From contig JACPMG010000025.1 in assembly GCA_016186095.1 (NCBI GenBank), positions 1 through 34,415 on the forward strand: a stretch of DNA of 34,415 bases. The letters run 5' to 3'. This document shows positions 1 to 34,415 of the stretch, one piece after another (within the stretch, counting starts at the first letter, position 1; every line of letters begins with the position of its first letter). Position numbers and translations under genes: made by a program. The stretch is from Candidatus Sungiibacteriota bacterium (GTDB taxonomy: Bacteria > Patescibacteriota > Minisyncoccia > Sungbacterales > HO2-52-23). The notes beneath the pieces are model-generated. The model saw nothing but the letters and a program-made list of their open reading frames with translations. It did no database searches and was not told the origin of the DNA.

Positions 1-51
1 ATTTAGCATGATTAGGTCCAGAGGTAAACTTATCGTCATAAATAGCAATCG

Positions 52-837
52 ATGAAACCAAACAAATATTCAGGAAAGTTTATCGTATTTGAAGGAATCG
101 AGGGATCCGGGAAGACCACGCAAGTCCAGATGCTCGCCGAGTGGATGGCCAACAATGGCCATAAAGCGCTCCCCACTAGAGAGCCCACCAAAGATCTGCT
201 ATTTGGCAAGTTGGCACTCTCCATATACCAAGCCGCGTCTGTGCAAAACAATCTTTGGGGAGAATTCAACCGGTTACAAGAGGGGCAGGAATATCAAGAT
301 ATCAAATCCGTCTCCCCAAAACCAAAGCTGCAACGTCTTGAAGAGTTTGAATCCTTGGCGTCAAAAATTTTCCGCGGAGAAAATGAGGATGTCGCCAAGC
401 TCCTACAAATTATTATCACCCTAGACCGCCACGACCACCTGATAAAAGTAATTACTCCCGCCCTTCAGGCGGGCGCCTACGTCATCTCCGATCGCTATTT
501 TGCCTCAACGCCGGCCTACTCCGCAGCCAACGGCCTTGATTGGCGCCCATTCTTCGATATGCAGTATGAGATATGTGGCGAGGAATTTTTACGTCCGGAT
601 CTAATGATATACATTGATATTGACCCTAAAATTGGGCTGGAGCGAACCTATAAAAAACAAGTTGACAGGAAAGAGTACTTTGATTCGCTCGATAGACAAA
701 TTAATGTTCGTCGCGCCTACCTGGAATTATTTGATGAGCCGCGGATAAACTCGATCAATCTTGTAAAACTTGACGGGGCCGAGGCCCCGGAAAAAATTCA
801 TGAAAAAGTTTGGGAAATTATCCAAGGATTTTTATGA
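52..837 (+). CDS. tmk: Thymidylate kinase (dTMP kinase), with long internal insertion
   Basis: P-loop FEGIEGSGKTTQ, TREPT, LDRHDH, ISDRYFASTPAYS; 261 aa ORF. Confidence 0.9.
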   Translation: MKPNKYSGKFIVFEGIEGSGKTTQVQMLAEWMANNGHKALPTREPTKDLLFGKLALSIYQAASVQNNLWGEFNRLQEGQEYQDIKSVSPKPKLQRLEEFESLASKIFRGENEDVAKLLQIIITLDRHDHLIKVITPALQAGAYVISDRYFASTPAYSAANGLDWRPFFDMQYEICGEEFLRPDLMIYIDIDPKIGLERTYKKQVDRKEYFDSLDRQINVRRAYLELFDEPRINSINLVKLDGAEAPEKIHEKVWEIIQGFL

Positions 838-2546
838 GTCCCTCCGCCGACCTTGAAAAATTCGCTCCGCCTTTTCAGGCGGATCAATATTCGGAAAAAG
901 ACCAATGGCACCTCGCGCCATTTTTTACCAACCTTGATAGGTCCGTATATGTGCCGTTGATTTTTGCGCCCGAACTCATCGGAGCTTTATGTTCCCGCGC
1001 CAGTCGCGCGGCAGGGGATTTGCGCACAATCTATCTTAAAGAATATGTCTATCCCTTTGTCGAGTCGCTGCGGGACGAAAAAGATACGGATAATACTTGG
1101 CGGGAAAAAGTCCGCTATGGCGAAGGGCTTAAAGCATTTATTGAGTTTTTGCATAAACACTCCACGCTGGAGCTCTTCTCCAACCCGCGAGCGCGCTCTT
1201 TCTATGCCAAATGGCTTGCCGAGTACGGCGACGACTCCATCGCCCAGATGGCCGGCTCGCACTTGGTTTACGGGGGGATTTCGCAGGTGGCGATCAAGCA
1301 TATTGAAGACCAGAGAATCGGAATCGCTCCGATCGAGAAATCAACACGCTACGTCAACTACTCTCAGAAAATCAACGGCCGGTATCTTTATTATACCGAT
1401 CCGGTGCTCAAAGACCTGGGCCTGGAAGAAGAATACCGCGGGGTGATGGATGGCCTCTTTGAAACCAACGCCAAGCTCGTTCCCAAAATGATTCAATGGC
1501 TTTCGGAAAAATTCCCGGAAGAGAAGCCCTCGGTTATAGAGAAAAAGGCCTTTGACGTCCTGCGGGGACTCCTGCCCACCTCAACGCTTTCCCAAGTTTC
1601 TTTTTTCGGCAACGGCCAGGCATTTGAGTATATGATTTCCCGCTCCCTAAAACATCCGCTCGGGGAGATCCGCTGGGCCGGAGAACGGGCCTATGAAGAA
1701 CTTTTTCAAGAAACCCCGTCGTTCCTGCGCAGAATCAAAGACGAAGAAAAGCGGGAAATTGCCGAAGAATATCAGCGCTATCTTGCCGAGCGAAGAAAGC
1801 GAATGGCGCCTGTCGCGGAAGAATTCCTCGGAAAAGATAGCGCGGGAATCTCTCTTTCGTCTCAAACCGAAGTTAAACTTGTTGAATCCGATCCAGAAGG
1901 AGAGAACAAAGTCATCACCGGAATGCTTTACGATGTCAGCCACAAGCCGTGGCAGGCGATACTTGACCGCGTAAGAAATATGAGTACCGCGCAAAAGGAG
2001 CGCGTTTTGAGCGAATACTTAAAGGGTCGCGCCCAGCGCTGGCAGAAAATCGGGAGGGCATTGGAAAATACCTATAACCGATTTGAAATCGTGATGAATA
2101 TCGGGGCGTGGCGAGATTTGCACCGCCATCGGCTCCTCACCCAACAGAGGCAGTATTTTTCCTGCCATCATGGCTATGATATCCCCAAGGAGGTACTGGA
2201 TGCCGGTCTGGAAAAAGAATTTCGAGACGCCATAGATCCCGTAGCCCGACTTTTCTCAAAAATCGAGCAGGAAGACCGGGAACTCGCGCAGTATTGTGTG
2301 GCTATGGCGCACCGTCTTAGGTTCTTCCAATGGGAGAATCTACGCCAATCCTTCTGGCAAATTGAGCTTCGCACCATCCCGGAGGGACATCCGGATTACA
2401 GACACGTTGAACAAGAAAAGTTTCGCCTGCTGGAGAAGGCGTACCCTTCGATCGCCAAACACATCCGGGCAAATATGGATGAGTACGACTTTGCGCGAAG
2501 AGGGCAGGAGGAACGAATCCAGAAAAAGATGCAACAACTCTTATAA
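834..2546 (+). CDS. Tandem-domain flavin-dependent thymidylate synthase (ThyX)-like protein
   Basis: ATG at 834 overlaps the tmk stop (ATGA). Two ThyX-like halves: EKSTRY in the N-terminal half, HRHRLLTQQRQ in the C-terminal half; about 570 aa. Confidence 0.8.
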   Translation: MSPSADLEKFAPPFQADQYSEKDQWHLAPFFTNLDRSVYVPLIFAPELIGALCSRASRAAGDLRTIYLKEYVYPFVESLRDEKDTDNTWREKVRYGEGLKAFIEFLHKHSTLELFSNPRARSFYAKWLAEYGDDSIAQMAGSHLVYGGISQVAIKHIEDQRIGIAPIEKSTRYVNYSQKINGRYLYYTDPVLKDLGLEEEYRGVMDGLFETNAKLVPKMIQWLSEKFPEEKPSVIEKKAFDVLRGLLPTSTLSQVSFFGNGQAFEYMISRSLKHPLGEIRWAGERAYEELFQETPSFLRRIKDEEKREIAEEYQRYLAERRKRMAPVAEEFLGKDSAGISLSSQTEVKLVESDPEGENKVITGMLYDVSHKPWQAILDRVRNMSTAQKERVLSEYLKGRAQRWQKIGRALENTYNRFEIVMNIGAWRDLHRHRLLTQQRQYFSCHHGYDIPKEVLDAGLEKEFRDAIDPVARLFSKIEQEDRELAQYCVAMAHRLRFFQWENLRQSFWQIELRTIPEGHPDYRHVEQEKFRLLEKAYPSIAKHIRANMDEYDFARRGQEERIQKKMQQLL

Positions 2547-2613
2547 GTAGTTGACACCAACATAAGGCAGAAGTAATTTATAAAAGGTAACTTAAGCACT
2601 AAAGGAGCACATT

Positions 2614-3264
2614 ATGCCATATGTAGCCGCAAAGGATCTGGCCGGTATACCGATCAAAGATAGGGAGAAACTAAACCCCTACATTTTCGCGCTGACCGGT
2701 AAGATGCGTAGAGTACGCTCTCTTAAAGACCTTGATGCTCTTGCTCCAGAGATTCGGAACCTTGCAGATGCAATCGGTGAAGTCGCCAACGGCTATCAAT
2801 ACGAAGGAGCGTTTGCCGGGGAGCTAAATTACTCCCTGCACATGATCCTTTTTGACCTTATACCAGATGCGCGATACTGGGTGGCCGCGGATATTACCGG
2901 AATGCTGGAAGAACTTCTCTTTCTTTTCAACACGGCCGGCCTCACTAATGTCCTTGCAAGATATCGGGGCGAGATGGAAACAACAATTTCCTTCGGGGAG
3001 GATAGGGCCTTTATTGATATCCTGGAGTGGGCTTTCGTCCAGGTGGCGCGAAATTCCGCCCAAGATGACAGCCGTAGATCGAAACGATTCATCCTCGGCG
3101 TTTTACGCCACATTGACATGGAGCTCTACCGCCGCCTATGGGCCGTCTATGAGGACCTGCAGATTGAGAAGAATGGCGATGTTCCGGGTTACGCGAAGTG
3201 GCGCGAGAAGATCGCCGAGCTGCTGGAGAGGTTACGCCAAGAGCGAGCCGACAAGAGAGCGTAA
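2614..3264 (+). CDS. Conserved hypothetical protein; C-terminus (ELYRRLWAVYEDLQIEKNGDVPGY) and GELNY motif resemble a phage/bacterial DUF family (DUF6899-like, from memory)
   Basis: Good SD (AAAGGAG) before ATG; coherent 216 aa ORF. Confidence 0.7.
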   Translation: MPYVAAKDLAGIPIKDREKLNPYIFALTGKMRRVRSLKDLDALAPEIRNLADAIGEVANGYQYEGAFAGELNYSLHMILFDLIPDARYWVAADITGMLEELLFLFNTAGLTNVLARYRGEMETTISFGEDRAFIDILEWAFVQVARNSAQDDSRRSKRFILGVLRHIDMELYRRLWAVYEDLQIEKNGDVPGYAKWREKIAELLERLRQERADKRA

Positions 3265-3346
3265 ACACCTTTCCCACATCATTTCCACCCGCGATGCACA
3301 TCTAGTAGTGCTTGCGGTATTTTTTTACCTCTGTTATATCAGAGGT

Positions 3347-3772
3347 ATGAAGAGTGTCGTCATTTGCGGCTCGCAAAGATACAAAGACGAGATTAAAGGA
3401 TTCGCAGACCGCCTGCGCGAACTTGGCGTGCCAATTGTTTTTGAACCTAATTTTGAAAGACAAAGAGCAAAACTTGCCAAATCCAAAGAGTCCATACGCC
3501 TGCGCTCCAAATCCTATCGTGATCGGGTTCCGGCCATGGTGCATGAACACTTTGACCGGATTCGCAAAGCCGATGTCTGCTACGTCTACAACAAAGCCGG
3601 ATATCTGGGCGTCAACACCACGCTCGAACTAGGATTCGCGCACGGAAAAAATATGGTGATCTACGCGCTGGAGCCGGAAAAGCCTGTGGAGCATGGAGGC
3701 GAGATATGCCGCGATATTCTCTTTACCGAGATTATTGACAGCCCGAAGGAACTTGTGAAAAGATTGGTGTAG
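3347..3772 (+). CDS. Nucleoside 2-deoxyribosyltransferase-like protein (paralog 1)
   Basis: MKSVVICGSQRYKDE...ADVCYVYNKAGYLGVNTTLELGFAHGK; start chosen inside the longer 2852..3772 ORF by alignment with paralog 2. Confidence 0.75.
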   Translation: MKSVVICGSQRYKDEIKGFADRLRELGVPIVFEPNFERQRAKLAKSKESIRLRSKSYRDRVPAMVHEHFDRIRKADVCYVYNKAGYLGVNTTLELGFAHGKNMVIYALEPEKPVEHGGEICRDILFTEIIDSPKELVKRLV

Positions 3773-3791
3773 TTCACCGGGGAGGCCCAAA

Positions 3792-4313
3792 ATGAAAAAA
3801 CCAAAAAGGTGTGACCACACAAGTGTTGGCATACTTGTGAAAAAGAGAAATCAACGGCTCTTAATCGAGCGCAGGGGCTCTAACTTTGGAATTGCCGCGC
3901 CGGCCGGCCATCAAGACGGCCAATCTCCAGCTGCTGCCGCGCGTAAAGAACTTAAAGAAGAGGTCGGGCTCGCGGCCCGCAAACTTGTCGCCCGTCTTAA
4001 AATAAAGCTAAACAACCCTTGCCGCAGAACAAACAATCAGTTTCATGTATGGACTGTATTTGAAGCTGCTCGCTGGCAGGGACGAGTAAAGCGCAGCAAA
4101 GACGAGACCAAAAGATATTTTTGGGCGAGTCCTCGGGCAGTTAAGTCGCTGGCGGATAAGCTTGAAAGATTCGCGCGCGCGCAGAGAATTCCCCTCGCGC
4201 AGAAAAACCTACGGAAATTACAGATGACCGCGAATCGGAGCCGCGTATGGAAAAAGAACCCCGGCCTTGAGCCGCCCATGTACTTTTTATTTAAGGAGCT
4301 GGGGATAATCTAG
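3792..4313 (+). CDS. NUDIX hydrolase
   Basis: Nudix-box-like GHQDGQSPAAAARKELKEEVGL; SD GGGAGG upstream. Confidence 0.75.
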   Translation: MKKPKRCDHTSVGILVKKRNQRLLIERRGSNFGIAAPAGHQDGQSPAAAARKELKEEVGLAARKLVARLKIKLNNPCRRTNNQFHVWTVFEAARWQGRVKRSKDETKRYFWASPRAVKSLADKLERFARAQRIPLAQKNLRKLQMTANRSRVWKKNPGLEPPMYFLFKELGII

Positions 4314-4317
4314 ACAC

Positions 4318-4348
4318 AGACCGCATTGACGCGGTCTTTTTGTTTTTT
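4318..4348 (+). terminator. Rho-independent terminator
   Basis: AGACCGC-ATTGAC-GCGGTCT followed by TTTTGTTTTTTT. Confidence 0.8.
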
Positions 4349-4354
4349 TATGCT
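4326..4354 (+). promoter_or_regulatory. Putative sigma70 promoter overlapping the terminator
   Basis: TTGACG (4326-4331), 17-nt spacer, TATGCT (4349-4354), 8 nt before the ATG at 4363. Confidence 0.5.
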
Positions 4355-4362
4355 GTCTATAT

Positions 4363-4821
4363 ATGAAAAGCGTAGTTTTTTGCACAAGTCAAAGATTCAA
4401 GAAAGATATGGAGGAGTTTATTGCCGAGATGAAGCGTCTGGCCAAAGAGAAAAATCTCCATGTCAATGTCCTTGAGCCGAATTTTGAAGACCGGCCGCAA
4501 GAGTTTTTATCGCGCCACGAAAAAGACCGGCTGGAAGACCCTCTGTACAAAGCCACCATCTCGGGCATGGTCTATGATCATCTTTTCCGCAAAGTACGTG
4601 TTGCGGACGTATGCTTTATTTTCAACAAAAACGGCTATTTGGGGATAAATACGTCCGGAGAGCTTTTCGCGGCAGCGGCCCTTGGCAAAACCATCTACGC
4701 GTTAAACGACAAAATCCTTATGGGAAACTATCCTCATAATCTTTATGAGGAGCCCGCGCCAAGCAAATTAGTTCACGAAGTGGTCAGAACGCCAGAAGAG
4801 TTACTGGCCCGCCTCGCTTAA
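4363..4821 (+). CDS. Nucleoside 2-deoxyribosyltransferase-like protein (paralog 2)
   Basis: MKSVVFCTSQRFKKD...ADVCFIFNKNGYLGINTSGELFAAAALGK, clearly homologous to 3347..3772. Confidence 0.75.
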   Translation: MKSVVFCTSQRFKKDMEEFIAEMKRLAKEKNLHVNVLEPNFEDRPQEFLSRHEKDRLEDPLYKATISGMVYDHLFRKVRVADVCFIFNKNGYLGINTSGELFAAAALGKTIYALNDKILMGNYPHNLYEEPAPSKLVHEVVRTPEELLARLA

Positions 4822-4829
4822 CTATTTAT

Positions 4830-4858
4830 AATTTAAGGACTTGCGATGTCCTTAAATT
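4830..4858. terminator. Perfect 11-bp inverted repeat between convergent genes, possible bidirectional terminator
   Basis: AATTTAAGGAC-ttgcgat-GTCCTTAAATT. Confidence 0.5.
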
Positions 4859-4885
4859 ACGCTAATAAATATCGGGCATTGCGCG

Positions 4886-5542
4886 TCATAACTGACGGAC
4901 TTTTTTGCGAAACCCCAGCCTTTTCATTGCCTCGTCAATCGCCCTATAAAATGGCGCTTTTTTATTTTGGCTGTTGTCCAAAACAAAATGCGCGCGGCGC
5001 ACGATCCAGTCGATTTCGCGCTCAATAAGAGAATACTCTTTTTTCATAAACTCGTTAAAACTCATCTTGCCTTCATCGCGCTTCTCGCTGATTTTTTTGG
5101 CATCAGCCAAGGCGCGCTCGTAACGAATCGAGTCGTTAGCAGTTATACCGACAAGGATCCCTTTTCTATTTCTCACAAATTCTTCATACTCCTCTTTGGT
5201 GCGCGCGGCCTCGACGATGGCGAGCTTTGGCTTTTCTCCATCAAGCAATCGCGCCACGCGCCTTTTGTAGGCCGATTCTTTCAGTATTGGATAAAGAATT
5301 TTATTTACTCCAAAAAGCGCGTGCAAAACCCTCCGGTCGGAAGCCAAGCCGAGAATTCTGGCAATAAGCGTGGGAGCTTCGGCAATGCGATAGTGCCGAA
5401 ATCCTGGATAATTTCTCATCACGTATGACAAAAGAACGTCTTTTCCGGTTTTTCTCCTGCCCGCAAGCACAAGCAAGCGGGTTTTCTGCCGCTTCCACGA
5501 GGAAGGAATTTTTCTTTTGATAGTTATTAACCTCTCTTGCAT
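4886..5542 (-). CDS. P-loop kinase (dephospho-CoA kinase / deoxynucleotide monophosphate kinase-like)
   Basis: LLVLAGRRKTGKDVLLSYV Walker A; kinase-like layout. Confidence 0.6.
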   Translation of the reverse strand: MQERLITIKRKIPSSWKRQKTRLLVLAGRRKTGKDVLLSYVMRNYPGFRHYRIAEAPTLIARILGLASDRRVLHALFGVNKILYPILKESAYKRRVARLLDGEKPKLAIVEAARTKEEYEEFVRNRKGILVGITANDSIRYERALADAKKISEKRDEGKMSFNEFMKKEYSLIEREIDWIVRRAHFVLDNSQNKKAPFYRAIDEAMKRLGFRKKVRQL

Positions 5543-5604
5543 TTTACTCGCGGGGTTATTACTCTAGTATTAGCTTTCTTGTCGCTCTTTGTAAAGGAGA
5601 GGCC

Positions 5605-6180
5605 ATGGGCGAGGAAGAAATCGCGCGGGGCGAAATAGTAATCGCTTCGGCCGGTATGCTTTTTTACCGCAGACGCCTCGGGGAAATAGAGGTGCTAACA
5701 GCTATACGGCAAAACGAGCCGTGGGCAGGATGCACCACAGTCGATTTCGGAGGCCTAGTTAAACCAAGCGACAGGAACGTGGCGTGGGCGGCCATCCGCG
5801 AAGGCGGAGAGGAAACCGGCGGAAAGCTTCAATTTCATGGCTTACGCCTAGTCGGAGATTACGGGCCGCAAAATTTCTGGCACAAGCTCAAGCGCCAAGG
5901 CCAAGATCTTATCGCCATTCCTACGGAAACCCCTATCAGCGGCAAATATCACTTCGTACATCTCATCTATGCCGCCGAGGTGTTTGCGGGCGAACCGGCA
6001 GAGAATCCGGAGATGCTCTATTTCAGATGGGCAAAGCCGCTTGATCTTGCAGATGAGGGTTGTATGTTCGCTTTTGAAGGCGCGCTGGTTCTTGCCGAAT
6101 TTTGGCATAAAATCCGTAATCACCCATCATGGGGAAGAGACCCGGAAGTGGCTAGCTGGATTGTAACTCCACGCGATTAA
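5605..6180 (+). CDS. NUDIX hydrolase
   Basis: GGLVKPSDRNVAWAAIREGGEETGGKL Nudix-box-like; SD AAAGGAG. Confidence 0.75.
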   Translation: MGEEEIARGEIVIASAGMLFYRRRLGEIEVLTAIRQNEPWAGCTTVDFGGLVKPSDRNVAWAAIREGGEETGGKLQFHGLRLVGDYGPQNFWHKLKRQGQDLIAIPTETPISGKYHFVHLIYAAEVFAGEPAENPEMLYFRWAKPLDLADEGCMFAFEGALVLAEFWHKIRNHPSWGRDPEVASWIVTPRD

Positions 6181-6186
6181 CATCAA

Positions 6187-6213
6187 GACGCCCAAAAGGC
6201 GTCGCTTTTTTTA
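6187..6213 (+). terminator. Rho-independent terminator
   Basis: GACGCC-caaaa-GGCGTC-gc-TTTTTTT. Confidence 0.85.
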
Positions 6214-6241
6214 TCTATCTTTTTATGATAAATTGCGTGAC

Positions 6242-7516
6242 ATGAGAATCCTTTCCATTGAAACCAGCTGTGATGAGACCGCAATCGCGATTGCGGAATT
6301 TTCCGGTCCCCAAAAATCGCCAAAGATTAAAATCCTATCAAACATCGTCTCCTCACAAGTAAAACTCCACGCCAAATTCGGAGGAGTGGTGCCGAATCTG
6401 GCGAAAAGAGAGCATCAAAAAAATCTCCCCCTTGTTTTACTGCGCGCGCTAAAGGAAGGAAGATTTTCAATTTCTAAACCCCAATTTCTAATTTCTAATC
6501 AAATCCAAAAATCCCTGCCTGGCCGGCAGGCAGGCAAAGTTCAAAAGATAGAAAAAATACTGGGACGGGAAGCTGAATTATTGAAACAATTCAAAAAAAG
6601 AATCGTACCTCTCGCGCCCCCAAAACTTGACGCCATCGCCGTAACCTACGGCCCCGGTCTCGCGCCCGCACTTTGGGCGGGAGTGAATTTTGCGCGCGCG
6701 CTCGCGTATCTTTGGGGCACACCCCTAATTCCTGTAAACCACATGGCCGGGCATTTGTATTCAGCTTTACTGCAAGCATCCCCACGTCATTCTGAGCGAA
6801 GCGAAGAATCTAATAGATCCTTCGGGCTTCGCCCTCAGGATGACCGCGGGCAATACGATATTGTCAATGTCAGCTTTCCAGCCCTCGCCCTGCTGGTCAG
6901 CGGCGGGCACACCGAATTGGTACTCATGCGCGGTCACGGAAAATTTAAGATCCTGGGCGAGACCTTGGACGATGCCGCCGGAGAGGCGTTTGACAAAGTG
7001 GCGCGGATTTTGGGATTGGGATATCCGGGAGGTCCCGCCCTTTCCGCCTTAGCGGAAAGGAGTAACCAGTTACTAGTTACTAGTAACAAAATAAAGCTAC
7101 CCCGGCCGATGTTAAATTCAAAAGATTATAATTTTTCTTTTTCCGGCCTTAAAACCGCAGTGCTTTATTTGACGCGCGATCTGGGACTGCAAAAAACAAA
7201 AAAGCTTCGGCCCCTCATCGCCAAAGAATTTCAAGATGCCGTGGTAGAGGTTTTAGTTTCAAAAACAATCCGCGCCGCCAAAGAATATAAAGCGAAAACC
7301 ATACTCCTCGGCGGCGGAGTTGCGGCCAATAAACTACTCCGTGAACGCCTTGTAGATACCTTAAAAAAGGGAATGCCCCTTGCCCTTTGCTATTTACCCC
7401 TAGCTTCGCTGACCGGTGACAACGCGCTTATGATCGCGGTAACGGCACGTTTTACAGGAAAGAAAAAGGCCCTCGACAAAGTCGGGGCAGATGCGAATGT
7501 AAAACTGGGAGACTAA
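6242..7516 (+). CDS. tsaD: tRNA N6-adenosine threonylcarbamoyltransferase, with three repeat-derived insertions
   Basis: MRILSIETSCDETAIAI, NHMAGHLYS, LLVSGGHTELVLM, DDAAGEAFDKVARILGLGYPGGP, FSFSGLKTAVLY. Confidence 0.95.
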   Translation: MRILSIETSCDETAIAIAEFSGPQKSPKIKILSNIVSSQVKLHAKFGGVVPNLAKREHQKNLPLVLLRALKEGRFSISKPQFLISNQIQKSLPGRQAGKVQKIEKILGREAELLKQFKKRIVPLAPPKLDAIAVTYGPGLAPALWAGVNFARALAYLWGTPLIPVNHMAGHLYSALLQASPRHSERSEESNRSFGLRPQDDRGQYDIVNVSFPALALLVSGGHTELVLMRGHGKFKILGETLDDAAGEAFDKVARILGLGYPGGPALSALAERSNQLLVTSNKIKLPRPMLNSKDYNFSFSGLKTAVLYLTRDLGLQKTKKLRPLIAKEFQDAVVEVLVSKTIRAAKEYKAKTILLGGGVAANKLLRERLVDTLKKGMPLALCYLPLASLTGDNALMIAVTARFTGKKKALDKVGADANVKLGD

Positions 7517-8148
7517 TCGTGCCAATGATGATTCTTTCGTCTTCGGATTTCCTCTTTGCACTCCTCCCACGTCTGTTTCGGAACGCAATCATAATTTCCG
7601 CACAAGTGCTTTAGGCGAACCGCTTCGATCGGCTGATTTCCATGGCGTCCTATCGATATGATTTCGTGTGCCGCATACCTATGTTGATTGAGCAACATGA
7701 AAAGGCAATCTAGGGGACGAAGAAGGAAGAGAGGAATGTCGGTGAATACCCGAAGATAGAAATCTGGAAACCGCTCGTGCTCTTTCAAAGATTGTAGTAC
7801 ACTGCAATCCCATAAGGCACGCTCCGGAACACAAATATAGTTAACAGGAACCAGCCCGCGCTGTTCTCTCAATTTTTCTTCAGTCTGCGCCTGAAAAACT
7901 GCGCCGTAAGTAAGATCCACTCCTTTGCCGTGGGACGCGTCTGCCGTGCACGGATCGCTGATTCCTCCCACGGGTAACGTTCCGTCATGGAGCACGACCA
8001 GATCAATGTCGTGAATCAGGGGTTCTTTCCTGGCAAGCGAGCCAGTCAAAGCAATGCCGGTAACATGCGGCGAAAGAAGCGCGGTTTCGGCCAGATTTTC
8101 CGCTCTCCAGAGAAGCTCAACGGGCGGCCAACGCATACACGTATCCAC
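7513..8148 (-). CDS. Nucleotidyltransferase-domain protein
   Basis: ALTGSLARKEPLIHDIDLVVLHDG (GS...DxD). Confidence 0.65.
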   Translation of the reverse strand: MDTCMRWPPVELLWRAENLAETALLSPHVTGIALTGSLARKEPLIHDIDLVVLHDGTLPVGGISDPCTADASHGKGVDLTYGAVFQAQTEEKLREQRGLVPVNYICVPERALWDCSVLQSLKEHERFPDFYLRVFTDIPLFLLRPLDCLFMLLNQHRYAAHEIISIGRHGNQPIEAVRLKHLCGNYDCVPKQTWEECKEEIRRRKNHHWHD

Positions 8149-8170
8149 ACACCCTCCAATCCAAATTTTG

Positions 8171-8179
8171 TGCTATAAT
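8171..8179 (+). promoter_or_regulatory. Extended -10 element upstream of valS
   Basis: TGCTATAAT; valS ATG at 8202. Confidence 0.55.
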
Positions 8180-8201
8180 CTATGTAACAAACCTGGATAA
8201 A

Positions 8202-10478
8202 ATGTCAAGAGAACTCCAACAGCAATACAACCCAAAAGAAGTCGAAGATAAAATCTACCGGATGTGGGAAAAATCCGGCTATTTTGCGCCTGAGGCGCAT
8301 CAGCCTCGGGCTGATAATCCTGATCGCCTAAAGCCTAAAGCCTTCTCTATAATTATGCCTCCGCCCAACGCCAGCGGCGCGCTGCACATCGGAAACGCCG
8401 TTTTTGTAACTTTGCAGGACATTGCAGTCAGATTCCAACGCATGCGCGGTAAAAAAACGCTTTGGCTCCCCGGTTTTGATCATGCCGGCTTTGAGGCCCA
8501 AGTGGTATTTGATAAAAAACTGGAAAAGGAAGGACGCCGACGCTCCGAAATTACCAAAGAACAACTCTACAAAGAGATGTTGGATTTTGCCCATGAAAAT
8601 AAAAAAGTTGTTGAGGCGCAACTTCGCAAGCTCGGGGCATCTTGCGACTGGTCGCGGGAGAAATTCACTCTTGATCCGGAAATTGTAAAAATCGTTACTG
8701 ACACATTTGTTAAACTCTATCAAGATAAACTTTTATACCGTGGAGAGCGGATTGTAAATTGGTGCGTTAAGCATCAAACCACTCTCTCTGATCTTGAAAT
8801 CCGGCACGAAGAGAGGACAGAACCGCTTTATTATCTAAAATACGGGCCATTTGAAATTGCCACCGCGCGTCCGGAGACCAAATTCGGCGACAAATATGTA
8901 GTCATGCATCCCAAAGATAAAAGATATGCAAAGTTCAAAGACGGCGAAAAATTTGAGACCGAATGGATAAACGGGAAAGTTACAGCAACCATCGTAAAAG
9001 ACGAAGTTATTGACATGAACTTTGGCACGGGCGCTATGACTATAACTCCGTGGCATGATCCGGCGGATTTTGAGCTTGCAGAGCGGCGCAAACTGGATAA
9101 GGAGCCGATCATTGACCGCTACGGGAGGCTTCTCGCAATTGCCGGAGAATTTGCCTGTATGAAAATCGCCGAGGCGCGGCCTAAAATAGTTGAAAAATTA
9201 AAAGCCAAAGGGCTTTTGGCAAAAATAGATCCGAACTACAAGCATAACGTCGCTGTCTGCTACAAATGCGGCAACGTAGTTGAGCCCTTAATTATGCCGC
9301 AATGGTTTGTGAAGATGCAGCCGCTCGCAGAGAAAGCCATTCGTGCCGTAGAGAAAGGAGAAATCAAAATAATACCAGACCGCTACAAAAAAGTTTATTT
9401 TCACTGGCTAAGAAACATCCGCGACTGGAATATTTCACGGCAAATTGTCTGGGGAATCAGAATTCCTGCTTGGTATTGTGGAAAGAAAGTTTTTATAACT
9501 TCACATCAACTAGTCAGGCCCGTCGTAGGCCCAAAGGTGGAAACGGTCCACACCCAATTTGCTGATCCAGTGTTGGTGGGAGAGAAACCCCCTAAGAAAT
9601 GCCCAGATTGCGGCGAGAATGACTTGGTCCAAGACCCCGACGTTCTTGACACCTGGTTCTCTTCGGGACAATGGCCGTATGCCACTCTGCTTGCCGGCAA
9701 GCAGAGTGGAAAATCCGAAATCCGAAATCCGAAATCCGAAATCGTATCGGACGATTTTAAAAATTTTTATCCGACCGACTTGATGGAAACCGGATATGAT
9801 ATTTTATTTTTCTGGGTGGCGAGGATGATTATGCTGGGGCTTTACCGAACAGGCAAAGTTCCTTTCCGCACCGTGTATCTCCACGGCTTGGTTCGCGATA
9901 AAGACCGCCAAAAGATGTCCAAATCCAAAGGCAATGTTATTGACCCCTTAGGCGTGGCTGAACTTTATGGAACTGACGCCGTGCGGATGGCCCTCACCGT
10001 GGGCAATTTACCCGGAAATGATATAATTATTTCCGAAGAAAAAATCAAAGGATACAGAAATTTCGCCAATAAAATCTGGAATGCTTCCCGCTTCGTGCTG
10101 ATGCACTCGGCCAAGACAAAAGACGAAAGACGAAAGACGAAAGTGCGGTTCACTGTTGAAGACAAAAAGATGCTGAAAAAACTTAATGAACTAGTCAAAC
10201 AAACTACCAAAGATCTCGAAAGTTATCGCTTTCACCACGCGGCTGACCGACTGTATCATTTTTTCTGGCACTACTACGCGGATAAAGTGATCGAAAAAAT
10301 GAAACCAAAATTGAATTCACCGGAGCAAAAAGAAACCGCCAAAGCTCTGCTTTTAGAATTTCATACCACCTTACTAAAACTTCTCCACCCTTTTATGCCC
10401 TTTATCACCGAGGAGATATGGCAGAGGCTTCCGCAAAAAAATAAAAAAATGCTTATTGTAGAAAACTGGCCCTCATAG
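8202..10478 (+). CDS. valS: Valyl-tRNA synthetase
   Basis: PPPNASGALHIGNA, WLPGFDHAGFEAQ, WNISRQIVWGIRIPAWYC, DVLDTWFSSGQWP, KMSKSKGNVIDP. Confidence 0.93.
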   Translation: MSRELQQQYNPKEVEDKIYRMWEKSGYFAPEAHQPRADNPDRLKPKAFSIIMPPPNASGALHIGNAVFVTLQDIAVRFQRMRGKKTLWLPGFDHAGFEAQVVFDKKLEKEGRRRSEITKEQLYKEMLDFAHENKKVVEAQLRKLGASCDWSREKFTLDPEIVKIVTDTFVKLYQDKLLYRGERIVNWCVKHQTTLSDLEIRHEERTEPLYYLKYGPFEIATARPETKFGDKYVVMHPKDKRYAKFKDGEKFETEWINGKVTATIVKDEVIDMNFGTGAMTITPWHDPADFELAERRKLDKEPIIDRYGRLLAIAGEFACMKIAEARPKIVEKLKAKGLLAKIDPNYKHNVAVCYKCGNVVEPLIMPQWFVKMQPLAEKAIRAVEKGEIKIIPDRYKKVYFHWLRNIRDWNISRQIVWGIRIPAWYCGKKVFITSHQLVRPVVGPKVETVHTQFADPVLVGEKPPKKCPDCGENDLVQDPDVLDTWFSSGQWPYATLLAGKQSGKSEIRNPKSEIVSDDFKNFYPTDLMETGYDILFFWVARMIMLGLYRTGKVPFRTVYLHGLVRDKDRQKMSKSKGNVIDPLGVAELYGTDAVRMALTVGNLPGNDIIISEEKIKGYRNFANKIWNASRFVLMHSAKTKDERRKTKVRFTVEDKKMLKKLNELVKQTTKDLESYRFHHAADRLYHFFWHYYADKVIEKMKPKLNSPEQKETAKALLLEFHTTLLKLLHPFMPFITEEIWQRLPQKNKKMLIVENWPS

Positions 10479-10559
10479 GGCTACGAAATACGAAAATTTT
10501 GCGAAAGTACGAAACCGATTTCGTAATTTCGTACAAATTCGCATTTCGTAGAGAATACC

Positions 10560-11294
10560 ATGGCCGCCCTAATCGCCACTAACACCACCTATCTTTTTCT
10601 TACCTTTCTTCCGCCTATTCTTTGGCTCGCTTTTTATTTGCGCGAAGACCGGCATCCGGAGCCGAAATTTCTCATCGTGCTGGCCTTCGTGGGCGGCATG
10701 GCCGCGGCTCTTCTGGCACTTCTTGCCGAGTGCGGATTTATTTTTATCGCCTCCGGGTCGTGCCAAGGCGGGATAGGCCCCGGCCTAAATCCCTTGGTAC
10801 TTTTTCTGGGCATCGCCCTTATAGAAGAATATATGAAGTATCTCCCTGTTAAATTTCTCATCATCAAGAGGCCGGATTTTGACGAGCCGGTGGACGGAAT
10901 GATCTACATGATGACCGCGGCTCTGGGATTTGCGGCATTGGAAAATGTTCTTTTTATCTTCCCGCTTTTCCAGGACAGCATCTTCGCGGGCCTGGAGGTC
11001 GCGGCCAACCGCTTCTTGGGCGCCAACCTCCTCCACGCCCTATCCTCCGGAATAGTCGGGTTTTTCCTGGCAAGGCGATGGTTTCATCCGCACCGGCACC
11101 ACTTTATAGCTTTAGGCATAATACTGGCTACCCTGTTGCACACCGGATTCAACTATCTTATACTTACCAGAGAAGCATTGCCCCAAGGAACTTTCTACAT
11201 AATCCTGCTACTATCCCTCATGGCAGTTATGATCTTCATTGACTTTGAACGCCTCAAAAGGCAAAAATTAATAGATAAGACCATAGATAACTAG
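10560..11294 (+). CDS. PrsW-family intramembrane metalloprotease
   Basis: Multiple TM segments; EEYMKYLPVK, FLGANLLHALSSGIVGFFLARR, HTGFNYLIL. Confidence 0.8.
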   Translation: MAALIATNTTYLFLTFLPPILWLAFYLREDRHPEPKFLIVLAFVGGMAAALLALLAECGFIFIASGSCQGGIGPGLNPLVLFLGIALIEEYMKYLPVKFLIIKRPDFDEPVDGMIYMMTAALGFAALENVLFIFPLFQDSIFAGLEVAANRFLGANLLHALSSGIVGFFLARRWFHPHRHHFIALGIILATLLHTGFNYLILTREALPQGTFYIILLLSLMAVMIFIDFERLKRQKLIDKTIDN

Positions 11295-11383
11295 GTCGCT
11301 AAGAAATGCGAAAAATACGAATATACGAAAACCTCTGAACTTTTCGTACTTTCGTAAAAATTCGTAATTCGTAGAGAAATCAC

Positions 11384-11914
11384 ATGGCCACTTTTTTTGA
11401 AAAACTCACCGGCGCCCGCCAAAAAGCGTCAGCAGCCGAGTCCACTAGCATAGACCCGCAACCCCATGAGCTGTTGCGGCGTCCGGTGCGTACGACCGCC
11501 GTAACATCAGATGAACCCAAAACAACCCGCCTGCAGGTGGCGACCGAAGATGCTCTGCCCGCGGACATGCCAGCCGAGGAAGAAGAAGGGGAGCTCACCG
11601 TAGACATATATGACCGGGGCGATACCATAACCATCCAGTCTACGGTCGCCGGAGTAAGGCCGGAGGATCTTGACGTATCGGTAACCAACGACACGGTCAC
11701 CATCAGGGGGCGAAGAGATCGGGGAGAGGAAATTGATGAGAAAAATTACTACTATAAAGAACTTTTCTGGGGCAATTTTTCCCGCTCGGTGATTTTGCCC
11801 GAGGAAATTGAGGAAGACATGGCCGAGGCCAATTTAAGACACGGTCTCCTGACTCTTCATCTCCCCAAAAGAAAAAGGGGAGTGGTACAAAAACTCAAAG
11901 TGAAATTAAACTAA
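11384..11914 (+). CDS. Hsp20/alpha-crystallin family small heat shock protein
   Basis: VDIYDRGDTITIQSTVAGVRPEDLDVSVTNDTVTIRGRR...FSRSVILPEEIEEDMAEANLRHGLLTLHLPK. Confidence 0.9.
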   Translation: MATFFEKLTGARQKASAAESTSIDPQPHELLRRPVRTTAVTSDEPKTTRLQVATEDALPADMPAEEEEGELTVDIYDRGDTITIQSTVAGVRPEDLDVSVTNDTVTIRGRRDRGEEIDEKNYYYKELFWGNFSRSVILPEEIEEDMAEANLRHGLLTLHLPKRKRGVVQKLKVKLN

Positions 11915-11916
11915 CT

Positions 11917-11944
11917 AAAAAATCCGGTAGTCACCGGATTTTTT
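11917..11944. terminator. Bidirectional terminator between convergent genes
   Basis: AAAAAATCCGGT-agtc-ACCGGATTTTTT. Confidence 0.85.
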
Positions 11945-12395
11945 AGTCGCATACTTGTCTGCACTGTCCGCCGCCTGAAGAGCTTTTAGGCAAAATTATT
12001 TCAACAATACGCTCCGTTACCGTTTGGCTCGCGGGCTTATCTTCATTTGATTTCTCCAGCTCCTCCAGCGCTTTCTCCGTGGCTCCTATAAGTTCCTGTG
12101 TAGTTTCTGTTTGCGCTTTTGCCGCCGGGGATTTGTCGTTGGCGCTTTTCGGGTCGCTCTGACGCTTTATCTCGGCTATATTTTTCTTCAATTCTTGTAT
12201 GAGAACTCCGCGCCTTTCTTTCGGGTCCTCGGGCAAAACAGAATCAGCGAGGAAATTTTTAATCTCGCCGGTGTTTCTGGTCGCGGCCACGCCGATAAAG
12301 GCCGTGAGCTTCTCGCGGATTTGTATGGGCGTATAGTACCAGCCCGCGGCGATCGTAAATATCACTAACATGGTCGAAAGAATAAATTTTTTCAT
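11943..12395 (-). CDS. Hypothetical membrane-anchored/exported protein
   Basis: N-terminal hydrophobic segment KFILSTMLVIFTIAAGWYY; convergent terminator. Confidence 0.6.
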   Translation of the reverse strand: MKKFILSTMLVIFTIAAGWYYTPIQIREKLTAFIGVAATRNTGEIKNFLADSVLPEDPKERRGVLIQELKKNIAEIKRQSDPKSANDKSPAAKAQTETTQELIGATEKALEELEKSNEDKPASQTVTERIVEIILPKSSSGGGQCRQVCD

Positions 12396-12396
12396 A

Positions 12397-13017
12397 TTAA
12401 ATGCTTCCGTCTGGTTTTTTTACGGTTAATCTGAAATCTGGTCTAAAAGTTTTGAATAGCTTGGCGCGGGCCTCATCCGGCTCTACCCACTCCCACAGCA
12501 CTTCATAACTACGTCTCCTCAGGTGTATAATGGCCGTTTCGTACAAAAGCTCTTTTCTATACGGTGAAATGGGGAAAAGTTTTATTGTCCCCCCGGGTTT
12601 CAGTACTCGATCAAGCTCCGAAAAAATATTTTCGTAGTCCGCGGCTTCCGACCAAAGTGGGATTGCATGAAGTGAAATAATTTCGTCAAACGATCCCGAC
12701 CTAAACGGGAGCCTTTGTGCCACTCCGGCTACTACTTTATTTTTTCTGCTTAAAGCCCGCTGCCTCTTGCCCTCGGAGGTGTTAGAGCCAAGTAGCGGGT
12801 TTAGAGAAAATACCCTTGCCCTTATCCCCATTTTCTTTATCCCTTGTTCAAATTCCTCGGAGTTGCCGGAACCCAAATCCAGTATCGTCTTATCTTGAAG
12901 TTCATCTTGCGAGATTCCAAGTAAATACTCGTACGCTTCGTAAGGACGATCCCCGCCAAAAGTACCCTCTGAAATTTCTTTCGATATTTTTTCTTTCATA
13001 GCAACTTGGTTCATCAA
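12397..13017 (-). CDS. SAM-dependent methyltransferase-like protein
   Basis: TILDLGSGNSEEFEQGI, LPFRSGSFDEIISLHAIP, LDRVLKPGGTIKLFP. Confidence 0.8.
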   Translation of the reverse strand: MMNQVAMKEKISKEISEGTFGGDRPYEAYEYLLGISQDELQDKTILDLGSGNSEEFEQGIKKMGIRARVFSLNPLLGSNTSEGKRQRALSRKNKVVAGVAQRLPFRSGSFDEIISLHAIPLWSEAADYENIFSELDRVLKPGGTIKLFPISPYRKELLYETAIIHLRRRSYEVLWEWVEPDEARAKLFKTFRPDFRLTVKKPDGSI

Positions 13018-13037
13018 CTCGCTCCGTTATTTATCCA

Positions 13038-13108
13038 TGGACTCACCGAGAATCGAACTCGGGACTGCGCAATGCGAATGCGCCGGTATGCCACTTACCT
13101 ATGAGCCC
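13038..13108 (-). tRNA. tRNA-Ala (CGC)
   Basis: Complete cloverleaf on - strand: acceptor GGGCTCA/TGAGTCC, anticodon stem GCGCA-TTCGCAT-TGCGC, T-arm CCGAG-TTCGATT-CTCGG; no encoded CCA. Confidence 0.8.
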
Positions 13109-13176
13109 TCAAAAGTGTGCTGGTGAACGAACGACGCGTAATGCCACTTAACCATATCCCCGCGATAAAAGTGTGG

Positions 13177-13965
13177 CTATTCAAAACTTAGAATCATGGG
13201 CAGGTGGTCGGATACGGAAATGTCCGGCACCTGAAAGTCCTTAACTCTGATGCCCGGAGAAACGAACGTGTAATCGGCGAACTTTTGTTCCTCCGACGTA
13301 CCAAAATATGGGTTAATTCGGCTGCGAGTAGTCATAACCTTATATTTCTTGATAAGATTTTCCATATTCCCCTCTAGCATTTTAATGCTTTCGGTTCCGG
13401 GCATAAGGTTCAGGTCTCCACATAATATTTTCTCGCCTGTATCATTTTCCAAAACTTTTTTTATTTTACGGGATTGCTCTAAGCGTTCTGGCGTATCAAG
13501 CTTTGTTCCGGGATAGGGAAAACCGTAAACATTGCCGATTACATAGCGTTTGCCGCCCGTATTAATTCTCGTGCAAAGCATGCTTGCCGGAAACGGGTAA
13601 CACTTTGTCGAAACATCACGGCTGGCGCTATTTCTTTCTCCGCAGATAAAAAAATTGTCGTAGGATTCGGCCGTTATATATTTTTTAATAAACGTTGCCG
13701 ATCCTTCAGTTACTTCAAAATCAACCGGTCCCGCGTTATCAAATCCGTCCTGCTTCGGGCCCCAGAATAAATTGTACCCGTCAAGAACCACAACTAGGTC
13801 GGCGAGAATGTTCACATACGTATTCCTGCTGACTTTTACTTTCGCGGGCGAACTAAATACTTCCTGAAAACAGAATATATCGGTGTCTTTGGCGGACTTT
13901 TTTATAAAATCCATCAGCGGGTCATAAGCTCGTCCGCCCCATATATTGAGTGAAATTAATTTCAT
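13177..13965 (-). CDS. Endonuclease/exonuclease/phosphatase family protein
   Basis: MKLISLNIWGGR, CFQEVF, ILCGDLNLMPG, ADYTFVSPGI, SDHLPMI. Confidence 0.85.
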   Translation of the reverse strand: MKLISLNIWGGRAYDPLMDFIKKSAKDTDIFCFQEVFSSPAKVKVSRNTYVNILADLVVVLDGYNLFWGPKQDGFDNAGPVDFEVTEGSATFIKKYITAESYDNFFICGERNSASRDVSTKCYPFPASMLCTRINTGGKRYVIGNVYGFPYPGTKLDTPERLEQSRKIKKVLENDTGEKILCGDLNLMPGTESIKMLEGNMENLIKKYKVMTTRSRINPYFGTSEEQKFADYTFVSPGIRVKDFQVPDISVSDHLPMILSFE

Positions 13966-13973
13966 GCTACCTG

Positions 13974-14044
13974 TCGGGGTGCCGGGAATCGAACCCGGTC
14001 TTCACGCACCCGAAGCGCGCGTACTGCCGGTATACTACACCCCG
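13974..14044 (-). tRNA. tRNA-Pro (CGG)
   Basis: Cloverleaf: CGGGGTG/CACCCCG, anticodon arm CGCGC-TTCGGGT-GCGTG, T-arm CCGGG-TTCGATT-CCCGG; no encoded CCA. Confidence 0.88.
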
Positions 14045-14107
14045 CCTTCGCCCGCCGTAGCGGGCTTCGGCGGGCAAGGCCCGTCCGAAACCCGCGGAGG
14101 CAGGTTT

Positions 14108-15610
14108 CTACTTCACATAGTATTTCGCCTTCATCTCCGAAATCCTCTCATCCTCCACCATCTCCACTTTTGACTCGGCCGCATCAGCAATCTTAACAAG
14201 TTCCTCATCGCTCAAAGCGCCTAAATTCTTAATTCTTAACTCTAACTTCTCTTTCGTATTCCGCGTAGGATCGTCAATCACTTCCTGCAGAAGCACTTCC
14301 AAAACATGCCCCACTTTAATGCTCTGCGGAATCCCCAAAATCTTCATAACATCTTCGCCGTTCACTTTCAACATTTTTGGCGTGGGCGTTTCTTCCTCGC
14401 GCAAAATTTTCTCAACTCTAAATTGAAAGTGGCGCAGGCGATAGGGCACGGCCTTGGGCACTCCCATGCCCATACGATCGCAAATCCGCACCCGCACCAA
14501 ATCATCCATATTCTCCGCGCCGACGTGGCGCACCAATCTCCTGATGGACGAATCGGTAATTCCCTCATTGGGATCGTACTTGAAAAGGTGCCAGCGGATA
14601 AGCGTACTTACTTTTTCTACCGTATCGCGGGGGAAATGCAAACGTTCAAGAATTTGTGCAGCCATCCGCGCCCCAACCATATCATGCCCGTAAAAAGTCC
14701 ACTCATCGTTTTTCTTAGGCCCTTTGGTGCGCGGCTTGCCCACATCGTGCAGAAGCGCGGCCAGGCAGACATCCCAAGAGAACTTTTGTTTTGCCCCGTA
14801 TTCCAAGGCCTTCAAATTATGCTCCCAGATGGTAAAAATTCTTGGCCTGTTTTCCACGCCGATGCCCTCCTCAATCTCCGGAATAATATATTTAAGAAGT
14901 CCGAGATCGTGCAAAAGTCCAATGCCTTCTCGCGCGCGTGGCGCGGCAAAAATTTTCACGAGCTCATCGCGGATCCGCTCCTTGGCGATAAACTGCATGT
15001 TTCCGGAAAGTTTTTCTATCGCCTCTCTGGTTTTCTCCTCAATCCCGAGCCCAAGCTCCACCGCAAACCGAACTGCTCGCATCATGCGGAGCGCATCTTC
15101 CTCAAAACGCTTCTCCGTATCGCCCGCGGCGCGTATCAACTTTTTTTTTAAATCCCCCTGTCCATCAAATGGATCAACTATTTCTCCCTCTACGCCCACC
15201 GCGATGGCATTCAGCGTAAAATCTCTGCGCGATAAATCTTCTTCTAGGGTTTTGGCAAATCTAATCTCGTCCGGATGCCGCTTGTCGGTATATTTTCCCT
15301 CGGCGCGAAAAGTGGTAATTTCTATTTCTTTGAGCGTTTCGTCTTTGGCCTCCGTCTTTACGGTTACCGTGAGAAATTTGTTCTCATAAAAACTATCCGG
15401 AAAAATCTTTGTGATTTCTTCCGGTTTAGCCGAGGTGGTAACGTCCCAATCTTTTGGTTTCTCGCCTCGCAACAAATCTCGCACACAGCCACCGACAATA
15501 TGGGCCTCGAAACCTGCGCTTTGCAACTTTTCCAGCACCGCGGAAACTTCTTGGGGAATTTTTTCCGCCAGAGGCGGATCCGCCCTTGGCGGAAAATTTT
15601 CTCGCGTCAT
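14108..15610 (-). CDS. cca: CCA tRNA nucleotidyltransferase / poly(A) polymerase family with HD domain
   Basis: AHIVGGCVRDLLRGEKPKDWDVTT, RRDFTLNAIAV, LLHDVGKPRT; start placed at MTRENF rather than the upstream ORF ATG. Confidence 0.88.
   Translation of the reverse strand: MTRENFPPRADPPLAEKIPQEVSAVLEKLQSAGFEAHIVGGCVRDLLRGEKPKDWDVTTSAKPEEITKIFPDSFYENKFLTVTVKTEAKDETLKEIEITTFRAEGKYTDKRHPDEIRFAKTLEEDLSRRDFTLNAIAVGVEGEIVDPFDGQGDLKKKLIRAAGDTEKRFEEDALRMMRAVRFAVELGLGIEEKTREAIEKLSGNMQFIAKERIRDELVKIFAAPRAREGIGLLHDLGLLKYIIPEIEEGIGVENRPRIFTIWEHNLKALEYGAKQKFSWDVCLAALLHDVGKPRTKGPKKNDEWTFYGHDMVGARMAAQILERLHFPRDTVEKVSTLIRWHLFKYDPNEGITDSSIRRLVRHVGAENMDDLVRVRICDRMGMGVPKAVPYRLRHFQFRVEKILREEETPTPKMLKVNGEDVMKILGIPQSIKVGHVLEVLLQEVIDDPTRNTKEKLELRIKNLGALSDEELVKIADAAESKVEMVEDERISEMKAKYYVK
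15565..15594. repeat. Double-hairpin repeat inside the 5' end of cca
   Basis: CCGCC-AGA-GGCGG-A-TCCGCC-CTT-GGCGGA. Confidence 0.7.
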
Positions 15611-15711
15611 CTTAACAATGATACCGCAAAAACTGTGATTTGACAAATATGCAAAAATGATACAAAATATAGATAAATTTCCGGTTTTGTGATATTTTTA
15701 TTGAGTAATTT

Positions 15712-15783
15712 GCCCTCGTGGTGAAATGGATATCACGCTTGCCTTCGAAGCAAGTATTGGGGGTTCGAATCCCTCCGAGGGCG
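15712..15783 (+). tRNA. tRNA-Arg (TCG)
   Basis: GCCCTCG/CGAGGGC, anticodon arm CTTGC-CTTCGAA-GCAAG, T-arm GGGGG-TTCGAAT-CCCTC; no encoded CCA. Confidence 0.88.
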
Positions 15784-15906
15784 ACACAACTGCTTGTGTC
15801 GCGTGAGGGATGAGAAGACCACAGCGTTGCGCGACGAGCTTGAGGCGAGGAGCGCCGCGAGGGGCGGCCTGCGACTGAGCGAGCGGAAGCTCGCGAGAGT
15901 TGTAGG

Positions 15907-15924
15907 CGAATCCCTCCGAGGGCG
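15907..15924 (+). repeat. 18-nt direct repeat of the tRNA-Arg 3' end
   Basis: CGAATCCCTCCGAGGGCG identical to 15766-15783. Confidence 0.85.
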
Positions 15925-15930
15925 TTTGGT

Positions 15931-15988
15931 TCGCCCGGTCGTATGACCGGGCATCCAGTCGCATGACTGGACGAGTCCTGGCGGGCGC
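15931..15988. repeat. Hairpin-pair repeat, copy A
   Basis: tcgCCCGGTC-gtat-GACCGGGcatCCAGTC-gcat-GACTGGacgagtcctggcgggcgcg; aligns without gaps to 16871-16928. Confidence 0.8.
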
Positions 15989-16154
15989 GTTTCCATAATT
16001 TAAAAACCCGCAGATGATGCGAGCTGTGCGTCTCCCTTTTATTCCTATTTTCAAGGTGGTCTATAACGCCCTCATAAAATTGACTGAAAAACAAGGCGGG
16101 AATAAAATCACGTCATCCGCCCATAGCTCAATTGACAGAGTCCCGATGCTGTGT

Positions 16155-16227
16155 CCGTCCCTAGCTCAATTGGTAGAGCAGCTCCCTCTTAAGGAGACGG
16201 TTCCGAGTTCGAGTCTCGGGGGACGGA
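16155..16227 (+). tRNA. tRNA-Lys (CTT)
   Basis: CCGTCCC/GGGACGG, D-arm GCTC-AATTGGTA-GAGC, anticodon arm GCTCC-CTCTTAA-GGAGA, T-arm CCGAG-TTCGAGT-CTCGG. Confidence 0.9.
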
Positions 16228-16295
16228 CACAGCATCGAGGATCCTCGACTTCTAAAATGAGTTATTTCAAATTAAAGTCGGGCCGCTCCCTCTTT

Positions 16296-16324
16296 CAGCC
16301 AGAGGCTGATCCGCCTCGGGCGGA
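16296..16324. repeat. Double-hairpin repeat in the anticodon-loop region of the interrupted tRNA
   Basis: CAGCC-AGA-GGCTG-A-TCCGCC-TCG-GGCGGA. Confidence 0.7.
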
Positions 16325-16403
16325 AAGGACAAGGTTCCAGGTTCAACTCCTGGTGGGCGGATTTCCGAAAGAAAACTAAAGCTTGATAAAATAAAAGCCG
16401 GGT

Positions 16404-16706
16404 TTACCCTGGCTTAACTCGTTTATTTATGAGGCTGTGGTTCTCCCATCCTGCACAGTATCTACTACAAAGTTTGTGTTCTATAAAAACCATTACGACC
16501 AGAGCGGCAACGCAGCCCATACCGACAACGCTCAAATACTTAGCTATACTTATTAAGTTTGCCGGGTCAAATATCAGTAATGCAATGGCATTGTCTGAGA
16601 ATAAGTAAAGACACGCTGCCAGGATCAGAAAATTTCCCCCCAAAGTAAATGATGCAAACTTCATCCTCTCTAACCATTTTGGATGGATACGTTTATTGAT
16701 CTTCAT
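16404..16706 (-). CDS. Small hypothetical membrane protein
   Basis: Two hydrophobic segments (FLILAACLYLFSDNAIALLIF; YLSVVGMGCVAALVVMVFI). Confidence 0.5.
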   Translation of the reverse strand: MKINKRIHPKWLERMKFASFTLGGNFLILAACLYLFSDNAIALLIFDPANLISIAKYLSVVGMGCVAALVVMVFIEHKLCSRYCAGWENHSLINKRVKPG

Positions 16707-16870
16707 TCTCCCCCTCCATCAAAGAACTCTCGGACGTAGATTAGCACTTATAAAGACCTTCAGCAAGCCAGCAATAAATAGCGGGGATAAATCGTAAATA
16801 AATTTAGTGCAAGGTAAATGCCGCGGTTGCTTTGTGCCGCAGGACTGCCCGCATACGACTTTATTTTGGT

Positions 16871-16928
16871 CCATCCAGTCATACGACCGGGCGCCCAGTC
16901 GTGCGACTGGACGAGTCCTGGCGGGCGG
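16871..16928. repeat. Hairpin-pair repeat, copy B
   Basis: ccatccagtcatacgaccgggcgcccagtcgtgcgactggacgagtcctggcgggcgga; see copy A. Confidence 0.8.
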
Positions 16929-16974
16929 ATCAGGAAAAATAAATAGCGCCATCGGCGCCATAAAATTCTTTGAT

Positions 16975-17640
16975 CTACACCGGAAAAAGTTCGGCTCTGT
17001 ATATCTCCGGGGTGACCACCTTATCTATAAGTCCATAATCTATCGCTTGTTCCGGGAACATCCAAAGCTCCCTTTCCTCGTCCCATTCCTCGATAATCTG
17101 CTGAGGCGTAAGATCAACCTTCTTGCAATGCTTGATGATAATCCGGGCAAGTCTTTCGTCACAGGCATCAAGCCACTTCTCGCGCTTTTTTCTTTCCTTG
17201 CCTCTGCCTTCGGATCCGCCCCAACCGAGATGCAACATCATGGTGCAATTAGGAAACGCGTAGCGATGCCCTTCTCTGCCGGCAGCAAGAATGACCGCGG
17301 CCATGCTGGCACACATGGACCTTCCTATGGTAAACACCGGGGCTCGCACGCACTGCATAACGTCATAAAGCATCAGGCCAAGACTAGCTTCTCCGCCGGG
17401 ACTATCGATCATTAATCTGATCGGATCATTAGAATTTTCAGCATCAAGCGCAAGCATCAAATCAACTACTGTTTCGGCGCTCATGTGTGGAACGCTCATG
17501 CCCCCAATAATGATCGGCACGCCATGTCCAACTGGTCCGGAGAGAAAAAGTGTTCGCTTCTTCTCTGCAAGGTAAATCCATGGATCAACACGTTTCCTAT
17601 TATCAATGGCCCCTGGAAATAAATCCAAGCCTATAGCCAT
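16975..17640 (-). CDS. clpP: ClpP-family serine protease
   Basis: IDSPGGEASLGLMLYDVM, GRSMCASMAAVILAAG (active Ser), CTMMLHLGWGG (His), FPEQAIDYGLIDKVV. Confidence 0.85.
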   Translation of the reverse strand: MAIGLDLFPGAIDNRKRVDPWIYLAEKKRTLFLSGPVGHGVPIIIGGMSVPHMSAETVVDLMLALDAENSNDPIRLMIDSPGGEASLGLMLYDVMQCVRAPVFTIGRSMCASMAAVILAAGREGHRYAFPNCTMMLHLGWGGSEGRGKERKKREKWLDACDERLARIIIKHCKKVDLTPQQIIEEWDEERELWMFPEQAIDYGLIDKVVTPEIYRAELFPV

Positions 17641-17767
17641 CGTATATCCTCCCGTAAAGAACGCCCTAAATATATCTCTAGCAAATCGCCAGCGTTTTGT
17701 AAACGCCCCGACCCCCTACTGCTGGGGGCGCGTTGCAAAAGAAAAGAAAATGTGATAGGATAACAAA

Positions 17768-18037
17768 ATGGCCCTAGCCGCCAAAGAAAAGGCAAAAATC
17801 ATAGAAAAGTTCCGCAGCCACGACAAAGATACCGGATCATCCGAGGTGCAGATCGCGGTTCTATCGGAAGAAATCGTGCACCTTACGGGACACCTTAAAA
17901 AACACGCCAAGGATTTCCACTCCCGCCGCGGGCTTTTGGGTATGGTAGCGCGGAGGAAAAAACTTCTGGATTACCTCAAGGAAAAAAACGCCAGGAAATA
18001 TAATAGCGTGATAAAGAAATTAGGGTTAAAAAGATAG
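17768..18037 (+). CDS. rpsO: 30S ribosomal protein S15
   Basis: SHDKDTGSSEVQIAVLSEEIVHLTGHLKKHAKDFHSRRGLLGMVARRKKLLDYLK. Confidence 0.97.
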   Translation: MALAAKEKAKIIEKFRSHDKDTGSSEVQIAVLSEEIVHLTGHLKKHAKDFHSRRGLLGMVARRKKLLDYLKEKNARKYNSVIKKLGLKR

Positions 18038-18040
18038 CCC

Positions 18041-18126
18041 CGATACCAATATACGAATTAAATACCAATAATACTAATCCTGCGTACGTATTCGTATAAT
18101 TGGTATGCAATAGTATATTGGTATCG
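18041..18126. repeat. Intergenic inverted-repeat element
   Basis: Perfect 14-nt arms CGATACCAATATAC / GTATATTGGTATCG. Confidence 0.8.
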
Positions 18127-18142
18127 CGGAAGACGAACTTTA

Positions 18143-18655
18143 GTGAGTGTGATCAAACACAAAGCCCAGAGAGTCGCCGTACTGATTGATGTGCAGAATA
18201 TGTATCATTCGGCCAAGAATCTCTACGGCTCAAGGGTAAATTTTAAAGAGATGCTCAAAGCCGCTGTGGCCGGACGGGAGCTGGTACGCGCCATCGCCTA
18301 TGTAATACGAACCGAATCTGGCGAGGAGAAGCCCTTTCTGGAAGCACTCACCAAAATCGGGATTGAAACCAAAATAAAAGACCTGCAGATCTTTCCGGGA
18401 GGAATGAAAAAGGCGGATTGGGATGTGGGCATGGCTATTGACGCCGTGCGGCTAGCCGGCACTTTTGTAAACACCATTGTTCTGGTCAGTGGAGACGGAG
18501 ATTTTATACCTCTGGCCGAATATTTGAAGGGGAAGGGGATACAGGTGGAATGCATGGCTTTTGCCCGCTCAACTTCCCAAAAGCTGCAGGAGGCGGTTGA
18601 TGATTTCATAGACATAGGTGCGGATCAAAAACGATACCTTATGAAAATAAGGTGA
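18143..18655 (+). CDS. NYN/LabA-like PIN-fold putative RNase
   Basis: GTG start; VAVLIDVQNMYHSAKN, DWDVGMAIDAVRLA, TIVLVSGDGDFIPLAEYLKGKGIQVE. Confidence 0.85.
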   Translation: MSVIKHKAQRVAVLIDVQNMYHSAKNLYGSRVNFKEMLKAAVAGRELVRAIAYVIRTESGEEKPFLEALTKIGIETKIKDLQIFPGGMKKADWDVGMAIDAVRLAGTFVNTIVLVSGDGDFIPLAEYLKGKGIQVECMAFARSTSQKLQEAVDDFIDIGADQKRYLMKIR

Positions 18656-18940
18656 CTCGCTCATGCGGTTCCCTCGCCCCGCTCTTGTCCGCTCAAAAAG
18701 GAAACCTCTCCTTCATTTCGCGGGCCAAGGGCGGGACTCGACCGCATGTCGCTCGCTGAAAGCATTTATTTAATGTAACATCTAAAGATGTTGTAAAATT
18801 AATTAACAAGGCGCAAAGAGAAGTGCGCGGCGGAAAACAAAAAAATAATCGGATCATTCGTTTCTCATCGGGAGACGCTCGCGGTAAGAGATGAATGATC
18901 ACCAAAGTTTTTCCCGCAACGATCTTGGCGCCAAGAGTCA

Positions 18941-21124
18941 GTGAATACTAAAACGTATTCGCATACACTCGCGGGGAAAACATTTACAGTTGAGCTAAAT
19001 AACTGGGCTGAGCAGGCCAACGGTTCGGTTTTGGTGCGCTTGGGAGACACGATGGTGCTTGCCACAGCGGTCATGTCTCAGATGTCCCGCGAAGGCGGAG
19101 ACTTCTTCCCGCTTACGGTTGACTACGAAGAGCGCTTCTACGCAGCCGGGAAAATTCTCGGGTCACGCTTTATCAAGCGCGAAACCAGACCATCGGAGGA
19201 GGCCATATTGGTTGACCGCCTGATAGACCGCACTATCCGTCCTCGTTTTGATATGCGCATGAGGCAGGAAGTGCAGGTGGTGGTAACCACACTTTCCATT
19301 GATGATCAGAATGATCCGGATATTCCGGCGCTTCTGGCCGCGTCACTAGCGCTTTCCCTTTCCGACATTCCATGGCAAGGCCCGGTGGCGGGAGCGAGGG
19401 TTGGAAGAATTGACGAAAAATTCGTGGTCAATCCCCTTTATGAGGAACGAAAATTATCTAATCTTGATCTTGTAGTTGCCGGCACCAAAGATCGTATCAA
19501 CATGCTTGAGGCCGGAGCAGGAGAAATTACGGAGAGCGATTTTGCGGACGCGGTCTCCTGGGGATACGAATACGTAAAAGAGCTTGTGGCGTTTCAAGAA
19601 AAAATCCTGCAGGAAAATCCGCGGGAAAAAGCCCAGGTCAGGCTTTTGCCTCTGCCGGAAGAATTGAAAAATTTGATAAAAGAAGAGTTCTCGTCCCGCA
19701 TTGAGGCCGCGCTCTACAAGCAAGGGTCGCGCTCGGAACGTTACGGCGAAAAAGATTCCGTAAAAGAGGCGTGGCTTAAACGAGCACAGGAGCTTCATCC
19801 GGATACTTTTCAAAAAAACTCCGCTGAATATCTCTTCGACGAGGAGTCAAGCGAGATAATCCACCGGAGAATCCTGGAAAAAGGCGAGCGCCCGGATGGA
19901 AGAGGACCGGACGAATTGCGAAAACTTCAGGCCCAAGTAGGGGCACTGCCGCGCGTGCACGGATCGGGATTCTTCGCGCGAGGCGAGACGCACGCTTTGG
20001 CCACTATTACTCTGGGCGCGCCCGGAGATCAGCAAATTGTGGAGGGAATGGAGGTGCGGACCAAAAAAAGCTTTCTGCTGCATTATAACTTTCCCCCTTA
20101 TTCCACCGGGGAGACCAAACCCATGCGCGGTCCGGGAAGACGCGAGATAGGACACGGAGCACTCGCGGCCAAGGCTTTGACGCCGCTTCTCCCAAATAAA
20201 GACGAGTTCCCCTACACCATGCGCGTGGTATCGGAAATTCTCTCCTCCAACGGTTCAACATCTCAAGCATCCATATGCGCCGCCTCTCTAGCTCTTATGG
20301 ATGCCGGCGTTCCTATTAAAAAAGCCGTGGCCGGCGCCGCCATGGGGCTAATGTTAAACGAAAAAGGCGACTACAAAATACTAACCGACATTCAAGGTCC
20401 GGAAGACCATCACGGAGATATGGATTTCAAAGTATCAGGCACCCGAGACGGGATCACGGCCGTGCAGGTGGATGTAAAAATTGAGGGATTGACGCCGGAT
20501 ATGGTACGCGAAACTCTGGATCGCGCCAAGACCTCGCGTATGCAGATACTAGATCGCATGGAGACCGTTCTGTCCGCTCCACGCCCGGAATTAAGCCCCT
20601 GGGCGCCGCGCGTGAATATCTTGAAAATAAATCCAGAGAAAATCGGCGCGCTTATAGGCCCAGGCGGCAAAGTAATCAACGACATAATCGAGCAAACCGG
20701 AGCGCAGATTGACATTGAGGATGACGGCACGGTGTTCATCACCTCAGAGAACGAAGACGGGATGAAAAAGGCCATGTCTCTGATAAAACAGGTCACGCGT
20801 GAGTTAAAACCAGGAGAGCTCTTGGAAGGGAAAGTAACGCGCATCTTGGACTTTGGGGCGTTTGTGGAGGTGGGACCGAGGCAAGAAGGACTCATACATA
20901 TATCTGAACTTGCTCCGTGGCACGTGGAAAGGGTTACTGATATAGTTAATATAGGAGATGTCGTCCCGGTGAGAGTAAGAAATATCGATGAGCAGGGGAG
21001 AATAAATCTCTCGCTAAAAGATGTGCCCGGACGTTACAGCGAGGAGGAGGTAGCGCGCGGAGCCGAGGAGAGAACGCGAATGCCACAGCGCCATCTTGGA
21101 GGAAGAAGGCCCGGGCGGCGTTAA
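18941..21124 (+). CDS. pnp: Polyribonucleotide nucleotidyltransferase
   Basis: GTG start; two RNase PH domains, KH ([34 protein letters not shown]) and S1 ([16 protein letters not shown]). Confidence 0.96.
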
Positions 21125-21154
21125 ATCCGAAGCACGAAATCCAATGACAAGATC

Positions 21155-21226
21155 GCTACGAAATACGAAATAGTACGAATATACGAAACCGTTTTCGTAC
21201 TTTCGTAGGTTTTCGTATTTCGTAGC
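21155..21226. repeat. Intergenic inverted-repeat element of the TACGAAA class
   Basis: Perfect 16-nt arms GCTACGAAATACGAAA / TTTCGTATTTCGTAGC; next ATG at 21231. Confidence 0.85.
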
Positions 21227-21230
21227 CAAA

Positions 21231-22121
21231 ATGGTGCCTGATCAGCTTCAAAACTCCATACCCTCACCAGTACCCGAATTACCAACCGCATCCGCTTCTG
21301 CCCACAAGCCCGCTATTCGGACCATGAAATCCGATATCGAGGAGATGTTCAAGTCCTCCAGGCCTTCGTTTATAAAAATCGTAAGCCGGGAGACTGAACG
21401 CGGGCCAATACGCCAAGAAAAAATTGATTTTAGAAAATATTATTACGCGGCGGCCGGCCTTATAGCCATAGTCCTCGCCGGCATAACAGGCTACTGGCTT
21501 CTCTCGCAGGAAGAGGTGCTGGAAACGCCGGCAAAACTCATCCCGCCCGCGCCGTTTTTTGCCACGGAGACCTCGCGTACCATCAGCATAAAAATGCAGG
21601 ATCGCGCGCAGTTCATCCGGCTGATGGAAGACTCCCTGCAGGAGTTCGAACGGGAGGGGACCATGAAGCGTATACTAATCAAGGTCCAGGATGGACCGCA
21701 GGAACGCTTTGCCACTCTCGCTGACTTCCTAACTTTATGGAGGATAACTCCGCCGCCAAACCTGCTTCTGCAAACCGAGCCGCCGTTTATGGTATTCATC
21801 TACTACGGCCGGAGCGGCTCAAGAATTGGTCTTGCGACAAGGGCACGCGACCTAGATAGGGTGCTGGGCGAAATGCTTCTTTGGGAGCCCTCGCTGCTGC
21901 GTGATTTCCAACAGCTTTTTTTCGGCGAACGCCCGGAGACTATTCTCTCGCTTTTCGAAGACCGAACGTACCGCAATATAGACTGGAGGTATCTAAAACT
22001 TTCGCCGGATAAAGATTTTGGACTGGGCCATACCCTTTTTCCTGCCCGCAGTCTGTTAGTGATAGCCACGGGCAAAGATGCGCTGGAAACGGCGATTAAC
22101 AGATTGTTTGAGGCAAAATAA
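21231..22121 (+). CDS. Hypothetical single-pass membrane protein
   Basis: TM segment YYYAAAGLIAIVLAGITGYWLL; 296 aa. Confidence 0.65.
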   Translation: MVPDQLQNSIPSPVPELPTASASAHKPAIRTMKSDIEEMFKSSRPSFIKIVSRETERGPIRQEKIDFRKYYYAAAGLIAIVLAGITGYWLLSQEEVLETPAKLIPPAPFFATETSRTISIKMQDRAQFIRLMEDSLQEFEREGTMKRILIKVQDGPQERFATLADFLTLWRITPPPNLLLQTEPPFMVFIYYGRSGSRIGLATRARDLDRVLGEMLLWEPSLLRDFQQLFFGERPETILSLFEDRTYRNIDWRYLKLSPDKDFGLGHTLFPARSLLVIATGKDALETAINRLFEAK

Positions 22122-22346
22122 TAGCTCACCGACGCGGCTACCTCGCCCATATGTCTTCTCGACACGCTCGTTTTGTCCAGCGACAAAACTTCGCTAATAG
22201 TCGGGTGCGGTTATCCCGCTTATAGCGGGAACCATGCTAACCGCATCCTCCATTGTCTCGAAAACATATTGGCTCGACCGCATCTAGGCTCGCGATAACG
22301 CTTTCGTATGGTAACGCCTTTGGCGCGCCAAAAAATTAAAATACTT

Positions 22347-22375
22347 TTGACATTTATAGCGCTTATCGCTACATT
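22347..22375 (+). promoter_or_regulatory. Putative sigma70 promoter of the dksA-like gene
   Basis: TTGACA, 17-nt spacer, TACATT; ATG at 22384. Confidence 0.55.
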
Positions 22376-22383
22376 TAACCCTA

Positions 22384-22755
22384 ATGGAACAGGCCTTTCT
22401 CGAAGAACTCAGGCATGCCCTGGAACAGGAACGCGACAAGCTCGCGGCTGAATTAAAATCTTTTGCCAGGCCGGACCCGAAAATGGCCGGGGATTGGGAT
22501 TCGCAGATGCCGCAATTTGAACCGGCAGAACACGGGTCGCATTCTTCGCTTGAGGAAGAGGCGGATGAAGTAGAAGAATACGAGACCAGACTGGCCACCG
22601 AACACAGCCTAGAGAGCAGACTTCTGCAAGTTAACCAGGCTCTTACGCGAATGAATGCGGGCACGTACGGAAAATGCGCGAAATGCGGGAAGGAAATATC
22701 TCCGGAGCGACTTCGGGCAAATCCGGCCGCGGAGTTTGATATGGAGCACAGTTAA
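22384..22755 (+). CDS. DksA/TraR-like protein with half a zinc finger
   Basis: Coiled-coil N-terminus; NAGTYGKCAKCGKEISPERLRANPAAEFDMEHS. Confidence 0.75.
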   Translation: MEQAFLEELRHALEQERDKLAAELKSFARPDPKMAGDWDSQMPQFEPAEHGSHSSLEEEADEVEEYETRLATEHSLESRLLQVNQALTRMNAGTYGKCAKCGKEISPERLRANPAAEFDMEHS

Positions 22756-22760
22756 TAAAT

Positions 22761-22843
22761 TTCTAATTCCTAATGTCTAATTTCTAATGAATTGTGGTAT
22801 TGAAATACTTTATCCATTAGATATTAGAAATTAGTCATTGGGC
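22761..22843. repeat. Inverted heptad-repeat element
   Basis: TTCTAAT TCCTAAT GTCTAAT TTCTAAT ... ATTAGAT ATTAGAA ATTAGTC ATTGGGC. Confidence 0.8.
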
Positions 22844-22852
22844 ATTTCGTTT

Positions 22853-24373
22853 ATGTCCGTAACTATTTATTCCGCCCAAGTCGTGGGACTTGATGCGCAG
22901 CCGATTTCCGTAGAAGTTGATATTGCCCCCGGACTTCATATTTTCTCAATTGTAGGACTTGCCGATAAAGAGGTGCAGGAATCGCGGGAAAGAATCGGGG
23001 CCGCCATCAAAAACTTGGGCGCGCTCGCTCCGCACAAAAAAAGTCAGCGCGTAATCGTAAATCTTGCGCCGGCCGACATTAAAAAAGAGGGGCCGGCTTT
23101 TGATTTGCCTATCGCCTTAGGATATCTTCTGGCCTCCGGACAAATTTCCTTTGATTCTCGCCGCACTCTCTTCCTCGGGGAGCTCGGCCTTGACGGCAAT
23201 TTAAGAAAAACCGCCGGCGCGCTACCCATAGCTTTAGCGGCCCGGCTCGCCGGATTCGAGCGGCTTGTCCTGCCCGAAGGCAACGGGGCGGAGACGGCTA
23301 TGCTGGACGGCCTGAAGATCATTGAGGTTAAGAGTCTGGCGGATGTAGTGGAATACCTTTCTGGAAGAAAAGATATTCAGCCGCTGGCCAGAGTGGCCGT
23401 TGAAAATCTGGCGCAGGACTATCCCGTAGACTTCAAAGACATCCGAGGACAGGAGAAAGCCAAGCGGGCTATGGAGATCGCGGCCGCGGGCGGACATAAT
23501 TGCCTGATGTCCGGACCTCCGGGCGCGGGAAAAACTATCTTGGCTTCTGCCCTGCCCTCTATCCTCCCGCCGCTTTCTTTTGAAGAGGCGCTGGAAGTTA
23601 CCAAAATTTATAGCGTAGCCGGGGCGCTTGATCACGGCCAGCCATTTATTCAACACCGGCCTTTTCGCAATCCGCATCATACGTCTTCGCATACGGCCGT
23701 TATAGGCGGCGGATCATATCCGCGTCCTGGCGAGGCTACGCTGGCACACAGGGGGGTGCTTTTTCTGGACGAATTTCCCGAGTTTGACCGCCGGGTGATT
23801 GAATCTCTGCGCCAGCCGCTGGAGGCGCGCGCCATAACCGTAGCCCGAACTCACGGAGTACAAACCTTTCCTGCGCACTTCATGCTGATTGCGGCCATGA
23901 ACCCCTGCCCCTGCGGAAATTTTGGCAATCCGACCAAGGATTGCGTCTGCTCCGCGGGCGCGGTTTCCAAATACACCAAAAAAATATCCGGGCCGATGCT
24001 GGACCGAATAGACCTTCACACCGAATTGCCGGCAGTGGAGTACGAAAAACTGGTTGGAGGGGAAGCGGAGTCCTCGGCCCAAATACGCGAGCGGGTCATA
24101 CTTGCCCGCAACGCGCAAGAGAGGCGGTTTAGAAATCTTCCGGTCAGGGTAAATGCCGAGATGGGACTAAAAGAAATAAAAAAATTCATTCCGGTTGCCG
24201 ACTCGCTCCGCCAAGTATTAAAATCCGCGCATGAGCGTCACCATCTTTCCGCTCGCGCCTATCATCGGCTGCTCAAAGTATCGCGGACCATTGCCGATCT
24301 TGAAGGATCAGCGGATATCCGGCCGGATCACGTGGCCGAGGCCCTGCAATATCGGCCTAAAGTTGAAACATAA
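22853..24373 (+). CDS. comM: YifB/ComM-family Mg-chelatase-like AAA ATPase
   Basis: FSIVGLADKEVQESRERI, SGPPGAGKTILASALPSILPP, NPHHTSSHTAVIGGG, AAMNPCPCG. Confidence 0.93.
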   Translation: MSVTIYSAQVVGLDAQPISVEVDIAPGLHIFSIVGLADKEVQESRERIGAAIKNLGALAPHKKSQRVIVNLAPADIKKEGPAFDLPIALGYLLASGQISFDSRRTLFLGELGLDGNLRKTAGALPIALAARLAGFERLVLPEGNGAETAMLDGLKIIEVKSLADVVEYLSGRKDIQPLARVAVENLAQDYPVDFKDIRGQEKAKRAMEIAAAGGHNCLMSGPPGAGKTILASALPSILPPLSFEEALEVTKIYSVAGALDHGQPFIQHRPFRNPHHTSSHTAVIGGGSYPRPGEATLAHRGVLFLDEFPEFDRRVIESLRQPLEARAITVARTHGVQTFPAHFMLIAAMNPCPCGNFGNPTKDCVCSAGAVSKYTKKISGPMLDRIDLHTELPAVEYEKLVGGEAESSAQIRERVILARNAQERRFRNLPVRVNAEMGLKEIKKFIPVADSLRQVLKSAHERHHLSARAYHRLLKVSRTIADLEGSADIRPDHVAEALQYRPKVET

Positions 24374-24386
24374 AGACAAATATCGG

Positions 24387-25574
24387 TTACTCTCTTGTTT
24401 CAAAATGAACATGACAGCCGGTAGAGTTGCCCGTTGATCCCATAGTGGCAACCTGGCTGCCCTGGGCCACCTCCTGCCCGACGGTGGCCAGAATAGAACC
24501 AAGGTGGGCAAGGAGAACGGTCCCTCTTTGATGAGAAATAGCCACATACCATCCATAGCCGCCGTTCCAGCCGTAGGAACGGGCGATGATAACCTTGCCC
24601 GCGACCGGGGACAGAATAGGCGCGCCGCAGTAACTTGCCAGATCAATTCCACTTTTCTTGTATCCGTGCGGCCCTTGAGTTTGTCTTCCGTTAATAACAG
24701 GTTTCATATAGTATCCCGGAGGGGCGGCCGGAAGAGCCACCGTTCTTGACGATTGGCCGGAAAGCGTAGCGGGAGGCGCCGCCATCTCCCCGTCGGGAAT
24801 GATCAGCATCATGCCCGGCTTAATCAACTCATCTATGCCCAAGCCGTTAAAAATTCTTATTTCGTTCTCGTCTCCCTTGAATTTTTTGGCGATAGACGCA
24901 ATGGTGTCACCCCTTTTCACTTCCACCTGAACGCCAGGCACCGGAAGCACGATAATCTCGTCATCAACTTTAATTAAATTCGGATTGCGTATATTATTGG
25001 CCCAAAGCAGAGTATTAAGAGGAAGACCAAATTTCTCCGCAATGCCTCCGGGCGTGTCTCCCTCCCGCACCGTATAAATCAAAATTTGATTGTTGACGGA
25101 AACCGGCAAAGTACCGGCAGGATTTCTCGGCGCCACCAAAGCGCTGTCTCCGGTCACCGAAAGCGCCGAGACAACCTCATCCGGTCCGCCCACACCGATA
25201 GCCTGCGAGGACTTAACCTGACTACCCAAAAGCGGCATGGCAATGGCCGCGGCCGATGACTCTGATGATATCTCTTTATCTTGAGTAAGAAACTTCCAAA
25301 AATCCGAGAAAAAACCCGCGTGGGCCTCACTCGGAATTGCTAAAAATAAGACATTGGTTATAGAAAAAGCCGCAAAAAGAAGTTGCCCTTTTTTAAAAAA
25401 GGTCTTAGGTAAGACATATTTTGCAGATCCGCCCTTAGGCGACCCGCTGTTTGATTTAGTGCTGATAGATTTTATGGCTAACCTAAGCGATTTCTTCCAA
25501 AACGGCGGGCCAGAACCTACTTCCTTCCCCAAATAAAAACAGCGAATATCGCTACGCCCTAAGATTACCCCCAT
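24387..25574 (-). CDS. LysM-domain M23-family peptidase
   Basis: Two LysM repeats (YTVREGDTPGGIAEKFGL..., VEVKRGDTIASIAKKFKGDE...) and C-terminal M23-like domain with GCHVHFE. Confidence 0.85.
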   Translation of the reverse strand: MGVILGRSDIRCFYLGKEVGSGPPFWKKSLRLAIKSISTKSNSGSPKGGSAKYVLPKTFFKKGQLLFAAFSITNVLFLAIPSEAHAGFFSDFWKFLTQDKEISSESSAAAIAMPLLGSQVKSSQAIGVGGPDEVVSALSVTGDSALVAPRNPAGTLPVSVNNQILIYTVREGDTPGGIAEKFGLPLNTLLWANNIRNPNLIKVDDEIIVLPVPGVQVEVKRGDTIASIAKKFKGDENEIRIFNGLGIDELIKPGMMLIIPDGEMAAPPATLSGQSSRTVALPAAPPGYYMKPVINGRQTQGPHGYKKSGIDLASYCGAPILSPVAGKVIIARSYGWNGGYGWYVAISHQRGTVLLAHLGSILATVGQEVAQGSQVATMGSTGNSTGCHVHFETRE

Positions 25575-25611
25575 TAAAGCGCCGGGTCAAGCAGTGTTTT
25601 CCACACCCTAA

Positions 25612-25656
25612 ATCTTGCCAGTACGGCAAGATCGGGCGACATTACTTTGTAATGTC
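25612..25656. repeat. Two adjacent hairpins upstream of pcrA
   Basis: ATCTTGCC-agtac-GGCAAGAT and GACATTAC-ttt-GTAATGTC. Confidence 0.75.
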
Positions 25657-25687
25657 TAGCCCTAAGAAGCGGTAAAAACGGCATTTT

Positions 25688-27580
25688 ATGCAAGACCTAC
25701 TCAAAGATCTAAACCCTAGGCAAAAAGAGGCGGTCCTAGCCACCGAAGGGCCGGTTTTGATATTGGCCGGACCAGGAAGCGGCAAAACTCGGGTGCTAAC
25801 CCATAGGATCGCCTATCTTATCCAAAAAGGCGTGCCTGCGGAAAATATACTAGCGGTTACTTTCACTAACAAAGCCTCCGAGGAGATGAGGACGCGCATC
25901 GGCGCATTAACCAGTAACCAGTTACTAGTAACTAGTTTTATCGGCACCTTTCATTCTCTAGCCGCAAGAATTCTACGCTCCTACGCCCAAAAAATCGGCT
26001 ATTTGAAAAACTTCACCATTTTTGACGAGGACGACTCACTGGCCCTTATGAAAGAAGTAATGAAAGAGGTTGAGATAAATCCCAAGCAATTCCCGGCCGG
26101 AATGATAGCCAATATAATATCCGGACTGAAAAACGAGCTTATTGCCCCGGAGCTTTACGCCGCAAACACGGGTCTTGCTGATATGCTCCCCCGAACAGTC
26201 CATAAAATATATGACGAATACCAAAAACGCCTCCGGGATTCTAATGCCATGGATTTTGACGATCTTCTTATGAATGTCTGCCTGCTTTTTGAGGCTCACC
26301 CGGATATTCTCCGCTCGTTCCAAGACCGCTTCCGCTATATAAATGTGGACGAGTGGCAAGATACTAACCGCGCCCAATACATCCTCGTCTCGCGCTTGGC
26401 GGCAAAATACCGCAACGTGGCCGTGGTAGGGGATGATGCGCAGGCAATTTACGGATGGCGTGGGGCAGACTTTCGCAACGTAATTGGTTTTGAAAAGGAC
26501 TGGCCCGATACCAAAGTAATCGTGCTTGATCAAAACTATAGATCAACCCAAGTTATACTGGACGCCGCCCGGGAAATCATCTCCCGCAACCAGCTCCAAA
26601 AGGAAAAACGGCTGTGGACGGAGAAAAAATATGGCGAGCCCATATCCCTCACGGTGGCGGAAGATGAGCGGACTGAGGCGGGATTTGTCCTCTCCTCCCT
26701 GCAGGAATTCCTCCGGCAAGGATACAAACCAAAAGACATGGCAATACTCTATCGGACAAACGCGCAGTCGCGCGCCCTGGAAGAGACGCTTCTTGAAAAC
26801 AATTTCCCTTACAAAATTGTCGGGGGAATAAAATTCTACCAGCGAAAAGAGGTAAAAGATATTCTGGCCTACATACGACTCCTGCTAAATCCCAAGGACC
26901 TAATTAGCCTTAAAAGGGTTATCAACGTGCCGGCGCGGGGCATAGGAAAAATGGCGCTTCTGGCTTATCTTAGTGGAAGCAAAGATAAGAAGTTTTCGCC
27001 GCAGCTTGAGGAGTTTGGCAGACTCACGGAAGAATTGAAAACGAAAATACGCGCGCAAAAAGCAACTTTTTTTATCAAAGGGCTTCTTAAAACCGTGCGC
27101 TACAAGGAATATCTTGACGATCTCGCAACCAATGCGGATGAACGATGGGAAAACGTGGAAGAGGTGGTCAATCTTGCCAAAAAATATGACGCCCTTGATC
27201 CGCCCGTCGGACTTGAGAAAATGCTTGAAGACGTAACGCTGATGTCCGATACGGATGACGTAGAGGAGGAAAAAAATGTAGTAAATTTAATGACCCTGCA
27301 CGCGGCCAAGGGACTGGAGTTCCCCATTGTTTTTATAGTGGGAATGGAAGAGGGCGTTTTCCCGCACTCCCGCTCCCTTTTCAATCCGCAGGAACTTGAA
27401 GAAGAGCGGCGGCTCTGTTATGTGGGTATCACGCGCGCGAAGGAAAAAGTTTGCCTTTCTTTCGCGCTCCGGCGCACGCGCTTCGGATCAATAGAGGCCA
27501 ACCCGCCGTCTCGCTTTCTTTCCGAAATACCGGAGCATCTGCTGGAGACATCCGAAAGTATGCCCCTAATTGAGCTCTAA
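25688..27580 (+). CDS. pcrA: UvrD/PcrA-family DNA helicase
   Basis: LNPRQKEAV, LAGPGSGKTRVLTHRIAYLI, AVTFTNKASEEMRTRI, VVGDDAQAIYGWRGAD, LMTLHAAKGLEFPIVFIVGMEEG. Confidence 0.94.
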   Translation: MQDLLKDLNPRQKEAVLATEGPVLILAGPGSGKTRVLTHRIAYLIQKGVPAENILAVTFTNKASEEMRTRIGALTSNQLLVTSFIGTFHSLAARILRSYAQKIGYLKNFTIFDEDDSLALMKEVMKEVEINPKQFPAGMIANIISGLKNELIAPELYAANTGLADMLPRTVHKIYDEYQKRLRDSNAMDFDDLLMNVCLLFEAHPDILRSFQDRFRYINVDEWQDTNRAQYILVSRLAAKYRNVAVVGDDAQAIYGWRGADFRNVIGFEKDWPDTKVIVLDQNYRSTQVILDAAREIISRNQLQKEKRLWTEKKYGEPISLTVAEDERTEAGFVLSSLQEFLRQGYKPKDMAILYRTNAQSRALEETLLENNFPYKIVGGIKFYQRKEVKDILAYIRLLLNPKDLISLKRVINVPARGIGKMALLAYLSGSKDKKFSPQLEEFGRLTEELKTKIRAQKATFFIKGLLKTVRYKEYLDDLATNADERWENVEEVVNLAKKYDALDPPVGLEKMLEDVTLMSDTDDVEEEKNVVNLMTLHAAKGLEFPIVFIVGMEEGVFPHSRSLFNPQELEEERRLCYVGITRAKEKVCLSFALRRTRFGSIEANPPSRFLSEIPEHLLETSESMPLIEL

Positions 27581-27582
27581 AT

Positions 27583-28383
27583 ATGCGGCCCAAAAAGTCA
27601 CTAGGACAACATTTTCTGCGCTGCAACTGGGTGGCGTCAACATTGGTGAAGGCGGCAGACTTGAAATACAAAGATACGGTGCTGGAGATCGGTCCGGGCA
27701 CGGGAACTTTGACGCGGGAACTGGCTAAACACGTCGGTCGGGTAATTGCCGTGGAGAAGGACGAGATACTTGCCGAGAATCTCCAGCATTCGCTTGCGAA
27801 CGAGGGGATAAAAAATGTGAAAGTTATAACCGCTGATATTCTTAAACTTCTCGCCACCGAGAATTTTTCCTACAAGCTACAGGCTACAAGCTACAAGCTC
27901 GTAGCAAATATCCCGTATTACCTGACCTCACGCCTCTTGAGATTGCTCTTGGAGGAAGGACCTAGGCCAGAACTCATAGTTCTAACAATCCAGAAAGAGG
28001 TGGCTCAAAGAATCGTGGCCCGACCACCCGAGATGAACCTATTGGCGCTATCGGTACAGACGTTCGGAAGGCCGGAAGTTATAAAAGCCGTGCCGGCAAG
28101 CTGTTTTTGGCCTAAACCAAAAGTTGATTCGGCCATTATTAAGATATCCGAAATTTCCGATGGGTTTTTCCAAAAAAATAGCGTAGATAAAAAACTTTTT
28201 TTTGAAATAACGCGCCGCGCCTTCTCACAAAAAAGAAAAATGCTTGCTTCCTCATTGCGGCCTTATTTTAGTCAACACTCGGTGTTGACTAAAATTGGCT
28301 TGCCGGAAAAGGCGCGGCCGCAAGAATTGAGCCCGCAGCAGTGGGCAAAAATTGTATTTACTATAGAGGCAAAACCTCTATAG
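27583..28383 (+). CDS. rsmA: 16S rRNA dimethyladenosine transferase
   Basis: KKSLGQHFL, VLEIGPGTGTLTREL, VANIPYYLTSRLL, FSQKRKMLASSLRPYF. Confidence 0.93.
   Translation: MRPKKSLGQHFLRCNWVASTLVKAADLKYKDTVLEIGPGTGTLTRELAKHVGRVIAVEKDEILAENLQHSLANEGIKNVKVITADILKLLATENFSYKLQATSYKLVANIPYYLTSRLLRLLLEEGPRPELIVLTIQKEVAQRIVARPPEMNLLALSVQTFGRPEVIKAVPASCFWPKPKVDSAIIKISEISDGFFQKNSVDKKLFFEITRRAFSQKRKMLASSLRPYFSQHSVLTKIGLPEKARPQELSPQQWAKIVFTIEAKPL
28265..28295. repeat. Perfect inverted repeat inside rsmA
   Basis: ATTTTAGTCAACAC-TCG-GTGTTGACTAAAAT, 14-bp stem. Confidence 0.85.
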
Positions 28384-28442
28384 TCTTGGTTATCCACAGG
28401 CAACTCGAAAATCAAAAAACCCCAACGTGGTATAATAACTAG

Positions 28443-29381
28443 GTGAAAACGTGGCTAGGATTTATCTGGCCCAGTTCGCAAAAAGCGAGGTGGATACTTG
28501 CTATTTTGGTGTTTCTCATAATTGGCTGGCTGGTCGTCTCAGGCAGATCTGATCCCAAGCAGACCAAAAGGCCGGATAATGCCTCGTTGCTCGCACGGGA
28601 AGAGCAGTTAAAAAAACTTAATCAGGATACAGACAATGACGGCCTAAAGGACTGGGAAGAGGCAATATTCCGTACCGATCTAAAAAATCCTGATACGGAT
28701 GGGGATGGCACCAAAGACGGAGATGAGATCGGACTAAGACGCGACCCTGCTATAAAAGGTCCGGACGATTTCCTAGCTACAACCACTGCTGTTAAGGACT
28801 CTCCGTATTTCCTGCCATCTAACCTTACCGGCCAACTGGCGGAAAAATTCGGGATCAACGTGATCGTTCCACGCCTTTCCGGATCCAAGCGGCCGCTTGA
28901 TCTTGAATCCATCGGCGACCAGATTGCCGGAGAAACGCTTTACTCCTCAACACCCCAAAACTACTTCGCGGAAAAAGACATTAAAGTATCCAAAGACAAT
29001 AGCGCTAAAGCGTTTGAGACCTACTCGCTTGCCATGATGGAATCAGATGCGGTATTTAGCGGCATCACCCGCTCGCCTCTGGAAATTTTTTCTGATGCCC
29101 TGCAAAGCGACAATTTGTCCTCGCTAAATACGCTTGACCCCTACTTATCGGCCTACGACAAAAAACTTGAGCACATGAAGCAGGCCGCTGTTCCCTCGCA
29201 GCTTACTTCGTTTCACCTCCGTTACCTGGATCTTGTCCAAGCCCAAAAAACCGCCGTACAAAAAATCAGAAACGCGGAATCAGATATAGTCGGCGCGGTC
29301 GTAGGCACTCAGGAATTTGCTTCCAACTTCCAGCAATTTCAGTCTTTAATGCAAGGTCTAAGCTATGCTCCGGCTCAATAA
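28443..29381 (+). CDS. Membrane-anchored hypothetical protein with thrombospondin type 3-like Ca-binding repeats
   Basis: GTG start; TM ILAILVFLIIGWLVVSG; DTDNDGLKDWEE, DTDGDGTKDGDE. Confidence 0.75.
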   Translation: MKTWLGFIWPSSQKARWILAILVFLIIGWLVVSGRSDPKQTKRPDNASLLAREEQLKKLNQDTDNDGLKDWEEAIFRTDLKNPDTDGDGTKDGDEIGLRRDPAIKGPDDFLATTTAVKDSPYFLPSNLTGQLAEKFGINVIVPRLSGSKRPLDLESIGDQIAGETLYSSTPQNYFAEKDIKVSKDNSAKAFETYSLAMMESDAVFSGITRSPLEIFSDALQSDNLSSLNTLDPYLSAYDKKLEHMKQAAVPSQLTSFHLRYLDLVQAQKTAVQKIRNAESDIVGAVVGTQEFASNFQQFQSLMQGLSYAPAQ

Positions 29382-31548
29382 CCTGCAAAAATTTACCGCC
29401 GCTCTTATTCTTCTGATTTTTGTTGTCGAAATTATCGCAGCCCCCGTTTCTGTGCATGCGCAGCAAAGTTCCGGCAGCTCGACCGGGCAAACCGCGGTGT
29501 TTGCCACTCTTGGCGCGGTGGCTGCCGGGGTTGCTGCTTTTTGCATAGCCCAGGCTGTTTCGGAAGGTAAAATCTTCGGTTCTGGAATCGGCAAGACGTT
29601 TCAATGTTCCGTCACCAACCCGCCCGGAGTTCACCTCCTTTCGGCGGACGGCCTTAAAAAATGGATCTTTGATCCGGCGGCGCGCATTATCATCCGCGCG
29701 CTCCTGCAAGCCACTACCCAGCAAATCGTCTCCTGGATCCAGGGCAATGGAGGTAAAAACGTCGGGTATGTTAAAAATCTGGAAGCGGCACTGCGTCATG
29801 AGGCCGATGCCGCCGGAGGAGAATTTTTAAACAATCTTACCGGAATCAATCTTTGCGGCAACATCGGCGCCTTTTTGCAGATCACCTTGCGCACTCCAGG
29901 ACTTCGGCAAAGACTTGAGTGTACCGTAACCGATATCGTGCGCAATTTGGACAATTTTTACAGAGATTTTCAGCAGGGCGGCTGGCCGGCATTTATTCGC
30001 GTATCGCTCGAGCCGCAAAATAATCCTTACGGCGCTTATATGATCGCGCTTGACGCTAAAATCAGCGCTGAAGCAAGCAGGCAACAGGGGTTTTTGGAGC
30101 CATTGAAAAAAAGTTTTCCCTTTGAAGGATTTAAGGTGGCGGTCCCGAAGAGATGTTACGCGGTACGAACCGGCTCTTCCAGCGAGTTTCCGGAAGAGGG
30201 GGCTTTGGCCGGAAGAAAAACTGCGCTGCAAAATACGCCCGAAGGTAAAAACGCGCAGGGCTTGGCCGCGACCATAGGACCGCTAATGCAACAGACCGGT
30301 CCAGCACCTCTCAGGCCGATTGAAGAAGAGTTTGCGCCTAACCAGCAAGGACGAATTGAGGATCTTGGCACCGACCAAGCGCGCATAGAACAGGCGAGAA
30401 AAGAGGCCGCGGAGGAAGCCGCTAGAAAAGAACGGGAAAGGATTATCGAAGTGCAGCCAAACTTCGCCGAATTGTCGGGCGGGCTTAGCCCTCAACAAAC
30501 TGCCGTGGTGGGCGAGAAAAATCGTGAAGATAAAGGAGTCTTTTGCGTAACCGAATTTGAATACAAAACCCCCGGCACCCTTATTGCCGATGGCCTTTCT
30601 AAGGCAACCTTTGGCGGACTCGATTTTGCCTGGTCGGCCAAAGAGTTTGACGAGGCCATCTCGGTCATCATCAACGCCCTGATAAACAAACTTGTCACCT
30701 CCACCTTTGCCGGAAGCGATTCTGGCACCAGCGGACAAGGACTTTTTGACTCCGGATTTAACAACCTTCCGCGCGAGGATCTGACCGAAAGCGTAATTGC
30801 CAAGAGGATCAACGACGGCCTCTTTATGGCCGATGCCGCTCTAGCCCTTGCCGATGCCGCGCTTTTGAGCGAGCGCAGAGATTTGTTTGCTGCCAGAAAA
30901 CAACTGGAGGAGCTTAAGCGGGCAGATCCTTCGGGGACATCTGCGGAAATACCGGCGCTTCAGTCAAAGATATCTTCTTTACAAACATCCATTGCCACGT
31001 CTTTGGAAGTAAAAAAGCGCGTGCTTTTTAGCCAGTACGATCTGCTCCTGATGAAGCGGTCTTTGGCCGCAAGCGCAACACCATCTGAAATCCAGCGCGT
31101 GGCGCAGGATCTGCCTATCATACTTTTGCGCCTTGGCGACGCGACCTCGCGTCTGGGCGCGCTACCGGCTTCTCCTCTTTCCTCCGGAAGCAATAAGGGC
31201 GATCTGCTGGAGATGACGCGCGGAACCAAAAATAATCTTACTAACGCCCTAGCTATGGTTGATGATACCGGCAAAGAAGTTGAACGGGTGCTTGCCGGAG
31301 GCCTTATTGACTCTATCAAACGCCAAGAGCTGACCTTGGCCCGCGCAGCACTCCTGACACAACGCGGACTCCTGCAAAATCAGCTCGACGCGGTAGTTTT
31401 GCTTGAAAAAGACGCGGCCAAAACCGACAATCAAGATCGCATCCGCGACTTAACCAACGATCTGGTCAAACGGCTATTTACCCTAAACCAATTGCTTGAG
31501 CAGACCGGAGATATTTTCGTAAAAATTGACGCGTCGCTTAAACAATGA
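29365..31548 (+). CDS. Large secreted/exported hypothetical protein, probably a component of a T4SS/pilus-like operon
   Basis: Signal peptide-like N-terminus; 727 aa; overlaps neighbours on both sides. Confidence 0.7.
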   Translation: MLRLNNLQKFTAALILLIFVVEIIAAPVSVHAQQSSGSSTGQTAVFATLGAVAAGVAAFCIAQAVSEGKIFGSGIGKTFQCSVTNPPGVHLLSADGLKKWIFDPAARIIIRALLQATTQQIVSWIQGNGGKNVGYVKNLEAALRHEADAAGGEFLNNLTGINLCGNIGAFLQITLRTPGLRQRLECTVTDIVRNLDNFYRDFQQGGWPAFIRVSLEPQNNPYGAYMIALDAKISAEASRQQGFLEPLKKSFPFEGFKVAVPKRCYAVRTGSSSEFPEEGALAGRKTALQNTPEGKNAQGLAATIGPLMQQTGPAPLRPIEEEFAPNQQGRIEDLGTDQARIEQARKEAAEEAARKERERIIEVQPNFAELSGGLSPQQTAVVGEKNREDKGVFCVTEFEYKTPGTLIADGLSKATFGGLDFAWSAKEFDEAISVIINALINKLVTSTFAGSDSGTSGQGLFDSGFNNLPREDLTESVIAKRINDGLFMADAALALADAALLSERRDLFAARKQLEELKRADPSGTSAEIPALQSKISSLQTSIATSLEVKKRVLFSQYDLLLMKRSLAASATPSEIQRVAQDLPIILLRLGDATSRLGALPASPLSSGSNKGDLLEMTRGTKNNLTNALAMVDDTGKEVERVLAGGLIDSIKRQELTLARAALLTQRGLLQNQLDAVVLLEKDAAKTDNQDRIRDLTNDLVKRLFTLNQLLEQTGDIFVKIDASLKQ

Positions 31549-32755
31549 CCACGCGAAAGAAAAAACTGATTATATGCGCGGCAAGCGTATTTCTCGCGGT
31601 TGCGATTTTTGGATTGCTCGCGGGAACCGTTCTCGCAAACCACGAGCCGGGCCATGCGCCGACTCCTGTAAGTTCGTCGCAGGGGAGCGGCTTTTCTGAC
31701 TGGGTGGGAAGCATCGGCGGCTTTTTCACCGGGCTCACTTCGCAACCAGCGCTGGCGATATGGCAGGGATTGCTTTTGATTGTGCAGACGCTGGCGAGCG
31801 CCCTAGTTTTCATAACCGCATTTTTTCTTGACAACATTTTCTACTACAACGTGGTCTTGAACCCTAATAATATGCCTGTCGTGCAAGAGGGTTGGACGAT
31901 CATGCGCGATATTGCCAACTCCATTTTCATCCTAATAATTCTTTGGATAGCTTTCACCCTGATCTTTAACCTTTCCGGACCCAAAACCGGAAAACTCCTG
32001 GTACGAATAGTGATAATAGCGTTCCTAATAAACTTCAGCTTAGCCATGGTGTCTGTGGTCTTCGGCGTAGCCAACGCGCTGGCCGTTCCTTTTCGAGATG
32101 CTATAGCCGGAGAAAATAAAAATGATGTTGCCGCTATTATACTTGGCAGGGTGCGGATCCAGAGTATTTTTGAGACTCCCAGTGCTGCAACTGTACAAAA
32201 ATATAAAGATGCGCCTCAAGTAAAAGCCAATACCTGCGGCTTTGGCTCCCTAACCACTCAAGCCGGAATTGGCTGCGTATTGGGAGCGGAGACCATAGAC
32301 TTCGCAACTTCATTCACAAAAGGCTTTGCCACGGGCGCGGATTTTCTGACCGGGTCCTTAAGCCGCTCTGTTTCTATGACCATGTCCATCATTTTTCTGC
32401 TGATGACGATCCTGGCTTTCATCGTGGCCTCCGTAACACTACTGATTCGGCTGGTGGCCATGGTCTTTTTAGGTATTTTGGCGCCGGCGGCCTTTATTGC
32501 CGCGGCCATTCCCACGGCTAAAGCCCAGCAATTGTGGAACAAATGGCTTTCCGAACTTTTCTGCTGGGCATTTTACGCGCCTGCGTTTTATTTTCTCTTC
32601 TGGTTATCGCTGCGGATGCTGGAGGTAATGACCAACAATTTGCCCGAGGCGTCGCCGGGAAATTTTGGGGCATTCATACTGGCCATGGTTCCTTTTGTTA
32701 TATTTTTCGCCTTTCTCTGGGCTTCGGTGAAAATAGGGAAAACCCTTGGATGCGA
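31545..32755 (+). CDS. Polytopic membrane protein, TrbL/VirB6-like; reading frame apparently breaks near 32740
   Basis: ATGA overlap at 31545; many TM segments; the rest of the 31545..32972 ORF is R/W/C-rich and not protein-like. Confidence 0.65.
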
Positions 32756-33546
32756 GTCTTGCCGCGGCAACTACGGTGGCGACAGGAGGAGCTGGGAGAC
32801 TCGCCGCCATGGCGCTAAGGCCGGGTGGCGCCGTCAGCAGAGGGCTTACTGGAATTGCAGGAGCGCGACTAAAAGTGGGTGGGCGCGAGATGAGACCTCT
32901 TCGCTGGATTGGGGGTGCGTATCCGCAGCGTCTTGCTGCTGGATTCATGGGCCAACAACAGCAAAAAATTGACGCGGAGCAGAAGAGCGTGGCTGGTTTT
33001 TCCCGCGACCAGCTTATCGCTGACTATGGGGCCTCTTTCGCGCCTGAACGAAAAGTTGCGATTATGCGTAGAGTAGCCCAAGAGGGCTGGATGAAGCAAT
33101 TTGGAGAAAAATACCACGATACCGGAGTGAAAAGCGGGCTTGATCTTGCTACGCGCTACGGAGCGCAGGGGCCGATCCTTGAGGAAATGCCGCACTTGGC
33201 CACCACAGAAAACGTATCAAACCTGCCCGAGGGAGCTACAAACCCGGATGCGATAAATGCAGTAGTGAAGCGGATCAAGGATAGGACTAAAATAAGAAAG
33301 GAGGTATATCGCGACCCGACCTCGGGTAATGATGTCGTGCGGGGAATCTTAATGAACACCAGTATTGACGAACTTACAAGAATCGCAAGGACCAACGCTG
33401 AACTGCACACGGCACTGCGAGAATTCATAGACGACGAATCCAAAATGGATACACTAAAGCCGCAGAGAATACCAGATCCCGCCGATCCTACAAGGGAGAT
33501 TGCTGACCCGAAGAGAATAAGCGAAGCCAAGTATATAAAAACATGA
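32746..33546 (+). CDS. Probable frameshifted continuation of the TrbL/VirB6-like protein
   Basis: Plausible protein (DASLAAATTVATGGAGRLAAMALRPGG...) in the +1 frame with no good start. Confidence 0.55.
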   Translation: MDASLAAATTVATGGAGRLAAMALRPGGAVSRGLTGIAGARLKVGGREMRPLRWIGGAYPQRLAAGFMGQQQQKIDAEQKSVAGFSRDQLIADYGASFAPERKVAIMRRVAQEGWMKQFGEKYHDTGVKSGLDLATRYGAQGPILEEMPHLATTENVSNLPEGATNPDAINAVVKRIKDRTKIRKEVYRDPTSGNDVVRGILMNTSIDELTRIARTNAELHTALREFIDDESKMDTLKPQRIPDPADPTREIADPKRISEAKYIKT

Positions 33547-34415
33547 AGACATATTCTCAAGAAGAACTAACAGAACACTACGATAAGTTACCAGAAATCC
33601 TAAAGGATGCAATGTATAGTTCTGATATTGCTAGTAAAATGGTTGCTGTCGGCAAAAAATTCGGCCTCACCATTGAAAAAATTGGGATTATGGCCGAGCA
33701 GACGGGCTATATTGTCTTGGGACTTGTAAGGCCGGGGGAATTTATACAGATACTTGCTGACGCGCTTGGGATAGGTGCGGATAAAGCCAGCGAAATCGCC
33801 AAAGAAATAAATTCGCAGGTTTTGTATCCCCTGCGCGAGGCGCTAAAGGCGACCCATCAAATTGAAATATCAGAAATAGAATCAGTCCCTAGGCCTTCGG
33901 CCGGGATCCCGGCCGCTGGAAGCGGCTTAGGGAGAATACAGAATCAAGAATTAAGAACGGTTACGCCGCAGGCGCCGGCGCAAGAATCAAGAAGTATGAA
34001 GCAAGAATTAAGGGAAGCCGAAACGGATAAAATTAAACCCGTTCCTCCGCCCACTCCGGTTGATCTTGGGCCGAAACCAACGCCGGTCGCGGAATCCAAA
34101 TTCTTTGATAAATTTGCCGCGCCAAAAGCCGCTCCGCCTCCGCTCAAGGTTTCACTTCCTCAGGAGGAGAGGCCTTTACCGCCGAAGCCGCCAGCGCCCC
34201 CCGCACAACCCCCTCCTACGCCCCTAGCTTCCGCCGACGCTAAAGCTTTGGCGGACAAGCCGGAGGGCAAAGCAAAAATCCCACCGCTTGATTTGCGGAA
34301 AGTAACCCCGCCTACGCATAAAGCTATGGCGGGCAAGTCAGAGCGCATGCGTGAAGCAATTTTTGCACCGCCGATTGAACCAGAAGAAAAGCCGAAAGAA
34401 ACTCCTGCGCCAGAA
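33543..34415 (+). CDS. Hypothetical protein with helical N-terminal domain and Pro-rich low-complexity tail, truncated by window end
   Basis: ATGA overlap with the previous ORF; translation MKTYSQEELTEHYDKLPEILKDAMYSSDIASKMVAVGKKFGLTIEKIG... stays open to the end. Confidence 0.75.
   Translation, partial: MKTYSQEELTEHYDKLPEILKDAMYSSDIASKMVAVGKKFGLTIEKIGIMAEQTGYIVLGLVRPGEFIQILADALGIGADKASEIAKEINSQVLYPLREALKATHQIEISEIESVPRPSAGIPAAGSGLGRIQNQELRTVTPQAPAQESRSMKQELREAETDKIKPVPPPTPVDLGPKPTPVAESKFFDKFAAPKAAPPPLKVSLPQEERPLPPKPPAPPAQPPPTPLASADAKALADKPEGKAKIPPLDLRKVTPPTHKAMAGKSERMREAIFAPPIEPEEKPKETPAPE

Follow-up and report, generated by a model that had tools for sequence, protein, structure and literature searches.

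What kind of sequence can lie inside a valyl-tRNA synthetase gene, a tRNA nucleotidyltransferase gene and a tRNA-like sequence, and change its stem bases while keeping them paired? The question is raised by three loci in the 34,415-nucleotide stretch of DNA analysed here (the window), which is contig 18 of a Candidatus Sungiibacteriota assembly (the host genome; 680,282 bases in 32 contigs, 92% complete). The observations described below suggest that the 30-bp double hairpin at these loci is very probably a selfish miniature palindromic insertion element, as far as comparison of sequences can tell.

Two abutting hairpins with covarying stems

In valS (8202..10478, plus strand; Pfam tRNA-synt_1, E=1e-120), the element occupies positions 8285..8314 of the plus strand, near the N terminus of the encoded synthetase. 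Its hairpins, 8285-8299 and 8300-8314, have the sequences TGCGCC-tga-GGCGCA and TCAGCC-tcg-GGCTGA, and together they read APEAHQPRAD in phase 2. The copy at 15564..15593 is likewise near the N terminus, in this case of the CCA-adding tRNA nucleotidyltransferase encoded by cca (14108..15646, minus strand; NCBIfam PRK13299, E=2.9e-82). This copy (TCCGCC-aga-GGCGGA followed by TCCGCC-ctt-GGCGGA) matches the consensus exactly, TCCGCCAGAGGCGGATCCGCCCTTGGCGGA, and its minus-strand reading is PPRADPPLAE, also in phase 2. The third copy, at 16295..16324 (TCAGCC-aga-GGCTGA and TCCGCC-tcg-GGCGGA), is flanked by CTCTT and AAGG. The original prediction of a double-hairpin layout common to the three loci is borne out, with each copy starting one base earlier than first placed. 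The paired hairpins stand; the proposed 5-bp stem with an A or AT spacer does not, as the spacer consists of the outer T-A pairs of 6-bp stems.

The consensus of the 30-nt element is TCCGCC-NNN-GGCGGA-TCCGCC-NNN-GGCGGA. Each element consists of two hairpins with a 6-bp stem and a 3-nt loop, which abut with zero spacer at a repeat distance of 15 nt, and the loop/spacer/loop lengths are always 3/0/3 among the copies with perfect consensus stems. The first loop is purine-rich and mostly ends in A, the second is pyrimidine-rich and mostly begins with T, and the consensus is free of stop codons in every frame. Complementarity between the two loops is in excess in the exact copies (31 versus 16.8±3.5) and weak in a wider set of copies (34 versus 27.0±4.4), and it is left out of the argument.

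A scan for two neighboring hairpins with stems of at least 5 bp and 3-nt loops, which requires no sequence motif, finds 24 adjacent pairs in the host genome, of which 17 are spaced by exactly 15 nt. Third-order Markov controls contain 5, 1 and 1 pairs, with at most one at this spacing, and the element is therefore not a chance structure. By a looser rule, the 680-kb host genome has about 18 copies, so that the loci do belong to a family, as had been claimed. The same rule gives 24 copies in G003, the complete genome of a relative within the host's family. Exact copies are present in 74 of the 384 genomes of the class, in which the exact consensus read backwards has 0 matches. A search of the window at Rfam gathering scores returned tRNAs only, placing the element in no known Rfam family.

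The paired changes in the stems, which the original prediction had described as covariation-like, are real. Variants were collected by similarity to the consensus (at most five mismatches) without any requirement for pairing, and 42 distinct variants were aligned, one of 43 being omitted. Paired cells amount to 95.2% in this alignment versus 84.9±0.7 after shuffling, and 41 cells are changed on both sides versus 7.7±2.3 in the shuffles. The covariation score of 0.303 is reached in none of 500 shuffles (0.113±0.012), and sliding the structure along the alignment leaves 1 to 8 cells changed on both sides, far under 41. Among 48 variant copies, 47 pairs are doubly changed and Watson-Crick, 4 are doubly changed and do not pair, and 35 are changed on one side. 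The paired changes may be due to selection on the structure, to a requirement of a mobilizing enzyme or to template switching from arm to arm; wobble intermediates, which make up 12 of the 35 single-side changes and show no plain excess, do not decide among these causes.

Empty sites, target and reading phase

The predicted tolerance of the element inside protein genes is seen throughout the host genome. Conserved genes contain fourteen of its copies (gyrB, nth, argS, infB, pepA, mfd, valS, cca, atpB, atpA, dnaJ, rplD at its C terminus, and the genes for a cysteine desulfurase and a sigma-70 factor). Intergenic copies of the element exist as well. The genes that bear the element are presumably mostly essential, and the insertions are probably situated in surface loops of the proteins.

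The genomes used for comparison are one per species, the closest pairs being about 70-86% identical. Exactly 10 residues of the host proteins are absent from the G003 orthologues of gyrB, nth, argS, infB, pepA, mfd and cca, the gap in cca being at the position of the element. In gyrB, the host sequence EPDAEVF[SAQGGSASGG]EKIAFDW corresponds to EPDPEVFEKIQFDW in G003. The reverse is found in a uvrB-like gene and in rplC, which are filled in G003 and empty in the host. The solved structure of endonuclease III, 1p59, is without the same 10 residues as those inserted in nth. A single-sequence structure prediction of endonuclease III has a pLDDT of 39, too low to be relied on. At the DNA level, the empty site is clean in the cysteine desulfurase gene (GGATTT^GAAGTC), and genus mates provide further clean DNA-level sites in a typA-like gene (AAAATT^GATTTT), polA and uvrC. 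The valS site, which is empty as GFF^NPD or similar in relatives, and the cysteine desulfurase site are filled in the genera of both the host and G003; the shared elements differ at 1 of 30 bases, and the proteins around them diverge far more than the element does.

As the net gain in these orthologue pairs is 30 bp, which is the length of the element, these insertions involve no target-site duplication of the MITE type. A minority of copies are flanked by direct repeats of 6-7 nt, mostly in low-complexity sequence. Exact 7-mer repeats at the flanks were seen three times versus 0.05 expected, and some copies might stem from a route that duplicates the target.

The flanks of the element favor T at position -2, a pyrimidine at -1, a purine at +1 and A at +2, and further out a purine at -6 and a pyrimidine at +6. 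The element enters a loose target, RNNNTY^RANNNY, with TY on its left and RA on its right, and this target is symmetric, as is the element itself. The preference is identical for coding and non-coding copies.

Outside the host genome, 65 of 117 copies, from many genomes, lie within open reading frames of at least 250 amino acids. Their phases 0, 1 and 2 are represented 58:4:3, whereas target-like sites in the host genome give an expectation of 48:31:21 percent (p=4e-12). The reading in phase 0 is SAxGGSAxGG; the valS and cca copies of the window are phase-2 exceptions. The simplest account of this bias is that the insertions are translated rather than removed and that selection purges most of those in the other phases. 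In dus, in gyrB (within two codons) and at NYPNPF^NP in three proteins, distant homologues have the element at one and the same site, apparently through independent events, which suggests repeated insertion where it is tolerated.

The third locus of the window had been taken for a tRNA gene; the sequence is instead a decayed tRNA-like remnant (16116..16361, plus strand), which is split both by the element, located at the would-be anticodon loop, and by a segment bearing an intact tRNA-Lys(CTT) (16155..16228, plus strand; found by ARAGORN and Rfam). G003 has the same nested arrangement of remnant and tRNA-Lys with the element absent. A tRNA-Asn copy in G003 contains two elements, the first immediately behind the anticodon and the second within the T loop, and adjoins an intact tRNA-Asn. 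In the same genome, an intact tRNA-Ser and a pair of small GIY-YIG genes are enclosed by tRNA-Ser halves that bear elements. The interrupted sequences are therefore remnants next to intact tRNAs and lend no support to a reading as tRNA introns.

Mobilization and competing explanations

On the preferred reading of the double hairpin as a mobile insertion, an enzyme supplied in trans would recognize the hairpins in single-stranded or extruded form and would also join the element to a target that has been cut. Within genes, such insertions would survive because 30 nt is neutral to the frame, the consensus is stop-free and the proteins tolerate the peptide, which probably lies in surface loops. 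The phase-0 peptide SAxGGSAxGG might act as a short flexible linker, and the phase bias would be the footprint of selection against the remaining phases.

The element is widespread. Among the matches listed when 84,980 species genomes were scanned are many lineages of Patescibacteria, as well as records labelled Omnitrophota, Kiritimatiellae, Lentisphaerae, Auribacterota, Firestonebacteria, Margulisiibacteriota, Ignavibacteria, Chloroflexota and Deltaproteobacteria. Ten assemblies from outside the Patescibacteria have 2 to 41 copies each, and the spread of these copies over several contigs argues against stray contamination. Collections of plasmid and phage records hold no convincing match and 2.9 million viral contigs a single one, and spread by phages or plasmids was rejected as an explanation. 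The element lies inside a repeat of about 190 bp in the Kiritimatiellae genome with 41 copies; this repeat, considered as a longer carrier, has no evident transposase.

Y1 and GIY-YIG genes were examined as drivers, and neither yielded a mobilizing enzyme or an autonomous carrier. GIY-YIG genes adjoin the copies in tRNA clusters and their counts per genome are 6.7 versus 4.5 (p=0.046), but they lie within 500 bp of 3 of the 117 copies outside the host genome, and none was detected in a genome with 10 copies (G163). The Y1 genes bear on the link to REP-type transposases made in the original prediction, according to which the element would be a REP- or BIME-type repeat mobilized by a RAYT (REP-associated Y1 transposase). 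Y1 elements of the IS200/IS605 type insert without target duplication, which counts for this explanation, as do the REP-like size and hairpin form of the element and the presence of three Y1 (PF01797) genes in the host genome. REPs also occur within repair and tRNA-synthetase genes (PMC3733652). The hairpins adjoining the three Y1 genes belong to other sequence families, however, and the contigs bearing these genes contain no TCCGCC hairpins; the stem of the element, moreover, has no adjoining GTAG or CGTC tag. Of 22 element-rich genomes, 14 have Y1, as do 10 of 22 element-free ones (Fisher p=0.36); the 8 element-rich genomes in which Y1 is undetected include one with 16 exact copies (G368). 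Given the unlike neighboring hairpins and an occurrence that does not track the element, the usual REP-type Y1/RAYT is unlikely to be the mobilizer, and a RAYT-driven repeat is an improbable identity for the family.

A functional RNA or DNA structure, which might act in mRNA processing or decay, in pausing, as an intron-like piece or in translational bypass, would explain the paired stem changes, the near-identity of the valS and cysteine desulfurase copies across two genera amid diverged proteins, and the copies in tRNA-like sequences, one of them straight after the anticodon. The host genes are unrelated, though, and differ between the genera, intergenic copies exist, and an intact tRNA lies beside each interrupted one. 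A segment that is cut out or bypassed would have no need of a phase bias, and on the strength of this bias and of the intact tRNAs a removable intron was rejected. The claim of a structure-dependent element holds for the covarying stems, but the clean empty sites point to mobile insertion in preference to a conserved functional structure, and we regard such a function as very improbable. Quasi-palindrome template switching can convert imperfect palindromes into perfect ones and would produce paired changes without selection. That the palindromes or their covariation were formed in place in this way, with no mobile element, agrees with the absence of a plain excess of wobble intermediates. The same 30-nt consensus is cleanly inserted in unrelated genes and phyla, however, which makes this the least probable of the explanations: template switching cannot create the family, but may shape its covariation.

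Relation to known elements and significance

The double-hairpin elements of fungal mitochondria (Allomyces) consist of two adjacent GC-rich hairpins, are mobile and also occur within genes. The element described here is likened to these mitochondrial elements by form and not by sequence. Miniature elements derived from IS200/IS605 have hairpin ends and cause no target duplication, but their left and right ends are recognizable and their target is one-sided, whereas both the element and its target preference are symmetric here and no parent element was found.

The nearest known kinds are the intragenic REPs and the palindromic elements of Rickettsia. Intragenic REPs of the GTAG and CGTC super-families are likewise short palindromes that occur as dimers and have pairing-preserving stem variants, and repair genes and tRNA synthetases contain REPs too, which are read in frame as part of the protein; no transposase is known for the CGTC type either (PMC3733652). 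In contrast to REPs, the element has neither the tag nor an unpaired tail, being flanked by TY before and RA after, and it is composed of two abutting 6-bp stems with a fixed length of 30 nt and a single dominant phase. No RAYT gene with the same hairpin, as would be expected of GTAG REPs, is present among the three Y1 genes of the host. REPs are mostly intergenic, unlike the 14 genic copies of the host and more than half of those elsewhere. The Rickettsia palindromic elements, described from Rickettsia and 105-146 bp long, share the trait of being in-frame palindromic selfish DNA in conserved protein and RNA genes (reviewed in PMC2229807); they form a long stem-loop, whereas the element has 30 bp, two 6-bp stems and a distribution over multiple phyla. 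The element resembles both kinds in its way of life, as palindromic selfish DNA inserted in frame, and departs from them in tag, transposase link and length. The open-access literature, to which the check was confined, yielded no description of elements of this sort from these phyla, and one may have been overlooked. It is quite possible, although we would stop short of calling it probable, that the family is an undescribed and about the smallest mobile element, which a putative mover inserts into a symmetric TY^RA without duplication, across phyla of uncultivated bacteria, and which adds a ten-residue Gly/Ser linker to essential proteins.

The finding explains the ten-residue inserts of the odd FSAxGGSAxGGK type that turn up in proteins of metagenome-assembled genomes and can upset annotation and alignments. 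The exact length, clean edges, symmetric target and spread across phyla make the question of the mobilizing enzyme directly testable. The element would represent selfish DNA inside essential genes of very small genomes, where, at 30 bp, the frame, the stop codons and the properties of the peptide jointly make insertions survivable.

Palindromic inserts and hairpins elsewhere in the host genome

A second family of palindromic inserts, CCTGCC...GGCAGG, is present in the host genome on contigs C7 (about 5118-5160), C8 (5105-5135) and C32 (46548-46570). In the cysteine desulfurase gene, one copy of this family, encoding ARLPDLPDRQAGGQ, immediately precedes the double hairpin. The Y1 transposase genes of the host are accompanied by hairpins of their own (C1:8354-8376 and 9014-9034; C4:5229-5255; C28:12827-12847), the C1 gene, for instance, lying between CGTACCGGAC-taa-GTCCGGTACG and GTACCGGAC-tta-GTCCGGTAC.

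tRNA genes and their fragments

In both genera, a broken tRNA-like remnant encloses an intact tRNA-Lys(CTT), at 16116-16361 of the window and at about 457660-457890 of G003, the complete genome of a family relative. Tandem hairpins of a type other than the double-hairpin element, CCCGGTC-gtat-GACCGGG and CCAGTC-gcat-GACTGG, are located between the two tRNA genes of the window, at about 15930-15975. Small GIY-YIG nuclease genes are interspersed with tRNA fragments and double-hairpin elements at host C32:46500-47080, and likewise at G003:294300-295160 (L217), where two successive units, each consisting of a tRNA-Ser 5' half, a double-hairpin element and a GIY-YIG gene, are followed by an intact tRNA-Ser(TGA) and then by an element with the 3' half.

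The element in other genomes and the affinity of valS

One Kiritimatiellae genome contains 41 copies of the double-hairpin element, which there sits within a repeat of ~190 bp that includes CATTCCGAGCG...GAGGAATCTC (sequences L087:4587-4760 and 6408-6581, L108 and L151). Three elements from different genomes (L147:3838, L192:5325, L202:1002) occupy the identical position in the motif NYPNPF^NP, which probably represents a sorting domain of type 9 secretion.

At its start, where the element lies (window 8202-8400), valS resembles G003; the valS fragment taken whole is nearer to genomes G002 and G012, both of which are without the element. Judging from these sequence affinities, valS may possibly be a mosaic created by recombination.

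Follow-up and report, generated by a model that had tools for sequence, protein, structure and literature searches.

The tRNA-Lys Locus

The window analysed here, a stretch of 34,415 nucleotides, is one contig of a draft genome of a Candidatus Sungiibacteriota bacterium (680 kb in 32 contigs). The gene order tRNA-Ala(CGC), tRNA-Pro(CGG), CCA-adding enzyme, tRNA-Arg(TCG), and tRNA-Lys(CTT), followed by rpsO and pnp, is largely kept at many Parcubacteria loci, and the tRNA-Lys neighbourhood of the window additionally contains a ClpP-like protease. The closest relatives of the PNPase are found in Candidatus Sungbacteria and Parcubacteria MAGs, with 63–71% identity over the best segments. The sequence sampled comprises all of G003, a complete, single-contig relative, and the tRNA regions of other genomes, both Sungbacteria-like and other Parcubacteria. 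G000 denotes the window's own genome and G013 a genome from a different family.

At the tRNA-Lys position, an intact tRNA-Lys(CTT) is enclosed in a second, interrupted tRNA gene (Table 1). The inner gene, read at 16155–16227 in the original prediction, is recovered there by both ARAGORN and Rfam RF00005 (62.2 bits). The outer gene is interrupted by inserts of 142 and 30 nt; in this form it is called by neither ARAGORN nor Rfam, and its joined pieces, 73 nt long, are called tRNA-Lys(CTT) by ARAGORN. This call and the gapless alignment with the G011 gene described below bear out the proposal of a Lys-type gene split twice, with the intact tRNA in its first insert. The 7 bp of the outer acceptor stem (CCGCCCA/TGGGCGG) are perfectly complementary, as had been claimed, and GCTCCCTCTT indeed occurs both at 16285–16294 and at 16181–16190. 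The alignment with G011 shifts two of the predicted boundaries: insert 1, placed at 16141–16284, has the correct start but ends at 16282, while insert 2, placed at 16296–16324, has the correct end but starts at 16295. When rejoined, the outer gene reads GAG|CCGCTCCC across nt 24 and 25 and CTCTT|AAGGAC across nt 36 and 37.

Table 1. Features of the nested tRNA-Lys locus in window coordinates.
Feature	Position	Strand	Remarks
Outer tRNA-Lys(CTT), 5' part	16117–16140	+	Acceptor 5' strand and D-arm, nt 1–24; D-loop GG replaced by GA; gapless alignment to the G011 gene
Insert 1, two-hairpin palindromic element (TCCCGAT..core..TCGGG)	16141–16282	+	Between outer nt 24 and 25; inner tRNA is hairpin 1; ends from the G011 alignment
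Extended stem, 5' strand	16144–16154	+	11 bp prolonging the inner acceptor; pairs with 16227–16237; from the fold
Inner intact tRNA-Lys(CTT)	16155–16227	+	ARAGORN, Rfam RF00005
Extended stem, 3' strand	16227–16237	+	From the fold
Core palindrome of the element, TCGAGGATCCTCGA	16235–16248	.	29 occurrences among 23 genomes of the order, confined to 8 of them; one copy in the own genome
Second hairpin of the element (CGACTTC..AAAGTCG)	16246–16280	+	From the fold
Outer tRNA, middle part	16283–16294	+	nt 25–36, 5' side of the anticodon arm with anticodon CTT; G011 alignment
Insert 2, dispersed double palindrome TCAGCCAGAGGCTGATCCGCCTCGGGCGGA	16295–16324	.	Between the anticodon and nt 37; repeats genome-wide; G011 alignment
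Outer tRNA, 3' part	16325–16361	+	3' strand of the anticodon arm, T-arm, acceptor 3' strand; G011 alignment

The 11 flanking base pairs and the acceptor stem of the inner tRNA together form an 18-bp helix (16144–16161 with 16220–16237). The core palindrome, allowing at most one mismatch, is expected 0.01 times by chance in the window. The composite RNA folds into a cloverleaf within a cloverleaf (z −7.0, equalled by 0 of 200 shuffles), and the outer acceptor, D-stem, and T-arm remain intact in this fold. The two tRNAs are identical at 58 of 73 positions. The inner one shares 72 of 73 positions with its counterpart in G003 and 64 of 73 with a tRNA-Lys(TTT) of G008. The long helix, the core palindrome, the second hairpin, and the genome-wide repetition of insert 2 go beyond the original prediction, as do the ancestral status of the outer gene, the dispersed element with a tRNA arm, and the recurrence of the arrangement, which are discussed below.

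Other insertions are present in the window. A TsaD-like reading frame (6233–7516) carries an in-frame insert of palindrome type (RHSERSEESNRSFGLRPQDDRGQ), which resembles the protein-coding palindromes known in other bacteria. In tRNA-Arg(TCG), the last 18 nt (15766–15783) are repeated exactly at 15907–15924, after a 123-nt insert (15784–15906). The same kind of 3'-end repeat, 17–21 nt in length, is found at about ten other tRNAs of relatives (L107, L108, L136, L156, L167, L172, L223, L256, L264, and L266). The elements preceding these repeats measure about 85–170 nt and follow a loose consensus, several of them containing a stretch complementary to the displaced strand of the T-stem. A search with the window copy gave no Rfam match. 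Inserts of this type may belong to an independent structured element with the T-loop as its target and a spare tRNA 3' end as cargo.

Ancestry and State of the Outer Gene

The rejoined outer gene aligns without gaps to the intact, syntenic tRNA-Lys(CTT) of the relative G011 (67 of 73 positions), no base being lost or doubled at the cuts, and the G011 site keeps the neighbouring genes for the CCA enzyme, an exonuclease, and ClpP. In the outgroups, a single plain tRNA-Lys(CTT) occupies the syntenic position. Together, the gapless match and the plain gene in the outgroups identify the outer gene as the ancestral tRNA-Lys(CTT) and the inner gene as the newcomer.

The loss of the conserved GG in the outer D-loop, pointed out in the original prediction, is real, the G011 gene having GG where the window has GA. 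In addition, nt 28 does not pair with nt 42 in the anticodon stem, and the outer gene of the G013 nest lacks everything past the anticodon loop, its 3' half being gone. These three observations agree with the earlier leaning towards decay. The outer gene thus has the marks of a tRNA pseudogene, namely lost conserved features, an intact isoacceptor in the same genome, and a homologous copy that is decaying. It had been suggested that the locus would reduce to a disrupted pseudogene if it were not conserved; this holds for the outer gene but is too coarse for the locus, given that the nesting is recurrent and matched in isoacceptor.

Two known kinds of insert were considered and rejected. A group I or II intron does not fit inserts of 142 and 30 nt, and neither insert contains an intron core matching an Rfam intron family, at the gathering threshold or at E ≤ 5. 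As to an integrative element at a tRNA attachment site, the end of insert 1 does not restore the 3' part of the target: the outer 3' end is not repeated at insert 1, and the inner gene is a complete, different tRNA.

The Palindromic Element and Insert 2

Insert 1 belongs to a dispersed palindromic element of two hairpins, which has the form TCCCGAT-hairpin-ATCGAGGATCCTCGAT-hairpin-ATCGGGA; in the window, one of the hairpins is the tRNA. The core TCGAGGATCCTCGA yielded no occurrence in the reversed control. Fifteen complete copies fit the above form with small variations, and their hairpins vary freely in sequence while complementarity is kept. The preceding base is G in 13 of the 15 copies and the following base C in 12. 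About eight of them, as judged by reading, lie inside tRNA genes or relics (Lys, Pro, Thr, and Glu). The window element is inserted at a G|C step in the D-arm with no target duplication, and the complete copies likewise have none. A genome-wide test for target-site duplications on 92 arm pairs was discarded, as the self-complementary ends confound it. At two nests built by other palindromes, 4-nt repeats were seen by eye (TAAA at the Tyr nest of G003 and TTTA at the Leu nest of G010).

Several copies bear directly on the window. One that is free of tRNA occupies the exact window site (L292, between nt 24 and 25), while in two further families a tRNA-Thr(CGT) forms one arm of the element inside otherwise whole tRNA-Thr(CGT) genes (L311 and L316). 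Comparison of the locus in sister genomes, proposed earlier as a check, shows the nest in G003 and in G013. In G003, identified by searching for the locus in 13 family genomes, the same inner tRNA is nested at the syntenic place. The G013 nest is 86% identical to that of the window over 170 bases, with the same cut, the same altered D-loop, and a closely similar core; the two stems differ by T-A versus G-C, a change seen on both strands. The stems of G000 and G003 are entirely different despite the near identity of the inner tRNAs, and the G000 stem matches the more distant G013, so that horizontal transfer, repeated insertion, or an exchange of stems has to be assumed for the history of the locus.

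The window stem half GATGCTGT finds only chance-level matches in its own genome. Element copies inside one genome have unrelated hairpin arms, which is unusual for copy-and-paste. Of 13 family genomes, 10 encode Y1-domain proteins, most of them about 230 aa long. The palindromes flanking the two Y1 genes of G003 differ from the window element, and no transposase could be tied to it.

The palindrome of insert 2 is common and recurs across the genome. Further broken tRNA-Lys and tRNA-Asn genes (L011, L025, L046, L290, and L291) contain it at the corresponding site.

Recurrence of Nests in Relatives

Nests were searched for around 327 tRNAs from Sungbacteria-like and other Parcubacteria genomes, on condition that a 5' tRNA half lay no more than 250 nt upstream and a 3' half lay downstream, each scoring higher than the 99% level obtained from 300 random stretches, with the reversed topology as the internal control. 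As this detector requires both halves, a loop preference of the targets cannot be read from the nests. The scan flagged 23 nests and 0 in the reversed topology. Two of those flagged (Phe and Gly in L266) are false, both matching one relic, which leaves about 21 credible cases.

The halves match the enclosed tRNA in type. The best isotype of the half is that of the enclosed tRNA in 34 of 45 cases upstream and 47 of 56 downstream, against about 9% expected. Eleven outer genes were rejoined; six gave a definite ARAGORN call, in all six with the anticodon of the inner tRNA, and the other five gave no call or an unclear anticodon. G003 contains nests of Tyr, Asp, Val(TAC), Ile, Met, and Thr, the window's own genome has Cys, Glu, and Thr besides Lys, and two Pro nests and one Arg nest occur in other Parcubacteria. 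In G011, a tRNA-Lys(TTT) lies inside a tRNA-Lys(TTT). Nests of several levels are formed by Ile(GAT) in G003, Lys in G016, and Pro in G019.

An empty site is available for the Cys nest of the window's own genome. Its outer gene, cut at CTG|CAAAA, aligns when rejoined without gaps over the tRNA to the intact tRNA-Cys of G003, which is likewise paired with Leu(TAA). In the window's own genome, the inner tRNA-Cys of the nest (L020, 336–411) ends in an encoded CCA, unlike most tRNAs there, which hints at a foreign source. The Thr(TGT) outer genes of G003 and G010 are near identical by eye while the nests differ; this fits recent independent breaks, and an outer gene under selection would also fit.

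Palindromes other than the window element also form nests in G003, with arms CCCCGTTAGA/TCTAACGGGG and CCCCCACCTATT/AATAGGTGGGGG, and these arms are found elsewhere too, at times enclosing sequence that is not tRNA. Inverted-repeat pairs enclose a whole tRNA in 15 cases in G003, a few of these arms being partly the tRNA's own acceptor stem, compared to 1.5 expected (at most 6 in 500 placements). The density of short palindromes near tRNAs is twice that of other noncoding DNA.

A decayed tRNA-Asn beside an intact one is common to two genera. The broken genes of G000 and G003 (L011 and L046) have palindromes in the anticodon loop and the T-loop, and that of G000 has an additional one in the D-arm. 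G003 also contains a dense array of about 20 tRNAs (G003:C1:439820-442718), nearly all with an encoded CCA, unlike most of the genome, and a smaller cluster of CCA-bearing tRNAs (G003:C1:519291-519987). These clusters are probably derived from mobile elements or phages.

Proposed Replacement Mechanism and Alternatives

In our interpretation, the locus probably results from successive replacements of tRNA genes by tRNAs carried on palindromes. A two-hairpin element with an intact tRNA-Lys(CTT) as one hairpin has cut the ancestral gene between nt 24 and 25. The inner gene would now supply the tRNA, being transcribed through the surroundings of the outer gene, and its product could be freed by the usual nucleases, i.e., RNase P and 3' nucleases, perhaps with RNase III acting on the long stem. 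The outer gene would then be a dead shell that accumulates further insertions. A break in a single-copy tRNA gene is presumably survivable only if the insert supplies the same isoacceptor, in which case selection would leave same-in-same nests, sometimes several deep. In the least certain step, tRNA and palindrome would move as one unit, perhaps by means of a Y1/HUH single-strand transposase like those encoded here. Extended to Parcubacteria at large, functional tRNAs may be arms of mobile palindromes that target tRNA genes, each insertion breaking and rescuing the same isoacceptor, such that essential tRNA genes are repeatedly replaced from within. We put this wider reading forward tentatively, with slightly more doubt than confidence.

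Alternatively, replacement could have taken two steps, a second isoacceptor copy coming first, the old gene then being hit by palindromes, and an intact copy later being moved or recombined into one of them. The tRNA-free element copies in broken tRNA genes, one of them at the identical site (L292), speak for this sequence of events, together with the lack of tRNA in insert 2 and many other palindromes, the palindromes around non-tRNA sequence, and the several insertions gathered by outer genes. On its own it leaves unexplained both the location of the intact copy inside the broken one and the isoacceptor match, and the otherwise whole outer genes of L311 and L316 suggest one recent event; we regard it as unlikely. 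Much lower still is the probability of a tandem duplication in which adjacent copies lost opposite halves and received palindromes independently. Some broken copies do lie beside rather than around the intact one (Asn, L011 and L046), but the 23 flagged nests against none reversed, the gapless rejoining at the cuts, and the mutual complementarity of the stem strands flanking the inner tRNA all argue against it.

It is equally improbable that the outer gene is functional, with the inserts removed from the RNA, the pieces joined, and the inner tRNA as intron content. Its perfect acceptor and T-arm, the ARAGORN call of the joined pieces, and the composite fold would agree with this, as would some outer genes elsewhere that are otherwise perfect, and the original prediction had kept splicing of the folded inserts open. 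That suggestion is not supported in view of the damage to the D-loop (lost G) and anticodon stem (mismatched 28–42 pair), the lack of an Rfam intron family, and the G013 nest, which persists with its outer gene truncated. RtcB, moreover, was found in 0 of 13 family genomes by a search that detected it in 9 of 14 controls, and the intact tRNAs of the complete genome G003 cover the codon set, no isoacceptor depending on an interrupted gene. From these two results it follows that nothing requires spliced outer genes, and a spliced, working outer tRNA is unlikely. An assembly chimera, conceivable for a window taken from a 32-contig draft, has a negligible probability, as the nest is also present in G013, and the single-contig G003 carries the same inner tRNA in a nest at the syntenic position.

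Relation to Known Systems

REPINs have two hairpins per unit. REP and REPIN elements and their RAYT (TnpA-REP, Y1 HUH) transposases represent a known system of short dispersed palindromes (PMC2817692, PMC3116915, PMC8266576). The window element is similarly dispersed, with two hairpins per unit, and the family has the Y1 genes noted above. It differs in that an arm can be a complete and, judging from its sequence, functional tRNA, that the arms vary between copies, and that many copies lie in tRNA genes. Its ends are TCCCGAT/ATCGGGA rather than a GTAG/CGTC-type foot, and the two Y1 genes of G003 do not have it at their flanks as a cognate RAYT would, the palindromes there being different ones. 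Rickettsia palindromic elements are inserted in existing protein genes at conserved places with the frame kept (PMC3767692) and are thus alike in placing palindromes into existing genes, but neither tRNA cargo nor target replacement is described in that work.

Integrative elements at tRNA attachment sites insert with preservation of tRNA function, usually by restoring the 3' end of the target. The present locus shares the insertion into a tRNA gene and the preserved function, but here a complete, separate tRNA replaces the target; the restoring type also exists in these genomes, at tRNA-Arg. Archaeal tRNA genes are known in disrupted, split, and intron-containing forms, and Caldiarchaeum has a tRNA fragment, left behind by a mobile element, close to another gene of the same isoacceptor (PMC4033280, PMC3293823). 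These genes are likewise interrupted, whereas here the host is a bacterium without RtcB, the outer gene decays, and an intact isoacceptor lies inside the broken gene. One review describes bacterial tRNA genes as uniform in structure except for group I and II introns (PMC4033280). A search of the open-access literature for tRNA genes that are nested or interrupted by palindromes yielded only a tRNA-Sec nested in selB (PMC8124441), and no tRNA within a tRNA. The recurrent same-in-same nesting suggests that essential tRNA genes are replaced by a route not described so far.

Such nests mislead annotation and any attempt to find split tRNAs in bacteria. Few genes are less dispensable than those for single-copy tRNAs, and in these genomes they look like sites of repeated landing, where the old gene is left as a shell enclosing the new one. 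Every shell is a layer of replacement history, and the shells make tRNA gene turnover and the movement of palindromic repeats in these reduced genomes directly testable.
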